Origin: Pseudonocardia broussonetiae
Lineage (GTDB): Bacteria > Actinomycetota > Actinomycetes > Mycobacteriales > Pseudonocardiaceae
Length of the DNA stretch: 64,000 nt
Direction: 5' to 3'
Assembly: GCF_013155125.1 (NCBI RefSeq)
Contig: NZ_CP053564.1
Coordinates: forward strand, 3,479,501-3,543,500
This document shows, in pieces, positions 1-64,000 of the stretch; position 1 is the stretch's first letter; every line of letters starts with the position of its first letter. Position numbers and translations under genes: made by a program. The notes beneath the pieces were generated by a model. The model did no database searches, was not told where the DNA came from, and saw nothing but the letters and a program-made list of their open reading frames with translations.

Positions 1-47
1 CGCGTGGCTGGTCATGCCCTGATCCTGCGCGACGGCGGTGACCGCGG

Positions 48-1991
48 TCACCCGCCGGGCGTCGGGTGTCCGGGCGCGTGCACCCGACTCCTGCGCGGCT
101 CGACCACCAGCTCGGACCAGTCGACCTCGCGCGTCATCCGCCAGTAGTCGACGATCCGCCACGGCATGGCGCAGACGACCCGGCCCGCGGGGTTGCGGTA
201 CCAGTTCCGCATGCCGGGGTGCGTCCAGATCATGGCGTCGTGCGCGGCGTCGTGGCGGGCGGCGTAGTCGGCGTGCGCCTCGGGCGTGATCTCGACGGTG
301 CCGTAGCCGCGCTCGGCCATCGTCGTGATCGCGTCGACGATCCACCGCACCTGGCACTCGGCGACGGTGATGTAGCTGCCGCCGTGGCCCAGCACGGTGC
401 CCGGGCCGCAGGTCAGGAACAGGTTGGGGAACCCGGCGACGGTGATCCCGAGGTGCGCGTCGGCGTCGTCGGGGCCCCAGACGTCGGCCAGGACGGCGCC
501 GTCGCGGCCGCGGACGTCCATCGGCCAGAGCTGTCGCGTCGTCTCGAACCCGGTGCACAGCACGATCACGTCGGCCTCGACCTCGGTGCCGTCGGCGGCG
601 CGCAGGCCCGTGGCAGTGACCGCCGCGACCGGCTGCGTCACCAGGTCGACGTCGTCGCGGCGCAGGGCGGCGAACCAGCCGTTGTCGAGCAGCATCCGCT
701 TGCCGAACGGCGGGTAGTCGGGCAGCGCGCGCTCCAGCAGGTCCTCGCGCCCGTCGAGCTCGGACTGCAGGTAGCGGGTGAACACGCGGCGGTGGCCGTC
801 GTTGACCGCGTTGACCGAGCGCTCGGGGTGCTCCCAGTCGGGGTCGACCTGCAGCGCCGGGTGCACGCGGTCCCCGGTGTTCCAGGACAGCCGCGTGCGG
901 TACCAGCGGCGGTAGAACGGCACGTGCGCGAGCAGCAGCCGCGCACCTTCGGCGACCTCGGAGAAGTAGACGTCGTTCGGTGCGGCCCACTGCGCGGAGC
1001 GCTGGAACACCGTGACGTGCCCGGCCCTCCCGGCGATCGCGGGCACGATCTGCATCGCGCTCGCCCCGGTGCCGACGACGGCGACGCGCTTGCCGGTGAC
1101 GTCGAGGTCCTCGGGCCAGCGCGCGGAGTGGAACAGCGGTCCGCGGAACTCCGCGAGCCCGGGCAGGTCGGGCACCTTCGGCCGGTTGAGCTGGCCCACC
1201 GCCGTGATGACGACGTCGGCCTCGAGCACCTCGCCCGCCGTCGTCGTCACCGTCCAGCCCTGGTCGTGCTGGTGCGCGCTCGCCACCTCGACGCCGAAGC
1301 GGACGGTGCGGCGCAGGTCGTGCGCGTCGGCGACGGAGCGCAGGTAGTCGAGCACCTCGTCGCGCTTGCCGAAGTGCGTCGACCACTGCCGCGGCGCGAA
1401 GGAGTACGAGTACAGGTGGCTCGGGGTGTCGACGCCCGCGCCGGGGTAGGCGTTCTCCAGCCAGGTGCCGCCGACGTCGAGGTTCTTCTCGAGCACGACC
1501 GGCTCGATCCCGGCCTCGCGCAGCTTGATCGCGGCGAGCATCCCGGAGACGCCCGCCCCGATGACGACGACGCGCAGGTCGGTGTCGACGCGGCGCGGGG
1601 GCTCGTCGCGGAAGCCCATGTCGGCCGCGGTCATCGGCTCGTACTCCGCGCCGACCTCCTCCCCGACGGCCAGGCTCATCAGCGCGACGAGGTCGTCACC
1701 GGTCGGGGCGGGCACGGCGGGCGGGCGGCCGGCGGCCCAGTCGAGCACCGCCTCGACGGCCGCCGCGCGGATCTGCTCCTGGACCTCCGGCGGGAAGCCC
1801 CCGGAGTCGTTGTCCTCCATGCCGCGGCTGCGCGTCGGGCGGTAGGGGTCGGCGAGCCAGCGCGGGTCGCCGGTGAGCTGGAAGAGCACGGCCACCAGCG
1901 TCGGCAGGTTGGCGTCGAGCATCGCGGCGGCGAGCGCCTCGCGCCCGGGCACGGCGGACGGCACGGGCTCGGTCAGGGCGTCGTCGCTCAC
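48..1991 (-). CDS. Type I Baeyer-Villiger / flavin-containing monooxygenase
   Basis: A 647-residue FAD- and NADPH-dependent monooxygenase that probably inserts oxygen next to a ketone. Two Rossmann glycine motifs are visible (GAGVSG about residues 145-150 and GTGASA about 308-313). Between them lies the Baeyer-Villiger fingerprint FxGxxxHxxxW, read as FRGPLFHSARW at about 282-292. The roughly 130-residue stretch before the first Rossmann fold is also seen in larger BVMOs. The open frame runs 214 codons further upstream, but that part antisenses the nitroreductase gene, so I place the start at the GTG at 1991. The start is 9 nt from a perfect palindromic operator. The gene is divergent from a nitroreductase / acyl-CoA ligase / TetR operon, which suggests one catabolic module. 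Substrate unknown. An ATG at 15 on the same strand could begin a further gene off the left edge. Confidence 0.88.
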   Translation of the reverse strand: MSDDALTEPVPSAVPGREALAAAMLDANLPTLVAVLFQLTGDPRWLADPYRPTRSRGMEDNDSGGFPPEVQEQIRAAAVEAVLDWAAGRPPAVPAPTGDDLVALMSLAVGEEVGAEYEPMTAADMGFRDEPPRRVDTDLRVVVIGAGVSGMLAAIKLREAGIEPVVLEKNLDVGGTWLENAYPGAGVDTPSHLYSYSFAPRQWSTHFGKRDEVLDYLRSVADAHDLRRTVRFGVEVASAHQHDQGWTVTTTAGEVLEADVVITAVGQLNRPKVPDLPGLAEFRGPLFHSARWPEDLDVTGKRVAVVGTGASAMQIVPAIAGRAGHVTVFQRSAQWAAPNDVYFSEVAEGARLLLAHVPFYRRWYRTRLSWNTGDRVHPALQVDPDWEHPERSVNAVNDGHRRVFTRYLQSELDGREDLLERALPDYPPFGKRMLLDNGWFAALRRDDVDLVTQPVAAVTATGLRAADGTEVEADVIVLCTGFETTRQLWPMDVRGRDGAVLADVWGPDDADAHLGITVAGFPNLFLTCGPGTVLGHGGSYITVAECQVRWIVDAITTMAERGYGTVEITPEAHADYAARHDAAHDAMIWTHPGMRNWYRNPAGRVVCAMPWRIVDYWRMTREVDWSELVVEPRRSRVHAPGHPTPGG

Positions 1992-2000
1992 CCGACCGAG

Positions 2001-2016
2001 CCTAACCGTGGTTAGG
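2001..2016. promoter_or_regulatory. Perfect palindromic operator between BVMO and nitroreductase operon
   Basis: The sequence CCTAACC-GT-GGTTAGG is a perfect 7-bp inverted repeat with a 2-bp spacer. It lies 9 nt upstream of the BVMO start and 84 nt upstream of the nitroreductase start. Its size and symmetry fit a TetR-family dimer, and a TetR gene ends the divergent operon. Binding by that protein is inferred. Confidence 0.65.
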
Positions 2017-2099
2017 GAATTGCGGAAGACGGACGCTTGACCTGCATCACATCCGCCACCATGCTGCCTACTCCACCTCACAGCGGACAGGGAGCAGCG

Positions 2100-2738
2100 A
2101 TGGAGCTGACCGAGGCGATGCGCACCACCGGCACGTGCCGCTACTTCCGACCCGACCCGGTGCCCGACGAGGTGCTCCGCGCCGCGTTCGACGTGGCCCG
2201 CTTCGGGCCGCAGGGCGGCAACCGCCAGCCGGTCCGCTGGGTCGTCGTGCGCGAGCCCGCGACCAAGCAGGCGCTGGCCGACCTGTACCTGCCGCTCTGG
2301 AAGGCGTACTTCAACGCGATCTCCAGCGGTGACGTCAACGTCGGCGCGCTGCCCAAGACCGTCACCGACGCCGACTTCTTCGCCGAGCACCTCGCCGAGG
2401 TGCCCGCGATCGTCGTCGCGTGCGCGGAGCTCGACGGCCTGCACCCCACCGACACCGAGCTCGGCCGGCTCTCCGTCGTCGGCGGCGGATCGATCTACCC
2501 GACCGTGCAGAACCTCTGCCTCGCGCTGCGCGACCAGGGCGTCGGCACCGCGTTCACCACGCTGCTGTGCATCGAGGAGCCGAAGGTGCGCGAGCTGCTG
2601 GCGATACCGGAGGGCTTCATCACCGCCGCGCACATCGCCGTCGGCTACCCGGAGAAGCCGTTCCCGACCAAGCTCACCCGCACGCCGGTGGACGAGATCG
2701 TGTACGCCGAGTCGTTCGCGAAGCCCCTGTTCGCATGA
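2100..2738 (+). CDS. Nitroreductase family FMN oxidoreductase
   Basis: A 212-residue protein of the nitroreductase fold, which reduces nitro compounds, quinones or enones with FMN and NAD(P)H. The N-terminal part has the family pattern of an Arg-rich FMN-binding strand (TCRYFRPDPVP) followed by the FGPQGGNRQPVRWVVV segment that contacts the FMN phosphate. A GTAFTTLL/GYPEKPFP segment near the C-terminus matches the usual FMN-contacting end. The ATG at 2100 follows a purine-rich GGGAGC stretch and is preferred over an upstream in-frame ATG at 2061. Its TGA overlaps the ATG of the next gene, so translation is coupled to the acyl-CoA ligase. Substrate not deducible; the context suggests ketone or xenobiotic catabolism. 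Confidence 0.85.
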   Translation: MELTEAMRTTGTCRYFRPDPVPDEVLRAAFDVARFGPQGGNRQPVRWVVVREPATKQALADLYLPLWKAYFNAISSGDVNVGALPKTVTDADFFAEHLAEVPAIVVACAELDGLHPTDTELGRLSVVGGGSIYPTVQNLCLALRDQGVGTAFTTLLCIEEPKVRELLAIPEGFITAAHIAVGYPEKPFPTKLTRTPVDEIVYAESFAKPLFA

Positions 2739-4267
2739 CCGGCACGCTCGCCCCGCAGCACCGCTCGCCGATCGGCCGCGCCACGATCGGCGACCAACTC
2801 CGCCGTCACGCCCGCACGCAGCCGGGCAAGGTCGCGTTCGTCAGCTACACCCCCGACCGGGTCGAGACGACGTACGGCGAGCTCGACGCCCGGGCCAACC
2901 GGTTCGCGCACCTGCTCGCCGGGCGCGGGGTGGGCCGCGGCGACGTCGTCGCGGCGATGGCGCGCAACTCCGTCGACGTGGTCGCGGCCTACTACGGCGC
3001 GCTCAAGCTCGGTGCGGCGTTCACCGTGGTCAACCCGATGCTGCGCGAGCACGAGGTGGCCTGGCAGCTCGACCACGCGCGGCCCGCGGCCGTGCTCGTC
3101 GCCCCGGAGTTCGCGGGCGCCGTGCCCGGGGAGCCCGTGGTGCTCGGGCCGGGCCTGGAGGCGGAGCTGGGCGCGCAGCCCGACACCGAGCCCGAGGCCG
3201 AGGTCGACGAGCACGACGTCGCCATGCTGGTCTACACCAGCGGCACGACCGCCGAGCCCAAGGGCGTGCTCATCCCGCACCGCAACTACCTGATCTCCAC
3301 CGCGCCGGCGTGGAGCTGGGGGCTGCAGACCGGGCCGGACGACACGTGGCTGTTCGTCATGCCGTTCTTCACGATCGCCGGGCTCGGGTCGATGACGACG
3401 CTGACACTGATGGGCGCCACGCTCGTGCTGCCCGCGACGGTCGAGCCGGCGAGCGCGCTGGAGATCGTCGCGCGCGAGGGCGTCACGGTGATCGCGCAGA
3501 CGCCCACGTTCTACCTCGCGCTCGCCGCGCAGCCCGGCTTCGGTCCCGACGCCGTCGGGGCCGTCCGGCGGTGCATGACCTACGGCGGGCAGGTCGCCCC
3601 GGCGGCGGTCGAGGCGTGGTCGGCGGCCGCGCCCGACGCCCGGTGGGGCACCTACTGGGGCCAGTCCGAGCTCTCGCAGCTCGGCACGGTCGGCTGGTTC
3701 GCCACCCTCGACGACGTCCCCGGCGGCGACCCGTCGTGGATCGGGCGGCCGGTCACGCACCTGGAGACCCGCGTCGTCGACGAGAACGACGACGACGCGG
3801 AGGTCGGCGAGCTGATCTGCCGCTCGCCCTCGGTCATGCTCGGCTACCACCGCGAGCCCGAGCGCACCGCCGCGGTGCTGCGCGACGGCTGGCTGCGCAC
3901 CGGCGACATCGTCCGCGTCGACGACGCGGGCAACCTGTTCTTCGCCGACCGCAAGGGCGACATGATCAAGTCCGGCGGGATGAACGTGTCGTCGCAGGAG
4001 GTGGAGCGGGTCCTGCACACGCACCCCGCCGTGCTGCGCGCCGCGGTCGTCGGCCGGCCCGACCCGTACTGGTCGGAGGCCGTCACGGCGTTCGTCGTCG
4101 TGAAGCCGGGGGAGAGCCCCGACCCGGCCGAGGTCGTCGCGTTCTGCCGCGAGCGGCTCGCGACGTTCAAGGCGCCCAAGGCGGTGCACCTCGTCGACGC
4201 GCTGCCGGTCGACGCCCAGGGCAAGGTGCTCAAGCGGGAGCTGCGCAAGGTGGAGCTGCCGGCGTGA
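2735..4267 (+). CDS. AMP-dependent acyl-CoA synthetase (class I adenylate-forming)
   Basis: A 510-residue acyl/aryl-CoA ligase that activates a carboxylic acid through an acyl-adenylate. Visible ANL-superfamily motifs are the P-loop-like YTSGTTAEPKG (about 166-176), YWGQSE (about 307-312), the GWLRTGD hinge region, DRKGDMIKSGGMNV and the C-terminal catalytic lysine in QGKVLK (Lys about 497). It starts with ATG overlapping the nitroreductase stop and ends overlapping the GTG of the TetR gene, so three genes form one coupled operon. A ligase next to a Baeyer-Villiger enzyme fits a ketone-to-ester-to-acid route ending in a CoA thioester, but the substrate is unknown. Confidence 0.92.
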   Translation: MTGTLAPQHRSPIGRATIGDQLRRHARTQPGKVAFVSYTPDRVETTYGELDARANRFAHLLAGRGVGRGDVVAAMARNSVDVVAAYYGALKLGAAFTVVNPMLREHEVAWQLDHARPAAVLVAPEFAGAVPGEPVVLGPGLEAELGAQPDTEPEAEVDEHDVAMLVYTSGTTAEPKGVLIPHRNYLISTAPAWSWGLQTGPDDTWLFVMPFFTIAGLGSMTTLTLMGATLVLPATVEPASALEIVAREGVTVIAQTPTFYLALAAQPGFGPDAVGAVRRCMTYGGQVAPAAVEAWSAAAPDARWGTYWGQSELSQLGTVGWFATLDDVPGGDPSWIGRPVTHLETRVVDENDDDAEVGELICRSPSVMLGYHREPERTAAVLRDGWLRTGDIVRVDDAGNLFFADRKGDMIKSGGMNVSSQEVERVLHTHPAVLRAAVVGRPDPYWSEAVTAFVVVKPGESPDPAEVVAFCRERLATFKAPKAVHLVDALPVDAQGKVLKRELRKVELPA

Positions 4268-5004
4268 GCGCGCCCGGGGCGCCGGCCGCCGGCGGGGCAC
4301 CCGGCCGGCCGGGGGCCCCGTCCGCAGGCGGGGCACCCGCCGGGTCGGCGTCCGGTCCGCCCGCCCGCCCGGCCGGCGCCTCCTCCGCCCCGCCCGCTCG
4401 GGCGGCGGCCGTCGGAGGTCGGGGCGCAGCCCGGCGCGAGCAGATCGTCACCGCCGCGGCGCGGATCTTCGCCGAGCAGGGCTACGCCGCCGTCGGCATG
4501 CGGGAGATCGCCGACGCCGTCGGCATCCGCGGGGCCAGCCTCTACCACCACTTCGCGGCCAAGGAGGAGATCCTCTACGCGATCTGCCTGACGGTCACCG
4601 AGGAGCCCAACACCCTCAACCTGCCCCTGCTCGACGCCGCCGGCACCCCCTCGCAGCGGCTCGCCGCGCTCGTGCGCGCGCACCTCGAGCACCTGCACCG
4701 CCGCCGCGTCGAGCACCTCGTCGGCCTACACGAGATGGCCGCGCTGACGCCGGAGCACCGGGCGGTCGTCGACGACCACCGCCGCTACTACCAGCGCCGC
4801 GTCCGCGGGTGCGTCGCCGCGGGGGCGGCGTCGGGGGAGTTCGCGGTGCCCGACGCCCGGCTGGCCGCCTTCGCCATCTGCGACATGCTCAACGGCTTCT
4901 CGCACTGGTTCCACGACGACCGCGACCTCTGCCTCGACGACGTCGTCGAGGGCTACGTCGACCTGGTCGTCGGGCGGCTGCTCGGGTCGCCGGACTTCTA
5001 CTGA
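4264..5004 (+). CDS. TetR/AcrR-family transcriptional regulator with Ala/Gly/Pro-rich N-terminus
   Basis: A 246-residue regulator. The helix-turn-helix is clear after residue 55: ARREQIVTAAARIFAEQGY, then VGMREIADAVGIRGASLYHHFAAKEEIL, followed by a helical ligand domain. The first 55 residues are low-complexity Ala-Gly-Pro-Ser and atypical for the family. The GTG at 4264 overlaps the ligase stop (GTGA), which supports it, although an internal start nearer the HTH is possible. As last gene of the catabolic operon it likely represses itself and the divergent BVMO through the palindrome at 2001-2016, relieved by a pathway acyl-CoA or ketone; this is inference. Its stop codon abuts the stop of the converging yidD-like gene. 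Confidence 0.85.
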   Translation: MSAPGAPAAGGAPGRPGAPSAGGAPAGSASGPPARPAGASSAPPARAAAVGGRGAARREQIVTAAARIFAEQGYAAVGMREIADAVGIRGASLYHHFAAKEEILYAICLTVTEEPNTLNLPLLDAAGTPSQRLAALVRAHLEHLHRRRVEHLVGLHEMAALTPEHRAVVDDHRRYYQRRVRGCVAAGAASGEFAVPDARLAAFAICDMLNGFSHWFHDDRDLCLDDVVEGYVDLVVGRLLGSPDFY

Positions 5005-5705
5005 GCCCTGCCCCCGGTCGTGCCGGTCGTGCCGGTCGTGCCGCAGTCGCGCACCCGCCGGGCGGCCGCCACCAGGCCCCGGCGCGCGCCGCGCTCCTGC
5101 ACGGCGGCGAGGGCGAACGCGCTGCAGCTCGGCGTCGACGGGCAGCGGGGCGTGAACCGGGTGAGCCGGCGTCGGTAGAGCCGGATCAGGCCGCGGGCCA
5201 GCGCGCTGCCGCCGCGGTCGGGCAGTACCGCCGCGGCCAGCAGGAGCAGGGTCGAGAGCCGGGTGATCGCGAGCAGCGAGAGGTTGCAGTCGCACCCGTC
5301 GCAGCTGTCGCACGCGCCGCCTCCCGAGCGTCCGCCGGAGCCGCCACCGCAGCCCCACCCGCTGCCGCTCCCACCGCCCCGGCTGCTCCCTCCGCCGCCG
5401 GACGGCCCGGACACCCCGGACGATCCCGACCCGCGCGAGCCCCCGCCGGGCCAGCCGTCGCAGCCCCACCCGCCGCTGCCGCCGTCGGAGCGCCCGCCGG
5501 AGGTGCGGCCGCGGCCGAGACCGGTGGGCACCCCCAGGCCCGACCCGGCCTCGACCACGTCCGCCGCCCCCTCGACGGCGTCGCTCGCGTCCTCCCGCTG
5601 CTCCTGGCGCCGCCGGGCGGCCTCCTCCTGCCGCCGGCGGCGCTCCTCCTCCTCGCGCCGCCGACGCCGCTGCGCCGGGGTCTCGTCACCGGGACCGGCC
5701 CGCAT
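4998..5705 (-). CDS. yidD: YidD-type membrane insertion efficiency factor with long Cys/Gly-rich N-terminal extension
   Basis: A 235-residue protein whose last third is YidD: LIRLYRRRLTRFTPRCPSTP then SCSAFALAAVQERG, with the conserved PxCSxxA block. YidD assists YidC/Sec membrane protein insertion and is normally about 70-110 residues. Here it is preceded by a very charged Arg/Glu helix (about residues 14-42), a Gly/Ser-rich linker, a cysteine cluster (CDSCDGCDC) and a hydrophobic segment (LSLLAITRLSTLLLLAAAVLP). The ATG at 5705 has a strong GAGGAGG ribosome site about 5 nt upstream. The C-terminus carries GTT repeats encoded by a 9-bp tandem repeat. It is not beside rnpA/yidC, the usual yidD location, so it may be a second, specialised copy. 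Confidence 0.75.
   Translation of the reverse strand: MRAGPGDETPAQRRRRREEEERRRRQEEAARRRQEQREDASDAVEGAADVVEAGSGLGVPTGLGRGRTSGGRSDGGSGGWGCDGWPGGGSRGSGSSGVSGPSGGGGSSRGGGSGSGWGCGGGSGGRSGGGACDSCDGCDCNLSLLAITRLSTLLLLAAAVLPDRGGSALARGLIRLYRRRLTRFTPRCPSTPSCSAFALAAVQERGARRGLVAAARRVRDCGTTGTTGTTGGRAQ
5014..5040. repeat. 9-bp tandem repeat, three copies
   Basis: Three exact copies of CCGGTCGTG lie inside the 3' end of the yidD-like gene and encode its GTTGTTGTT tail. Confidence 0.85.
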
Positions 5706-5865
5706 ACCGCCTCCTCGTCCGTTCGCTCCGGCGGAAGTCTGCCGCACGGCGGGCGGGAGGGTTCCCGGCGCTCGTCGCACCCCCACCGGCCCGTCGCACA
5801 CGCTGCAACCCGTGCGACCGCCCGCTACGTGCGCGACCGCCTCCTGGCTGTGAACCGGCGCCAGG

Positions 5866-8800
5866 TCAGGCCCGCAGGCGCAGCCCCTTCGGCGTCACGC
5901 GGAACCCGGCCTCGGTGAGCACGTCGGCGAGCTCGGAGCCCAGCGACCCGACCCCGTCGGCCTTCTCCACCGCCAGCGACCCGAGCCACCCCTCGTGCAC
6001 CGCCCCGGCCAGCGCCTGCGCGGCCGCCGCCAGCTCGTCGTGCTCGGCGGTGAACGAGAGCAGCGACTTGCCGCCCCGCTCCACGTACAGCGCCGGCGCC
6101 CCCTCCACCAGCACCACGAGCGCGCCCGCCTTGCGCCCGGGCCGGTGCTTCGTGTCGCCCGCGGTGGGGGGCCAGGGCAGCGCCGCGCCGTAGGGCTGCG
6201 CCGGGTCGGCGGCCGCGAGGACCACCCGCGAGAGCCCGTCCTCGCCCGGCGCGCCGTCGGGCCGTGACATCGCGCGCAGCCGGTCGATCGCCCCCGGGAC
6301 CGCGAACTGCGCCGCCCCCAGCCCCTCGACGACGTACCCGCGCCGCGCGCGCCCGGAGTCCTCCATCGCGCGGAGCACCCGGTAGACCGCGGCGAACCCG
6401 CCGACCACCCGCTCCGTGCTCAGCGCCCCGCGGGTGAGCACGCCGTGCCGCTCCAGGAACGCCTCCGCGCGGGCGTGCGCGCGGCGGGTGGCGTCGGGCT
6501 CGCGGTCGACGGCGAGCGCCCACCGCCCGCCCACCGACGGCGGCCCGCCCCGGCTGGGCATCGTGGGCCGCCCCGCCCGCAACTGCGCGTACCGGCCGCG
6601 GGAGGCGGTGCGCCGGGTGCGGTGGGCCCCACCCTTGCCGCCGCCGAGCCGGGCCCGCAGCGGGCCGAGCGTGTCGTTGGTGAGCAGCCCGGCCCACACG
6701 AGGTCCCAGATCGCGGCGACCACGGCGTCGTCGCCGGGGCCCGCGTCGCCGGCCTCGACCAGCGCGCGCCCGGCCCGGTCGGCCAGCTCCCGGAAGAACA
6801 GCGCGCCGCCGCCGTCGAGCGCGGCGAGCAGGGCGCGGTGCAGCGGCGCGTCGGCGACGTCGGGCTCGGGTTCGGGCAGCAGCAGGTCGGCGACGTCGGC
6901 CGGGGCGATCGCCAGCCAGCCGTCGCTGCCGGTCAGCGGGCCGCACCCGGTCCAGGTGACCTCGCCCGCCGCGGTGAGCTCGTCGAGCAGGGCGGGGGTG
7001 TAGCCGGGCAGCCGCGCGGGCAGGATCAGCGACTCCAGCGCGCTGGCCGGCAGCGGCGCCCCGGCGAGCTGCTCGACCACGCCGAGCACGTCCTCCGCGC
7101 CGGGAGCACGGCGCATCCGGCCGCGCCGGCCGTCGTCGGCGCCGGTGCGCACGCCCTGCCACGCGGGCAGGAACCGGCCCAGCGCCCGCTGCTCGACGGG
7201 CTCGACCTCGGCGCGCAGCCGCGCCAGCGACCCCCGCCGCAGCCGCCGCAGCACCTCGGCGTCGCAGTACTCGATGCCCTCGGCGCCCGGCCGCAGCTCC
7301 CCGCGCACGACCCGGCCGGACCCGACCAGCCGGTCGAGCACGCCCGCCACCACCGCGACACCCAGCCCGAACCGCGCCGCGCACTGCGCCGCGGCGAAGG
7401 GGCCGTGGCTGCGGGCGTAGCGCAGCACGAGGTCGCCCAGCGGGTCGGCGACCGGCTCGGTGAACGCCTCCGGCACCCCGACCGGCAGCGGCGCGCCGAG
7501 CGCGTCGCGCACCCGCCCGGCGTCCTCGATGGCGAGCCAGCGCTCCTCGCCGCCCATCCGCACGCGGATCGCGCGCCGCGCCGACTCCAGGCCGGCGAGC
7601 CACTCCGGAGCCGCGCCGCGGGCGGCGGCCTCCTCGGTGGTGAGGTCGCCCAGGAACCGCAGCAGGTCGGCGGTGCCCTCCGCGTCGCGCACGTGGCGGT
7701 CCTCGGCGAGGCGCTGCAGCGAGGCCTCCACCTCGGCGAGCACCTCGGGGTCGAGCAGCTCGCGGATCGCCTCGGAGCCCAGCAGCTCGGCGAGCAGCGT
7801 GGAGTCGAGCGAGAGGGCCGCGGCGCGGCGCTCGGCCAGCGGCGCGTCGGCCTCGTAGAGGAACATCCCGACGTAGCCGAAGAGCAGGCTGCGCGCGAAC
7901 GGCGACGGCGACGGCGTCTGCACCTCGACGACGTGCACCTTCCGCGCCTGCACGTCGGCCATCAGCGAGCGCAGCCCGGGCAGGTCGTAGACGTCCTGCA
8001 CGCACTCGCGCATCGCCTCGAGCGTGACCGGGAACTGCTCGTAGCGCCCGGCCACCGCCAGCAGCTGCGCCGACTTCTGCCGCTGCTGCCACAGCGGGCT
8101 GCGCCGCCTCGGGTCGCGGCGGGGGAGCAGCAGCGAGCGGGCCGCGCACTCCCGGAACCGCGACGCGTAGAGCGAGGACCCGCCCAGCTCCGCCACGACG
8201 ATCTGCTCGACCTCGGCCGGGTCGAGCAGCACGTCCTCCGCGGTGGGGACGACCTCGGTGCCCGAGTCGTCGACGGCGTCGGGCAGCCGCAGCACGATCC
8301 CGTCGTCGCCCGCGGACGCCTGGCACTCGACCCCGCGCCGCTCGCGCATCCGCGCGGTGATCGCGAGCGCCCACGGGCCGTTGACCTGCCGCCCGAACGG
8401 CGAGTGCACGACGAGCCGCCAGTCGCCCAGCTCGTCGCGGAAGCGCTCGACGAGGACCGTGCGGTCGCTCGGCACGTGGCGGGTGGCGTCGCGCTGCTCG
8501 TGCAGGTAGGCGAGCAGGTTGTCGATGGCCCACTCGTCGAGCCCGGCCGCCGCGGCGCGCGCCCGCGCGTCGGCGGTGTCGAGCGCCGACATCTCGCGCA
8601 CGAACGCCCCGACCGCGCGGCCCAGCTCCAGCGGACGCCCGATCGACTCGCCCTTCCAGAACGGCATCCGCGCGGGCACGCCCGGGGCGGGCGTGACGAT
8701 CACGCGGTCGTGGGTGATGTCCTCGACCCGCCAGCTCGACGTGCCGAGCAGGAACGTGTCGCCGACCCGCGACTCGTAGACCATCTCCTCGTCGAGCTCG

Positions 8801-10503
8801 CCGACCCGCGACCCGGCGCCGTCGGCCCCGCCCGGCGTCATCACGGTGAACAGGCCGCGGTCGGGGATCGTGCCGCCGGAGGTGACGGCGAGGCGCTGCG
8901 CGCCGGGGCGTCCGGCCAGGGTGTCGGTGACGCGGTCCCACGTGATGCGGGCCCGCAGCTCGCCGAACTCCTCGGACGGGTAGCGCCCGGCCAGCATGTC
9001 GAGCACCGAGTGCAGCGCCGAGTCGGGCAGTGCGGCGAACGGGGCGGCGCGGCGGACGAGGCGCGTGAGGTCGTCGAGGGCCCACGGCTCCAGCGCGACC
9101 ATGGCCACGATCTGCTGGGCGAGGACGTCGAGCGGGTTGCGCGGGTAGCGCATCGACTCGATCGCGCCCGACGTCATCCGCTCGGCCACGACCGCGCACG
9201 AGACGAGGTCGCCCCGGTACTTGGGGAACACGACGCCGGTGGACACGGCGCCGACCTGGTGCCCGGCCCGGCCGACGCGCTGCAGGCCCGACGCCACGCT
9301 CGGCGGCGCCTCGACCTGCACCACGAGGTCGACCGCGCCCATGTCGATGCCCAGCTCCAGGCTGGAGGTGGCCACCACGCACGGCAGCAGCCCGCCCTTG
9401 AGCTCCTCCTCCACGAGCGTGCGCTGCTCGCGCGACATCGACCCGTGGTGCGCCTTCGCGACCACCGGGGGAGCGCCGCCGCCGATGCCGGACTGCCCGA
9501 CCGCCTCGGCCGGGAACGCCAGGTCGTCGAGGTCCTGGGCGCCCTCGGCCTCCTCGGCGGCCAGCTCGTTGAGCCGCGACGTGAGCCGCTCGGCCAGGCG
9601 CCGGGAGTTGGAGAACACGATGGTCGACCGGTGCGCGCGCACGAGCTCCAGCAGCCGCCGCTCCACCGCCGGCCAGATCGAGGGCCGCTCGGCCGTGCCC
9701 GCGGCCGAGCCGATGACCTCCTCGTCGGAGCTGCCCGGCGCGGGTCGCTGGTCGAGCGCGGCGAGATCGGGCACCGGCACCTCGACCGTGACCTCGATCG
9801 TCTTCGGGATCGTCGGCTGCACGACCTCCACCGGCCGCGCGCCCGCGAGGAACGTGGACACCTCGTCGATCGGGCGCACCGTGGCCGAGAGCCCGATCCG
9901 CTGCGCCGGGGCGGGCAGGAGCTCGTCGAGGCGCTCCAGCGACAGCGCCAGGTGCGCGCCGCGCTTGGTGCCGGCCACGGCGTGCACCTCGTCGAGGATC
10001 ACCGTCTCGACGCCCTTGAGCGACTCGCGCGCCGCCGACGTCAGGATGAGGAACAGCGACTCCGGCGTGGTGACGAGCACGTCGGGCGGGGTGCGCATGA
10101 ACGAGCGGCGCTCGTCGGCCGGCGTGTCGCCCGTGCGCATCCCGACCGTGACGTCGGGGACCGCGAGGCCGAGGCGCTGCGCGGCCTGGCGGATGCCGGT
10201 GAGCGGCGAGCGCAGGTTGCGCTGGACGTCGACGGCCAGGGCCTTGAGCGGCGACACGTACAGCACCCGGCAGCGGTGCTTGGGCTCCTCGGGCACCGGG
10301 CCGGCCGCCAGCTTGTCGAGCGCCCACAGGAACGCCGCCAGCGTCTTGCCCGACCCGGTGGGGGCGACGACGAGCGCGTGCCGGCCCGCCTGCGCCGCGC
10401 TCCACGCGCCCTCCTGCGCCGCGGTGGGCGCGGCGAAGGCACCCGAGAACCAGTCCCGGGTGGCGGGGGAGAAGCCGTCGAGAGCGGTCACGGGCCCCAT
10501 CAT
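5866..10503 (-). CDS. lhr: Large ATP-dependent helicase Lhr
   Basis: A 1545-residue superfamily 2 helicase of the Lhr-Core plus C-terminal-extension type, close to the length of mycobacterial Lhr (about 1500). Motif I is PTGSGKT (48-54), motif II is DEVH (171-174), and motif VI contains QRVGRAG. These are followed by winged-helix and Lhr-specific domains and a long C-terminal region with further winged helices (VYRVLRAMEDSGRARRGYVVEGLG). Lhr translocates 3' to 5' on single-stranded DNA, unwinds RNA:DNA hybrids and is linked to DNA repair; mycobacterial Lhr is DNA-damage induced. Two adjacent ATGs (10503, 10500) are both possible starts. No SOS box is visible directly upstream. The start is 58 nt from the divergent hemerythrin gene. 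Confidence 0.93.
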   Translation of the reverse strand: MMGPVTALDGFSPATRDWFSGAFAAPTAAQEGAWSAAQAGRHALVVAPTGSGKTLAAFLWALDKLAAGPVPEEPKHRCRVLYVSPLKALAVDVQRNLRSPLTGIRQAAQRLGLAVPDVTVGMRTGDTPADERRSFMRTPPDVLVTTPESLFLILTSAARESLKGVETVILDEVHAVAGTKRGAHLALSLERLDELLPAPAQRIGLSATVRPIDEVSTFLAGARPVEVVQPTIPKTIEVTVEVPVPDLAALDQRPAPGSSDEEVIGSAAGTAERPSIWPAVERRLLELVRAHRSTIVFSNSRRLAERLTSRLNELAAEEAEGAQDLDDLAFPAEAVGQSGIGGGAPPVVAKAHHGSMSREQRTLVEEELKGGLLPCVVATSSLELGIDMGAVDLVVQVEAPPSVASGLQRVGRAGHQVGAVSTGVVFPKYRGDLVSCAVVAERMTSGAIESMRYPRNPLDVLAQQIVAMVALEPWALDDLTRLVRRAAPFAALPDSALHSVLDMLAGRYPSEEFGELRARITWDRVTDTLAGRPGAQRLAVTSGGTIPDRGLFTVMTPGGADGAGSRVGELDEEMVYESRVGDTFLLGTSSWRVEDITHDRVIVTPAPGVPARMPFWKGESIGRPLELGRAVGAFVREMSALDTADARARAAAAGLDEWAIDNLLAYLHEQRDATRHVPSDRTVLVERFRDELGDWRLVVHSPFGRQVNGPWALAITARMRERRGVECQASAGDDGIVLRLPDAVDDSGTEVVPTAEDVLLDPAEVEQIVVAELGGSSLYASRFRECAARSLLLPRRDPRRRSPLWQQRQKSAQLLAVAGRYEQFPVTLEAMRECVQDVYDLPGLRSLMADVQARKVHVVEVQTPSPSPFARSLLFGYVGMFLYEADAPLAERRAAALSLDSTLLAELLGSEAIRELLDPEVLAEVEASLQRLAEDRHVRDAEGTADLLRFLGDLTTEEAAARGAAPEWLAGLESARRAIRVRMGGEERWLAIEDAGRVRDALGAPLPVGVPEAFTEPVADPLGDLVLRYARSHGPFAAAQCAARFGLGVAVVAGVLDRLVGSGRVVRGELRPGAEGIEYCDAEVLRRLRRGSLARLRAEVEPVEQRALGRFLPAWQGVRTGADDGRRGRMRRAPGAEDVLGVVEQLAGAPLPASALESLILPARLPGYTPALLDELTAAGEVTWTGCGPLTGSDGWLAIAPADVADLLLPEPEPDVADAPLHRALLAALDGGGALFFRELADRAGRALVEAGDAGPGDDAVVAAIWDLVWAGLLTNDTLGPLRARLGGGKGGAHRTRRTASRGRYAQLRAGRPTMPSRGGPPSVGGRWALAVDREPDATRRAHARAEAFLERHGVLTRGALSTERVVGGFAAVYRVLRAMEDSGRARRGYVVEGLGAAQFAVPGAIDRLRAMSRPDGAPGEDGLSRVVLAAADPAQPYGAALPWPPTAGDTKHRPGRKAGALVVLVEGAPALYVERGGKSLLSFTAEHDELAAAAQALAGAVHEGWLGSLAVEKADGVGSLGSELADVLTEAGFRVTPKGLRLRA

Positions 10504-10561
10504 GCGCCGGGGGTCCGACACTTTCCCGTTTGGACGCCCCGGCCTGCGGGAACAGCACCCC

Positions 10562-11062
10562 ATGCCCGATGTGATCCGCCTGATCCTCGACGACCACGAG
10601 TCGTTCCGCGCGCGCTTCGCCGAGCTCGAGCAGCTCCGCGACGACCCCACCGCCGCCGCCGCCGTCTGGGCCCCGCTGGCTGCCGACCTCGAGGTCCACG
10701 CCAGTGCCGAGGAGCAGTTCTTCTACCCGCAGCTGCTCAAGCGCGTCGAGGACATCGAGGACGAGACCGAGGACGCCGTCTCCGACCACGACGAGATCCG
10801 CCAGGGCATCCGCCGCGCCGCCGGCCACGAGCCGGGCAGCGACGAGTGGTGGGCCGGGATCCAGGAGGCCCGCGAGGCCAACGACGAGCACCTCGCGGAG
10901 GAGGAGAGCGACGACCTCGCCCCCTTCCTGGAGAAGGCCTCGCTCGAGGTGCGCCAGGAGGTCGGCGAGAAGTTCGCCGCGTACAAGCGCGAGCACGCCC
11001 ACGGCGCCGGTCTCGACTACTCGGACACCGGCGCCGAGGAGTACATGGCCGAGCACACCTGA
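10562..11062 (+). CDS. Hemerythrin HHE domain protein
   Basis: A 166-residue four-helix di-iron protein. Candidate iron ligands are His12 (DDHESF), His46 and Glu50 (VHASAEEQFFYP), His76 (SDHDEI) and His110 with following acids (DEHLAEEESDD), the spacing of HHE cation-binding repeats. The protein is acidic and soluble with no signal. Family members bind O2 or react with NO or peroxide and take part in redox and iron homeostasis. ATG at 10562 is the first in-frame start after the divergent lhr promoter region; longer frames upstream antisense lhr. Confidence 0.88.
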   Translation: MPDVIRLILDDHESFRARFAELEQLRDDPTAAAAVWAPLAADLEVHASAEEQFFYPQLLKRVEDIEDETEDAVSDHDEIRQGIRRAAGHEPGSDEWWAGIQEAREANDEHLAEEESDDLAPFLEKASLEVRQEVGEKFAAYKREHAHGAGLDYSDTGAEEYMAEHT

Positions 11063-11072
11063 GCCACCCGGC

Positions 11073-11195
11073 TCAGCGCCTCCGGTTCTGCCACCACCAG
11101 CGCAGCAGCAGCGTCAGCGACGTGAGCAGCATCATCAGCACCACGAGCTGCCCGAGCGGCGAGGAGAAGCCGGTGGGATCGCCCGAGTAGTCCAT
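11073..11195 (-). CDS. Small single-pass membrane protein, 40 residues
   Basis: A short frame read by eye. It starts MDYSGDPTGFSSPLGQ, runs through one hydrophobic helix (LVVLMMLLTSLTLLL) and ends in RWWWQNRRR, a positive-inside anchor. A GGAGGT ribosome site at 11207-11212 overlaps the stop of the upstream CoA-transferase gene, so it is probably co-transcribed with it. The stop lies 10 nt from the convergent hemerythrin stop. Function unknown; the family is not recognised. Confidence 0.62.
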   Translation of the reverse strand: MDYSGDPTGFSSPLGQLVVLMMLLTSLTLLLRWWWQNRRR

Positions 11196-11205
11196 GAGCT
11201 CGACG

Positions 11206-12474
11206 CTACCTCCAGGTCGGGGCCGCGGTGCCGAACGACGGCGCGGGCCGCGGCCAGCGCAGGGGTGAGCCGTCGACGGTGCCGGGCGGCGCGGCCAGCG
11301 TGAGGTCGTCGATCTCCTGCAGATGAGGGGTGGGATCGACGTCCGGCACGTCGGCCGCGCCGCCGCGGGGCAGGCCCTGCAGCCACGCCGCCGTGCCGAC
11401 GAGGGACAGCCGCACGTGCCGCGTGCCGCCCTCGCGGCGCTGCGCGGCCAGCGCCAGCAGGGCCGCGGCGGCGCCGAGGTAGCCGGTGGTGTGGTCGAGC
11501 GCCTGCGCGGGCAGCGCCCCCGGGGCCTCGGCCGTCCCCTCGTCCGCGGCGATCCCGCACGCCGCCTGCACGAGCGAGTCGAACCCGCGCCGCCCGCCCC
11601 ACGCCCCCCGCTCGCCCCACGCGGAGAGGGTGACGACGACCAGGCCGGGGTGGCGCTGCGCCAGCGCCTCCGGGGCGAGGCCGAACGCGTCCAGGGCGCC
11701 CGGTCGGTAGCCCGTGACGACGACGTCGGCGCCGGCCAGCAGCTCCTCGCGCCGCGCGGCGTCGGCCAGGTCGAGCAGGGCGGACCGCTTGCCGGGCAGC
11801 GTGTCGGCGGCCTGCAGCGGCATCTCCGGGCGGTCCGGGGCGTCCAGGCGCAGGACGTCGGCGCCGTGCAGGGCCAGCGTGCGGGTGGCGACCGGGCCCG
11901 CGATGACGCGGGTCAGGTCCAGGACGCGGGGGCGGCGGACGGGCCGGGGCGGGGCGTCGCCGACGACCCGCTGCTCCACCAGCGGCGGCGGTGCGCCCGT
12001 CTCCTCGCGCCACCGCTCCTGCGTGCGCACCGCGGCGGCGACCCCGCCCGCCGCGTGCACCGCCGCCTCCAGCTCGACGCCCGCGCGCTCCGCGACCGCC
12101 GCCGGCACCTGCGCCTCGGTGCACCCGAGCACCCGCAGCGCCGCGGCCCGGTGCCACGGGTAGTTGGCGTGCAGCCGCAGCCAGCCGTCGGCGGTGCGGT
12201 GGAACGCCGAGAGCGGGTCGAACGGCGCCCCGAGCGACGCCCCGCCGCGCAGCACGTACCGCTCGCTGCGCAGGGCGACCGCGAGCGCGCGGGTGTCGAG
12301 GCCGACTGGGTGGTCGGTGGCGGCCAGCAGGCTCGCGCCGACCGCGGCGACGCCGGCGTCGGTCACGGCGAACGTCGAGCGCAGCACGGCCGGCGGGCCC
12401 GTCACCGCGAGCCGGTCCGGGCCTGCGGGGTCGCCGCCGAGCCGGGCCCACACCTGCCGCAACGGCGTCGTCAT
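11206..12474 (-). CDS. CoA-transferase family III (CaiB/BaiF type)
   Basis: A 422-residue class III CoA-transferase, which moves CoA between carboxylic acids by a ping-pong mechanism with an aspartyl-CoA intermediate. The N-terminal 190 residues are a divergent half-domain. The canonical part begins at RPRVLDLTRVIAGPVATRTLALHGADVLRLDAPD, followed by PGKRSALLDLADAARREELLAGADVVVTGYRPGALDAFGL, the family core. The catalytic Asp normally follows a conserved segment near residue 170 of the domain and I cannot place it with confidence; DLADAARRE is one candidate. ATG at 12474 is 24 nt from the divergent DUF3046 gene. It is followed by the 40-residue membrane protein. Confidence 0.85.
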   Translation of the reverse strand: MTTPLRQVWARLGGDPAGPDRLAVTGPPAVLRSTFAVTDAGVAAVGASLLAATDHPVGLDTRALAVALRSERYVLRGGASLGAPFDPLSAFHRTADGWLRLHANYPWHRAAALRVLGCTEAQVPAAVAERAGVELEAAVHAAGGVAAAVRTQERWREETGAPPPLVEQRVVGDAPPRPVRRPRVLDLTRVIAGPVATRTLALHGADVLRLDAPDRPEMPLQAADTLPGKRSALLDLADAARREELLAGADVVVTGYRPGALDAFGLAPEALAQRHPGLVVVTLSAWGERGAWGGRRGFDSLVQAACGIAADEGTAEAPGALPAQALDHTTGYLGAAAALLALAAQRREGGTRHVRLSLVGTAAWLQGLPRGGAADVPDVDPTPHLQEIDDLTLAAPPGTVDGSPLRWPRPAPSFGTAAPTWR

Positions 12475-12498
12475 GCCCGCGACGCTAGCCTGGTCGGC

Positions 12499-12693
12499 GT
12501 GCGCCTGACCCAGTTCCGCGAGCTGATGGAGGGCGAGTTCGGGGCCGTTCGCGCCTCCTCGCTCGCCCGCGACCACGTGTTCGCCGAGCTCGGCGGCCGC
12601 ACGGTGGAGCAGGCGCTGGAGCACGGCTACGACCCCCGCGAGGTCTGGCGGGCGGTCTGCGCGGCCTACGACGTGCCGCCCGCGCGCCAGTAG
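12499..12693 (+). CDS. DUF3046 protein upstream of recA
   Basis: A 64-residue protein beginning VRLTQFRELMEGEFG and containing HVFAELGGRTVEQALEHGYDPREVWRAVCAAYDVP, the actinobacterial DUF3046 signature (Rv2738c in M. tuberculosis). Its location just upstream of recA is conserved in actinobacteria. Function is unknown. GTG at 12499 leaves 24 nt to the divergent CoA-transferase start. Confidence 0.88.
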   Translation: MRLTQFRELMEGEFGAVRASSLARDHVFAELGGRTVEQALEHGYDPREVWRAVCAAYDVPPARQ

Positions 12694-12743
12694 GGGTGCC
12701 GCCCGGCGCGGGATCCTAGCCGTCCGGCGTGTCGGGGTCACGA

Positions 12744-12759
12744 TCGAACAAGTGTTCGC
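12744..12759. promoter_or_regulatory. LexA-binding SOS box of recA
   Basis: TCGAAC-AAGT-GTTCGC matches the actinobacterial/Bacillus-type SOS consensus TCGAAC-N4-GTTCGA at 15 of 16 positions including spacing. It lies 127 nt upstream of the recA ATG, in the gap after DUF3046. Confidence 0.9.
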
Positions 12760-12885
12760 TATCGTGTTGTCCACATGGCGCGGTGGCCGTCCACAGGTTC
12801 GGACCTCGCCCGCAGAATGTCGGTGGTCGCCCCTACCGTCGACAACGACCTTCCAGTCCGACACGAGCACGATGTGGAGCCGGCG

Positions 12886-13926
12886 ATGACCGCAGCACCC
12901 GACCGCGAGAAGGCGCTCGAACTCGCCCTCGCCCAGATCGAGAAGAACCACGGCAAGGGCTCGGTGATGCGCCTCGGCGACGACACCCGCCCGCCGGTGG
13001 GGATCATCCCCACGGGCTCCATCGCGCTCGACGTCGCGCTCGGCGTGGGCGGCCTGCCCCGCGGCCGCGTCGTGGAGATCTACGGCCCCGAGTCCAGCGG
13101 CAAGACCACGGTCGCGCTGCACGCGGTGGCCAACGCCCAGGCCGCGGGCGGCATCGCGGCCTTCATCGACGCCGAGCACGCGCTCGACCCGGAGTACGCG
13201 AAGGCGCTGGGCGTCGACACCGACAACCTGCTCGTCTCCCAGCCCGACACGGGGGAGCAGGCGCTCGAGATCGCCGACATGCTGATCCGCTCCGGCGCGC
13301 TCGACCTGATCGTCGTCGACTCGGTGGCCGCGCTCGTCCCGCGCGCGGAGATCGAGGGCGAGATGGGCGACAGCCACGTCGGCCTGCAGGCCCGGCTCAT
13401 GAGCCAGGCGCTGCGCAAGATCACCGGTGCGCTCAGCAACTCCGGCACCACGATGATCTTCATCAACCAGCTGCGCGAGAAGATCGGCGTCATGTTCGGC
13501 TCGCCGGAGACCACCACCGGTGGCAAGGCGCTCAAGTTCTACGCCTCCGTGCGCCTCGACATCCGCCGCATCGAGACGCTCAAGGACGGCTCCGACATGG
13601 TCGGCAACCGCACCCGCGTCAAGGTCGTGAAGAACAAGGTCGCCCCGCCGTTCAAGCAGGCGGAGTTCGACATCCTCTACGGCGTCGGCATCAGCCGCGA
13701 GGGCTCGCTGGTCGACGTGGGCGTCGAGCAGGGCCTCGTCCGCAAGTCGGGTGCCTGGTACACCTACGAGGGCGACCAGCTCGGCCAGGGCAAGGAGAAC
13801 GCCCGCAAGTTCCTGCGCGAGAACCCCGACGTCGCCAACGAGATCGAGAAGCGCATCAAGGAGAAGCTCGGCATCGGGGCCGTCGTCGACGCCGACGCCG
13901 CCCTCCCCGCTCCCGTCGACTTCTGA
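12886..13926 (+). CDS. recA: Recombinase RecA
   Basis: A 346-residue RecA, the strand-exchange ATPase of homologous recombination and coprotease for LexA. Motifs seen: Walker A GPESSGKT (about 66-73), [24 protein letters not shown] with Walker B and loop L1, [20 protein letters not shown] for loop L2, and the acidic C-terminus. It is contiguous, with no intein, unlike M. tuberculosis RecA. ATG at 12886 gives the standard N-terminus ([16 protein letters not shown]); an upstream ATG at 12775 would add 37 untypical residues. Controlled by the SOS box at 12744-12759. recX follows after 2 nt. Confidence 0.98.
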
Positions 13927-13928
13927 TC

Positions 13929-14999
13929 GTGGGTCGGGTCGCGCGGTTCGGTGAGGCCGGTGCGGAGTCCGCGCCGGCCGCCGAGGCCCGGCTCGACCGG
14001 ATCGGCGCCGACGGCCCCGCCGCGGCGGTGGCGGGGTTCGAGGGGCTCGACGGCGGGGCCGAGGCCGACGCCGACCATGCCCCGGTCGGCGACGCGACGG
14101 CGTCAGCGGTCGCCCGTCTCGACGCGGTGGCCGCCGCCCCGCCGGCCGCACCGCTGGCCGAGCTGGACGCGGCTGAGGGTGCCGGAGCCACTGCGCCCAC
14201 CCGCACGGCGCGCTTCGGCGAGGGGCGCGTCCGGCAGGCGCGCTCCGGTGGGGGTGGGCGGGCCGGGGAGGCACGGTCCACCGAGCGCCGGACCCGGCGC
14301 GACGCTGCGGCAACCCGCACCCGGCGGAGCGCCGGCACCTCATCCAGCCCCGACACCCCATCCAGCCCCGACACGTCCGTCACCAGCGACGGCCCTCCAG
14401 GGTCCCCGCCCGAGGAGGCGCCGGACGACCGCAGGGCCGGGAGCGAGAAGCCCCGGCGCGGCTGGGGCCCCCGGCAGATCGACCCCGACGCCGACCCGCT
14501 GGTCGCGGCCCGGGAGATCTGCCTGCGGCTGCTCACCGACCGCGCCCGTACCCGGCACGAGCTGGCCCAGGCGCTGAAGCAGCGGGGCGTGCCCGACGAG
14601 GCGTCCGAGTCGGTGCTGAGCCGTTTCGACGAGGTCGGCCTCATCGACGACGCCGCGTTCGCGGGGCAGTACGTGCGCTCCCGCCACACCTACCGCGGCC
14701 TCTCGCGACGCGCGATCGCGATGGAGCTGCGCCGCAAGGGCGTCGACGACGAGGTGGCGGGGGAGGCGCTGGAGGAGGTCGACCCGGCGTCGGAGGAGCT
14801 GCGCGCCCGCGAGCTCGTCGACCGCAAGCTCCGCACGGTCCCCGCCGACACCCCGGAGCAGCGGAAGAAGGCGGCCAACCGGCTGGTCGGCATGCTCGCC
14901 CGCAAGGGCTACGGCGGCGGCATCGCCTACCGCGTCGTGCGGGAGGCACTCGCCGCCCACGGGGCCGAGATCGACGAGCTCGACGGCCCCGACCTGTAG
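13929..14999 (+). CDS. recX: RecX regulatory protein with long low-complexity N-terminal extension
   Basis: A 356-residue protein. Only about the last 170 residues are RecX: ADPLVAAREICLRLLTDRARTRHELAQAL, then FDEVGLIDDAAFAGQYVRSR and GGIAYRVVREALA, the three-helix repeats that insert into the RecA filament and inhibit it. The first 185 residues are Ala/Gly/Arg/Pro-rich and contain the recurring ARFGE (VARFGEAG, TARFGEGR). Mycobacterial RecX is about 174 residues, so the length is roughly doubled. GTG at 13929 is 2 nt after the recA stop and implies coupled translation. An internal start nearer residue 170 cannot be ruled out. Confidence 0.9.
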   Translation: MGRVARFGEAGAESAPAAEARLDRIGADGPAAAVAGFEGLDGGAEADADHAPVGDATASAVARLDAVAAAPPAAPLAELDAAEGAGATAPTRTARFGEGRVRQARSGGGGRAGEARSTERRTRRDAAATRTRRSAGTSSSPDTPSSPDTSVTSDGPPGSPPEEAPDDRRAGSEKPRRGWGPRQIDPDADPLVAAREICLRLLTDRARTRHELAQALKQRGVPDEASESVLSRFDEVGLIDDAAFAGQYVRSRHTYRGLSRRAIAMELRRKGVDDEVAGEALEEVDPASEELRARELVDRKLRTVPADTPEQRKKAANRLVGMLARKGYGGGIAYRVVREALAAHGAEIDELDGPDL

Positions 15000-15005
15000 A
15001 GCGCA

Positions 15006-15077
15006 GCTCGCACACAGGCCCGGGTGCCCGCACACAGGCCCGGACCTGTGTGCGACCCCCGCACCCTGTGTGCGAGC
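15006..15077. repeat. Nested inverted repeat after recX (double stem, terminator-like)
   Basis: An outer 13-bp perfect stem (GCTCGCACACAGG at 15006-15018 with its complement at 15065-15077) encloses an inner 10-bp perfect stem (CGCACACAGG at 15029-15038, loop CCCGGA, complement 15045-15054). Because both left arms share CGCACACAGGCCCGG, alternative pairings are possible. It sits between the convergent recX and DsbA-like genes and may end both transcripts. A 19-bp piece (15009-15027) recurs exactly at 27263-27281. Confidence 0.8.
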
Positions 15078-15114
15078 CGGCGGACCGAGGCCCGCGCCCC
15101 GGCGCAGCAGGGCA

Positions 15115-15837
15115 CTAGCGCTTCTGCCGCCTGCTCCCCGCGTGCCAGTCCTGCTCCACCCCGACCTCGTCGTCGGCCACCCCGAGCGCGCGCAGACGGG
15201 GGAGCTCGCGCAGGCTCCGCTTGAGCTCGGCGAACCCGGGGAAGCGGGCGAGCGCGATGACGTGGTCCCACAGCTCCGCGGCCTCGTCGGGCGCGGGCAG
15301 GCGGCTGATCACCGGCCCGAAGAACGCCACGCCCTGCGGCGGCTCGAAGTGCAGGATCGGCGTGCCGACGTCCTTGCCGGTGAGCGCCAGCGCCTCGTCG
15401 GTCTCGGCCTGGATCACCGCGTCGTGGGAGTCGTCGTCGAGGGCGTCGGCGAGGTCGGCGGGCAGACCGAGCCCGGCGAGCACCGGGGCCACGAAGTCCG
15501 CGGTACCGCGGCGGCCGTGGTCGGCGGGGGCGTCGGGCACCGGGGCGCGGTCGAAGACCTCGGCGCCGAGCGCGGCGTACAGCCCGTCGACCGCCTCGCG
15601 CCCGTGCGCCTGCCGCGTGGCGGCGGCCAGGCGCAGCAGGCGCAGGCCCGCGGTGTGCCCGGCCTCGTACTCCGGCGGGAAGTGGGCGTCGTAGTCGATG
15701 TGGGCGTTGAGCAGCCGCAGCGAGATGAACCGCCAGTCGACGGTGTAGTCGCGCGCCGCCTGCACCTGCCGCACCCACTTGCTGGTCATCCACGCGAAGG
15801 GGCACACGGGATCGAAGTAGAAGTGCACGTCGGCCAT
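15115..15837 (-). CDS. DsbA-fold mycothiol-dependent nitroreductase-like protein (Rv2466c family)
   Basis: A 240-residue thioredoxin-superfamily protein that resembles mycobacterial Rv2466c, a mycothiol-dependent reductase. The N-terminus VHFYFDPVCPFAWMTSKW aligns with the family active site, which is CPWC in Rv2466c. Here it reads CPFA, so the resolving cysteine is missing and only Cys12 remains. Other family features are VDWRFISLRLLN, the cis-Pro loop DVGTPILHF, and VAFFGPVISRLP. The monothiol site suggests reduction through a mixed disulfide with mycothiol. ATG at 15837 gives the canonical N-terminus. Cytoplasmic; no signal peptide. Confidence 0.83.
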   Translation of the reverse strand: MADVHFYFDPVCPFAWMTSKWVRQVQAARDYTVDWRFISLRLLNAHIDYDAHFPPEYEAGHTAGLRLLRLAAATRQAHGREAVDGLYAALGAEVFDRAPVPDAPADHGRRGTADFVAPVLAGLGLPADLADALDDDSHDAVIQAETDEALALTGKDVGTPILHFEPPQGVAFFGPVISRLPAPDEAAELWDHVIALARFPGFAELKRSLRELPRLRALGVADDEVGVEQDWHAGSRRQKR

Positions 15838-15849
15838 GCGGCCAGTCAA

Positions 15850-16803
15850 TCAGCCCGGGAGCGGATCGGGGCGGCGCAGCACCTGCACGTCGCCGGGCAG
15901 GTTGTCGCCGGCCGACAGGTCGGCGAGGAAGGACAGGAGGGTGTCGCGGAAGGCCTGCATCGCGTGGGTCGGGGCGAGGTCGGCGCGGCGGGCCAGTGCG
16001 ACCGTGCGGTACAGCGCGGGCGTGAGGACGGTGCGGCGCAGCCGCGGGCGCCCGGCGAACACGAGGTCGGGCACCACCGCGACGCCCGTCCCGGCCTCGA
16101 CCAGGCGCAGCACCGCGTCCATCTCCCCGCCCTCGACGGCGAACCGCGGGGTCTCGCCGGCGTCGGCGTAGGCCTGCAGCGTCGCCTCCCGCACGTCGTA
16201 GCCCTGCCGCGGCACGATGAGCGGGCGGCGGGCGAGCTCGTGGATCGTCAGCGACGCCCGGGTGGTCGGCGCGCGGTCGGAGGCGGGGGAGGCCACCGAC
16301 AGCCGCTCGCGCAGCACCGGCGTGGTGTGCAGCGCGGTGTCGATGCCGGCGGTCGGCACGATCACCAGCGCGACGTCGAGCTCCCCGCGCACCAGCGAGC
16401 GCACCAGGGGCTGCGACCCGCTCTCCACCAGCTCCAGCCGCACGTCGGGGTGCTGCTCGTGGAACACCCGCAGCACGTCGGCCAGCACGCCGATGCACAG
16501 CGACGGGGTGCCGCCGACGCGCACGCGCCCGCTGCGCAGCCCGATCAGCTCCGCGACGCCGGTGCGGGCGCGGTCGGCGTCGGCCAGCATCCGCCGGGCC
16601 AGCGGCAGCACCACCTCACCGGCCGGGGTGAGCGTGACGCCCTCGCGCCCGCCCCGCTCCACCAGCGCCGCCCCGAACTCGTCCTCCAGCACGCGCAGCT
16701 GCCGCGACAGCGTCGGCTGCGCGACCCCCACGGCGTCGGCGGCGCGCGTGAAGCTGCGGGAGTCGGCCAGCGCCACCAGGTACGCGAGCTGCGTCAACGT
16801 CAC
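15850..16803 (-). CDS. LysR-family transcriptional regulator
   Basis: A 317-residue LysR protein. The winged HTH is at the N-terminus (LTQLAYLVALADSRSFTRAADAVGVAQPTLSRQLRVLEDEFG), followed by a two-lobed effector domain (RVRVGGTPSLCIGVLADVLRVFHEQHPDVRLELVE). GTG at 16803 puts the HTH at the usual distance; upstream residues in the open frame look non-coding. It is divergent from the first succinate dehydrogenase operon across about 208 nt, the typical arrangement for a LysR target, so it may control sdh expression; no footprint motif was identified. Its stop is 12 nt from the DsbA-like start, so those two may be co-transcribed. Confidence 0.85.
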   Translation of the reverse strand: MTLTQLAYLVALADSRSFTRAADAVGVAQPTLSRQLRVLEDEFGAALVERGGREGVTLTPAGEVVLPLARRMLADADRARTGVAELIGLRSGRVRVGGTPSLCIGVLADVLRVFHEQHPDVRLELVESGSQPLVRSLVRGELDVALVIVPTAGIDTALHTTPVLRERLSVASPASDRAPTTRASLTIHELARRPLIVPRQGYDVREATLQAYADAGETPRFAVEGGEMDAVLRLVEAGTGVAVVPDLVFAGRPRLRRTVLTPALYRTVALARRADLAPTHAMQAFRDTLLSFLADLSAGDNLPGDVQVLRRPDPLPG

Positions 16804-17011
16804 GGGCCATAGCGTAGGAGCATCGAACCTGTGCCGCTCATGCCGCGGCGGGGGAGCGGCGGGCGCTCCTCCGCCCGAGTGAACCGGCCCACGTCGACGG
16901 CCGCGGCCGTCCCGCTGAGCAGGGCGGCAGCGACACGCATAGCGAACGGGCATGGACGGCGCGGGTTCGATGCATTGGACGACCCCCTGCTCCGGTAGTC
17001 ACCCTTGCTGC

Positions 17012-17728
17012 ATGGTGTCCCTGGCTCAGCGCGGTGATGTGGGCGCGCCGCCCCGTCGTGCTCCGCGGCCGTCGTCCGTGCAGCTCAAGTACGTGATGGC
17101 CGTCTCCGGCGCGATCATGTTCCTCTACCTCGTCGCGCACATGGTCGGCAACCTGAAGATCTTCCTGGGGGCCGAGTCGATCGACCTCTACGCGGAGTGG
17201 CTCCGGGTCGTCGGCGAGCCCGCGGTGCCCGCGCAGACGGTGCTGTGGATCGTCCGCGTCGTCCTGCTGGCCGCCGTGATCGGACACATCGTCGCCGCCA
17301 CGATGCTCGCCCGCCGTGCCGCGAAGGCCCGGCCGGTCAAGTACGCGCACCGCAGCCGCGTGGAGGGCTCCTACGCCGCCCGCACGATGCGCTGGGGCGG
17401 CGTGATCATCGCGCTGTTCATCGTCTACCACATCCTCGACCTGACCACGGGCACGCTGAACCCGAACGGGCAGTACGGCGAGGTGTACGCCAACGTCGTG
17501 GCCGACTTCGCGCCGCAGCGCTGGTACGTGACGCTGTTCTACGTCCTCGCCGTCGTCGCGGTCGCCCTCCACCTGCGCCACGGCCTCTGGAGCGCGCTGC
17601 AGTCGCTGGGGCGCACGAGCGAGCGCAACCGCAGGGCGGTCCGCGCCACGGCGAACGTCGTCGCGATCGGCCTCGCCGTCGGCTTCCTCGCCGTCCCGAT
17701 CTCCGTCACCTTCGGATGGGTGGGTTAG
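17012..17728 (+). CDS. sdhC: Succinate dehydrogenase/fumarate reductase cytochrome b558 subunit (operon 1)
   Basis: A 238-residue five-helix membrane anchor of the single-subunit, di-heme cytochrome b558 class. Helices are visible at about 28-50, 75-100, 125-145, 170-190 and 205-230. Candidate heme axial histidines lie in [22 protein letters not shown] and [10 protein letters not shown]. It passes electrons between the flavoprotein/iron-sulfur dimer and menaquinone. Start chosen at ATG 17012. It is 2 nt from the sdhA start, giving order C-A-B. This quinone-module class differs from that of operon 2. Confidence 0.88.
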
Positions 17729-17730
17729 AC

Positions 17731-19667
<1,937 letters not shown>

Positions 19668-19671
<4 letters not shown>

Positions 19672-20423
19672 AGTTGACCCTGAAGATCTGGCGCCAGGCC
19701 TCGGCCGAGGAGAAGGGCCGCATGGTCGGCTACCAGGTCGACGACGCCGACGAGGACATGTCGTTCCTGGAGCTCCTCGACGTCCTCAACGAGAAGCTGA
19801 TCCTGTCCGGCGACGAGCCGGTGGCGTTCGACCACGACTGCCGCGAGGGCATCTGCGGCTCGTGCGCGATGGTCATCAACGGCGACCCGCACGGCCCGGA
19901 GAAGGCCACCACGGCCTGCCAGCTGCACCTGCGGCACTTCCGCGACGGCGAGACGATCTACGTCGAGCCGTGGCGCGCGTCGGCGTTCCCCGTCGTCAAG
20001 GACCTGGTCGTCGACCGCACGTCGTTCGACCGGATCATCGCCGCGGGCGGTTACATCAGCGCCCCGACCGGTGCCGCCCCGGACGCCCACGCCACCCCGG
20101 TGCCCAAGCCCAACGCGGAGCGCGCGTTCTCCGCGGCGGCCTGCATCGGCTGCGGCGCGTGCGTCGCGGCGTGCCCCAACGGCTCGGCGTCGCTGTTCCT
20201 CGGCGCGAAGATCACCCACCTCGGTGAGCTGCCCCAGGGCCAGCCCGAGCGCGACGCGCGCGTGGTGCGGATGGTCGAGCAGCACGACGCCGAGGGCTTC
20301 GGCGGCTGCACCAACACCGGCGCGTGCACCGTCTCGTGCCCAAAGGAGATCCCGCTCGACGTGATCTCCCAGCTGAACCGCGACTACCTCACCGCCACGA
20401 CCGGGAGGCGCCACTCGGCCTGA
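19668..20423 (+). CDS. sdhB: Succinate dehydrogenase/fumarate reductase iron-sulfur subunit (operon 1)
   Basis: A 251-residue electron-transfer subunit. The [2Fe-2S] plant-ferredoxin-like loop is [11 protein letters not shown] with a distal TACQLH cysteine. The C-terminal domain carries [17 protein letters not shown] and [17 protein letters not shown] for the [4Fe-4S] and [3Fe-4S] clusters. It starts with GTG overlapping the sdhA stop (GTGA). A strong GC hairpin 16 nt after its stop ends operon 1. Confidence 0.94.
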
Positions 20424-20438
20424 CCCGCCGCCGACGAC

Positions 20439-20464
20439 GGCCCGGCCCCCACGGGGGCCGGGCC
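20439..20464. terminator. GC-rich hairpin terminator after sdh operon 1
   Basis: A perfect 12-bp stem GGCCCGGCCCCC / GGGGGCCGGGCC with only AC between the arms, so the real loop is a few bases larger. It separates the two succinate dehydrogenase operons. No T-tract follows, as is common in high-GC actinobacteria. Confidence 0.8.
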
Positions 20465-20606
20465 ACTCGTCGTGCCCGGGCCCGTCGCGCCGACTGTGAC
20501 GCCTGTCTCGACCACGCTCTTTGTTCCCGACCCGTCACTGAAGTGGCAGGCGTTACGTCGTACGCTCCGCCCAGATTCGACCGCGGAAGATTGAGGACCC
20601 ACTGAC

Positions 20607-21392
20607 GTGTCATCCACCACAGACGCGTCCACGGGCCGGGCTCAGATCTCGGCCAGGACGCTGCGCACCGACCGGTGGTGGCTGCCACCACTGCTCAACT
20701 TCGCCGGGCTCACCGCCTGGGTCGTCTACGCGACCGTGCGCGCCTTCCAGCAGGACAACTACTGGGTGGGCGAGTACGAGTACCTGACACCGTTCTACTC
20801 GCCCTGCGTCTCGGTGGGCTGCGTCCCGGAGTCGGCGCACTTCGGCCAGTTCCTGCCCGACGTCTGGTGGCTGCCCTACGCGTCGCTGACGCTGCCGTTC
20901 CTGCTGCTGTTCCGGCTCACCTGCTACTACTACCGCAAGGCCTACTACCGGGCCTTCTGGCTGTCGCCGCCCGCGTGCGCGGTGGCCGAGCCGCACAAGA
21001 AGTACACCGGCGAGACGCGCTTCCCGCTGCTCGGGCAGAACCTGCACCGGTACTTCTTCTACGCCGCCGCGATCATCTCGGTGATCAACACCTACGACAT
21101 GGTCCTGTCGTTCACGACCGGCATCGGTCTGGGCAACATCATCCTGCTGGTCAACGTCGTCGCCCTGTGGGCGTACACGATCTCGTGCCACTCCTGCCGC
21201 AGCATCGTCGGCGGCCGCATCAACAACTTCTCCAAGCACCCGATGCGCTACAAGAGCTGGCAGTTCGTCTCGCGGCTCAACGCCAAGCACATGCAGCTCG
21301 CGTGGCTCACACTGGGGACCTTGGCCTTCACGGACTTCTACATCATGGCCGTCGCGGCCGGGTGGATCTCCGACCTTCGGATCGTGGGGTGA
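20607..21392 (+). CDS. Succinate dehydrogenase membrane subunit, mycobacterial Sdh1 type (operon 2)
   Basis: A 261-residue polytopic protein resembling Rv0249c, the membrane subunit of the mycobacterial Sdh1 complex. Five or so helices are visible. Conserved cysteines occur in PFYSPCVSVGCVP (Cys67, Cys72) and in SCHSC (Cys194, His195, Cys197). The related mycobacterial enzyme is reported to carry a membrane-embedded Rieske-type [2Fe-2S] cluster; which of these residues would be ligands is my inference. GTG at 20607 has GAGG 10 nt upstream and follows an operon-specific promoter gap of about 180 nt after the terminator. sdhA of operon 2 starts 6 nt after its stop. Confidence 0.87.
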   Translation: MSSTTDASTGRAQISARTLRTDRWWLPPLLNFAGLTAWVVYATVRAFQQDNYWVGEYEYLTPFYSPCVSVGCVPESAHFGQFLPDVWWLPYASLTLPFLLLFRLTCYYYRKAYYRAFWLSPPACAVAEPHKKYTGETRFPLLGQNLHRYFFYAAAIISVINTYDMVLSFTTGIGLGNIILLVNVVALWAYTISCHSCRSIVGGRINNFSKHPMRYKSWQFVSRLNAKHMQLAWLTLGTLAFTDFYIMAVAAGWISDLRIVG

Positions 21393-21398
21393 TCTGAC

Positions 21399-23348
21399 AT
21401 GACCTCGAACGAGAACGACCGGACCGAGACCCAGATCGAGCGGCACGAGTACGACGTCGTCGTGATCGGCGCCGGCGGCGCCGGGCTGCGCGCGGCCATC
21501 GAGGCCCGCGCCCGGGGCAAGCGCACCGCGATCATCTCCAAGTCGCTGTTCGGCAAGGCCCACACCGTGATGGCCGAGGGCGGCTGTGCGGCCGCCATGG
21601 GCAACGTCAACAGCAACGACAACTGGATGGTCCACTACCGCGACACCATGCGCGGCGGGAAGTTCCTCAACAACTGGCGGATGGCCGAGCTCCACGCCAA
21701 GGAGGCGCCCGACCGCGTCTGGGAGCTCGAGACCTACGGTGCGCTGTTCGACCGCACCAAGGACGGCAAGATCAGCCAGCGCAACTTCGGCGGGCACACC
21801 TACCCGCGGCTCGCGCACGTCGGCGACCGCACGGGCCTGGAGATGATCCGCACCCTGCAGCAGAAGATCGTGTCGCTGCAGCAGGAGGACTACATCGCCA
21901 CCGGCGACTACGAGTCCAACATCCGGGTCTTCCACGAGTGCACCATCACCGAGCTGTTCAAGGCCGACGGCCGCATCGCGGGCGCGTTCGCCTACTACCG
22001 GTCGACGGGGCAGTTCGTCCGCTTCGACGCCCCGGCCGTCGTGCTGGCCACCGGCGGTGTCGGCAAGAGCTACCAGGTCACGTCGAACTCCTGGGAGTAC
22101 ACCGGCGACGGCCACGCGCTCGCCCTGCGCGCGGGCGCCACGCTGATCAACATGGAGTTCCTGCAGTTCCACCCGACGGGCATGGTCTGGCCGCCGTCGG
22201 TGAAGGGGATCCTGGTCACGGAGTCGGTGCGCGGCGACGGCGGCATCCTCAAGAACTCCGAGGGCAAGCGGTTCATGTTCGACTACGTGCCGGACGTGTT
22301 CAAGGACCAGTACGCCACGACGCCCGAGGAGGGCGACCGCTGGTACACCGACGCCGACAACAACCGGCGCCCCCCGGAGCTGCTGCCCCGTGACGAGGTC
22401 GCGCGCGCGATCAACTCCGAGGTCAAGGCCGGCCGCGGGTCGCCCCACGGCGGCGTGTTCCTCGACATCGCCTCGCGCCTGTCGCCCGAGGAGATCCAGA
22501 AGCGGCTCCCGTCGATGTACCACCAGTTCAAGGAGCTGGCCGACGTCGACATCACCAAGGAGCCGATGGAGGTCGGGCCCACCTGCCACTACGTGATGGG
22601 TGGCGTCGAGGTCGACCCCGACACCGCGATGTCGGTCGTGCCGGGCCTGTTCTCGGCCGGTGAGTGCTCGGGCGGCATGCACGGCTCCAACCGGCTGGGC
22701 GGCAACTCGCTGTCCGACCTGCTGGTCTTCGGCCGCCGTGCCGGCGCCGGGGCGTCGGAGTACGTCGACGCGCTCGGCGGCACGCGTCCCGCCGTCCTCG
22801 TCGACGACGTCGTCGAGGCCGAGAAGCGCGCGCTGCTGCCGTTCTCCAGCGCCACGGAGGGCGGGGAGAACCCGTTCGTCGTGCACCAGGAGCTGCAGAA
22901 GACGATGAACGACCTCGTCGGCATCATCCGCAAGGAAGACGAGATGGAGCTGGCGCTCAAGGCGCTGCAGGACATCGCCGTCCGCACCCGCACCGTCAGC
23001 GTCGAGGGCGAGCGGATCTTCAACCCGGGCTGGCACCTCGCACTGGACCTGCGCAACATGCTGCTCGTGTCGCTCTGCGTCGCGAAGGCGGCGCTCGAGC
23101 GCCAGGAGAGCCGCGGCGGGCACACCCGCGACGACTACCCGGTCATGGACTCCGACTGGCGGCACGTGCTGCTGGTGCTGTCCGCGCTCGGCGAGGACAA
23201 CGTCGACCTTGTCCGCAAGGAGCAGGTCCCGATGCGGCCCGAGCTGTTCGACCTGTTCGAGCTCGACGAGCTGAAGAAGTACTACACCGGCGAGGAGCTG
23301 GGCGGTCACCGCGCGGGTTCGGCGGCCGACAAGGGGGAGAAGGCATGA
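21399..23348 (+). CDS. sdhA: Succinate dehydrogenase flavoprotein, Sdh1 type (operon 2)
   Basis: A 649-residue FAD subunit, orthologue-like to Rv0248c. Motifs: VVVIGAGGAGLRAAIEA (dinucleotide fold), KSLFGKAHTVMAEGGCAAAMG with the flavinylated His region, EFLQFHPTGMV (substrate His), the GPTCHYVMGGVEVD segment and HGSNRLGGNSLSDLLVFGRRAG near the FAD end. ATG at 21399. Its TGA overlaps the ATG of sdhB. The sequence is clearly different from the operon-1 flavoprotein, so this is a second enzyme class, not a recent duplication. Confidence 0.95.
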   Translation: MTSNENDRTETQIERHEYDVVVIGAGGAGLRAAIEARARGKRTAIISKSLFGKAHTVMAEGGCAAAMGNVNSNDNWMVHYRDTMRGGKFLNNWRMAELHAKEAPDRVWELETYGALFDRTKDGKISQRNFGGHTYPRLAHVGDRTGLEMIRTLQQKIVSLQQEDYIATGDYESNIRVFHECTITELFKADGRIAGAFAYYRSTGQFVRFDAPAVVLATGGVGKSYQVTSNSWEYTGDGHALALRAGATLINMEFLQFHPTGMVWPPSVKGILVTESVRGDGGILKNSEGKRFMFDYVPDVFKDQYATTPEEGDRWYTDADNNRRPPELLPRDEVARAINSEVKAGRGSPHGGVFLDIASRLSPEEIQKRLPSMYHQFKELADVDITKEPMEVGPTCHYVMGGVEVDPDTAMSVVPGLFSAGECSGGMHGSNRLGGNSLSDLLVFGRRAGAGASEYVDALGGTRPAVLVDDVVEAEKRALLPFSSATEGGENPFVVHQELQKTMNDLVGIIRKEDEMELALKALQDIAVRTRTVSVEGERIFNPGWHLALDLRNMLLVSLCVAKAALERQESRGGHTRDDYPVMDSDWRHVLLVLSALGEDNVDLVRKEQVPMRPELFDLFELDELKKYYTGEELGGHRAGSAADKGEKA

Positions 23349-24112
23349 CCCACGACCAGCACTTCCGCGTCTGGCGCGGCGACGACGAGAAGGGCGAGCT
23401 CGTCGACTACCCGGTGGAGGTGAACGAGGGCGAGGTCGTCCTCGACATCATCCACCGCCTGCAGGCGACCCAGGCCCAGGACATGGCCGTGCGCTGGAAC
23501 TGCAAGGCCGGCAAGTGCGGCTCGTGCAGCGTCGAGATCAACGGGCGCCCGCGCCTGGCCTGCATGACCCGGATGAGCACGTTCGCCGAGGACGAGGTCA
23601 TCACGGTCACGCCGCTGCGGACGTTCCCGGTGATCCGGGACCTCGTCACCGACGTGTCGTTCAACTACACGAAGGCGCGCGAGATCCCGTCGTTCGCGCC
23701 GCCGGAGGGTGTCGAGCCGGGCGAGTACCGGATGGCGCAGGTCGACGTCGAGCGGAGCCAGGAGTTCCGCAAGTGCATCGAGTGCTACCTGTGCCAGAAC
23801 ACCTGCCACGTGGTCCGCGACCACGAGGAGAACAAGGAGAACTTCGCCGGCCCGCGCTACCTCATGCGGATCGCGGAGCTCGACATGCACCCGCTCGACT
23901 CCGCCGACCGCCAGAAGGCGGCCCAGGAGGAGCACGGCCTCGGGTACTGCAACATCACCAAGTGCTGCACCGAGGTCTGCCCCGAGCACATCAAGATCAC
24001 CGACAACGCGCTGATCCCGCTCAAGGAGCGCGTCGTCGACCGGAAGTACGACCCGCTGGTGTGGCTGGGCAGCAAGATCTTCAAGCGCGGGGACTCGCGC
24101 GCGCAGCAGTAA
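23345..24112 (+). CDS. sdhB: Succinate dehydrogenase iron-sulfur subunit, Sdh1 type (operon 2)
   Basis: A 255-residue subunit resembling Rv0247c. The [2Fe-2S] loop is CKAGKCGSCSVEINGRPRLAC. The second domain has KCIECYLCQNTCHV and CNITKCCTEVCPEHIKITD for the [4Fe-4S] and [3Fe-4S] clusters. ATG at 23345 overlaps the flavoprotein stop. A long perfect hairpin starts 11 nt after its TAA and probably terminates the operon. Confidence 0.95.
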   Translation: MTHDQHFRVWRGDDEKGELVDYPVEVNEGEVVLDIIHRLQATQAQDMAVRWNCKAGKCGSCSVEINGRPRLACMTRMSTFAEDEVITVTPLRTFPVIRDLVTDVSFNYTKAREIPSFAPPEGVEPGEYRMAQVDVERSQEFRKCIECYLCQNTCHVVRDHEENKENFAGPRYLMRIAELDMHPLDSADRQKAAQEEHGLGYCNITKCCTEVCPEHIKITDNALIPLKERVVDRKYDPLVWLGSKIFKRGDSRAQQ

Positions 24113-24122
24113 CCACGGGCCC

Positions 24123-24183
24123 GAGTTGCAGGAAGGCCACCCTGTGGACGATAAACGTCCACAAGGTGGCCTTCCTGCAATTC
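24123..24183. terminator. 28-bp hairpin after sdh operon 2
   Basis: Left arm TTGCAGGAAGGCCACC at 24126-24141, one mismatch, TGTGGACG at 24143-24150, loop ATAAA, and the matching right arms to 24180. Three more pairs, one of them wobble, extend it to 24123-24183. It lies between convergent genes and may terminate both. The AT-rich loop and its length are unlike simple terminators and suggest a dispersed repeat. Confidence 0.85.
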
Positions 24184-24214
24184 CGGGGTGGGGGCCGCGG
24201 GAGAGCGGCCGCCG

Positions 24215-24493
24215 TCAGCCCATCGAGCGCCGGATCTCCTCGAGCCGCGCCTTCGCCGCCCGCTCACGCTCGGTGAACTGCTCCTCGACGCTGCGGCCCT
24301 CCGGGGTGGCGTCGGCCAGCTCGGACGCCCCCTGTGACACGGCGTGACGACCCTCGATCCGGTCACGGACGTAGTCGAAGCTCGGGACGCCGTGCTCGTC
24401 GTAGTCGGGACGGGGCGCCTCGACCGGTGGGACCTCCTCGGACGCGACGATCTCGGCGTCGATCGGCTCCTGCGAGGGCGTCGGTTCGGTCAT
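24215..24493 (-). CDS. Conserved hypothetical acidic protein
   Basis: A 92-residue acidic, soluble protein with no signal or membrane segment. The first 35 residues are Pro/Glu-rich and disordered-looking. Then DYDEHGVPSFDYVRDRIEGR and a C-terminal charged helix (SVEEQFTERERAAKARLEEIRRSM) follow. ATG at 24493 has AAAGG upstream. I do not assign a family. It converges on sdhB with the large hairpin between, and diverges from the redox cluster beginning at 24657. Confidence 0.7.
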   Translation of the reverse strand: MTEPTPSQEPIDAEIVASEEVPPVEAPRPDYDEHGVPSFDYVRDRIEGRHAVSQGASELADATPEGRSVEEQFTERERAAKARLEEIRRSMG

Positions 24494-24656
24494 CGGGGAC
24501 CTTTCGCGCGGGCGGTGCGGGCCCCGGCCACGCTACCCCCGCGACCACCCGATCGGCTCAGCTCGCGACCCGCGTGGCGGCGTCACGCGACCGTCACCCG
24601 GTCGTTGGACGACGTGGGACCCGCACGGCGTCCCGGAACGGACGCGGAGGTCGACG

Positions 24657-25400
24657 ATGGTGGCTGCCACCACCCGGGCGGTGTCGCTGGTCGCCCCCTC
24701 CGGCGCGCCGGTGGAGCTGGAGGTGCCGGACGCGTTCGGTGACTTCCGGTGGTACGGCAGCACCCGGTTCGCCGGGCCGTACATGTCGCGGCAGTTCTTC
24801 CTGGCGCCGCTCGGGCAGCACCGCGCGATCCCGACGCACGTGATGCCGGGCGCGACCGAGCGCGTGCAGCCGATGCGCGGCTACGACGCCGTCGTCTACG
24901 AGGCGCGCGACCGCTCCGACTCCGCGCTCGTCCTCGCCGGCCCGCACCACGAGGCCACCACCTGGTTCGGCGGGCCCGCGCCCGACCTCATGGGCGTCAG
25001 CACGATGCTCACCTCCTTCCGCTACGACGACGGCCCGCGCGGCGCGGCGCTGACGCCGGCGGCGCCGCTGCTGGTGTCGCAGCCCGACGTCGCGCTGATC
25101 GGGCACAGCGAGTCGGCCACGCTGATCGTCCGCCGCTCCGTCGACGTCCTGCCGAGCCTGCCGGAGTGGGCCGGGCTCGCCCTGCCCGGCGGCGAGCTGT
25201 GGCGCGCCGGGCGCGAGATGGACGCCCGCGCCGCCGCGCTGACCGCGGGCGGCCCGCACAGCTGGCGCTACGTCCTCGCCGGCGACAGCGTCGCGATGGA
25301 CCTGGTGCTGCTCGGCCCGGAGTCCGGCCGCGCGCCCACCACGATGGCCGAGGACCAGATCGTCGACGCGCTCGGCGCACTGTCCGGACGCTGGACCTGA
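24657..25400 (+). CDS. Unknown soluble protein, first gene of Mau-like redox cluster
   Basis: A 247-residue protein with no signal peptide, no membrane segment and no cysteine, beginning VAATTRAVSLVAPSGAPVELEV. It is mixed alpha/beta in look, with aromatic stretches (FGDFRWYGSTRFAGPYMSRQFF). I do not recognise the family. GGAGG at 24646-24650 supports the ATG at 24657. It is followed after 13 nt by the MauD-like gene, then by three overlapping genes, so it likely opens a five-gene operon. Its role could be a partner, chaperone or catalytic subunit for the exported cysteine-rich protein; this rests on position only. Confidence 0.72.
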   Translation: MVAATTRAVSLVAPSGAPVELEVPDAFGDFRWYGSTRFAGPYMSRQFFLAPLGQHRAIPTHVMPGATERVQPMRGYDAVVYEARDRSDSALVLAGPHHEATTWFGGPAPDLMGVSTMLTSFRYDDGPRGAALTPAAPLLVSQPDVALIGHSESATLIVRRSVDVLPSLPEWAGLALPGGELWRAGREMDARAAALTAGGPHSWRYVLAGDSVAMDLVLLGPESGRAPTTMAEDQIVDALGALSGRWT

Positions 25401-25413
25401 CGGGAACGGACAC

Positions 25414-25908
25414 ATGACCCTCACGCTCGCCGTGGCGCTGATCGCGCTGCTCGTCGCCCTGTTCGCGCTCGTCGCGCTCGTCGCCGTGTACGCGCGGGTG
25501 CGCGCCCTGGAGACCGGCCGCGCGGCCGAGCTGTCGGGCTACGCCCCGCTCGTCGGACGCCCGGCGCCCGCCGCGGTGCGCCCCCGCGAGGGGGAGAGCG
25601 GCGCGCTGGTGGCCGTCCTCGACGCCGACTGCGCGCAGTGCCACGACGTCTACGCCCTCCTCGGCGAGGTCAGCCGCCCGGGCGTCCGGTTCGCCGCGGT
25701 GGCCGACCGCGCCGACTTCGCCGAGTCGCTGGCCGAGCTCGTCGTCGACCCCGAGGTCCGCGGCGCGCTGTTCGAGGGCTACTCGCCGACCGTGCTCGCC
25801 CTCGACGCCCGCGGCGTCGTCGTCCGCCGCCGCTTCGTCTACGCCGACACCGACGTCCGGGCCCTGCTGCTCGACCTGGTCGCGGAGCACGAGGTGGCCC
25901 GCGCATGA
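25414..25908 (+). CDS. Membrane-anchored thioredoxin-fold protein, MauD-like
   Basis: A 164-residue protein: one N-terminal membrane helix (about residues 3-25), a short linker, then a thioredoxin fold with a CAQC active site (Cys73, Cys76) in VLDADCAQCHDVY and a cis-proline loop GYSPTVLALD. This is the architecture of MauD and similar periplasmic-facing disulfide enzymes that mature the disulfide-rich methylamine dehydrogenase light chain. The stop overlaps the ATG of the Tat-exported six-cysteine protein, which is its likely substrate. mauB, mauG and mauF are not present in the window, so true methylamine dehydrogenase is not implied. Confidence 0.75.
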   Translation: MTLTLAVALIALLVALFALVALVAVYARVRALETGRAAELSGYAPLVGRPAPAAVRPREGESGALVAVLDADCAQCHDVYALLGEVSRPGVRFAAVADRADFAESLAELVVDPEVRGALFEGYSPTVLALDARGVVVRRRFVYADTDVRALLLDLVAEHEVARA

Positions 25909-26633
25909 CGCGCCTCGACGAGATCCCCACGGCGTCCCAGCCGCCCGCCGGCGCGGTGCCCAGCGCCGTCGTCGCGCGCATCCGGGCCGTGCGCCCGAGC
26001 CGGCGCACGGTGCTGCGCGGGCTCGTGATCGCCGCGGCCGCCGCCGCGCTCGTGCCGCTGGACTGGTTCCTGGTGCGGCGCGAGGCCGCGGCGCAGTCGA
26101 CCGAGGGCGACGACAAGGCCGAGCACCTGGGCTGCAAGCCCGAGAGCTACCGCGAGGAGGCCGACAACTGGCCCTCCACCGGCACGGCGGTCTGCTACGG
26201 CGGCTGGCGCCGCGGCGGCTTCCCCTGCTCCAACGGATACCACCGCGAGGGCAGCTACACCGACGGCCCCGACTCCTACGAGTCCACGCGCGTCACCCAG
26301 AGCTGCCACGGCCGCAACGCCTGGCGGTGGAACGGCTACCGCTGCTCGGACGCGACGACGACGGTCGTCTACGCCGACGGCACCGACTACCGCGGCATCA
26401 CCATCGCCGCCTGCCCCGTGCCGGCCGGCTCGCCCGCGAACACCCCGGAGCCCGACCCGCCGGCCGAGACCCCCGAGCGCACCGGCGGCGACGACGGGCA
26501 GAGCGACCCCGGCCGCGGTGACGACGACACGCAGAGCGATCCCGGCCGCGGCGACGACGAGGGCGGCGGCCTGCTGTCCGGCATCGGCGCGCGCTTCCCG
26601 GCCGGGCGCTGGGCCCCGGTCCCGGCGCGGTGA
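25905..26633 (+). CDS. Tat-exported six-cysteine protein, light-chain-like
   Basis: A 242-residue precursor. SRRTVLRGL (Arg33, Arg34) plus a hydrophobic core forms a twin-arginine signal, with cleavage probably after AAAQS near residue 65. The mature domain of about 105 residues has six cysteines (77, 97, 108, 134, 147, 170) and clustered aromatics (Trp89, Trp101, Trp140, Trp142, many Tyr). The tail is a Pro/Asp/Gly linker with two QSDPGRGDDD-type repeats and ends in a short basic/hydrophobic segment. Tat export, disulfide density and flanking MauD-like and membrane redox genes recall the methylamine dehydrogenase light chain MauA, whose two Trp form a quinone cofactor, but sequence homology is not evident to me. 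It overlaps both neighbours by 4 nt. Confidence 0.72.
   Translation: MTRLDEIPTASQPPAGAVPSAVVARIRAVRPSRRTVLRGLVIAAAAAALVPLDWFLVRREAAAQSTEGDDKAEHLGCKPESYREEADNWPSTGTAVCYGGWRRGGFPCSNGYHREGSYTDGPDSYESTRVTQSCHGRNAWRWNGYRCSDATTTVVYADGTDYRGITIAACPVPAGSPANTPEPDPPAETPERTGGDDGQSDPGRGDDDTQSDPGRGDDEGGGLLSGIGARFPAGRWAPVPAR
26500..26565. repeat. Imperfect 33-bp tandem duplication in the Tat protein tail
   Basis: Two adjacent copies encode GQSDPGRGDDD and TQSDPGRGDDE in the disordered C-terminal tail. Boundaries are approximate to a few bases. Confidence 0.6.
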
Positions 26634-27340
26634 CCCGCCACGCCCTGCACCCCGCCACCACCGCGGTGGCGCTGCTCGTGCTGGCCGGGCTCGGCGCGTG
26701 GCTGCCCGCACCGCTGCTGCTCGCCGCGGTGGCCGGCGCGGGCGCCGGGTTCGCCAACTCCGGCAGCACTTGAAGCCACAACTCGGCGTTCCTGCTGAGC
26801 GCGTCGGTCTGGCGCGGATCCCCGGTCGTGCGGTACTTCGGTGCCGGCCTGCTCCTCGGCGCGGTGCTCGTGGCGTTCGTCGCGGGCGTCGTGGGGGCGG
26901 TGCCCCAGGCGCTCGTGCCCGCGCCCGTCCGCTGGGCCCTGCTCGGCGCGGCGGCGCTCGCGGTGCTGGCGCGCGAGTGCGGCCTGGTGGCGTTCCGGGT
27001 GCCGGAGAACGCGCGGCTCGTGCCCGAGGACGTGCAGCACCTGCGCGAGTGGGGCGCGCTGCAGTTCGGGTTCGAGATGGGCACCGGGATGCGGACGTAC
27101 TCGCCGTCGGCGCTGCCGCACCTGGTCCTGCTGGCCGTCGTGCTGGTGGTGCCGTTCCCGGCGGCGTTCGCCGTGGCGGCCGGGTTCGCGGCGGGCCGGC
27201 TGGCGATGCCCCTGCTCTCCAACGCCTGGAGCGACGACGGCGGCTGGACCGCGGTGTGGGAGCGCACACAGGCCCGGGTGCGGCCGCTGCTGGCCCTGAC
27301 CGTGGTGGGCGCGCTGGCGGGGATCATGCTGGGCGCGTGA
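26630..27340 (+). CDS. Polytopic membrane protein with in-frame TGA (possible selenoprotein or nonsense mutant)
   Basis: Reading from GTG 26630, which overlaps the previous stop, to TGA 27340 gives 236 codons with one internal TGA at 26771-26773 (codon 48). G/C-ending codon use and hydrophobic character continue on both sides, so this is one gene. The product has about five membrane helices. Codon 48 falls in a polar loop (NSGST-TGA-SHNSAF) after the first two hydrophobic stretches, and the only cysteine is about residue 117 (ARECGL). A hairpin with GGTCT apical loop lies 32 nt after the TGA. Readings are selenocysteine insertion, a recent TGG-to-TGA mutation with restart at GTG 26828, or a sequence error. 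By position it corresponds to MauE in mau clusters; homology is not demonstrated. Confidence 0.65.
26800..26816 (+). other. SECIS-like hairpin downstream of in-frame TGA
   Basis: CGCGTC-GGTCT-GGCGCG forms a 6-bp stem, one pair being T-G wobble, with a five-base GGTCT apical loop. The loop's first G is 32 nt after the TGA at 26771-26773. Bacterial SECIS elements carry a GGU(C/U) apical loop a few tens of nucleotides after the UGA. A short GC hairpin can arise by chance here, so this is a candidate only. Confidence 0.35.
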
Positions 27341-27651
27341 AGACGGTGTCGGTCGTCGCGGTCTACGACGTGTCCTGCCCCAGCTGCTCGGAGATCGCGC
27401 GCGAGCTGCCCGAGCTGCTCCGCGTGCCCGTCACGGTGCGCTCCTGCCGCGACCCGGAGCTGCCCGCCTCGGTGCCGGCCGCGGTGCGCCGCTGCGGCAC
27501 CCCGGCACTGGGCACGGTGCGCCCCGACGGCTCCGTGCGCTGGTGGACGGGGCTGACGGGTGCGGTCGGGGTGCTGCCGGTCGTGCGGCCGGGGGCGGCG
27601 CGCGAGGCCGTGGCGCTCCTGTGGAGCGCTTTCCGCACCCCGAGACACTAG
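27337..27651 (+). CDS. Small thioredoxin-fold protein with CPSC motif
   Basis: A 104-residue cytoplasmic protein with a thioredoxin/glutaredoxin pattern: strand VSVVAVYDVSCPSCSEIARELPELL with active site CPSC (residues 14-17), then CGTPALGTVRPDG with the cis-proline after Thr. Two more cysteines occur near residues 37 and 52. GTG at 27337 overlaps the stop of the membrane protein, so it closes the operon. It could supply electrons to the membrane protein, and through it to the exported MauD-like enzyme; this is inference. Confidence 0.72.
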   Translation: MKTVSVVAVYDVSCPSCSEIARELPELLRVPVTVRSCRDPELPASVPAAVRRCGTPALGTVRPDGSVRWWTGLTGAVGVLPVVRPGAAREAVALLWSAFRTPRH

Positions 27652-27661
27652 CGTTGGGGCC

Positions 27662-29617
27662 GTGACGACCGCGCCGTTCGGATCCTGGCCCACCCCGATC
27701 ACCTCCGAGCTCGTCGTCGCGGCGGCCGTGTCGCTCTCCGAGGTCCGCGTCGACGGCGCCGAGGTCTACTGGTCCGAGGCCCGCCCCGCCGACGGGGGCC
27801 GCACGCAGCTCGTCCGCCGCGCCGCCGACGGCGCCACCGCCGACCTGCTGCCCGCCGGGGCGAACGCCCGGACCGCGGTGCACGAGTACGGCGGCGGCGC
27901 CTGGTGGGTCCGCGACGGCGTCGTGTGGTTCACCGAGTGGGCCGACCAGCGCCTCTACCGGCTCGCGCCCGGCGGCACCCCGCAGGCCCTGACGCCCGAG
28001 CCCGCGCAGCCCCGCGGCGACCGCTACGCCGACGGCGACGTGCACGCCGGCCCCGACGGCGACGTCATCGTCTGCGTCCGCGAGCGGCACGGCGACGGGG
28101 AGCCGCGCAACGAGGTCGTCCGGCTCGCCGCCGACCGCCCGTCGGAGCCCGAGGTGCTGGTCAGCGGCCCCGACTTCGTCGCCGCGCCCCGGATCAGCCC
28201 CGACGGCGCCACGCTCGCCTGGTTGCAGTGGAACCACCCGTCGATGCCCTGGGACGCCGTCGAGCTCGTCGTGCGCGAGCTCTCGACCGGCGAGGAGACC
28301 GTCGTCGCGGGCGGGCCGTGGGAGTCGGTGTCGGAGCCGTCGTGGCAGCCCGACGGATCGCTGTGGTTCATCTCCGACCGCACCGACTGGTGGAACCTCT
28401 ACCGCTGGCTCCCCGGCTCCGACATCGAGCCGATCGTCCGCATCGACGCCGAGGTCGGCGTGCCCGGCTGGCGCCTGGCCGGGTCGCGCTACGCGGTGCT
28501 GGCCGACGGGTCGGTCGTGTTCGCCCGCCGCCGCGCCGGCTCCGACGCCCTGTCCGTGCGCGGCACCGGCGGCCTCATCGCCGACCTCGACCTGCCGTTC
28601 TGCGAGGTCGCGGTGCTGCGCGCGGCGGGGGAGTCGGCCGTCGTCGTCGCCGGGACGCCGACCGCGGAGCCCGGCGTCTACCGCGTCACCCCGCCCGGGC
28701 CCGACACCGACACCACCGCCGTCGTGCTGTGCGCGCCGCGCGACCTCGAGCTCGACCCCGCCGGGATCTCCGTCGCCGAGCACCTGACGGTCCCGTCCAC
28801 CGACGCGGCGGGGGAGCCGCGCACCGCGCACGCCCTGCACTTCCCGCCGGCCAGCGCCACGCACACCGGCCCCGAGGGCGAGCTGCCGCCGCTGCTCGTC
28901 GTCATCCACGGTGGGCCGACGTCGTCGGCGTCGTCGTCGTTCTCGGTGGCGGTGCAGTACTGGACCAGCCGCGGGTTCGCCGTCGTCAGCGTCGACCACG
29001 GCGGCTCCACCGGCTACGGCCGCGCCTTCCGCGACGAGCTGCTCGGGCAGTGGGGCGTCATCGACGTCCTGGACTGCCTCGCCGTGGCCCGGCGCCTCGC
29101 GGGCACCGGCCGCGCCGACCCCGGCCGCCTGCTCATCCGCGGCGGCTCCGCGGGAGGCTTCACGGTGCTCTCGGCGCTGGCCCGGGCCGAGTCGCCCTTC
29201 GCGGCGGGCGCCGACCACTTCGGCGTGGCCGACCTCGAGGCGCTGGCCCGCGACACGCACAAGTTCGAGAGCCGCTACCTCGACCGGCTCGTGGGGCCCT
29301 ACCCGGAGGAGCGCGCGACCTACGTCGAGCGCTCGCCGATCCACCAGCTCACGCAGTTCTCGGCGCCGCTGATCGTGCTGCAGGGCGCGGAGGACGCGAT
29401 CGTGCCGCCGGAGCAGTCGGAGATGATCGTCGACGCGCTGCGGGCCAAGGGCGTGCCCGTCGCGTACCTGCTCTTCGAGGGCGAGCAGCACGGCTTCCGG
29501 CGCGCGGAGAACATCCGCCGCGCGCTGGACGCCGAGCTGAGCTTCTACAGCCAGGTGCTGGGCTTCGCGCTCCCCGAGGGCGAGGGCATCGAGCCCGTGG
29601 CCGTCGAGAACCTCTGA
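27662..29617 (+). CDS. S9-family prolyl oligopeptidase-type serine peptidase
   Basis: A 651-residue cytosolic peptidase. The N-terminal about 380 residues form a beta-propeller (repeats such as AAPRISPDGATLAWLQW and VSEPSWQPDGSLWFISDR). The C-terminal alpha/beta-hydrolase domain has nucleophile Ser496 in GGSAGG, Asp578 in GAEDAIVP and His610 in EGEQHGF. It cleaves short peptides, acylaminoacyl- or dipeptidyl-type. GTG at 27662 is 10 nt after the previous stop, so the gene may be read through from the redox cluster but also looks like an independent housekeeping gene. Confidence 0.92.
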   Translation: MTTAPFGSWPTPITSELVVAAAVSLSEVRVDGAEVYWSEARPADGGRTQLVRRAADGATADLLPAGANARTAVHEYGGGAWWVRDGVVWFTEWADQRLYRLAPGGTPQALTPEPAQPRGDRYADGDVHAGPDGDVIVCVRERHGDGEPRNEVVRLAADRPSEPEVLVSGPDFVAAPRISPDGATLAWLQWNHPSMPWDAVELVVRELSTGEETVVAGGPWESVSEPSWQPDGSLWFISDRTDWWNLYRWLPGSDIEPIVRIDAEVGVPGWRLAGSRYAVLADGSVVFARRRAGSDALSVRGTGGLIADLDLPFCEVAVLRAAGESAVVVAGTPTAEPGVYRVTPPGPDTDTTAVVLCAPRDLELDPAGISVAEHLTVPSTDAAGEPRTAHALHFPPASATHTGPEGELPPLLVVIHGGPTSSASSSFSVAVQYWTSRGFAVVSVDHGGSTGYGRAFRDELLGQWGVIDVLDCLAVARRLAGTGRADPGRLLIRGGSAGGFTVLSALARAESPFAAGADHFGVADLEALARDTHKFESRYLDRLVGPYPEERATYVERSPIHQLTQFSAPLIVLQGAEDAIVPPEQSEMIVDALRAKGVPVAYLLFEGEQHGFRRAENIRRALDAELSFYSQVLGFALPEGEGIEPVAVENL

Positions 29618-29627
29618 ACCCGGCGCC

Positions 29628-30494
29628 TCACACGACCGCGCCCTCCTGGACGACCGGCGCGGGCGCCGCGCCGTCGGGTGTGGTCCTGCTGCGCGACAGG
29701 CGCTTCTCGACGTACGTCGCGAGCCGGCTCAGTGCGTAGTTGATGATGATGAAGATGACGGCGACGACGAAGAACATCTGCAGCGGGTTCTTGGTCGTCT
29801 GCACGATGATCTGCGCCGTCCGCAGCAGCTCCGGGTAGAGGATGATGAAGCCCAGAGCGGTGTCCTTGAGCACCACGACGAGCTGGCTGATCAGCGCCGG
29901 GAGCATCACCCGGAACGCCTGCGGGAGCTGGATCAGGCGCAGGCTCTGCCCCCGGGTCATCCCCACCGCCGCGGCGGCCTCGGCCTGACCGCGCGGCAGC
30001 GACGCGACGCCCGCCCGGACGATCTCGGCGATGATCACCGAGTTGTAGAGGGTGAGGCCGATCACCAGGTAGGCCAGCGTGGGCAGGTCGATGCCGAGCG
30101 CGGGGAGCGCCCGGGCCGCGAAGAAGATCGTGACCACGACCGGCAGGCCGCGCAGCAGCTCGACCACCCCGACGACCAGCCAGCGGTACCAGGGGGCGCT
30201 GACGATCCTGGTCACGGCCAGCAGGGTGCCGACCACGAGCGAGAACACGACCGCCAGCGCCGCGGCGGCGAGCGTGGCCTGCAGCCCCAGGCCGATGCGC
30301 TGCCAGACCAGCGGGAACTCCTCGGTCGTGGGGTCGAGCAGGGGCCCCCACTTCTCCGCCGTGAACTGCTCCTGCTCCGCCAGCCGCAGGATCACCACCA
30401 CGAGGACGGCCAGGACGACGACCCCCGCGATGAGGCTGCCGATCAGGATCCGGCGCCGCGCCTGCGGCCCCGGGATGTCGTAGAGGACGCTCAT
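29628..30494 (-). CDS. gluD: Glutamate/polar amino-acid ABC transporter permease GluD
   Basis: A 288-residue permease of the His/Glu/Gln/Arg family. After one N-terminal helix and an extracytoplasmic stretch comes the permease core, with the EAA-loop GQAEAAAAVGMTRGQSLRLIQLPQAFRVMLP that docks on the ATPase. The basic C-terminal tail is cytoplasmic. ATG at 30494 overlaps the gluC stop (ATGA). It is the last gene of a gluABCD operon. Confidence 0.92.
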   Translation of the reverse strand: MSVLYDIPGPQARRRILIGSLIAGVVVLAVLVVVILRLAEQEQFTAEKWGPLLDPTTEEFPLVWQRIGLGLQATLAAAALAVVFSLVVGTLLAVTRIVSAPWYRWLVVGVVELLRGLPVVVTIFFAARALPALGIDLPTLAYLVIGLTLYNSVIIAEIVRAGVASLPRGQAEAAAAVGMTRGQSLRLIQLPQAFRVMLPALISQLVVVLKDTALGFIILYPELLRTAQIIVQTTKNPLQMFFVVAVIFIIINYALSRLATYVEKRLSRSRTTPDGAAPAPVVQEGAVV

Positions 30495-31141
30495 CGCGCG
30501 ATCGCCACCTTCCGCTCGGCCAGGCCCAGCAGCAGCCCCGCCGGGATGGTCAGGACGAGGTAGCCCAGCGCGACCCCGATGAGCACCGGGATCACGGCGA
30601 GACCGCCGGCCCCGGTGAGCTGCACCCCGACGGAGTACAGGTCGCCGCCGACGCCGACGGCGCCGACGATCGCCGAGTTCTTGATCATGGCGATGAAGAC
30701 GTTGCCGAGCGGGGGCACCACGGTCCGGACGGCCTGGGGGAGGACCACGACGGTCAGCGTCTGACCGAACGTCATGCCCACCGACCGCGCCGCCTCGGCC
30801 TGGCCCGGCGCGACGGAGTTGATGCCGCTGCGGATCGCCTCGCAGACGAACGCGGACGTGTAGAGCGCCAGGCCGGTCACGCCGAACCAGAAGAACGACC
30901 CGTTGACGCCGATCTCCGGCAGGCCGAACGCGATGGTGAACAGCACGACGCTCAGGGGCGTGTTGCGCAGCACCGTGACCCAGGCGCTGCCCACCCACTG
31001 CAGGGGCGGGGCCGGGGAGACCCGGAACCCCGCCATGATCGTGCCGAGGACGAGGGCCCCGATCCCGGACAGCAGCGAGATCTGCAGGGTGGTCAGCACC
31101 CCCGTCCCGTACAGCCCGAGGTTGTCGGTGACGGCGTTCAC
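30491..31141 (-). CDS. gluC: Glutamate/polar amino-acid ABC transporter permease GluC
   Basis: A 216-residue permease. The EAA loop is GQAEAARSVGMTFGQTLTVVVLPQAVRTVVP; four to five helices surround it. GTG at 31141 has AGGAGG at about 31149-31154, which decides the start over the upstream ATG at 31177. It pairs with GluD to form the heterodimeric channel. Confidence 0.92.
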   Translation of the reverse strand: MNAVTDNLGLYGTGVLTTLQISLLSGIGALVLGTIMAGFRVSPAPPLQWVGSAWVTVLRNTPLSVVLFTIAFGLPEIGVNGSFFWFGVTGLALYTSAFVCEAIRSGINSVAPGQAEAARSVGMTFGQTLTVVVLPQAVRTVVPPLGNVFIAMIKNSAIVGAVGVGGDLYSVGVQLTGAGGLAVIPVLIGVALGYLVLTIPAGLLLGLAERKVAIAR

Positions 31142-31234
31142 GCCGGTCCTCCTGGTTCGATGGGGCCCGCACAGCACGTCGGGGACGCCGACCCGGTAGG
31201 GCGGTCGACGTCCCCGACGACGTTCAGGCGGTGA

Positions 31235-32125
31235 TCAGCTGCAGGGGGCGGCCGCGGGCAGCTCGGGAGCGGGCTCCCCGGAGATCTCGCCGGCGGTGGA
31301 GTCCCACGCCGCCGCGTAGCTGCCGTCCGCGGCAGCGGCCTGCAGCGTGGTGTTGATGAACTCGCAGAACGCCACGTCGCCCTTGGTGATGCCGATGCCG
31401 TAGGGCTCCTGGGTGAAGGACTCGCCGGTCAGCTTGAACGCGCCGTCGCTGTCGGCGACGAAGCCGGTCAGGATGACGTTGTCGGTCGTGACCACGTCGA
31501 CCTGGTTGGTGCGCAGCGCGTCGGCGCACTTGCTGTAGACGTCGAACCTCGTCAGCTGGGCCGGGTCGATGAACTCGGCGATGTTCTTCTCGGGGGTGGA
31601 GCCGGCCACGGTGCACACCCGGGCGCCGGAGGCGCGGAGCGACTCCTTGTCGGTGACCGCGGTGTAGTCACTGCGGATCATCAGGGTCTGGCCGGCCTCG
31701 TAGTACGGCCCCGCGAAGCTGATGCGCTCCTTGCGGGCGTCGTTGATGGTGTAGGTGGCGGCGACGATGTCGACGCGGTCGGTCTCGAGGACCTCCTCGC
31801 GCAGCGCCGACGGCGCCTCGGTGTAGGTGATGCCGTCGGGCGCGATGCCCAGGCCGGCCGCGATGATCTTGGCGATCTCGACGTCGAAGCCGGTGGGGGT
31901 GCCGTCCAGGCCCTGCAGGCCGAAGCCGGGCTGGTCGAACTTGGTGCCGACGCGCAGCGTGCCCGCCTCAGCCAGACGGGCCATCGTGGTGCCGGCCTCG
32001 AACGTCGGGGCGTCGGCGACCGGGGGACCGTCGCCGCTCTCGGGCGACGAGCCACCGCAGGCGGTGGCCGTGAGGACGACGGCCGCGACGACGGCCGCGA
32101 CCTTCGTGAGGGTGGAGAGGCGCAT
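31235..32125 (-). CDS. gluB: Glutamate-binding lipoprotein GluB
   Basis: A 296-residue extracellular solute-binding protein. The signal peptide ends in a lipobox (LTATAC, Cys23), followed by a Ser/Gly linker. Family-3 features are LRVGTKFDQPGFGLQGLDGTPTGFDVEIAK, ALREEVLETDRVDIVAATYTI and ISFAGPYYEAGQTL. Four more cysteines may form extracytoplasmic disulfides. It delivers glutamate or a related acidic amino acid to GluCD. ATG at 32125; 39 nt separate it from gluA upstream. Confidence 0.92.
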   Translation of the reverse strand: MRLSTLTKVAAVVAAVVLTATACGGSSPESGDGPPVADAPTFEAGTTMARLAEAGTLRVGTKFDQPGFGLQGLDGTPTGFDVEIAKIIAAGLGIAPDGITYTEAPSALREEVLETDRVDIVAATYTINDARKERISFAGPYYEAGQTLMIRSDYTAVTDKESLRASGARVCTVAGSTPEKNIAEFIDPAQLTRFDVYSKCADALRTNQVDVVTTDNVILTGFVADSDGAFKLTGESFTQEPYGIGITKGDVAFCEFINTTLQAAAADGSYAAAWDSTAGEISGEPAPELPAAAPCS

Positions 32126-32164
32126 CTGGAGCGGGTCCTTCCGTCGGGAACTACGTACGAGCGA

Positions 32165-32914
32165 CTAGTGGGAGAGGATCTTGCCGAGGAAGTCCTTGGC
32201 GCGGTCGGAGGTGGGGCTGGAGAAGAAGGTCTCCGGTGCGGCGTCCTCGACGATCTCGCCGTCGGACATGAACACGACGCGGTGCGCGGCCCGGCGGGCG
32301 AAGCCCATCTCGTGGGTGACCACGAGCATGGTCATGCCCTCCTTGGCCAGCGTGGTCATGACGTCGAGGACCTCGTTGACCATCTCCGGGTCGAGCGCGG
32401 AGGTGGGCTCGTCGAACAGCATGACCTTGGGCTTCATCGCGAGCGCGCGGGCGATCGCGGCGCGCTGCTGCTGCCCGCCGGAGAGCTGGGCGGGGTACTT
32501 GTCCTTCTGGTTGGCGATGCCGACGCGCTCGAGCAGCGCGAGCCCGTCCTTCTCCGCCTCGGCCTTGTTCACCTTGCGCACCTTGAGCGGCGCGAGCGTG
32601 ACGTTCTCGAGGATCGTCTTGTGGGCGAACAGGTTGAAGCTCTGGAACACCATGCCGACGTCGGCGCGCAGGCCGGCCAGGGCCTTGCCCTCGGCCGGCA
32701 GGTCGGTGCCGTCGACCTGGATGGTGCCGGAGTCGATCGGCTCCAGGCGGTTGATCGTCCGGCACAGCGTCGACTTGCCGGACCCCGACGGTCCGAGCAC
32801 CACCACGACCTGGCCCGGCTCGACCTCGAGGTTGATGTCGCGCAGGACGTGGAGGTCGCCGAAGTGCTTGTCGACGGCCGCCATCCTGATCATGGGCGTG
32901 CCGGCTGTGGTCAT
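32165..32914 (-). CDS. gluA: Amino-acid ABC transporter ATP-binding protein GluA
   Basis: A 249-residue ATPase. Walker A is GPSGSGKS, the signature is LSGGQQQR, Walker B is [14 protein letters not shown] and the switch His is in VTHEMGFAR. First gene of gluABCD. ATG at 32914 is used; an in-frame ATG seven codons later (32893) is an alternative. About 117 nt separate it from the divergent response-regulator gene, where control is expected. Confidence 0.95.
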
Positions 32915-33031
32915 GCGTGGCCTCCGAGCATGGCGGGACGCTAGGGCGGATCGGACAGCACAGTCCAGCATCTTGAGGGACCCATAGGGTTTCGCTCCCA
33001 TAACGAGATCGTTCTCGGGGATGCTGGGCCG

Positions 33032-33709
33032 GTGCACATCCTGCTCGTGGAGGACGACGACCGCATCGCGGCCGCGCTGCGCCCCGCCCTGCACCGGCAC
33101 GGGATGACGACCGCGCGGCTCGCCAGGGGGCGCGGGGCCGTCGAGCACCTGGCCGGCGTCGACGTGGTGCTGCTCGACCTCGGCCTGCCCGACGTCGACG
33201 GCGTCGACGTGTGCCGGGAGATCCGCGCCGTCAGCGGGGTGCCGGTGATCGTGGTGTCCGCGCGCGGCGAGGTCGACGACCGGATCCTGGGCCTGCACTC
33301 CGGCGCCGACGACTACATCGTCAAGCCCTACGACATCGGCGAGCTCGTGGCGCGGGTGCACGCGGTGTACCGGCGCCGGCGCGCGGAGGCCGCCGTCGAC
33401 GGGGCGCCCGACGTCGTGGAGGTCGACGGCGTGAGCGTCGACCTCACCCGGCACGCGGTCACGGTGTCGGGCCGCCCGGTCACGCTCACGCGCAAGGAGT
33501 TCCAGGTGCTCGCGCTGCTGGCCAGCTCGGGCGGGGCGGTGTGCACCCGCAGCCGGATCGTCGCCGAGGTGTGGGGGCGCAGCTGGGCGGGGGCCAACCG
33601 GACGCTCGACGTCCACGTGGCCACGCTGCGCACGAAGCTCGGGCGGCCCGAGCTCGTGCAGACCGTCCGCGGGGTCGGGTACCGCCTCGGGCTCCCCGGG
33701 GCGGAGTGA
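33032..33709 (+). CDS. OmpR-family response regulator, GluR-like
   Basis: A 225-residue regulator. The receiver domain has acidic EDDD at 7-10, phospho-acceptor Asp in LLDLGLPD, and Lys in VKPYD. A winged-helix DNA-binding domain follows ([40 protein letters not shown]). It is divergent from gluABCD and followed by its kinase. The same layout exists in Streptomyces, where GluR-GluK senses glutamate and controls gluABCD, so this pair is probably equivalent. GTG at 33032. Confidence 0.9.
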
Positions 33710-33712
33710 CGC

Positions 33713-35089
33713 GTGGGCACGCGCCTGCTGGTGATCATGGTCGTGGTGGTGGGGCTGCTCGCCGCCGGCCTGGGGGTGCCGCTCGCGCTGGCCAGCGCCG
33801 CGGCCGCCCAGCAGGACCTGTTCACCCGGCGCCTCATCGACACCATCTACTACGCCTCGTCGGCCGAGCGCCCGCTCACCGAGGCCGACACCTCCCAGCT
33901 CGCCGCCGCCCTGCGCCGTTACGACGAGGTCTACGGCGACGCCGTGCTGGTGCTCGACGCCGCCGGCGAGCCGGTCGTGGCCTCCCGGACGCCCGCGCCG
34001 GTGCTCGACGAGGACGGGCGCGAGCGCGTGGTGCTGGCGCTGGCCCGCCAGCCGTCCAAGCCCTACCCGCTGCTCCTGCCCTGGGACGACCGGCCGATGG
34101 TGCTCGCCGAGCCGGTGCTGGCCGACACCGAGGTGCGCGGGGTCGTCGTCACGATCTCCTCGACGGCCCCGCTCCGCGCCGACGAGCTGCGCACCTGGAC
34201 GCTGGTGGCCGCGGCGGCGCTGGTCGCGCTGGCCGTCGGCGTGCTCGTCGCGCTGCCGGTGGTGCGCTGGATCCTGCGCCCGGTGCGCCGCCTCGACGAG
34301 GGCACCGGGCGCGTCGCCGTCGCGGTGCTGGCGGGGGAGCGGCCCGACCCGGTCGCGGACGGCTCCGGGCCGCCCGAGCTGCGGCGGCTGTCGGCGTCGT
34401 TCGACCGCATGGCCGAGCAGGTCACGCAGGCCTACTCGGCGCAGCGCGCGTTCGTCGCCGACGCCAGCCACCAGCTGCGCAACCCGCTCACGGCGCTGCG
34501 GCTGCGCCTGTCCAACCTGCACGGCCACGTCGCCGAGGACGCCGCCGACGACCACGTCGCCGCGCTGGAGGAGGCCGAGCGCCTCTCCACGCTGCTCGAC
34601 GGGCTGCTGGCGCTCGCCCGCGCCGAGCGCACCCGGCCGGTCGTACCGCTCGGGATCGACGCCGGCGTCGACGACCGGCTGGAGGCCTGGCGCCCGCTCG
34701 CCGAGCACAGCGGCCTGCACCTGGTCCGCGAGGGCACCCGCGGGCTGCGGGCGATCGGGCCGGAGGGCGCGGTCGAGACGGTGCTGGACGCGGTGCTCGA
34801 CAACGCCGTGAAGTTCACCCCGCCCGGCGGGACGGTGCGGGTGCGGACCGGTGTCGTCGACGGGCAGGTGGAGATCGCCGTCCGCGACACCGGCCCGGGG
34901 CTGGCCCCCGACGAGCTCGAGCGCGCCACCGACCGCTTCTGGCGCAGCCCCGGCCAGATCAACACCGAGGGCTCGGGGCTCGGGCTGGCCATCGCCGCGC
35001 GCACGGTCGAGCTCGGGGGCGGCGAGCTGGGCCTGGACCTGCCCGCCGGGGGCGGGCTGCGGGTGACGGCGCGGCTACCCCGCGCGTGA
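33713..35089 (+). CDS. Sensor histidine kinase, GluK-like
   Basis: A 458-residue kinase: membrane helix about 5-27, extracytoplasmic sensor about 28-155, second helix about 160-182, HAMP linker, then the H-box [20 protein letters not shown] with the phospho-His. N, G1 and G2 boxes follow ([35 protein letters not shown]). GTG at 33713 is 3 nt after the regulator stop. Its likely ligand is an amino acid such as glutamate because of the adjacent gluABCD; this is inferred from the Streptomyces precedent. Confidence 0.9.
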
Positions 35090-35515
35090 CGGCTCGCGCA
35101 CCGGCGCCACCGCGCGCACCACGAGGTGCGCGAGCAGCCCCAGCGGGGCGAGCAGGATCGTCAGCAGCAGCACCGGCGCCATGACGAGCGGGTGGATCCC
35201 GCGCTCGCGGGCGTCGAGGTGGCACCAACGGCCGACGAACAGGTCGAACGCGATGAAGTGGGCCCACCCGGCCGCCGCGCCGACCGGCGTGCCGAGGAGC
35301 GCGGCCACGCCCGCGATCCGCGGGTCCGCGACGGCCGGCAGCACCGTGCCGAGGTCGGGCAGCACGGCGAGGGCGTAGACCAGTGCGGGCGGCACGACGA
35401 TCAGCGGGGAGGAGACGATCCGCTGCGTCCACTACCAGCCCGGGGCCACGATCATCAGAGCCCAGAACGGGAGGGCGAGCGGGAAGGCCAGGGAGAAGAG
35501 CAGTTCCGGGCTCAT
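35075..35515 (-). pseudogene. ABA4-like (DUF4281) membrane protein gene with in-frame TAG
   Basis: Reading from ATG 35515 gives SPELLFSLAFPLALPFWALM then IVAPGW, then TAG at 35432-35434, then WTQRIVSSPLIVVPPALVYALAVLPDLG and on to a stop at 35075. Both halves match one ABA4-like four-helix protein with no frameshift, including FIAFDLFVGRWCHLDARERGI in the second half. So a single amber codon at position 28 interrupts an otherwise intact gene. Restart at codons after the stop may give a 106-residue fragment. The ATG overlaps the stop of the upstream membrane-protein gene, so the two form one operon. A sequencing error would also explain this. The 3' end overlaps the kinase gene tail by 15 nt. 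Confidence 0.72.
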
Positions 35516-36375
35516 CGCGGCACCCGCTCGCGGCCGGTCGCGAGCGCGCCCGCCGCGCCCAGCACGACCACCGCGAGCGTGCCGAGGGTCAGCGCGTCCG
35601 GGGCGAGCAGCGGCTGCCCGCGCAGCGCCTGCCAGGTCAGCAGCAGGACGACCGCGCCGTAGGTGAGCGCCGCGACCGTGACGGCCCGCGTGCGCGCCTC
35701 CTCGGTGAACCGCCCCGTCGCCGCCAGCGCCGCGGCGAGCAGCGGGAGCGCCTGCAGGGCGTGCATGCCGACGAAGTGCGCGACGCGCAGGTCGCCGCCG
35801 GTGGTGCTCCAGCCGACGAACGGCAGCCCCGGACCGCCGTCCGCGACGCCCACGGCGTGCGACCCGATCGCCGACATCACGAACCCGACCCCCAGTCCGA
35901 CGAGCCCGACGAGCAGCCCGAGCCGGATCGCGGTGCCGGCTGCGCGGTCGCGGCCCGGCTCGCGCAGGAAGCGCAGCGCGATCGCGGCGGTGGCGAGGTA
36001 GAGCACCACGATCGTCGCGCCCATGAGCCCGAAGAGGAGCTGGTCGCCGACGGTGTCGTCGTTGAAGTGGCTGCGGACCCCGCGCGCCGCCTGCCCGACG
36101 ATGACCGCCATCTCGACCGCCGACGCCGCGACGATCACCCAGCCGGTGCGCCGCAGCGCCGGCACCCGCAGCTGCCCGAGCATCCAGGCCAGCGCGCCGC
36201 CGTAGGCGACGAAGGAGACCGCGAACTTCAGCGGCTTGAACCACAGCGGGGCGCCCATCAGCGTCCGCTGGTCGACGACGGCCGCCACGGCGAGGACGAC
36301 GGCGAGGGCGGCCATCGCGACCGCCCACCAGTACAGCCCGGGATGCCCGCGGCGGGCGGTGGAGAGGACGTTCAT
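35512..36375 (-). CDS. Multi-pass membrane protein of unknown function
   Basis: A 287-residue protein with about seven hydrophobic helices. Notable loops are MGAPLWFKPLKFAVSF, RGVRSHFNDDTVGDQLLFG and the histidine-containing GGDLRVAHFVGMHALQALP. No catalytic motif is recognised. It is the first gene after a divergent TetR regulator and is translationally coupled (ATGA) to the interrupted ABA4-like gene. Regulation by that TetR protein is likely from the shared 84-nt promoter gap, which contains two near-identical operator-like sites. Confidence 0.82.
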   Translation of the reverse strand: MNVLSTARRGHPGLYWWAVAMAALAVVLAVAAVVDQRTLMGAPLWFKPLKFAVSFVAYGGALAWMLGQLRVPALRRTGWVIVAASAVEMAVIVGQAARGVRSHFNDDTVGDQLLFGLMGATIVVLYLATAAIALRFLREPGRDRAAGTAIRLGLLVGLVGLGVGFVMSAIGSHAVGVADGGPGLPFVGWSTTGGDLRVAHFVGMHALQALPLLAAALAATGRFTEEARTRAVTVAALTYGAVVLLLTWQALRGQPLLAPDALTLGTLAVVVLGAAGALATGRERVPR

Positions 36376-36388
36376 GAGGACCCCCGTC

Positions 36389-36446
36389 TGACAGTGTTAG
36401 TCTCGTCGAACGGCGTCAGTGTGCGACTGTCTGCCTAACAGTGTCA
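36389..36446. promoter_or_regulatory. Paired TetR-type operator sites in divergent promoter
   Basis: TGACAGTGTTAG (36389-36400) and, in opposite orientation, CTAACAGTGTCA (36435-36446) are inverted copies with one mismatch. They occupy both ends of the 84-nt gap between the membrane-protein gene and the TetR gene, so each promoter has a site next to it. Confidence 0.6.
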
Positions 36447-36459
36447 AGGAAGGCGAGCG

Positions 36460-37194
36460 GTGTCAGCTGAGAACACGGTGAGAGAGCGCCGGCGGGCCGA
36501 GACGCTGCGCGAGATCACGGCCGCGGCCCGGGCCCAGCTGGCCGCCGTCGGACCGGCGGCGCTCTCGCTGCGGGCGGTCGCCCGCGAGGTCGGCATGACC
36601 GTGCAGTCGCTCTACCACTACTTCGACAGTCGCGACGCCCTGCTCGACACCCTCATCGCCGACGCGCACCACGCGCTCGCCGACGCCGTGGCGGCCGCCG
36701 CCGAGGGGTCCCTGGGCCGTCCGCCGGCGGAACGCCGCCGGGTCACGACGGAGGCGTACCGGGCGTGGGCGCTGGGCCACGGCTCGGAGTTCCTCCTGCT
36801 CTACGGCACGCCGGTGCCCGACTTCGCCCCGCTGCCCGAGGGGCGCACCGGCGAGGCCGCCATCCGGCTCGCGGCGCCGTTCCTCGAGGTCGTGTTCGCC
36901 GGCTGGACCCCCGAGGAGCTGGCCGCGCTGCCCCTGGCGCCCGGGGCCGAGGACATCGCCGGGGTCGACGCGCCGCAGGTCCCGCTCCCTCCCGGGGCCC
37001 TCGCCTTCTTCCTGGAGCTGCGCGCCCGCATGCACGGGCTCGTCGTGCTGGAGCTGCTCGGCCACCTGAAGCCCCTGCAGGAGCACGCGGCCGCGCTGTT
37101 CGCCGGGGCCATGCACCACATGAGCACCGAGATCGACGCCCGGCACACCGCGGCGGCCGCCACCGTCGCGGGTCAGTCCCGCTGCGACCGGTAG
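36460..37194 (+). CDS. TetR-family transcriptional regulator
   Basis: A 244-residue regulator with an N-terminal HTH (AETLREITAAARAQLAAVGPAALSLRAVAREVGMTVQSLYHYFDSRDALLDTLIADAH) and a WHG-type C-terminal domain. GTG at 36460 follows AAGGAAGGCGAGC. It probably represses the divergent membrane-protein operon and itself through the paired sites at 36389-36446. Its last 22 nt overlap the convergent TAXI gene. Confidence 0.87.
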   Translation: MSAENTVRERRRAETLREITAAARAQLAAVGPAALSLRAVAREVGMTVQSLYHYFDSRDALLDTLIADAHHALADAVAAAAEGSLGRPPAERRRVTTEAYRAWALGHGSEFLLLYGTPVPDFAPLPEGRTGEAAIRLAAPFLEVVFAGWTPEELAALPLAPGAEDIAGVDAPQVPLPPGALAFFLELRARMHGLVVLELLGHLKPLQEHAAALFAGAMHHMSTEIDARHTAAAATVAGQSRCDR

Positions 37195-38138
37195 AACCGC
37201 TCCGCGCCGGGGTGCAGCAGCACCGGCTCGGTGCCGATCGCGGCGCGGGGGTCGATCGTCAGCGCCGCCGGGCCGGCCTGCGCGAGCTGCTCCTGCTCGG
37301 TGAACAGGACCCGGACCAGCGCCTCGGCGAAGTCGTCGGGCATCGACGCGGCCACCAGCAGCAGGTTGCGCACCAGCATCGTCGTGACCGGCGCCGCGAT
37401 GCCGGCGTAGCTCAGCGCGGGGACGGTGCCGGGGGCGTAGACGGGGTAGCGGGCGCGGACGACGTCGAGCACGCCGTCCTCGGTGAGGTCGAGCAGCCGG
37501 ATCGGGACCGCGGCGGCCAGCTGCTCGACGGCGGGCGTGGGCAGGCCGCCGGACCAGAAGAAGGCGTCGATGGAGCCCGCGGCCATCGCCTCGACCGAGT
37601 CGTCGAGGCCGAGCTGGGTCGCGCGGACGTCGGCGGCGCCCAGGGCGGCGGCGTCGAGGATGCGGCGGGCCACGACCGAGACCCCCGAGTCGGCCGCCCC
37701 CACCGACACCCGGGCACCGCGCAGGCCGGAGACCGTCGTGAACGCCGACGCGGCGGGGACGACGACGTGCAGCACGTCGTCGTAGATGCGGGCGAGGGCG
37801 CGCGGGGCGTCCGCGCCGTCGGCGGCGGTGCCGACCAGCTGCTCGGCCGCGGCGTCGACCTGGCTGAACACGACGTCGGCGTCGCCCGCCGCGAGCATCG
37901 ACACGTTCTGCAGCGATCCGGCGGTGCTGAGCACGACCGGGGGCCGCTCCAGGTCGAGCTGGGACTTCCACGCCTGCGCCAGCGCCGTGCCCAGGCGGTA
38001 GTAGACGCCGCGCGCGGAACCCGTGGCCAGCCGCAGCCGGGCCTGCGCGAACGGGGCGGCGCAGCCGGGCAGGACCCCCACCGCACCCGCCGCGGCGAGC
38101 GCGGCCAGCACGGTGCGCCGCGAGAGCGCCCCCGTCAT
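37173..38138 (-). CDS. TAXI-family TRAP transporter solute-binding lipoprotein
   Basis: A 321-residue protein. [21 protein letters not shown] gives a twin-arginine-like signal ending in a lipobox Cys26. The mature part is [58 protein letters not shown] and [18 protein letters not shown] proteins normally deliver small organic acids to a fused DctQM permease, but no TRAP permease is encoded within this window on either side, so it is an orphan here. ATG at 38138 is 59 nt from the divergent miaB. Confidence 0.87.
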
Positions 38139-38197
38139 GGGCGCATCCTGCCGGTCCCGGGCCGGGCCGTCGAGCTGCGGCGGCCTACCCTGCAGGA

Positions 38198-39652
38198 GTG
38201 AGTCTCAGCTACACCGTCCGCACGTACGGCTGCCAGATGAACGTGCACGACTCCGAGCGGATGGCCGGGCTCCTCGAGTCCGCCGGCTACACCCGCTCGG
38301 CCACCGACGACGGCGCCGACGTCGTCGTGTTCAACACCTGCGCCGTGCGCGAGAACGCCGACAACCGCCTCTACGGCAACCTCAGCCACCTCGCGCCGGT
38401 CAAGCGCGACCGCCCCGGCATGCAGATCGCCGTCGGCGGCTGCCTCGCCCAGAAGGACCGCGCCGAGATCGTGCGCCGCGCGCCCTGGGTCGACGTCGTG
38501 TTCGGCACCCACAACGTGCACGCGCTGCCGGTCCTGCTGGAGCGCGCGCGGCACAACGCCGAGGCGCAGGTCGAGATCGCCGAGTCGTTGGAGGTCTTCC
38601 CGTCGACGCTGCCCGCGCGCCGCGAGAGCACCTACGCGGGCTGGGTCTCGATCTCGGTCGGCTGCAACAACACCTGCACGTTCTGCATCGTCCCGGCGCT
38701 GCGCGGCACGGAGAAGGACCGGCGTCCCGGCGACGTGCTCGCCGAGGTGCAGTCGCTGGCCGCCGACGGCGTGCTCGAGGTGACGCTGCTGGGCCAGAAC
38801 GTCAACGCCTACGGGGTCGAGTTCGGCGACCGCGGTGCCTTCGCCTCGCTGCTGCGCGCGTGCGGGTCGATCGACGGGCTCGAGCGCGTCCGCTTCACCT
38901 CGCCGCACCCCCGCGACTTCACCTCCGACGTCATCGCGGCCATGGCCGAGACGCCCAACGTCTGCCCGCAGCTGCACATGCCGCTGCAGTCGGGCTCCGA
39001 CCGGATGCTGAGGGCGATGCGCCGCTCGTACCGGTCGTCGCGGTACCTGTCGATCATCGACGAGGTGCGCGCGTCGCTCCCCGACGCCGCGATCACCACC
39101 GACATCATCGTGGGCTTCCCCGGCGAGACCGAGGAGGACTTCCAGGCCACGCTCGACGTCGTCGCGCAGGCGCGGTTCGCCTCGGCGTTCACGTTCCAGT
39201 ACTCGAAGCGGCCCGGCACCCCCGCCGCCGACCTGCCCGACCAGCTGCCCAAGGCCGTCGTGCAGGAGCGCTACATGCGGCTCGTCGCACTGCAGGAGGA
39301 GATCTCCTGGTCGGCCAACCGCGCGCTGGAGGGCCGGGTCGTCGAGGTCCTCGTCGCCGCGGGGGAGGGCAAGAAGGACAGCGCCACGCAGCGGCTGTCG
39401 GGTCGCGCGCGCGACGGGCGTCTGGTGCACTTCACACCGGGGGAGGCCCGCGTGCGCCCCGGCGACGTCGTCGAGGTCGAGGTCACCTACGGCGCACCGC
39501 ACCACCTCGTCTCGGACTCGCCGCTGCTCTCGCACCGCAGGACCCGCGCGGGCGACGCGTCCGAGGCGGGCGTCCGGCGCGGCACGGGACTGGGCCTCCC
39601 CGGCTTCGGCGCACCCGCGCCGGTCACCGGTGGATGTGGAGAGACCTCATGA
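38198..39652 (+). CDS. miaB: tRNA-2-methylthio-N6-dimethylallyladenosine synthase MiaB
   Basis: A 484-residue radical-SAM methylthiotransferase acting on i6A37 of tRNA. The N-terminal MTTase domain binds one [4Fe-4S] through Cys12, Cys48 and Cys82. The radical SAM cluster is CNNTCTFC (Cys156, Cys160, Cys163). The TRAM domain follows near residues 370-440, with an extra C-terminal tail of about 45 residues. GTG at 38198. The stop overlaps the ATG of the Rv2732c-like gene. It works downstream of MiaA, encoded 6 kb away. Confidence 0.97.
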
Positions 39653-40113
39653 CCGACCCCTCGTCGGACCCCGCGCTCGAGGCGGAGATCCGCGGCATCG
39701 CCCGCACGATGGAGCGGCGCACCGACCCGGGCGCCACCGCGGTCACCGTCGCCGTCGCGGTGCTGGTCGTGCTCGGCTCCCTGGCCCTGCCGTGGACGGG
39801 CGCGGTGCTGGGCTGGCAGGTCCTCGCCGGGCTCGCCCCCGACCTCGGCGTGCTGCCGCGTCTGTTCACCTTCACCTCCGTGGGGTTCGGCGTCCTCGGC
39901 TCGGCCCTGGCCCTCTCGACGCGCTGGTGGGCGCTGGCCTGGGTGTGCGCGGTGGGCAGCGGCATCTCGGTCGTCACCGGGATCTGGGCGGTGTGGTCGC
40001 GGCAGACGGTGGTGCCCGACGGCGGCACCGGCCCGCACGTGGGCATGGTGCTGGCGGTCCTGGCGATGGTGGTCCTGGCCGCTTCGTGGTCGCGGATCGC
40101 GCTGCGGCGCTGA
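39649..40113 (+). CDS. Rv2732c-like four-helix membrane protein
   Basis: A 154-residue protein with an N-terminal charged segment ([21 protein letters not shown]) and four hydrophobic helices. Position directly after miaB, coupled by ATGA overlap, matches M. tuberculosis Rv2732c. Function unknown. Confidence 0.85.
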
Positions 40114-40198
40114 CGCCCGCCGCCGGCCACCGCTCCCGCCCGCCGCCGGCCACCGCTCCCGCCCGCCGCCGGCCGCCGCTCCCGCCCGCCGCCGCTCC
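40114..40198. repeat. 23-bp intergenic tandem repeat, about 3.7 copies
   Basis: Copies of CCGCCCGCCGCCGGCCACCG followed by CTC run directly after the Rv2732c-like stop. Copies 1 and 2 are identical, copy 3 differs by one base and copy 4 is truncated. C-rich on the plus strand, G-rich on the other. Confidence 0.8.
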
Positions 40199-40249
40199 TG
40201 CCCGCTGCCCCCGCTCCGCCGCCTCCGCCCCGCCCCGCCCCGCCCCCAA

Positions 40250-40310
40250 GATCACCGTTTCGGCAGCGGAAGCTCGCGAAACCGCACCGTCCGCTGCCGA
40301 ACCGGTGATC
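40250..40310. terminator. 21-bp palindrome on the stop codon of the endonuclease-like gene
   Basis: Left arm 40250-40270 and right arm 40290-40310 pair at 20 of 21 positions around a 19-nt loop. The right arm contains CGGTGATC, and its last two bases are part of the minus-strand stop (TGA at 40311-40309). It is homologous to the element at 41244-41308. Confidence 0.85.
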
Positions 40311-41184
40311 ATGCAGCGGCCCGCAGCGCCGCCCGGACCTCCGCGAGGACGTACCCGGGCCGCTGGTCCAGGTCGTGCCAGGTGAACCGCAGCAGGTCCC
40401 AGCCTCCGCGGTGCAGCGCGTTGCCCTTGTGCCGGTCCGCGCGGAACCGGGCCACGTCGACGTGCCACGCCCACCCGTCGACCTCGATGGCCAGCTTGGC
40501 CTCGTGGAAGGCGAAGTCGATCGTCCACCGGCCGAACGGTGCGCCGTGCTCCCAGCCGCCCAGACCCGCTCCGCGCAGGAGGGCGATCATCAGGCGCTCC
40601 GCCGCGGAGTCGGCGCGGTCGGCGGCCGCGGTCAGCATCGCGGCGATCGCGGCGGACCCCTCGGCGCCCAGGTTGCGGCAGTAGGCCGCGTACACGGCCG
40701 GGAAGCGGACGTGGCGCTGCAGGGCCCGGTCGAGGAACACCGAGCCCTCGGCGACGCTGATCGCCGTCTCGAGCGCGGTGAGCGGCTCGGCCGTCAGCCA
40801 GAGCCCGCGGTCGAGCATCCGGTCGGCGGGGTTCAGGTCGCGGCGCCGGACCCGGGCACCGGCCGGTGCGACGGGTGCGCGGCGCCGCGGCACCGTCACC
40901 CCCACCTCGGACGGGGCCGGGACGCCCATGCCGTGCCACCAGGCGGCGGCCTGTCCGTGCACCGCGGAGTCGGCGCCGGCCCACAGCCCGACGACCCGCA
41001 CGCGTACCGCGTCCGTCGGCGGGTGGCCGGCGGCCAGGAACACCCGGGGCGCCAGACGCAGCCACTCGCCGGAGCGCACCAGGCGCTGCACGGTGGCGGC
41101 CGACATCCCGCGGTCAGCGGCCTGGGCCAGGGTGATGAGCCCGTCCTGGCGGGCCAGCAGGTCGTGCACCCGGCGGTTGCGCAT
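40309..41184 (-). CDS. AbiEi-type wHTH plus VSR/DUF559 endonuclease-like protein
   Basis: A 291-residue protein of two parts. Residues 1-55 are a winged HTH like the AbiEi antitoxin N-terminus (LLARQDGLITLAQAADRGMSAATVQRLVRSGEWLRLAPRVFLAAG). The C-terminal about 90 residues are DUF559, related to very-short-patch-repair endonucleases of the PD-(D/E)XK fold: IDFAFHEAKLAIEVDGWAWH with Asp223, Glu234 and Asp236, then RADRHKGNALHRGGWDLLRFTW. Many actinobacteria have several such proteins; function is unproven, and defence or DNA repair has been suggested. No AbiEii-type toxin partner is adjacent. It interrupts the usual Rv2732c-Rv2731 neighbourhood and is flanked by two homologous palindromes. 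Confidence 0.8.
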   Translation of the reverse strand: MRNRRVHDLLARQDGLITLAQAADRGMSAATVQRLVRSGEWLRLAPRVFLAAGHPPTDAVRVRVVGLWAGADSAVHGQAAAWWHGMGVPAPSEVGVTVPRRRAPVAPAGARVRRRDLNPADRMLDRGLWLTAEPLTALETAISVAEGSVFLDRALQRHVRFPAVYAAYCRNLGAEGSAAIAAMLTAAADRADSAAERLMIALLRGAGLGGWEHGAPFGRWTIDFAFHEAKLAIEVDGWAWHVDVARFRADRHKGNALHRGGWDLLRFTWHDLDQRPGYVLAEVRAALRAAA

Positions 41185-41243
41185 CCGGTGAGGATGGCCG
41201 CGGGCAGGGGCGCGCCGTGGCCGTTCCGGACAACCCGTCGAGC

Positions 41244-41308
41244 ATGATCACCGTCCGGGCAGCAGAACCGACGCGGAACGACGGATCCGCTGCCCAACCG
41301 GTGATCAT
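41244..41308. terminator. Second copy of the palindrome, on the DUF349 stop codon
   Basis: ATGATCACCG at 41244-41253 pairs perfectly with 41299-41308. After three mismatches, GGGCAGC (41257-41263) pairs with 41289-41295. Its end is the first base of the minus-strand stop of the DUF349 gene (41310-41308). Arms differ from the 40250 copy at CGGCAGC versus GGGCAGC with the matching change on the other arm, so pairing is conserved. Confidence 0.8.
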
Positions 41309-43443
41309 CAGCGGGACTGGACCGCCTGCTCCGCGGTCGTCAGCCACTCCCGCCACTGCTCGGCCTGGCTGCGGGCCTGCTCGGCGCGCCGCTTGTCGCC
41401 CGCCGCCTCGGCCTTCTCCGCCTGCGCCTCGAACTGGGCGACGCGGTCGCGGAACTGGGCGACGCGCGCCTCGGCCTCGGGGTCGGTGCGCCGCCACTGG
41501 CGGTCGCCCGCCTCGCGCACCTTCTCCTCGACGGCGCGCATCCGGGCCTCCAGGGGCCGGATGTCGTCGCGGGGGACCTTGCCGATCTCCTCCCAGCGCT
41601 CCTGGAAGCCGCGCAGGGCGTTGCGGGCCGCGGTCGGGTCGGAGACGTCGATCTTCTCGGCCTCGGCGAGCAGCGCCTTCTTCGCCTCCGCGTTGGCGGC
41701 GAACTCGGCGTCGCGCTCGTCGAAGGTGGCCGAGCGGCGGGCGAAGAACGCGTCCTGGGCGGAGCGGAAGCGCTGCCAGAGGGCGTCGTCGGTGTCCTTC
41801 TGCGCGCGGCCCGCGGCCTTCCACTCCGCCATCAGGTCGCGGAAGCGGGCGGCGGTGGGGGCCCAGTCGTCGGAGCCGGCGAGCTTCTCGGCCTCGACGG
41901 CCAGCTCCTCCTTGCGGGCGCGGGCGGCGCCGCGCTGGCGGTCGAGGTCGGCGAAGTGCGAGCCGCGGCGGCGGTTGAACGCTTCGCGCGCCTTGGAGAA
42001 GCGCTTCCACAGCTGCTCGTCGGTCTTGCGGTCGATGCCGCGGATGGTGCGCCACTCGTCGAGGATCGCGGTGAAGCGGTCGCCCGCCTGCTTCCACTGC
42101 GTCGCCTCCTGGGCGAGCGCCTCGGCCTCGGCGGCCAGCTCCTCCTTGCGCGCGACGGCCGCCGCGCGCTGCTCGTCGCGGGCCGTGCGCGCCGCGGCGA
42201 CGCCCTGCTCCGCCATCCCGATCAGCTCGTCCAGGCGGGCGGCGAGGCCGGGCACGTCCCCGACGATCGACGCCTCGTCCAGGCCGCTGCGCAGCCCGCG
42301 GGCCGCGGTGAGGGTCTGCTTCGGGTCGCCGCCGCCCGCGCCCAGGCGCGCGACGAGCAGCTCGACCTCGGTGAGGACGTCGTCGAAGCGGCGGGCGAAG
42401 TGCGCGAGCCCCTCGACGGGGGCCCCGGCCTGCCAGGAGCCGACGACCCGCTCGCCGTCGGGAGTGCGCAGGTAGACGGTGCCCTCCTCGTCGACGCGGC
42501 CCCACCGCGACGGGTCGGTGCTCGCCGCCGTGACCGGCGAGGGCTGGGCGACGGGCACGGCCTCGGGCTCCACTGCGGCCGCGACGGCCGTGGGCCGGGC
42601 GGCCGGACGCGCGGCGGCGGGCGGCGGCCCGGGGCGCGGGGGGGCCGGGCGCGGCGGGCCGGGCCGGGGTGCCCCGGACGCGGAACCCGGCTGCGGGGCG
42701 GACGGCGCCGGCGTGACGGGCGGGCGCGCCACGGCGGCGGCGGAGCCGGCCTCGGCGGCGGGGGCCTCGGCGGGCGCTTCCGCATCCGCGGCGGGGCCCT
42801 CGGTGGGTGCGACGGCGGGGACCTCGGCGGCCGGGGTCTCGGCGGGCGGGACCTCGGCGGGCGGGGCCTCGGTGGGCGGGGCCTCGGTGGGCGGGGCGTC
42901 GGTGGCCGCTGCGGCGGGCCCGGCGGCTGCCGGGTCGGCGCCCCCGTCCCCGGTCGGAGCGGCGCCCCCGTCCCCGGTAGGAGCGGCGTCCCCTGCCCCG
43001 GTCGGAGAGGCGGCCGCGGTGCCGGGCGGGTCGGCCGGAGCCGGGGGACCGGGCACCACCCGAGGCTCGTCCGGAGTCGAGGCGTCGGGCGAGGAGGCGG
43101 CACCGTCCGCCACCGGGGCATCCGCCGCCGGGCCATCAGACGAGGGCGCGTCCGACGAAGGGGCGTCCGACGAAGGGGCGTCCGACGAAGGGGTGTCCGA
43201 CGACGGGGCGTCCACGACCGGGGTGTCCGACGACAGGGCGTCCACGACCGGGGCGTCCGACGACGGGGCGTCCGCGGAGGGAGCGTCCGCGGAACCGGCC
43301 TCCGAGGAGGCGGCCTCGGCGTCCGCAGCGTCCGCGCCGGCCGTGGCTCCGTCCGTCCCCACCTCGTCCGGGGCCGCTCCCTGCTCGTCCGGGGCCGGGG
43401 GCGTCCCGGTGGCCTGGTCCTCCGTCGTGTGCTGCTCCGACAC
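41308..43443 (-). CDS. DUF349 coiled-coil protein with repeat-rich N-terminus (Rv2731-like)
   Basis: A 711-residue protein. Residues 1-315 are low-complexity Ala/Pro/Ser/Asp, with many SSDAP, PTEAPP and TGDGGAAP repeats. Residues about 320-711 hold several DUF349 helical repeats (FTAILDEWRTIRGIDRKTDEQLWKRFSKAREAFNRRR, then FRDLMAEWKAAGRAQKDTDDALWQRFRSAQDAFFARR and FQERWEEIGKVPRDDIRPLEARM) ending in a charged coiled coil. The DUF349 part corresponds to M. tuberculosis Rv2731. GTG at 43443 has AGGAGG about 6 nt upstream, so the repeat region is translated. No signal peptide. Function unknown. Confidence 0.88.
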   Translation of the reverse strand: MSEQHTTEDQATGTPPAPDEQGAAPDEVGTDGATAGADAADAEAASSEAGSADAPSADAPSSDAPVVDALSSDTPVVDAPSSDTPSSDAPSSDAPSSDAPSSDGPAADAPVADGAASSPDASTPDEPRVVPGPPAPADPPGTAAASPTGAGDAAPTGDGGAAPTGDGGADPAAAGPAAAATDAPPTEAPPTEAPPAEVPPAETPAAEVPAVAPTEGPAADAEAPAEAPAAEAGSAAAVARPPVTPAPSAPQPGSASGAPRPGPPRPAPPRPGPPPAAARPAARPTAVAAAVEPEAVPVAQPSPVTAASTDPSRWGRVDEEGTVYLRTPDGERVVGSWQAGAPVEGLAHFARRFDDVLTEVELLVARLGAGGGDPKQTLTAARGLRSGLDEASIVGDVPGLAARLDELIGMAEQGVAAARTARDEQRAAAVARKEELAAEAEALAQEATQWKQAGDRFTAILDEWRTIRGIDRKTDEQLWKRFSKAREAFNRRRGSHFADLDRQRGAARARKEELAVEAEKLAGSDDWAPTAARFRDLMAEWKAAGRAQKDTDDALWQRFRSAQDAFFARRSATFDERDAEFAANAEAKKALLAEAEKIDVSDPTAARNALRGFQERWEEIGKVPRDDIRPLEARMRAVEEKVREAGDRQWRRTDPEAEARVAQFRDRVAQFEAQAEKAEAAGDKRRAEQARSQAEQWREWLTTAEQAVQSR
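43136..43285. repeat. 15-bp minisatellite inside the DUF349 gene
   Basis: About ten near-copies of a 15-bp unit (CGTCCGACGAAGGGG and variants) encode the DAPSS/DTPSS repeats of the disordered N-terminus. All copies keep frame. Confidence 0.8.
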
Positions 43444-43796
43444 CGTGTCCTCCTGTAGTCCGGCCCGCCGCGGACGGCGGGCGCCCCGCCGTGGCGGGGC
43501 CGTGCACAGCGGCCGAGGCCGGTCGTGGTGACCGGCGGCCGTCCGGCCATCCAAACAGCTCGGCCTGGCCACGGGAACCGCCCGGGTGGCTGGTGCGCCG
43601 CCAGCGGCCGCTCCCGGGCGGCGAGGAGTCCGGCCCTGCCCGATGGGCAACGACCGGGAAGGCCTCCGCCCGGCGGGGAACGACCGGGAAGGCCGCCGCC
43701 CGGCGGGGAACGACGGGCACGCCGCCGCCCGGCGGGGAACGGCCGGGAACGCCGCGGCCCGGCGTGGACCTGCCGGGCACGCCTAGGCTCGCGTCC
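43444..43796. other. 353-bp intergenic region with tandem repeats and divergent promoters
   Basis: The gap separates the DUF349 gene from the divergent Rv2728c-like gene. The side next to DUF349 holds its ribosome site and presumably its promoter. The other side is filled by the 30-bp tandem repeat at 43651-43768. No supportable gene is seen; open frames through the repeat are low-complexity. Confidence 0.7.
43651..43768. repeat. 30-bp intergenic tandem repeat, four copies
   Basis: Units begin CGACCGGGAAGGCC and end GCCCGGCGGGGAA. Copies 1 and 2 are 30 bp and differ by one base, copies 3 and 4 are 29 bp and more diverged. Each copy contains a CCGCC/GGCGG inverted repeat. It ends 28 nt before the next start codon. 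Confidence 0.82.
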
Positions 43797-44492
43797 GTGC
43801 TGTCGATGGTCGTCGTGCTCCCGCAACCCCCGCTGCTCGTGCCGGAGCTGGCCGGGGCCGCGGCCGCGGAGACCGCCGACCTGCGCGCCGCCTGCCGCGC
43901 CGCCGCCGCCCGCCTGGGCGCCGCCGCGTCGACGTGGGTCGCCGTCGGCGCCGACGCCGGCGGGCGCCGCACCGTCGACCCCGACACGCGCGGCTCGTTC
44001 GTCGGGTTCGGCGCCGACGTCGTCGTCGCCCTCGACCCGTCCTCGACGGCCCCGGTCGACCCCGACCTCCCGCTCCCGCTGCTCGTCGCCGGCTGGGCCG
44101 CGGCGGGCACGGGGGCGCGGATCCGCGGCGAGCTGGTGGCGCCGGACGCGTCGCCGCGGGAGTGCGCGGAGCTCGGGGCGTCGCTGGCGGGCGAGCCGGT
44201 CGGGCTGCTGGTCGTCGGCGACGGCTCGGCCAAGCACACGCTCAAGGCACCCGGGCACCTCGACGAGCGCTCCGGCCCCTTCGACGACGCCGTCGCCGCC
44301 GCACTGCGCGACGCCGACCCGGCCGCGCTCGCCGCGCTCGACCCCGAGCTGGGCCGCGAGCTGTGGGCCATCGGGCGCGCGCCGTGGCAGGTGCTCGCGG
44401 GCGCCACCGCCGGCCGCTCGTGGACCGGCGAGCTGCTGTACTCCGGCGCCCCCTACGGCGTCGGCTACCACGTGGCGGTCTGGACGCCGTGA
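43797..44492 (+). CDS. Class III extradiol dioxygenase-superfamily protein (Rv2728c-like)
   Basis: A 231-residue protein with a LigB-like look: VVLPQPPLLVPELAG at the N-terminus, GLLVVGDGSAKHTLKAPGHLDERSGPFDDAV in the middle and LLYSGAPYGVGYHVAVW at the end. Position before miaA matches Rv2728c of M. tuberculosis. The extradiol metal ligands are not fully evident, so enzyme activity is uncertain. GTG at 43797, or ATG three codons later. Its stop overlaps the miaA GTG. Confidence 0.78.
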   Translation: MLSMVVVLPQPPLLVPELAGAAAAETADLRAACRAAAARLGAAASTWVAVGADAGGRRTVDPDTRGSFVGFGADVVVALDPSSTAPVDPDLPLPLLVAGWAAAGTGARIRGELVAPDASPRECAELGASLAGEPVGLLVVGDGSAKHTLKAPGHLDERSGPFDDAVAAALRDADPAALAALDPELGRELWAIGRAPWQVLAGATAGRSWTGELLYSGAPYGVGYHVAVWTP

Positions 44493-45379
44493 ACCGCCTG
44501 GTCGTGGTCGTCGGGCCGACGGCGGCCGGCAAGTCGGCGCTGGGGCTGGAGCTCGCCCGCCGCCTCGACGGCGAGATCGTCAACGCCGACGCCATGGCGC
44601 TCTACCGCGGCCTGGACATCGGCACCGCCAAGCCGACGCCCGCCGAGCGCGCCGCGGTGCCCCACCACCTGCTCGACGTCCTCGACGTCACCGAGACCGC
44701 GTCCGTCGCCGCCTACCAGCGCGACGCCCGTGCGGCGGTCGAGGCGCTGCTGGCCGCCGGGCGGACCCCGGTGCTGGTGGGCGGGTCGGGGCTGTACGTG
44801 CAGGCCGTCGTCGACGAGCTGGAGTTCCCCGGCACCGACCCGGCCCTGCGTGCCGAGCTGGAGACCGAGCTGGCCGCGCACGGTCCGGCCGCCCTGCACG
44901 CCCGGCTCGAGGCGCTCGACCCGGCGGCCGCGGAGGTCGTGCTGCCGGGCAACGGGCGGCGGATCGTGCGGGCGCTGGAGGTCATCGCGCTCACCGGACG
45001 CCCGTTCCCGGCGCGGATGCCGGCCGCCGCGGTGCCCCGCTATGACGCCGTGCTGCTCGGCGTCGACCGCCCCACCGACGACCTCGACGCCCGCGTCGCC
45101 CGCCGCGTCGCCCGGATGTTCGCCGCCGGCCTCGTCGACGAGACGCGCGCGCTGGAGCCCGCCGGCCTGCGCGACGGCCTCACGGCCTCGCGCGCGCTGG
45201 GGTACCAGCAGGTGCTCGCCGGCGGGTCGATGAGCACCGCCGCCGCCGACACCGTCCGCGCCACCCGGAGGTTCGTCCGGCGCCAGCGCTCCTGGTTCCG
45301 CCGCGACGCCCGCACCCGCTGGCTCGACGCCGCCGCGCCCGACCTGCTCGGGCGGGCCCTGACGGCGCTATCGTCGTGA
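44489..45379 (+). CDS. miaA: tRNA dimethylallyltransferase MiaA
   Basis: A 296-residue enzyme that transfers dimethylallyl to N6 of A37 in tRNAs reading U-starting codons, the substrate later methylthiolated by MiaB. Motifs: P-loop GPTAAGKS (8-15), DAMALYRGLDIGTAKPTP, GGSGLYVQAVVD and GLTASRALGYQQ, and a C-terminal RRFVRRQRSWFRRD tRNA-binding helix. GTG at 44489 overlaps the previous stop; dapF follows 1 nt after. Confidence 0.97.
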   Translation: MNRLVVVVGPTAAGKSALGLELARRLDGEIVNADAMALYRGLDIGTAKPTPAERAAVPHHLLDVLDVTETASVAAYQRDARAAVEALLAAGRTPVLVGGSGLYVQAVVDELEFPGTDPALRAELETELAAHGPAALHARLEALDPAAAEVVLPGNGRRIVRALEVIALTGRPFPARMPAAAVPRYDAVLLGVDRPTDDLDARVARRVARMFAAGLVDETRALEPAGLRDGLTASRALGYQQVLAGGSMSTAAADTVRATRRFVRRQRSWFRRDARTRWLDAAAPDLLGRALTALSS

Positions 45380-45380
45380 C

Positions 45381-46196
45381 GTGGAGTTCAGCAAGGGTCA
45401 CGGCACCGAGAACGACTTCGTGGTGCTCCCCGACCCGGACGGGTCCCTGGACCTGACGCCCGAGCGCGTCGCCGCCCTGTGCGACCGCCGCCGCGGCCTC
45501 GGGGCCGACGGCGTGCTGCGCGTGGTCCGGTGGGCCGCGCTGGGCGACGGGCCGCCGCCGGAGCCGGGCGTCGAGTGGTTCATGGACTACCGCAACGGCG
45601 ACGGCAGCCTCGCCGAGATGTGCGGCAACGGCGTGCGCGTCTACGCCCGCTACCTCGCCCACCGGGGCTGGCTGACCGGTGACGAGCTGCCGCTGGGCAC
45701 CCGCGGCGGGGTGCGCACCGTGCGCATCGAGGGCGACGAGGTCTCGGTCGACATGGGCCACGCCGCCGTCGGCGAGTCGAGCACCGCGAGCATCGACGGG
45801 GTGGCGTTCCCGGGCGTGGCCGTCGACGTGGGCAACCCGCACCTGGCGTGCGTCACCGAGGTGCCCGTCGACCACCTCGACCTCACCCGCCCGCCCGGCC
45901 ACGACCCGGCGCTGTTCCCGCACGGGGTCAACGTCGAGTTCGTGACGCCCCTGCACGACGACGAGATCACGATGCGCGTCCACGAGCGCGGCGTGGGGGA
46001 GACCCGCTCGTGCGGCACCGGCACCGTCGCCGCGGTGGTCGCGGCCCTGCGCCACGCCGGGCGCGACACCGGCACCGTCGGCGTCTCGACGCCGGGCGGG
46101 CGGCTGCGCGTCACCGTCACGGACACGACGACCGTGCTGCACGGGCCCGCCGTCCTGGTCGCCCACGGCGACCTCGACTGGGAATCCCTCGCCTAG
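45381..46196 (+). CDS. dapF: Diaminopimelate epimerase DapF
   Basis: A 271-residue enzyme converting LL- to meso-diaminopimelate for lysine and peptidoglycan synthesis. The two catalytic cysteines are Cys81 in AEMCGNGVR and Cys211 in TRSCGTGT. N-terminal FSKGHGTENDFVVLPD is the family start. GTG at 45381, 1 nt after miaA. Confidence 0.97.
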   Translation: MEFSKGHGTENDFVVLPDPDGSLDLTPERVAALCDRRRGLGADGVLRVVRWAALGDGPPPEPGVEWFMDYRNGDGSLAEMCGNGVRVYARYLAHRGWLTGDELPLGTRGGVRTVRIEGDEVSVDMGHAAVGESSTASIDGVAFPGVAVDVGNPHLACVTEVPVDHLDLTRPPGHDPALFPHGVNVEFVTPLHDDEITMRVHERGVGETRSCGTGTVAAVVAALRHAGRDTGTVGVSTPGGRLRVTVTDTTTVLHGPAVLVAHGDLDWESLA

Positions 46197-46217
46197 AACC
46201 GGCGTTGTCGTGGGAGC

Positions 46218-47660
46218 ATGACGAACACGATGACGGAACCCGCCCAGACCCCTCCGACGCAGCTGCGCCCCACCACCGGCGACTACGAGCTCGAGGAACG
46301 CTCCTCGCTCCGCCGCGTGGCCGGGCTCTCCACCGAACTCACCGACGTCACCGAGGTCGAGTACCGCAAGCTCCGGCTGGAGCGCGTGGTCCTCGTCGGC
46401 GTGTGGACCGAGGGAACCTCCGAACAGGCCCGCGGGTCGATGGAGGAGCTGGCCCGGCTCGCCGAGACCGCCGGCTCCCAGGTCATGGACGCGCTCATCC
46501 AGCGCCGCCCGCGGCCCGACCCCGCCACCTACATCGGCTCCGGCAAGGTCGACGAGCTGCGCGACGTCGTGCAGTCCACCGGCGCCGACACCGTGATCTG
46601 CGACGGCGAGCTCTCGCCCGGCCAGCTGCGCCAGCTGGAGGACAAGCTCAAGGTCAAGGTCGTCGACCGCACCGCGCTGATCCTCGACATCTTCGCCCAG
46701 CACGCCCGCAGCCGGGACGGCAAGGCGCAGGTCGAGCTGGCCCAGCTGTCCTACCTGCTGCCGCGCCTGCGCGGCTGGGGCGAGGCGCTGTCCCGGCAGG
46801 TCGGTGGCCGTGCCGCCGGCGGTGTCGGCATCGGCGGCCGCGGCCCCGGTGAGACCAAGATCGAGCTCGACCGGCGGCGCATCCGCAACCGCATGTCCAA
46901 GCTGCGCCGCGAGATCGGCTCGATGAAGCAGATCCGCGAGACGCAGCGCGGCTCCCGGCGGCGCAACGAGATCCCGGGCGTCGCGATCGTCGGCTACACC
47001 AACGCCGGCAAGTCGAGCCTGCTCAACGCGCTGACGGGCGCGGGCGTGCTCGTCGAGGACGCGCTGTTCGCCACCCTCGACCCGACGACGCGCCGCACGT
47101 CCACGAGCGACGGGCGCACCTACACCCTCACCGACACGGTCGGGTTCGTGCGCCACCTGCCCCACCAGCTCGTGGAGGCGTTCCGGTCCACGCTGGAGGA
47201 GACGGCGGGCGCCGACCTGCTCGTGCACGTCGTCGACGCCTCCGATGCTCTGCCCGAGGACCAGATCAAGGCCGTGCGCCAGGTGCTGGTCGAGGTCGGC
47301 GAGGAGCAGCAGGGTCGGATGCCCCAGGAGCTGCTCGTCGTCAACAAGACCGATGCGGCGGGCGACCTCCAGCTCGCCCGGCTGCGCCACCTGCTGCCCG
47401 ACGCCGTGTTCGTCTCCGCCCGCCGGGGCGACGGCATCGACAAGCTGCAGGCGCGGATCGCGGAGATGCTGCCGCGGCCCGAGGTCGACGTCGACGTGCT
47501 CGTGCCCTTCACCGAGGGCTCGCTCGTCGCGCGGGTGCACGCCGAGGGCGAGGTGCTCGCGGAGGAGCACACGCCCGAGGGCACCCGGATGCACGCGCGG
47601 GTCGGTGCCGAGCTGGCCACCGCCGTGCTGCCGTACGTGCTGGTGGAGGGCGCGCGCTGA
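46218..47660 (+). CDS. hflX: Ribosome-associated GTPase HflX
   Basis: A 480-residue GTPase that splits stalled ribosomes under stress. The N-terminal HflX domain includes IGSGKVDELRDVV and the glycine-rich GRAAGGVGIGGRGPGETKIELDRR linker. The G domain has GYTNAGKSSLLNAL (G1), TSTSDGRTYTLTDTVGFVRHLP (G3) and NKTD (G4). ATG at 46218. The 3' end contains a GGAGGG ribosome site for the next gene. Order miaA-dapF-hflX is the actinobacterial one. Confidence 0.96.
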   Translation: MTNTMTEPAQTPPTQLRPTTGDYELEERSSLRRVAGLSTELTDVTEVEYRKLRLERVVLVGVWTEGTSEQARGSMEELARLAETAGSQVMDALIQRRPRPDPATYIGSGKVDELRDVVQSTGADTVICDGELSPGQLRQLEDKLKVKVVDRTALILDIFAQHARSRDGKAQVELAQLSYLLPRLRGWGEALSRQVGGRAAGGVGIGGRGPGETKIELDRRRIRNRMSKLRREIGSMKQIRETQRGSRRRNEIPGVAIVGYTNAGKSSLLNALTGAGVLVEDALFATLDPTTRRTSTSDGRTYTLTDTVGFVRHLPHQLVEAFRSTLEETAGADLLVHVVDASDALPEDQIKAVRQVLVEVGEEQQGRMPQELLVVNKTDAAGDLQLARLRHLLPDAVFVSARRGDGIDKLQARIAEMLPRPEVDVDVLVPFTEGSLVARVHAEGEVLAEEHTPEGTRMHARVGAELATAVLPYVLVEGAR

Positions 47661-48646
47661 TCCGCCTGCTCGCCGCGGCCGCCCTCGTCGCGGCGGTGGC
47701 CGCGCCGCCCGCCGCGCCCGAGACCCGCTGCACCGTCACCGACGACCGGCTGGCGGAGCTGTCCGGGCTCGTCGTCGACGGCGGGCGGGTGTGGGCGATG
47801 AGCGACGGCGGCCGCCGCGTCGACCTGCACCGGCTCGACGGCGACTGCGAGGTCGCGGAGACGCGCACGGCCGACGTCGACCCGTTCGACGCCGAGGACC
47901 TCGCGCTCGGGCCCGACGGCGAGCTGTGGATCGCCGACACCGGCGACAACGACCGCTCCCGCGACACCGTCGCCGCGATCGTGCTGGAGCGCGGCGGCGA
48001 CGCCCGGCTGCACCGCTTCACCTACCCCGACGGCCCGCACGACGCCGAGGCGCTGCTCGTCGACGCGTCCGGGGTGCCGTACGTGATCACCAAGGAGGTC
48101 GGCACGCCCGCCGGGGTGTACCGCCCGGCCGCGCCGCCCGAGGGCCGCGGGCCGTTCCCGCTGGAGCGGGTGGGGCAGGTGTCGCTGCCGGCGTCGGACA
48201 CCGAGGGCGGGCCGATCGGCGGCGTGGGCTCGCGCACCGTCACCGGTGCCGGCGCGTCCGCCGACGGCCGGGTCGTCGCGCTGCGGACCTACACCGACGC
48301 CTGGCTCTTCCCGGTGCCCGACGGGGACCTCGCCGCCGCGCTCGCGGCGGAGCCGGCCCGCGTGCCGCTGCCCGGCGAGCCGCAGGGCGAGGCCGTGGCG
48401 TTCGAGCCCGACGGCACCCTGCTCTCGGGCTCCGAGACGCGCGGCGGGGAGCCCGGCGAGCTGCGGGCCGTGCCCGGGGCCGCCGCCCTCGCCGCGGAGC
48501 CGTTCACCCCGCCCGCGGTGGAGCCCGCCGCCCCGGCGGAGCCACCCGCGCCGGAGTGGCTGCCCGCGCTGATCGGCGGCGGCGTGACGATCGGCGTGCT
48601 CGTCCTGCTCGCCGCGGCCCTGTCGCTGCGCGCGCGGCGGCGCTGA
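47657..48646 (+). CDS. Secreted propeller-like protein with C-terminal membrane anchor; probable CTG start
   Basis: A 329-residue product if translation begins at CTG 47657, which overlaps the hflX stop (CTGA). GGAGGG ends 6 nt upstream of that CTG, and the resulting N-terminus (IRLLAAAALVAAVAAPPAAP) is a good signal peptide. The first conventional start, GTG 47696, would delete most of the signal. The body has repeated strand motifs such as LVVDGGRVWAMSDGG, LALGPDGELWIADTGDN and LLVDASGVPYVITKE, like phytase/esterase-type propellers. Residues about 302-322 form a membrane helix followed by RARRR. No catalytic residues recognised. Confidence 0.72.
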   Translation: MIRLLAAAALVAAVAAPPAAPETRCTVTDDRLAELSGLVVDGGRVWAMSDGGRRVDLHRLDGDCEVAETRTADVDPFDAEDLALGPDGELWIADTGDNDRSRDTVAAIVLERGGDARLHRFTYPDGPHDAEALLVDASGVPYVITKEVGTPAGVYRPAAPPEGRGPFPLERVGQVSLPASDTEGGPIGGVGSRTVTGAGASADGRVVALRTYTDAWLFPVPDGDLAAALAAEPARVPLPGEPQGEAVAFEPDGTLLSGSETRGGEPGELRAVPGAAALAAEPFTPPAVEPAAPAEPPAPEWLPALIGGGVTIGVLVLLAAALSLRARRR

Positions 48647-48727
48647 GGACGAGCGGGCGCCGTAGCACGCGCGTAACCGGACCCGCCGCACCCGCGGATA
48701 CCGTGATCACGGTCGGAGGGGGGCGCG

Positions 48728-49597
48728 GTGCCGATCGTCACCGGTTACGAGGACACGCCGGGCGGGCACGACGCGCTCGTCCTGGGCGCGCAGCTGGCCC
48801 GGCTCACGGGGCTGAGCGCGGTGGTCGCCACGGTGTACCCGGTCGATGCCCGCGGCCTCGCCGTCGTCGCCCGCGACCCGCGGTGGCGGGAGAAGGCCCG
48901 CGCGGTCGCCGCCGGCCGGTTCCGGCGGGCGCGGGAGATCATCGGCGACGGCTGGGGCGACGCCGAACCGCAGTTCACCGCGCTCACACCGGGCTCGGTG
49001 GCCGACGTGCTGGCCGACCACGCCGACGACGTGGGCGCGGCCGTGCTCGTGGTGGGCTCCACCGGCCACGGGCTGCTGGGCCGCCTCGCGCCGGGCCGGA
49101 CGGTGCAGCGGCTGCTGCCGCTCGCGCGCTGCCCGGTGGCGATCGCCCCGCGGGGGTACCGGCACACCGGCACGGGGACGATGACCGTGGTGGCGGTGGC
49201 CTACGACGGCAGCGCGGAGGCCGACCGGGCGATGACCGTGGCCGTGCACCTGGCCGGGCGGACCGGGGCCGCGGTGCGGGTCGTGACCGTGGCCGAGGAC
49301 GACGACGGCGTGCCCGCCGCGCAGGCGCTCGCGCACAAGGGCATCGCGTCGCTGCCCGTGGAGATCGACGCCCTGAGCGACGTCGTGGTCGGACCGGTGG
49401 CCGCCACCCTCGCCGCGCTGCCCGACCGCACCGACGTGCTGGTGGTCGGGTCGCGCGGCTACCGGTTCATGCAGCGCCTGCTGCTCGGCGGGGTGGCGGG
49501 GGTGCTGGTGCGCACCGCCCGCTACCCGGTGATCGTGGTGCCCGGTCCGGACCACGCCGGTGCCGGAGGTGGCATCAGAGGCGGCGCAGCACCGTGA
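48728..49597 (+). CDS. Universal stress protein, two UspA domains
   Basis: A 289-residue tandem UspA protein. Domain 1 (about 1-142) ends in [34 protein letters not shown]. Domain 2 (about 150-275) ends in [34 protein letters not shown]. Both show the G-x2-G-x9-G-[S/T/V] type ATP-binding tail in variant form. Such proteins bind ATP and respond to stress or dormancy. GTG at 48728 follows GGAGGG. Its last 23 nt overlap the convergent lexA. Confidence 0.9.
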
Positions 49598-50312
49598 CGA
49601 CGCGCCCGAGCACGGTGGCGTCGTCGCCGGGGATCGGGTCGTAGGCGGCGTTGGCCGGCATCAGCCAGACGTGCCCGTCGCGGCGGGTGAACGTCTTGAC
49701 GGTGGCCTCCCCGTCGATCATCGCGGCCACGATCTCGCCGTTCTCGGCGACGGGCTGCTGACGCACGACGACCCAGTCGCCGTCGGTGATGGCCGCCTCG
49801 ACCATCGAGTCACCGCGGACCCGCAGCAGGAACAGCGTGCCCTCGCCGACGATCTCGCGGGGCAGCGGGAAGACGCTCTCCACCGCCTGCTCGGCCAGGA
49901 TCGGCCCACCGGCGGCGATCGTGCCCAGGAGCGGGACGAACGCGGGCGCCGGCCGCTCGACGACGCCGGACTCCGACGGCGGCGCCTCGGGCTGGTCGTC
50001 GGGCGGGCGGACGTCGACCGCGCGCGTGCGGTTGGGGTCGCGCCGCAGGTAGCCCTTGCGCTCCAGCGTGCGGAGCTGGTGGTGCACCGACGACGTCGAC
50101 GTCAGGCCGACGGCGTCGCCGATCTCGCGCACGCTCGGCGGGTAGCCGTGGCGCTCCACCCAGTCGCGGATGACCTCCAGCACCTTGCGCTGGCGGGGAG
50201 TGAGGCCGACGGGGGCGCTCGCGGGGTCGGGGAACGTGCTCACCTGGGCGGTGGGCCCGGGGCGCACCCCCTCGTCGTCGCCACCCGTCCGGCCGGGCTC
50301 GTCCCGTGCCAT
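49575..50312 (-). CDS. lexA: SOS repressor LexA
   Basis: A 245-residue repressor and self-cleaving protease. The winged HTH is at about 37-95 ([56 protein letters not shown]). The cleavage site is Ala134-Gly135 in IAAGGP, the nucleophile is Ser169 in GDSM and the general base is Lys206 in ATVKTF. The first 35 residues are an unstructured extension. ATG at 50312. Two SOS-box-like sites in the divergent region imply autorepression. Confidence 0.97.
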
Positions 50313-50447
50313 GTGCTCGCGCCTCCTCGTCGATTCCGCGCGGTTCCCGGAGTGTCCGGGAACCGTTCGTGCCGTGGCGGACGGGCGCGCTCGCGCGCAC
50401 CGGTTCCGCCGTCGTGACCACGACCGTAGCCCCGATCCCGGCTCCCG

Positions 50448-50463
50448 CCAAACACATGTTCGA
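50448..50463. promoter_or_regulatory. Degenerate SOS box on the lexA side
   Basis: On the minus strand it reads TCGAAC-ATGT-GTTTGG, an intact left half and a right half with two mismatches to GTTCGA. It lies 136 nt upstream of the lexA start. Confidence 0.55.
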
Positions 50464-50525
50464 ACGACACGCCCCGATTCCTCGATTCTGTCGGTGGTGG
50501 GTGGTACACATCGCGGAGAGCTCGT

Positions 50526-50541
50526 TCGAACACCTGTTCGT
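50526..50541. promoter_or_regulatory. SOS box between lexA and the divergent membrane-protein gene
   Basis: TCGAAC-ACCT-GTTCGT matches the actinobacterial SOS consensus with one deviation at the last base. It is 69 nt before the divergent GTG at 50610. A further TTCGAA half-site follows at about 50543. Confidence 0.85.
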
Positions 50542-50609
50542 CGTTCGAACGGCCACCAGGAACGGAACGGCGAACGGCACGAGCGGGTCCGAGCGGAAGG
50601 TGGAGTCCG

Positions 50610-51227
50610 GTGCACGATCAGATCGAGGACGGAATGCGGCGGGGCGGCACGGCACTGCACCCGGTGGCACCGCACCCGGCGGCGCCGCGGGCGGCCGCGC
50701 GCTCCGCGGCCGCGCAGGCCGCCCAGACTCAGCAGGCCCAGCAGGCCGCGCAGGCCCCGCAGGCCCCGCAGGCCGCGGTGCGCCCGGCGCGGGCGGTGCC
50801 GCGCCGCGGGCGGGCCCACGGGCCGCGCCCGGTCCGCCCGCGGGTGGTGGCCACGGCCGCGCGCCCGGTGCAGCCGCCGCGCCCGCAGCGGCCCGGCGAC
50901 CAGCGGCCCGGGGAGCACCGGCCGGGGGAGCAGCGGACGGGGGAGCGGTGGGCCGACGAGCGGTGGGTCGGCGAGCCCGGCCGCCGCGGCGAGCGCGTCC
51001 TGCTGCGCACGGTCCCGGTGCTCCCGCCGGAGGTCCTGCGCCGCCGGCGGGTGGTGGCGACGATCGGCATGGCGCTGCTGTCGGCCGCGGTCGTCGTCCT
51101 GCTGGGGCTGCTGGCCGACGTCGCCGCGGCAGCCCGGCACACCGACCGTCCCGCGGAGGTGACGAGCACGTCCCCCACAGCGGTGGTGCCGCCGTCCCTG
51201 CAGGTGACGGGGGCCGTCGGCGACTGA
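50610..51227 (+). CDS. SOS-associated single-pass membrane protein in the chiZ/divS position
   Basis: A 205-residue protein. Residues 1-50 are Ala/Gln-rich ([20 protein letters not shown]), 50-130 Pro/Arg-rich with [11 protein letters not shown] repeats, then one membrane helix about 152-170 ([22 protein letters not shown]) and a 35-residue outer tail. It sits between lexA and nrdR and is divergent from lexA with an SOS box upstream. This is the place of M. tuberculosis Rv2719c (chiZ) and Corynebacterium divS, SOS-induced cell-division suppressors. The LysM domain of those proteins is not recognisable here. A division-inhibitor role is inferred from position and topology. GTG at 50610 follows GGAAGGTGGAG. 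Confidence 0.75.
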
Positions 51228-51317
51228 CGCTCCGCGCGCGGCGCCGGGCGCCGTCGCGGCCGCGTTCCCGTTCGGACGACATGGGGCACGGATAGTGCCT
51301 CCCCGGTTTTGCCGCCC

Positions 51318-51336
51318 CTACATGTTGTGGTTACAT
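51318..51336. promoter_or_regulatory. Candidate NrdR box / promoter of nrdR
   Basis: CTACATGTTGTGGTTACAT, with outer ATGT/ACAT symmetry, is the only AT-rich motif in the gap and lies 50 nt before nrdR. It resembles NrdR-type boxes; assignment tentative. Confidence 0.35.
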
Positions 51337-51386
51337 GGACGTCGTTAGCCCAGGGATGGGGTTCCGGCTCGTCGGAGGTGGTGTTC

Positions 51387-51866
51387 GTGCGCTGCCCTTT
51401 CTGCCGTCACTCCGACTGCCGGGTCATCGATTCCCGTGAGGTCGACGACGGGGTCGCCACCCGCCGTCGGCGCTCCTGCGCCTCCTGCGGGCGCCGGTTC
51501 ACCACCGTCGAGGAGGCGGTGCTGGCCGTCGTCAAGCGCAGCGGGGTCACGGAGCCCTTCAGCCGCGACAAGGTCGTCAGCGGTGTCCGCCGGGCCTGCC
51601 AGGGCCGTCCCGTCGACGAGGACGCGCTGGCCCAGCTCGCGGCCCGCGTCGAGGAGGCCGTCCGCGCGGGCGGCACCGCCGAGATCCCCAGCCACGAGGT
51701 CGGCCTGGCCATCCTCGGGCCGCTCCGCGAGCTCGACGAGGTCGCCTACCTCCGGTTCGCGAGCGTCTACCGCTCCTTCTCCTCGATCGAGGACTTCGAG
51801 AAGGAGATCGCCGACCTGCGCGACACGCCGGCGCGCGACACACCAGCCCGCGCCGCGCCCACCTGA
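51387..51866 (+). CDS. nrdR: Ribonucleotide reductase repressor NrdR
   Basis: A 159-residue regulator. The zinc ribbon is [11 protein letters not shown] with CASCGRRF, followed by the ATP-cone ([32 protein letters not shown]). It represses nrd genes when dATP is high. GTG at 51387 has GGAGG 8 nt upstream and gives the canonical VRCPFC start. nrdJ lies 175 nt downstream, its expected target. Confidence 0.95.
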
Positions 51867-51881
51867 CCGACCCGTCCGATC

Positions 51882-51901
51882 GGCGGCCGCACGCGGCCGC
51901 C
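51882..51901. terminator. Hairpin between nrdR and nrdJ
   Basis: Perfect 9-bp stem GGCGGCCGC / GCGGCCGCC with AC between, starting 15 nt after the nrdR stop. It suggests nrdJ also has its own promoter in the remaining 140 nt. Confidence 0.65.
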
Positions 51902-52041
51902 CGACGCATCGCCGCGCCGTCACCGCACCCCGTGCCGTTGTCTCTACGACAGCGCGCAGCTCGACCGCCACGCCCCGACACCCATGCCGTACTTGGCGCG
52001 CCCGGACCCCGTCCGTCGTGCGCGCAGGAGAGGGAACACCC

Positions 52042-54870
52042 ATGACCGAGACCGTCGGCACCACGTCCGGACGCGGGAAGAAGGCCTCGCGCTCGTCCCG
52101 CCCAGCGGGCCTCACGATCGAGCGGATCCACACCACCGCAGGCGTGCACCCCTACGACGAGGTCACGTGGGAGCGCCGCGACGTCGTCATGACCAACTGG
52201 CGCGACGGCACGGTCAACTTCGAGCAGCGCGGCGTCGAGTTCCCGAGCAGCTGGTCGGTGAACGCCACCAACATCGTCACCAGCAAGTACTTCCGCGGGG
52301 CCGTCGGCTCCCCGGAGCGCGAGTCGAGCCTGCGCCAGCTCATCGACCGCGTGGTCGGGGTGTACCACCGCTCGGGCCTGGAGAACGGCTACTTCGCCAC
52401 CGACGCCGACGCCGAGGTCTTCGCCCACGAGCTCACCTGGATGCTGCTGCACCAGGTGTTCAGCTTCAACTCCCCGGTCTGGTTCAACGTCGGCACGAGC
52501 TCCCCGCAGCAGGTCAGCGCCTGCTTCATCCTCGCCGTCGACGACGAGATGGAGTCGATCCTCAACTGGTACCGCGAGGAGGGGCTGATCTTCAAGGGCG
52601 GCTCGGGCGCGGGCCTGAACCTCTCCCGGATCCGCAGCTCGAAGGAGCTGCTGTCCTCGGGCGGCACCGCGTCGGGCCCGGTCTCGTTCATGCGGGGCGC
52701 CGACGCCAGCGCGGGCACCATCAAGTCCGGCGGCGCCACGCGGCGCGCGGCGAAGATGGTCGTCCTCGACGTCGACCACCCCGACATCGAGGAGTTCGTC
52801 CAGACCAAGGCCAAGGAGGAGGCCAAGGTCCGCGTGCTGCGCGACGCCGGCTTCGACATGGACCTCGGCGGCGCCGACATCACCTCGGTGCAGTACCAGA
52901 ACGCCAACAACTCCGTCCGCGTCACCGACGAGTTCATGCGCGCCGTCGAATCGGGTTCGCAGTTCGGCCTGCGCGCGCGGATGACCGGTGAGGTCATCGA
53001 ATCCGTCGACGCGAAGAACCTGTTCCGCGGAATCGCCGAGGCCGCCTGGGCGTGCGCCGATCCCGGTATCCAGTACGACGGCACCATCAACGACTGGCAC
53101 ACCACTCCGGAATCGGGCCGGATCACCGCGTCCAACCCGTGTTCGGAGTACATGCACCTCGACAACTCGAGCTGCAACCTCGCCTCGCTGAACCTGCTCA
53201 CGTTCCTGGGCGACGACGGCCGGTTCGACGCCGTCCGGTTCCAGAGGTCGGTCGAGCTCATCATCACGGCGATGGACATCTCCATCTGCTTCGCCGACTT
53301 CCCGACCGAGCCGATCGGCGAGACCACCCGCGCCTTCCGCCAGCTCGGCATCGGCTACGCCAACCTCGGCGCGCTGCTGATGGCCACCGGCCACGCCTAC
53401 GACTCCGAGGGCGGCCGCTCGCTGGCCGCGGCCATCACCTCGCTGATGACCGGCGCGTCCTACAAGCGCTCCGCGGAGCTGGCCGGCGTCGTCGGCCCGT
53501 ACGAGGGCTACGCCCGCAACGCGAGCGCCCACCAGCGGGTCATGCGCAAGCACGCCGCCGCCAACGACGACGTCCGCACGTTCCCGGCGAGCAGCGGCAT
53601 CCACCAGCTGGCCACCACCGCGTGGAAGGACTGCCTGGCCATCGGCGAGCGCAACGGCTGGCGCAACGCGCAGGCCTCCGTGCTCGCCCCCACCGGCACC
53701 ATCGGCCTGATGATGGACTGCGACACCACCGGCATCGAGCCGGACCTGGCGCTGGTCAAGTTCAAGAAGCTGGTCGGCGGCGGGTCGATGCAGATCGTCA
53801 ACCAGACGGTGCCGCGCGCGCTGGCGAAGCTGGGCTACCAGCCCGAGCAGGCCGAGGCGATCGTCGAGTTCGTCGGCGAGCACGGGCACGTCATCGACGC
53901 CCCGGGCATGCGCCCCGAGCACTACGAGGTGTTCGACTGCGCCATGGGCGAGCGGGTCATCGCCGCCATGGGGCACGTCCGGATGATGGCCGCGGTGCAG
54001 CCGTTCCTGTCCGGCGCGATCTCCAAGACGGTCAACATGCCCGAGACGGCCACCGTCGAGGACGTCGAGCGCGTCTACATGGAGGGCTGGAAGCTCGGCC
54101 TCAAGGCCCTCGCGATCTACCGCGACAACTGCAAGGTCGGCCAGCCGCTGTCGGCGGGCAAGTCGGCGAAGTCCTCGGGCGGCGGGGAGAAGGAGACCGT
54201 CACCGTCGTCGAGCAGCGGCCGGTCCGGCGCCGCCTGCCCAAGAAGCGCCCCAGCGAGACGGTCTCGTTCACCGTCGGCGGCGCCGAGGGCTACCTCACC
54301 GCGGGCTCCTACCCCGACGACGGCCTCGGCGAGATCTTCGTCAAGCTCGGCAAGCAGGGCTCCACGCTCTCGGGCGTCATGGACGCGTTCTCCATGTCCA
54401 TCTCGGTGGGCCTGCAGTACGGCATCCCGCTGGAGTTCTACGTCTCGAAGTTCTCGAACCTGCGCTTCGAGCCGGCGGGCATGACCGACGACCCGGACGT
54501 CCGGATCGCCACGAGCGTGCTGGACTACCTGTTCCGGCGCCTCGCGCTCGACCACCTGCCCTACGAGAAGCGCGCGCAGCTCGGCATCTTCTCCGCCGAC
54601 GAGCGCACCGCCCAGGTGGCCGACCAGTACGGCGAGGTCGTCGACGTCGAGGGCCTGCGCCAGGGCGTCGAGACCGAGCCGGCCGCCCCGGCGGTCCCGA
54701 CCGGCGCGTCGAAGGCCCCGGTCGAGGTGGGCAGCTCCACCGAGCTGCTCGAGCTGCGCCTGGGCAAGGCCGCCGACGCCCCGCTCTGCATGACCTGCGG
54801 CACGAAGATGCGCCCCGCGGGCTCCTGCTACCTGTGCGAGGGCTGCGGCAGCACCAGCGGCTGCAGCTGA
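52042..54870 (+). CDS. nrdJ: Adenosylcobalamin-dependent ribonucleotide reductase NrdJ
   Basis: A 942-residue class II reductase making deoxyribonucleotides without oxygen. Core signatures are FNSPVWFNVG, SACFILAVDD, KGGSGAGLNLSRIRSS, NPCSEYMHLDNSSCNLASLNLLTF and VLAPTGTIGLMMDCDTTGIEP. The C-terminal zinc ribbon / redox tail is CMTCGTKM with CYLCEGCGS. No intein. ATG at 52042 follows GGAGAGGGAA. No cobalamin riboswitch fits in the 175-nt leader. NrdR control is expected. Confidence 0.97.
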   Translation: MTETVGTTSGRGKKASRSSRPAGLTIERIHTTAGVHPYDEVTWERRDVVMTNWRDGTVNFEQRGVEFPSSWSVNATNIVTSKYFRGAVGSPERESSLRQLIDRVVGVYHRSGLENGYFATDADAEVFAHELTWMLLHQVFSFNSPVWFNVGTSSPQQVSACFILAVDDEMESILNWYREEGLIFKGGSGAGLNLSRIRSSKELLSSGGTASGPVSFMRGADASAGTIKSGGATRRAAKMVVLDVDHPDIEEFVQTKAKEEAKVRVLRDAGFDMDLGGADITSVQYQNANNSVRVTDEFMRAVESGSQFGLRARMTGEVIESVDAKNLFRGIAEAAWACADPGIQYDGTINDWHTTPESGRITASNPCSEYMHLDNSSCNLASLNLLTFLGDDGRFDAVRFQRSVELIITAMDISICFADFPTEPIGETTRAFRQLGIGYANLGALLMATGHAYDSEGGRSLAAAITSLMTGASYKRSAELAGVVGPYEGYARNASAHQRVMRKHAAANDDVRTFPASSGIHQLATTAWKDCLAIGERNGWRNAQASVLAPTGTIGLMMDCDTTGIEPDLALVKFKKLVGGGSMQIVNQTVPRALAKLGYQPEQAEAIVEFVGEHGHVIDAPGMRPEHYEVFDCAMGERVIAAMGHVRMMAAVQPFLSGAISKTVNMPETATVEDVERVYMEGWKLGLKALAIYRDNCKVGQPLSAGKSAKSSGGGEKETVTVVEQRPVRRRLPKKRPSETVSFTVGGAEGYLTAGSYPDDGLGEIFVKLGKQGSTLSGVMDAFSMSISVGLQYGIPLEFYVSKFSNLRFEPAGMTDDPDVRIATSVLDYLFRRLALDHLPYEKRAQLGIFSADERTAQVADQYGEVVDVEGLRQGVETEPAAPAVPTGASKAPVEVGSSTELLELRLGKAADAPLCMTCGTKMRPAGSCYLCEGCGSTSGCS

Positions 54871-54879
54871 CCCGTCCCG

Positions 54880-54914
54880 CCCCTGACCTGCGGCCGGTTG
54901 CCGCAGGTCAGGGG
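54880..54914. terminator. 14-bp hairpin terminator after nrdJ
   Basis: CCCCTGACCTGCGG pairs perfectly with CCGCAGGTCAGGGG across a 7-nt loop, starting 9 nt after the nrdJ stop. Confidence 0.85.
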
Positions 54915-54993
54915 CCGAACGGTCGCTGGCGCGCCCGCCCGTCGCCCCTCATCCTGGATCCCCGCACCGCATGGATCCGCAGAGGATGGTCCG

Positions 54994-55446
54994 ATGAGCG
55001 TGACCGTAGAACGGGCGCAGGTCGAGGACAAGGTGCGCGAGACCCTCGCGAGCCACGGGTCGATGTTCCTGGCGGTCTGCACCGACAACGTCCCGTGGGC
55101 GAGCGGGGTGCACTTCGCCGAGACGGGCCTGTACTCGCTCGTGCTGGTCCTCGCCCGGCACGGCCACACCCTGCAGGCGGTCCGGGCCAACCCGACGGTG
55201 GGGCTGGTCGTCTCCTCGGGAACGCCCTTCGACCCGTTCCTGCAGGCCCGCGCCGCCGCGGAGATCCTGCCCGAGGGGCCGGAGGCCGACGAGGCCGTCC
55301 GGGTGCTGGTGGCGAAGGTCCCCTCGGTCGAGCCCTTCCTGTCGACGCCGCACGCGGTCGTCCGGCTGACCATCGACCGCTGGCAGGCCACCGACGTCCG
55401 CAACGGCTGGCTCCCCGCCCGGGAGCTGGCCGGCACCGGCGCCTAA
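54994..55446 (+). CDS. PNPOx-like flavin-binding split-barrel protein
   Basis: A 150-residue protein of the pyridoxamine 5'-phosphate oxidase-like fold: VEDKVRETLASHGSMFLAVCTDNVPWASGVHFAETGLYSLVLVL, then LQAVRANPTVGLVVSSG, FLQARAAAEILPE and the C-terminal VVRLTIDRWQATDVRNG. Members bind FMN, F420 or heme. The cofactor cannot be told here. ATG at 54994 with GAGGA upstream. Confidence 0.8.
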   Translation: MSVTVERAQVEDKVRETLASHGSMFLAVCTDNVPWASGVHFAETGLYSLVLVLARHGHTLQAVRANPTVGLVVSSGTPFDPFLQARAAAEILPEGPEADEAVRVLVAKVPSVEPFLSTPHAVVRLTIDRWQATDVRNGWLPARELAGTGA

Positions 55447-55456
55447 CCGGCACGGC

Positions 55457-55472
55457 ACCGGGCCCGCCCGGT
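55457..55472. terminator. Short hairpin between convergent genes
   Basis: ACCGGGC-CC-GCCCGGT is a perfect 7-bp inverted repeat in the 25-nt gap between the PNPOx-like and hydrolase genes; it may terminate both. Confidence 0.5.
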
Positions 55473-56431
55473 CAGGTCGCGTTGCGCTGGTCCGGCGCGT
55501 GCAGGGGGCCGGGTTCGGGGTCGCGCAGCAGCTCCCGCCACTGGTGCGGGCTCCAGCGCGCCGCCGCGGTGGTCGTCAGGAAGTCCTCGAGCAGGTCGAC
55601 GAACCGCACCGGGTCGGTGTGGAACGGGAAGTGACCCGCGCCCGGGAAGATCTCCAGCCTGCTGCCGGGCATCGCGTCGTGCGCGCGGTGGGCGTGCGCC
55701 ACGGGCACGACGGCGTCGCGGGCGCCCCACACGAGCATCGTGGGCATGCCGCGGGTGAGGTAGCAGCGGTCGAGCATCGTCACCACCTGCCCCCGCCAGT
55801 CGACGACGGCGCGCAGCGTCCGGATGAACGCGGCGCGGGCGGTCGCGTCCGGCAGGGCGTCGACCATGCGGAGCAGGTCGGGCGCGTCCTGCCCGAGGTC
55901 GGTGCCGAGCAGCCGCAGCAGCGCGACGCCGGCGCCGACCTGCAGCCGCGCGGTCGGCATCCGCAGCAGCCCGAGCGCCGCGGCGGCCCCGGGCAGCGTC
56001 ATCGCCCGCAGCACCGGGGTGACGTCGGGCCCGGCGCCCCCGCTGCCCACCAGCACGAGCCGCTCGGTGCGCTCGGGGAACTGGTAGGCGAACTGCATCG
56101 CCACCCCGCCGCCGAGGGAGTGCCCGACCAGCGTGGCCCTCTCGACGCCCAGGACGCCGAGCAGGTCGCGCACGCCGTTGGCGTAGGCGGCCACCGAGTA
56201 GTCGGCGCGCGGCTTGTCGGAGCTGCCGTGGCCGAGCAGGTCGGGGGCGATCACCAGGTGCCGGCGGGCCAGCGCGGGGAGCACCGGCGCCCACGTGGCC
56301 GAGCTGTCGCCGATGCCGTGCACGAGCACCACCGGCGGGCCGGACCCGGCGATCCGGAACGCCCGCCGGTAGCCGTGCACCATGCGGAACTGCAGCTCGG
56401 TGCCGGTCGGCAGGGCGTGGACGGTGGCCAT
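55472..56431 (-). CDS. Alpha/beta-hydrolase
   Basis: A 319-residue hydrolase with a cap domain. VLVHGIGDSSATW forms the oxyanion region, the nucleophile is the Ser of VGHSLGGG, the acid is the Asp of GARDAVVP and the base is the His of GAGHFPFH. MVHGYRRAFRIAGSGPPVVLVHG is typical of esterase/lactonase or C-C bond hydrolases. No signal peptide. ATG at 56431. Substrate unknown. Confidence 0.88.
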   Translation of the reverse strand: MATVHALPTGTELQFRMVHGYRRAFRIAGSGPPVVLVHGIGDSSATWAPVLPALARRHLVIAPDLLGHGSSDKPRADYSVAAYANGVRDLLGVLGVERATLVGHSLGGGVAMQFAYQFPERTERLVLVGSGGAGPDVTPVLRAMTLPGAAAALGLLRMPTARLQVGAGVALLRLLGTDLGQDAPDLLRMVDALPDATARAAFIRTLRAVVDWRGQVVTMLDRCYLTRGMPTMLVWGARDAVVPVAHAHRAHDAMPGSRLEIFPGAGHFPFHTDPVRFVDLLEDFLTTTAAARWSPHQWRELLRDPEPGPLHAPDQRNAT

Positions 56432-56495
56432 GGTCCGGCCGAGGGTAGGAGCGCCCGGTCACCGCGCCGTTTCCACGACGTGACGTGCTCGGGGG

Positions 56496-57323
56496 TCAGG
56501 AGAGCGCGACGACCGCGGTCCCGTCGTCGTTCGGCAGCTCGTCGACGACGGCGAGCACGTTGACCGACAGCAGCTCGGCCAGGCCGTGGTGCACCGAGAG
56601 GAACGCGGTGTCGGCGGCGTCGCGGCCGGTGCCGATCCGCAGCATCGACGGCCGCGGCGCGAGCCCGGTGGCGTCGACGACCCGCCACGACCCGTCCACC
56701 CACGCCTCGACGACGGCGTGGAAGTCCATCGGGTCGAGCCCCGGCGCGTAGACGGCGACGAGCCGTGCGGGCACGTCGCGGGCCCGCAGCAGGGCGACGA
56801 CGAGGTGGGCGTAGTCGCGGCACACGCCCTCGCCGAGCAGCAGCGTGTCGATCGCGTCGTCGGTGGGCTTGCTGGAGCCGCCCAGGTAGAACAGGCGCCC
56901 GTGCACGAAGTCGCGGACCGCGGACACGAGCTCACCGGTGTCGTCGATGCCGTCGAACTGCGCGTTGGCGATCGAGAGCAGCCGGTCCGACGGGCAGTAG
57001 CGGCTGGGCCGGCGGTAGGCCAGCAGGTCGAGCTCGGTGGTCTCCGGCGCGGGCAGGGCGCCCTCGACGGTGGCCGAGTACTCCAGCACCGTGCGCCCCA
57101 CCTGCGCGTCGATCACGTGCAGGCGCCCCTCGTGCGGGGCCGCGACCTCCCTGAAGGGGACCGCCTCCCCGTCGCGGGTGATGGAGAGCCGCTCCTCGGC
57201 GGGCCGGGTCGCGGCCGCGACCTGGAAGGCGAGGAGGGCGGGCTCGGTGACGTCCAGCTCGAGGAACGCGGTGACGTGACGACGGTGCACGCCGTGATCG
57301 TCGCAGCCGTCGATGACGACCAC
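56496..57323 (-). CDS. Transglutaminase-like cysteine peptidase-fold protein
   Basis: A 275-residue cytosolic protein. The N-terminal beta domain (about 15-105) precedes the transglutaminase core with Cys168 in GEGVCRDYAH, His202 in DFHAVVEAW and Asp217 in VVDATG, a complete catalytic triad. Such proteins act as peptidases or amide hydrolases, often beside peptide-bond-forming enzymes; no partner is seen here. GTG 57323 is taken, but GTG 57290 (VHRRHVTAFLELDV) gives a more usual N-terminus. Confidence 0.85.
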   Translation of the reverse strand: MVVIDGCDDHGVHRRHVTAFLELDVTEPALLAFQVAAATRPAEERLSITRDGEAVPFREVAAPHEGRLHVIDAQVGRTVLEYSATVEGALPAPETTELDLLAYRRPSRYCPSDRLLSIANAQFDGIDDTGELVSAVRDFVHGRLFYLGGSSKPTDDAIDTLLLGEGVCRDYAHLVVALLRARDVPARLVAVYAPGLDPMDFHAVVEAWVDGSWRVVDATGLAPRPSMLRIGTGRDAADTAFLSVHHGLAELLSVNVLAVVDELPNDDGTAVVALS

Positions 57324-57345
57324 GTGTCCGCACCGCCGTCCGCCC

Positions 57346-57549
57346 TCACCCCGCCTCGTACCGCGCGGCGCGGATCAGCTCCTCCACCGCGCTGCGCTGC
57401 ACGCGGAACGACCTCCCGAACCGCACCGCCGGCAGCTCCCCGCTGTGCACGAGCCGGTACACCGTCATCTTCGAGACCCGCATCCGGTCCGCCACCTCGG
57501 CCACGGTGAGGAACGGTGCGCCGATCATCCCCGGCACTTCTGCAGCCAT
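57346..57549 (-). CDS. Excisionase-type MerR-like DNA-binding protein (Rv0500A-like)
   Basis: A 67-residue protein, almost entirely one winged HTH: FLTVAEVADRMRVSKMTVYRLVHSGELPAVRFGRSFRVQRSAVEEL. It resembles M. tuberculosis Rv0500A and the BldC-like group, not a phage excisionase with an integrase partner. It is 22 nt upstream of the transglutaminase-like gene on the same strand. ATG at 57549 with GAGAGG upstream. Confidence 0.85.
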   Translation of the reverse strand: MAAEVPGMIGAPFLTVAEVADRMRVSKMTVYRLVHSGELPAVRFGRSFRVQRSAVEELIRAARYEAG

Positions 57550-57760
57550 CCTGCCCACGCCTCTCGTCCCGCCCCCAGGGGCGCTGTTCACCGTGGGTGG
57601 GACAGTACGGGAGCAGGGGCCACCCTCCGGGGTGATCCGACCTGCACCGACGGGTGGCGTCGGGGCCCGATCCGTCCGGTTCGGCACGCGGAGTGCGTGA
57701 TCGCGGGGCGCGGCCGGGTGGTGCGCGGTGCCCGCGGGTGGCAGCGCATAAGGTCGGGCG

Positions 57761-58792
57761 GTGATCCTCGACGACGACCCGGACGGCGACTGGACCAGCG
57801 CCGGTCTGTTCCGCTGCGCCCCCGACGTGTACCGCATCCCGCTGCCGCTCCCGCAGGACGGCCTCCGGGCGGTCAACGTGTACGCGGTGCCCGACGGCGA
57901 CGGCTGGACGCTCATCGACTCGGGATGGGCGCTCGCGGAGTCGCGCGAGCTGCTCGCGGCGGCGTTGGGGCAGCTGGGCGCGGGCCTCGGCGACGTCCGC
58001 CGGTTCCTGGTCACCCACATCCACCGCGACCACTACACCCAGGCCGTGACGCTGCGGCGCGAGTTCGGCTCGCGGGTCGCGGTCGGGCGCGGCGAGCAGG
58101 TCGGCCTGGAGGAGGTCAACCGCTCGGCCCGCGACCCGTTCAAGGTCCACCGCGTCCGCCTCCTGCGCGCGGGGGCCTCCGCGCTCGTCGAGCAGATCGA
58201 GCGGCGCGAGATGGACGCGGGTGACCTCTCGGTGTGGGAGATGCCCGACGAGTGGATCGAGGACGGCGCCGAGATCGCGGTGGGGGAGCAGCGGGTGCTC
58301 ACGGCCGTCGAGACGCCGGGCCACACGCGGGGGCACGTCGTCTTCGCCGACGACACCGCCGGGCTGCTGTTCGCCGGCGACCACGTGCTGCCGCGGATCA
58401 CCCCGTCGATCGGCTTCGAGCCCAACCCCTCGGTGAGCCCGCTGACCGACTTCCTGACCTCCCTGCAGCTCATCCGCTCGCGCAAGGACGCGGTGCTGCT
58501 GCCCGCGCACGGGGCGGTCGGGATGCGCGTGCACGAGCGCGTCGACGCCCTGCTCGAGCACCACGGCGAGCGCCTCGACGCCACCCTCGCCGCCGTCCGC
58601 GAGGGCCGCTCGACGGGCCTGGCCGTGGCGGAGGCGCTGCCCTGGACGCGCCACCGCAGGCGCCTGCCCGACATGGACACCTTCAACGCGATGCTGGCGG
58701 TCATGGAGACGCTGGCGCACCTCGACGTGCTCGTCGAGCGGGGCGCCGTGACGATCACGTTGCAGGACGGAGTCGCTCACTACACATCGTGA
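57761..58792 (+). CDS. MBL-fold metallo-hydrolase
   Basis: A 343-residue hydrolase. The metal motif is THIHRDHYTQ (HxHxDH, with Arg in the variable place). Further ligands are in ETPGHTRGH, FAGDHVLPRITPS and LLPAHGAV. The C-terminal helical extension (RVDALLEHHGERLDATLAAV) is like the beta-lactamase-related LACTB2 group. GTG at 57761. It stands alone between divergent and unrelated genes. Confidence 0.9.
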   Translation: MILDDDPDGDWTSAGLFRCAPDVYRIPLPLPQDGLRAVNVYAVPDGDGWTLIDSGWALAESRELLAAALGQLGAGLGDVRRFLVTHIHRDHYTQAVTLRREFGSRVAVGRGEQVGLEEVNRSARDPFKVHRVRLLRAGASALVEQIERREMDAGDLSVWEMPDEWIEDGAEIAVGEQRVLTAVETPGHTRGHVVFADDTAGLLFAGDHVLPRITPSIGFEPNPSVSPLTDFLTSLQLIRSRKDAVLLPAHGAVGMRVHERVDALLEHHGERLDATLAAVREGRSTGLAVAEALPWTRHRRRLPDMDTFNAMLAVMETLAHLDVLVERGAVTITLQDGVAHYTS

Positions 58793-58857
58793 TAACGATT
58801 CACTCCAGGTAGGCGATCCGCGCTGGTGCTGCTCCGATCGGCCGTACTCTCGCCGCC

Positions 58858-59709
58858 GTGTCCGTTCCCGGAGCGGGGCGCCTGTGCCTCGCCCTCGTCG
58901 CGTTCGGCGTCGCCGTGTCCGGGGTGGTGGTCGCCACCGACGGGGTCGTGCCCGCCGTCGCGCCGCCCGTCGTCGCGCTCGCGCCCGTGGCGTCGACGGG
59001 GTGCGCGGCCGCCGGGCCCTACGCCGCGCCGGAGCGGGGGAGCGTCGGCCTGCCGCCCTCGGTCCGCCTCTGCACGGCCGGCCCGTTGACGATCACGACG
59101 CCGGGCACGGTCGTCGACGGGATGGACCTGCGCGGCGGCATCGTCGTCGACGCGGCGGACGTCGTGGTGCGCCGCAGCCGGATCACCGGCGACGGGTCGC
59201 GCGCCTACGGGATCGTCACGACCGCGGCGGGGTCGGTGCGGATCGAGGACACCACGCTCACCGGGCGCTTCACCGAGGCCGCCGTGGGCGGTGACCGGTG
59301 GACCGCCGAGCGGATCGAGGTCGTCGGCGTCGGCGGCGACGGCGCGCACGCGGGGCGGGGGAGCAGGCTCCGCGCGAGCGTCCTGTCGCGCTTCGCCCCC
59401 GGCTCCGACGTCGACGGGCTGACGCTGACGGCGTCCGACGTGGTCGTCGAGGACACGACCGTGCGGATGGGCGGTGAGCACCGCAGCGCGGTCCGCGTCT
59501 CGCCCGCGGGCGGCGACGGGCCGATCGTCGTCCGCTCCAACGTGCTGGGCGGCGGGCAGTACTCCGTGCTGCAGGACGAGGGCACGGGCGACGACGTGCA
59601 CGTCGTCGACAACCGCTTCGCCCACGACGCCGTGCGGGCCCCGCTGCGCCTCCCGGCGGCCGCCGAGGCCGCGGGCAACACCTACGTCGACGGGGCGCCG
59701 GTGCGCTGA
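58858..59709 (+). CDS. Secreted right-handed parallel beta-helix protein
   Basis: A 283-residue protein with an N-terminal signal or anchor helix (LCLALVAFGVAVSGVVVATDG) and two early cysteines (CAAAGPYAAPERGS, LCTAGPL). Then come repeated short beta strands, such as VVDGMDLRGGIVVDAADVVVRRSRITG, VRIEDTTLTGRFTEAAV and VVVEDTTVRMGG, characteristic of pectate-lyase-like helices. Members are polysaccharide lyases or structural proteins; catalytic residues are not identifiable. GTG at 58858. Confidence 0.78.
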   Translation: MSVPGAGRLCLALVAFGVAVSGVVVATDGVVPAVAPPVVALAPVASTGCAAAGPYAAPERGSVGLPPSVRLCTAGPLTITTPGTVVDGMDLRGGIVVDAADVVVRRSRITGDGSRAYGIVTTAAGSVRIEDTTLTGRFTEAAVGGDRWTAERIEVVGVGGDGAHAGRGSRLRASVLSRFAPGSDVDGLTLTASDVVVEDTTVRMGGEHRSAVRVSPAGGDGPIVVRSNVLGGGQYSVLQDEGTGDDVHVVDNRFAHDAVRAPLRLPAAAEAAGNTYVDGAPVR

Positions 59710-59880
59710 CCGCGCGACACGCCCGGCGTGCCGCGGGTGTTGGCAGCGGCGGGCGGGACCGGGCAGACTCGCGCCCAACATCACCGAGCCCGGGTGCCAC
59801 CCGGACAGCTTCAAGCAGCAGGCGCGCCACGACGCGAGGACGTAGGGGAAGACGATCCTCGTCGACGTTGGAGGTCTGCA

Positions 59881-60369
59881 GTGAACGCACGCGGCGTGGT
59901 CTTCGTCCACTCGTCGCCGACTGCGGTCTGTCCGCACGTCGAGTGGGCGATCTCTGGCGTGCTCGGGACCAAGGTCTCGTTGCACTGGACCCCCCAGGCC
60001 GCCGTCCAGGGTCAGCTCCGCGCGGAGTGCACCTGGAACGGCCCGGCCGGCAGCGGGGGCGCGATCGCGGGCGCCCTGCGGGCGTGGTCGATGCTCCGGT
60101 TCGAGGTGACCGAGGAGCCCACGCCGGGCGTCGACGGGGAGCGGTTCTGCCACGTCCCGAACCTGGGGCTGTGGAGCGGGCGCACGAGCGCCAACGGCGA
60201 CATCGTCGTGGCCGAGGACCAGCTGCGGACGCTGATGGCGAGCTCGACGCCCGCGCAGATCCCCGGCCGCCTGCACGACCTGCTGGGCACCGCGTGGGAC
60301 GAGGCCCTGGAGCCGTTCCGGCTCGCCGGCGACGGCGCCCCGGTCACCTGGCTGCACCAGGTCGGGTAG
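59881..60369 (+). CDS. DUF3145 protein
   Basis: A 162-residue protein starting NARGVVFVHSSPTAVCPHVE with WAISGVLGTKVSLHWTPQ and RFEVTEEPTPGVDGERFCHVP, the actinobacterial DUF3145 signature, often encoded near fatty-acid synthesis genes as here. Function unknown. GTG at 59881 has GGAGG about 7 nt upstream; the longer frame begins in non-coding sequence. Confidence 0.9.
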   Translation: MNARGVVFVHSSPTAVCPHVEWAISGVLGTKVSLHWTPQAAVQGQLRAECTWNGPAGSGGAIAGALRAWSMLRFEVTEEPTPGVDGERFCHVPNLGLWSGRTSANGDIVVAEDQLRTLMASSTPAQIPGRLHDLLGTAWDEALEPFRLAGDGAPVTWLHQVG

Positions 60370-60418
60370 TCCGCCCACCGGAGTACCCGGGACTGCTCCG
60401 CGTGCCGCCTGCGGCAGG

Positions 60419-60976
60419 ATGCACCGCGTGCGGATCAGGAGCGCGACGCTGACGGTGGCGCTGCTCGGCGTCCTGCTGCTGGCCGGGTTCCTGCTGGCGC
60501 GGCTCGGGACGGGGTCGGGCGCCTCGCTCGCGCCGCCGCTGCGCGCGGCCCCGCCCGTGCCCGCGTCGGGCGTCGGGTCGTCGGAGGTGCTGTTCTCCGC
60601 CGACGCGCTGGCCCACCCCGCGCACGAGCTCGTGCGGGCCCAGCTCCAGCGCCACTACGACGCCATCAACGCCAAGGACTACGCCGCGTGGGTGACCACC
60701 GTCGTGCCCGAGCGGAGCGCCGCGCTCGACGAGGCCGCGTGGCGGGAGGCCTACGACTCCTCGCAGGACGGCACCGTCCGGATCGACCGGATCGACGACC
60801 TGGAGGGCGCGCGGGTGCTGGTCCGCGTCCGCTTCGTGAGCATCCAGGACGTCGAGGACGCCCCGCCGAGCGTGCCGGCCCGCCGCATCTGCTGGCACAG
60901 CTCGCTGCCGATGAGCGGCGAACCGCCGCTCATCGAGCAGACCGGGGCCGGCAGCTCGATCGCCGTGCCCTGCTGA
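60419..60976 (+). CDS. Membrane-anchored NTF2-like protein
   Basis: A 185-residue protein with one N-terminal membrane helix (about 10-28), a Pro/Ala linker, and a globular domain (VRAQLQRHYDAINAKDYAAWVTTVVPERSAALDEAAWREAYDSS) that looks like an NTF2/SnoaL-type cone, as in Mce-associated proteins. Two cysteines lie near the end. No catalytic assignment. ATG at 60419; an in-frame GTG two codons later is possible. It converges on fabF. Confidence 0.72.
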   Translation: MHRVRIRSATLTVALLGVLLLAGFLLARLGTGSGASLAPPLRAAPPVPASGVGSSEVLFSADALAHPAHELVRAQLQRHYDAINAKDYAAWVTTVVPERSAALDEAAWREAYDSSQDGTVRIDRIDDLEGARVLVRVRFVSIQDVEDAPPSVPARRICWHSSLPMSGEPPLIEQTGAGSSIAVPC

Positions 60977-60985
60977 GCAGGCCTC

Positions 60986-62239
60986 CTACTTCACGAACGT
61001 CAGCGCGACGTTGTGCCCGCCGAAGCCGAACGAGTCGTTGACGGCCGCGGTGATGTCGAGCTTGCGGGGCTCGCCCGCCACCACGTCCAGCTCGACGCCC
61101 GGGTCGAGCTCGTCGAGGTTGAGCGTGGCGGGGATGATCCCCTCCTTGATCGAGAGCAGCGTGATGATGCCCTCGACCGCCCCGGCCGCGCCGACCAGGT
61201 GACCCATCGCCGATTTCGGCGCCGTGAGGACCGGGTGGTCGCCGAGCGCCTTGCGGACCGCGCGGGTCTCGCCGACGTCGCCGGCCACCGTGGAGGTCGC
61301 GTGGCAGTTGACGTGCGTGACGTCCGCCGCGGCGACCCCGGCCTTCTCGATCGACTTCGTGATCGCGCGGGCCTGTCCCGTGCCCTCGGGGTCGGGCCCG
61401 GTGATGTGGTACGCGTCGGCGGTGATGCCGAAACCGGCGAGCCGGCCGTGCACCGTGGCCCCGCGGGCCGCCGCGAACTCCGCGCGCTCCAGGACCATGA
61501 TCCCGGCGCCCTCGCCGAGGACGAAGCCGTCGCGCCCGGTGTCGAACGGGCGCGAGGCCCGCGCCGGGTCGTCGTTGCGCTGGCTCAGGGTGCGCGCCTG
61601 CACGAACCCGGCGACGGTGATGCCCGTGATGCAGGCCTCCGCGCCGCCGGCGACCACGACGTCGACCTCGCCCGCCTGGAGCAGGCGCATCGCCCACGCC
61701 ATCGCCTCGGCGCCGGACGCGCACGCCGAGACCGGCGCGTGCACCCCGCCCTTGGCGCCCAGCTCGAGACCGACCCAGGCCGCGGGCCCGTTCGGCATGA
61801 GCATGGGCACGGTGAGGGGGGAGACCTTGCGCAGGCCGGGCCCCTCCAGCAGGTCGTCCTGGTCGAGCAGGGTGACCGCGCCGCCGATCCCGGTGCCGAT
61901 CACGACGGCGAGCCGCTCGGGCTCCACCTGCATGTCGTCCCGCCCACCCAGACCAGCATGCGCCCACGCCTCCTTTGCCGCCACGATCGCCACCTGCTCG
62001 CAGCGGTCGAGCCGGCGCGCCTGGACGCGCGGGATGACCTCGAGCGGCGACACCGCGAGCGGCGAGGCGATCTTCACCGGCAGGTCGTGCCGGGTGACCC
62101 ACTCGTGCTCGTCGTCGTCGATGCGCCGGACGCCGGACTTGCCGGCCAGCAGCGCCTCCCAGGTGGACGTGACGTCGCCACCCAGTGGGGTCGTCGCTCC
62201 CAGTCCGGTGACGACGACCTCGATGTCGCCCGTGCTCAT
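60986..62239 (-). CDS. fabF: Beta-ketoacyl-ACP synthase II (FabF/KasA type)
   Basis: A 417-residue condensing enzyme of type II fatty-acid synthesis. The catalytic triad is Cys173 in SACASGAEAM, His in VNCHATST and His in SAMGHLVGAAGA. C-terminal NDSFGFGGHNVALTF is typical. ATG at 62239 has GGAGG upstream. Last gene of fabD-fabH-acpP-fabF, the Streptomyces order and unlike the mycobacterial fabD-acpM-kasA-kasB. Confidence 0.97.
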   Translation of the reverse strand: MSTGDIEVVVTGLGATTPLGGDVTSTWEALLAGKSGVRRIDDDEHEWVTRHDLPVKIASPLAVSPLEVIPRVQARRLDRCEQVAIVAAKEAWAHAGLGGRDDMQVEPERLAVVIGTGIGGAVTLLDQDDLLEGPGLRKVSPLTVPMLMPNGPAAWVGLELGAKGGVHAPVSACASGAEAMAWAMRLLQAGEVDVVVAGGAEACITGITVAGFVQARTLSQRNDDPARASRPFDTGRDGFVLGEGAGIMVLERAEFAAARGATVHGRLAGFGITADAYHITGPDPEGTGQARAITKSIEKAGVAAADVTHVNCHATSTVAGDVGETRAVRKALGDHPVLTAPKSAMGHLVGAAGAVEGIITLLSIKEGIIPATLNLDELDPGVELDVVAGEPRKLDITAAVNDSFGFGGHNVALTFVK

Positions 62240-62273
62240 CGCGCCTCCGCGGGGATGTGTGTGCCTACTGCCG

Positions 62274-62516
62274 TCACTGGTTCTTCGCGATGTAGTCCAC
62301 CGCGTCACCGACCGTCTTGAGCTCGGCCAGCTGGTCGTCCGGGATCTTCACGCCGAACTTGTCCTCGGCCTGCACGGCGATCTCCACCATCGACAGCGAG
62401 TCGATGTCGAGGTCGTCCACGAAGGACTTGTCGGCGTCGACCTCGGCGGTGTCGATGCCGGCGACCTCCTCCACGATCTCGGCCAGGCCGGCGAGGATCT
62501 CGGTCTTGTCTGCCAC
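62274..62516 (-). CDS. acpP: Acyl carrier protein
   Basis: An 80-residue acidic ACP with the phosphopantetheine Ser40 in DDLDIDSLSMVE. GTG at 62516 preceded by AAGGAG. It lies 34 nt upstream of fabF and carries acyl chains between FabD, FabH and FabF. Confidence 0.97.
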   Translation of the reverse strand: MADKTEILAGLAEIVEEVAGIDTAEVDADKSFVDDLDIDSLSMVEIAVQAEDKFGVKIPDDQLAELKTVGDAVDYIAKNQ

Positions 62517-62571
62517 GGGAACTCCTTCTGGTGGTGGGGGAATCAGGGGGTGGTGCTGGCGACCGCGCCGC

Positions 62572-63576
62572 TCACGGGAAGCGGACGACCTGCCCGGCGT
62601 AGGACAGGCCCGCGCCGAAGCCTACGAGCAGCACGGTGTCGCCCGAGCGGATGCGGCCGTCGGCGCGCATGTGGTCCAGGGCGAGCGGCACCGACGCCGA
62701 CGAGGTGTTGCCGGAGTGCACGATGTCGTCGGCCACCCGCATGTCCTCGCGGGCACCCTGCTTGCGCAGCTTCTTCGCGACGGCCTCGACGATCCGCAGG
62801 TTGGCCTGGTGCGGCACGAACACGTCGATGTCGGCGGGGGTGAGCCCGGCCAGCTCGATCGCGCGCAGCGCGACCGGCGCGACCTGCGTGGTGGCCCAGC
62901 GGAACACCGCCTGGCCCTCCTGGTGCAGCGCGCCGCCCGCCTTGGAGCCGTGGCCGTCGAGGATCCGGATGGCCTGGTTCATGTCACCCGCGCTGCCCCA
63001 GGCGACGGGGCCGACGCCCACCGACGCCGCGTCGGCCGCCGGACCGATCACCGCGGCACCCGCGCCGTCGGCGAAGATGATCGCGGTGGAGCGGTCGTCC
63101 CAGTCGAGCCAGTCCGACAGCTTCTCGGCGCCGATGACGAGCACGTTGCGGGCGGAGCCGCCGCGCACCATGTCGGCGGCCATGCCCAGGCCGTAGCAGA
63201 ACCCGGCGCAGGCGGCGTTGAGGTCGAACGCGGCGGGCGCGCGGATGCCGATGCGCTCGGCGGTCTGCGCCGCGGCGTTCGGGATGAAGTTGGGCATCGT
63301 GCAGGTCGCGACGAGCACGCCGTCGATCTCCGACGGGTCGAGCCCGGAGTCCTTGACCGCGCGGGCCCCGGCGTCGGACGCCATGTCGACGAGCGAGACG
63401 TCCTCGGCGGCGACGCGGCGGCTCTGGATGCCGACGCGCTCGCGGATCCACTGGTCGTTGGTGTCGATGCGCTGCGCGAGCTCGTCGTTGGTGACGACGC
63501 GCTCGGGCGAGTGGCTGCCCAGCCCCAGCAGGCGGGCCCCGGCGGCGGGTTCGGCCAGACGCAGTACCGGTGTCAT
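62572..63576 (-). CDS. fabH: Beta-ketoacyl-ACP synthase III FabH
   Basis: A 334-residue initiating ketosynthase. Cys123 lies in NAACAGFCYGL, His in VPHQANLRI and Asn in HSGNTSSAS. ATG at 63576 overlaps the fabD stop (ATGA). It sets primer choice, usually branched acyl-CoA in such actinobacteria. Confidence 0.96.
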   Translation of the reverse strand: MTPVLRLAEPAAGARLLGLGSHSPERVVTNDELAQRIDTNDQWIRERVGIQSRRVAAEDVSLVDMASDAGARAVKDSGLDPSEIDGVLVATCTMPNFIPNAAAQTAERIGIRAPAAFDLNAACAGFCYGLGMAADMVRGGSARNVLVIGAEKLSDWLDWDDRSTAIIFADGAGAAVIGPAADAASVGVGPVAWGSAGDMNQAIRILDGHGSKAGGALHQEGQAVFRWATTQVAPVALRAIELAGLTPADIDVFVPHQANLRIVEAVAKKLRKQGAREDMRVADDIVHSGNTSSASVPLALDHMRADGRIRSGDTVLLVGFGAGLSYAGQVVRFP

Positions 63577-64000
63577 CGGTCGGCTCCGATCAGCTCGTGC
63601 GCCGCGTCGAGGTCCCCGGGGGTCTTGAGCGCGAGCGTGGTGGTGCCCTTCAGGGCCCGCTTCACGAGCCCGGTGAGCGCCCCCGCCGGCGGCAGCTCGG
63701 CCGTCGCGGTGACGCCGAGCTCGCGCAGCGCGTCCATGCAGGCGTCCCACCGTACGGGGCGGGTGACCTGGTCCACCAGGCGGCGCAGGGCGTCGGCGCC
63801 GTCGGTGACGACGGCCCCGTCGGCGTTGGACAGCAGGGGCCGGACCGGGTCGCTCGTCGACAGTCCCTCGGCGTGGGTGCGCAGGGCGTCCTGGGCGGTC
63901 GCCATGAAGCGCGTGTGGAACGCGCCGGCCACCGGCAGCGGCATCACCCGCGCCCGCTCCGGGGGGTTCTCGGCGAGCGCGGCGAGCGCGTCGACGGGCC
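63573..64000 (-). CDS. fabD: Malonyl-CoA:ACP transacylase FabD (C-terminal part, cut by window edge)
   Basis: The last about 142 codons are present. PLPVAGAFHTRFM carries the catalytic His of FabD, followed by NADGAVVTDG and VTRPVRWDACMDALRELGVT, the conserved C-terminal segments. The GHSLG nucleophile lies beyond the right edge. Coupled to fabH. Confidence 0.93.
   Translation of the reverse strand, partial: PVDALAALAENPPERARVMPLPVAGAFHTRFMATAQDALRTHAEGLSTSDPVRPLLSNADGAVVTDGADALRRLVDQVTRPVRWDACMDALRELGVTATAELPPAGALTGLVKRALKGTTTLALKTPGDLDAAHELIGADR

Follow-up and report, generated by a model that had tools for sequence, protein, structure and literature searches.

The locus examined here, in the genome of Pseudonocardia broussonetiae, raises the question of whether a TGA codon inside a membrane-protein frame marks a broken gene or a site at which selenocysteine (Sec) is inserted. 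The window, the whole stretch of 64,000 nucleotides analysed (NZ_CP053564.1, positions 3,479,501 to 3,543,500), holds a frame that runs from a GTG at 26630 to a stop TGA at 27338-27340 and is broken by a single internal stop at codon 48, as the preliminary description had stated and an ORF check confirmed. The GTG overlaps the stop of the upstream gene and the terminal stop overlaps the start of the next gene, in both cases within a GTGA, and the gene is therefore situated inside a tight gene run (Table 1). A second in-frame stop at 35432, which had been counted against Sec, proved to be a TAG that belongs to a different, minus-strand gene and has no bearing on the question. This TAG (35432-35434) follows the residues APGW in a small membrane-protein gene at about 35075-35510, which we take to be ABA4-like.

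Table 1. Coordinates of the gene run, of the internal TGA and of the hairpins that follow it, in window positions.
Feature	Position	Strand	Remarks
Conserved neighbour, family A5, 247 aa	24657..25400	+	found by tblastn in 57/80 loci
Membrane-anchored thioredoxin-like protein (predicted), CxxC Cys73/Cys76	25414..25908	+	found by tblastn in 36/80 loci
Tat-exported six-Cys protein (predicted)	25905..26633	+	found by tblastn in 55/80 loci; RR, NAWRW..RCSD motif
Selenoprotein gene (predicted)	26630..27340	+	236-residue membrane protein via TGA read-through
TGA codon 48, predicted Sec	26771..26773	+	TGA kept in 91/93 homologous loci
Proximal hairpin	26782..26799	+	between TGA and SECIS hairpin; comparative pairing
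Bacterial SECIS hairpin (predicted)	26800..26816	+	6-bp stem, apical loop GGUCU
Cytosolic CxxC redox protein (predicted)	27337..27651	+	found by tblastn in 31/80 loci (searched as 27340-27648)

In order to follow the fate of codon 48, 93 homologous loci were compared, encompassing 80 loci (99 were found) and 13 strong matches from 298 genomes of the order. The latter are situated in 12 genomes and one of them is the window itself. The sampling leans towards genomes which have pattern words in common with the query, and three weak matches (L110-L112, E 1e-5 to 3e-4), not recovered by tblastn, are not among the 93. Codon 48 is a TGA, rather than a Trp codon, in all but two of these loci (89 by tblastn, while L056 and L084 were placed by motif), which greatly exceeds what chance would give. 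The 91 TGA loci represent 82 distinct sequences over the first 60 nt, some genes being present in both collections. Two loci depart from this pattern: L052 (Pseudonocardia thermophila), in which the motif is lost, and L058 (Pseudonocardia sp. CNS-139), in which homology starts at residue 104 and a frame break is seen. As selA is also present in two pieces in the CNS-139 draft, both defects are probably assembly errors. The motif surrounding the TGA reads SGSxU[ST]xNSA, and S44, G45, S46, U48, N51, S52, A53 and R62 are invariant in 91/91 loci, as are several residues of a second conserved block extending from F146 to T156. None of the Cys residues is conserved among the 91 TGA loci. This includes Cys117, earlier suggested to pair with the Sec, which is thus ruled out as a resolving partner. 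Nor was any Cys form of the Sec site found within the window's own family (93 loci).

The SECIS loop of Escherichia coli fdhF is of the GGUCU type. The hairpin predicted in the window, with a stem formed by 26800-26805 and 26811-26816 and the loop GGTCT at 26806-26810, shares with this type the short stem and the loop downstream of the UGA, and differs from it in the distance of the loop (32 nt past the TGA) and in an extra, proximal hairpin that separates the UGA from the SECIS stem. Stem, loop and distance were confirmed as the preliminary description had given them and, as for the fdhF type, they fall inside the bSECIS limits stated in the passages of PMC13188914 on such elements (loop 3-9 nt, stem 4-16 bp, an early G, 16-37 nt spacing and an MFE of at most -7.5), the values for the window being a loop of 5, a stem of 6, GG, 32 nt and -9.4 kcal/mol. 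Eleven of 200 shuffled sequences fold equally well. Folding of the longer stretch 26774-26840, proposed earlier as a check, was no better than that of shuffles (z 0.46), and the evidence for the predicted hairpin is comparative.

All six pairs of the distal hairpin are formed in 78 of the 82 distinct sequences and five pairs in the other four, and the loop is GGTCT in 69 of the 82. In a synonymous-codon null based on the family's own codon usage (n=81, L082 being excluded because of a codon deletion), a mean of 9.8% was fully paired (z 29) and 0/200 sets reached the observed value. The codon of an invariant Arg covaries with the codon opposite to it (GCG/CGC 35, TCG/CGA 29, TCG/CGG 15, TCG/CGT 1 and ACG/CGG 1). 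In an alignment of 48 sequences (the window and 47 loci, 46 of them distinct), the covariation score was reached by 0/500 shuffles and was lowered by sliding the partner. Only one pair of the distal stem varies on both sides and three pairs never vary, so that the case for this stem rests on one strongly covarying pair combined with codon choice. For the proximal hairpin, 6/6 pairs are formed in 51 of 81 sequences (without L082; z 15.7 against the synonymous null), and 86.2% of the cells are paired.

The machinery for Sec insertion, which had been named as a further check, is present in the genome, represented by selA (381 bits), tRNA-Sec (selC, 74 bits, anticodon TCA), selD (384 bits) and selB. 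Searched as a whole protein, the latter scores 256 bits against a cut-off of 242, and in a six-frame search it reaches 239 bits, just below this cut-off. The sel genes lie between C1:337277 and about 347,200. All 12 family-positive genomes of the order contain selA over the cut-off, which is in itself modest evidence since 203 of the 298 genomes do so, and selA was likewise found in 18/18 TGA-bearing genomes chosen from 78 TGA loci. The genome of P. thermophila, in which the TGA motif is lost, gave no selA match either. The flanks, up to 5 kb, contain selA, selB or selC in 14 of the 80 loci (L037, L054, L057, L061, L072, L078, L079, L082, L083, L087, L088, L095, L096 and L097), and selA is located about 3.4 kb from the family gene in G111 and about 1.8 kb in G157. 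At another locus (L108:404-487) ARAGORN calls a tRNA-Pyl with the anticodon CTA, a call that is perhaps spurious.

A phylum-wide search of 396 genomes with a 55-row family alignment revealed a sister clade with the motif [S/G/D]P[U/C]GxSM near the same place as the Sec motif of the window family. The two groups match in hhalign at 99.1% (E 4e-19, columns 72-234). A 21-row alignment of the sister clade gave 76 matches in the same 396 genomes, of which 63 cover the site and 13 do not, and inspection of the DNA of all 63 identified 55 TGA and 8 TGC codons. The mix of TGA and Cys codons that had been sought at this position is therefore seen in the sister clade, though not within the window's own family. 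The exchange tracks selA, which was identified in 52 of the 54 genomes carrying a TGA copy compared to 0/7 with a Cys copy only (Fisher p 8e-8). One genome, G393, carries both TGA and Cys copies together with selA and is counted among the 54 (p 9e-8 without it). Two genomes were scored positive on incomplete matches, G492 on a fragment and G319 on two halves under the cut-off, while the two TGA-copy genomes in which selA was not found are 68% and 73% complete. Sec copies of the sister clade show modest extra folding compared to the synonymous null (mean z -1.6, 27 copies), the corresponding value for Cys copies being -0.4 (9 loci, one gene twice). A joint alignment places the Sec columns of the two groups together, a result that depends on the Sec/Cys residue itself, as the two columns were not brought together when this column was masked.

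The conservation of the TGA, the covariation of the hairpin, the presence of the Sec machinery, the linkage to sel genes and the Sec/Cys exchange tracking selA in the sister clade together make it very likely, from comparative sequence evidence, that the TGA is read as Sec and that the gene encodes a membrane selenoprotein, as the preliminary description had proposed. That description had also raised a TGG-to-TGA mutation or a sequencing error as a caveat, in which case an ordinary gene would recently have become, or would merely look like, a pseudogene. A frame that is open apart from one stop is what such an event would leave, and L052 and L058 show that loss or breakage of the gene is possible, but the occurrence of the same TGA in nearly every locus, across many genera and followed by a covarying hairpin, reduces the probability of this explanation to next to nothing, and the conservation of the TGA led to its rejection. 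It is also very improbable, if somewhat less so, that leaky termination allows the TGA to be read as another amino acid such as Trp, with the hairpin acting as a general read-through element. Trp does occupy the site in P0121, a full-length relative of 241 aa (a metagenome protein from a 921-bp JGI contig), where the codon may be a genuine TGG or a TGA to which code 4 was applied. However, the residue found in the non-TGA copies of the sister clade is Cys in 8/8 cases. Seven of the eight genomes with such Cys copies lack a selA match and the eighth, G393, has a TGA copy and selA besides, and the adjoining sel genes in 14 of the 80 loci likewise argue for Sec rather than for another amino acid.

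The possible role of the selenoprotein is suggested by its predicted structure. The AlphaFold2 model of the 236-residue protein is all-helical (pLDDT 93.5, pTM 0.91) with two helix breaks, one immediately ahead of the Sec (residues 43-46) and the other at residues 153-161. The second break (GTGMRTYSPSA) appears pseudo-symmetric to the first in the model and has no counterpart of the Cys found at this place in CcdA. CcdA has a six-TM layout in which TM1 and TM4 are broken, and the predicted helices suggest for the selenoprotein this same layout of the CcdA/DsbD TM domain (PF02683, PF13386), while the SP[U/C] of the sister clade falls at the CcdA SPC site. Members of the sister clade match the Pfam models DsbD_2 (11/21) and DsbD_TM (5/21) at E 0.1 or better (best 1.2e-10), and hhalign relates the clade to an alignment of CcdA (18 sequences chosen from 25 loci) at 94% with SPC aligned. 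The window family differs from CcdA by its extra N-terminal helix and by having a Sec in place of the first Cys and no second conserved Cys, so that the two redox Cys of CcdA/DsbD, one per half, are here represented by one Sec only. It also differs in giving no direct sequence match: hhalign against CcdA found none, CcdA/DsbD family models matched 0/55 members at E 0.1, and a masked MAFFT alignment joined the sister clade with CcdA without placing the Sec of the window family on the CcdA Cys. The Foldseek match to CcdA is weak (5vkv, prob 0.47, E 0.41), and CcdA is absent among the 50 VIA rows listed. Kinship with CcdA is thus traced via the sister clade, and on these grounds we infer that the selenoprotein may be a divergent transmembrane redox carrier of the CcdA/DsbD type. 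Another DsbD-related selenoprotein is TsoB (NF045694), listed in Table 1 of PMC13188914 as rhodanese/DsbD fusion-like with the motif UxxxxU. By this table description it differs in having two Sec and a rhodanese part, and NF045694 of NCBIfam release 20.0 matched none of 55 window-family or 21 sister-clade members.

Both Cys of the CxxC in the anchored thioredoxin-like protein, the product of a neighbouring gene, are kept in 36/36 homologues. Its PDB matches are weak and of the DsbA/DsbE type (best E 0.0042), and by its layout it is predicted to be MauD/TlpA-like. In the Tat-type protein each of the six Cys is kept in 55/55 homologues and a WxW is invariant, and the Pfam model TAT_signal is matched at E 0.1 or better by 9/31 family members. 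The model of its mature part has a pLDDT of 72.5 and gave no convincing Foldseek/PDB match. The protein encoded at 24657 gave no Pfam match. The downstream CxxC protein carries no evident signal, and its Cys13, Cys16, Cys36 and Cys52 are invariant in 16 aligned members. In profile searches of 55 loci (L059-L113) the genes at 24657, 25414 and 25905 were found in 48, 51 and 46 loci, respectively, and the downstream gene (27340) in only five. The latter appears from its sequence distribution to be confined largely to nearer relatives, and most of the divergent members would then have to use another electron donor. In 20 of 30 sister-clade loci (L170-L199) an anchored upstream protein is matched by the model of the anchored CxxC family (25414), mainly in the anchor in those inspected. 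The anchored protein of L178 bears a CxxC, and in L176 and L183 an upstream membrane protein with CGCFG, noted by eye, is presumably DoxX/MauE-like.

The gene had earlier been assigned to a Mau cluster. In a mau layout, a membrane redox protein stands together with a membrane-anchored protein containing CxxC and with a Cys-rich protein that is exported, and in this respect the gene run in the window resembles the setting of MauE/MauD. However, no Mau family model matched the neighbours searched, whether in Pfam, NCBIfam or PDB profiles, and these searches lend the assignment no support. PF02975 was not found in the genome, a search that is uninformative because the control searches gave no match either.

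Taken together, a reading in which SelB, acting at the downstream hairpin, causes the TGA to be translated as Sec in a CcdA/DsbD-type carrier that works in a redox relay can be held with considerable confidence. The Sec would be situated where one transmembrane helix of the model is broken, and its selenol may be exposed alternately to both sides of the membrane. Mixed selenenylsulfides would link this selenol to a CxxC protein of the cytosol, in the window the product of the downstream gene, and to the membrane-anchored CxxC protein encoded upstream. Reducing equivalents would thereby be moved outward and used to shuffle disulfides in the Tat-exported six-Cys protein of the same operon, which is likely the relay substrate. 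The predicted path, from the cytosolic CxxC protein via the Sec carrier and the anchored CxxC protein to the Tat-exported protein, takes its order from the gene order, and it is a matter of guesswork which way the electrons flow and which protein is the substrate. A rather unlikely alternative, though one with some weight, is that the selenoprotein is a DsbB/VKOR-like oxidase passing electrons inward, or an accessory protein that helps to furnish the Tat protein with a Mau-like quinone cofactor. The predicted partner, with its Tat-type export, six Cys and invariant WxW, would suit such a role, and so would the mau-like layout, MauE having been speculated in a passage of PMC7794033 to form disulfides in mau clusters. 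The matches of the sister clade to DsbD/CcdA models speak against it, however, as do the absence of Mau model matches among the neighbours and the modelled Tat protein, which resembles nothing in the PDB convincingly.

The gene is, as far as seen in the proteins listed, mis-annotated in databases. A search with the frame matched 293 database proteins, and the 120 listed are 153-178 aa long and span no more than 72% of the complete frame, so that the likely active residue is missing from these entries. A family-profile search matched 395 database proteins, and among the 120 listed P0121 is the only full-length one; nearly all are fragments of about 150-190 aa without the part before the TGA. 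The family matches no name, domain or Sec motif among the 119 families and subfamilies in Table 1 of PMC13188914 (2026), NCBIfam (June 2026) matched 0/55 family members at E 0.01, and no paper describing the family was recognised in the open-licence selenoprotein literature.

Recognition of the Sec codon would add a selenoprotein family in actinobacteria and makes the single-chalcogen working of a CcdA-like carrier testable. The sister clade offers natural Sec/Cys swaps which track selA and are useful for asking what Sec buys. Many actinobacteria are soil aerobes. The odds appear evenly divided on a wider proposal, that these proteins form a widespread and so far unreported selenoprotein superfamily of Actinomycetota, in which CcdA-like carriers with one selenol would constitute a dedicated transmembrane relay for one exported protein and would help to explain why aerobic actinobacteria retain the Sec machinery. 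Paralogues occur within single genomes, and each of them has retained the TGA: three in Nonomuraea sp. G32 (L049, L068 and L080) and two in Allorhizocola rhizosphaerae (L054 and L073).
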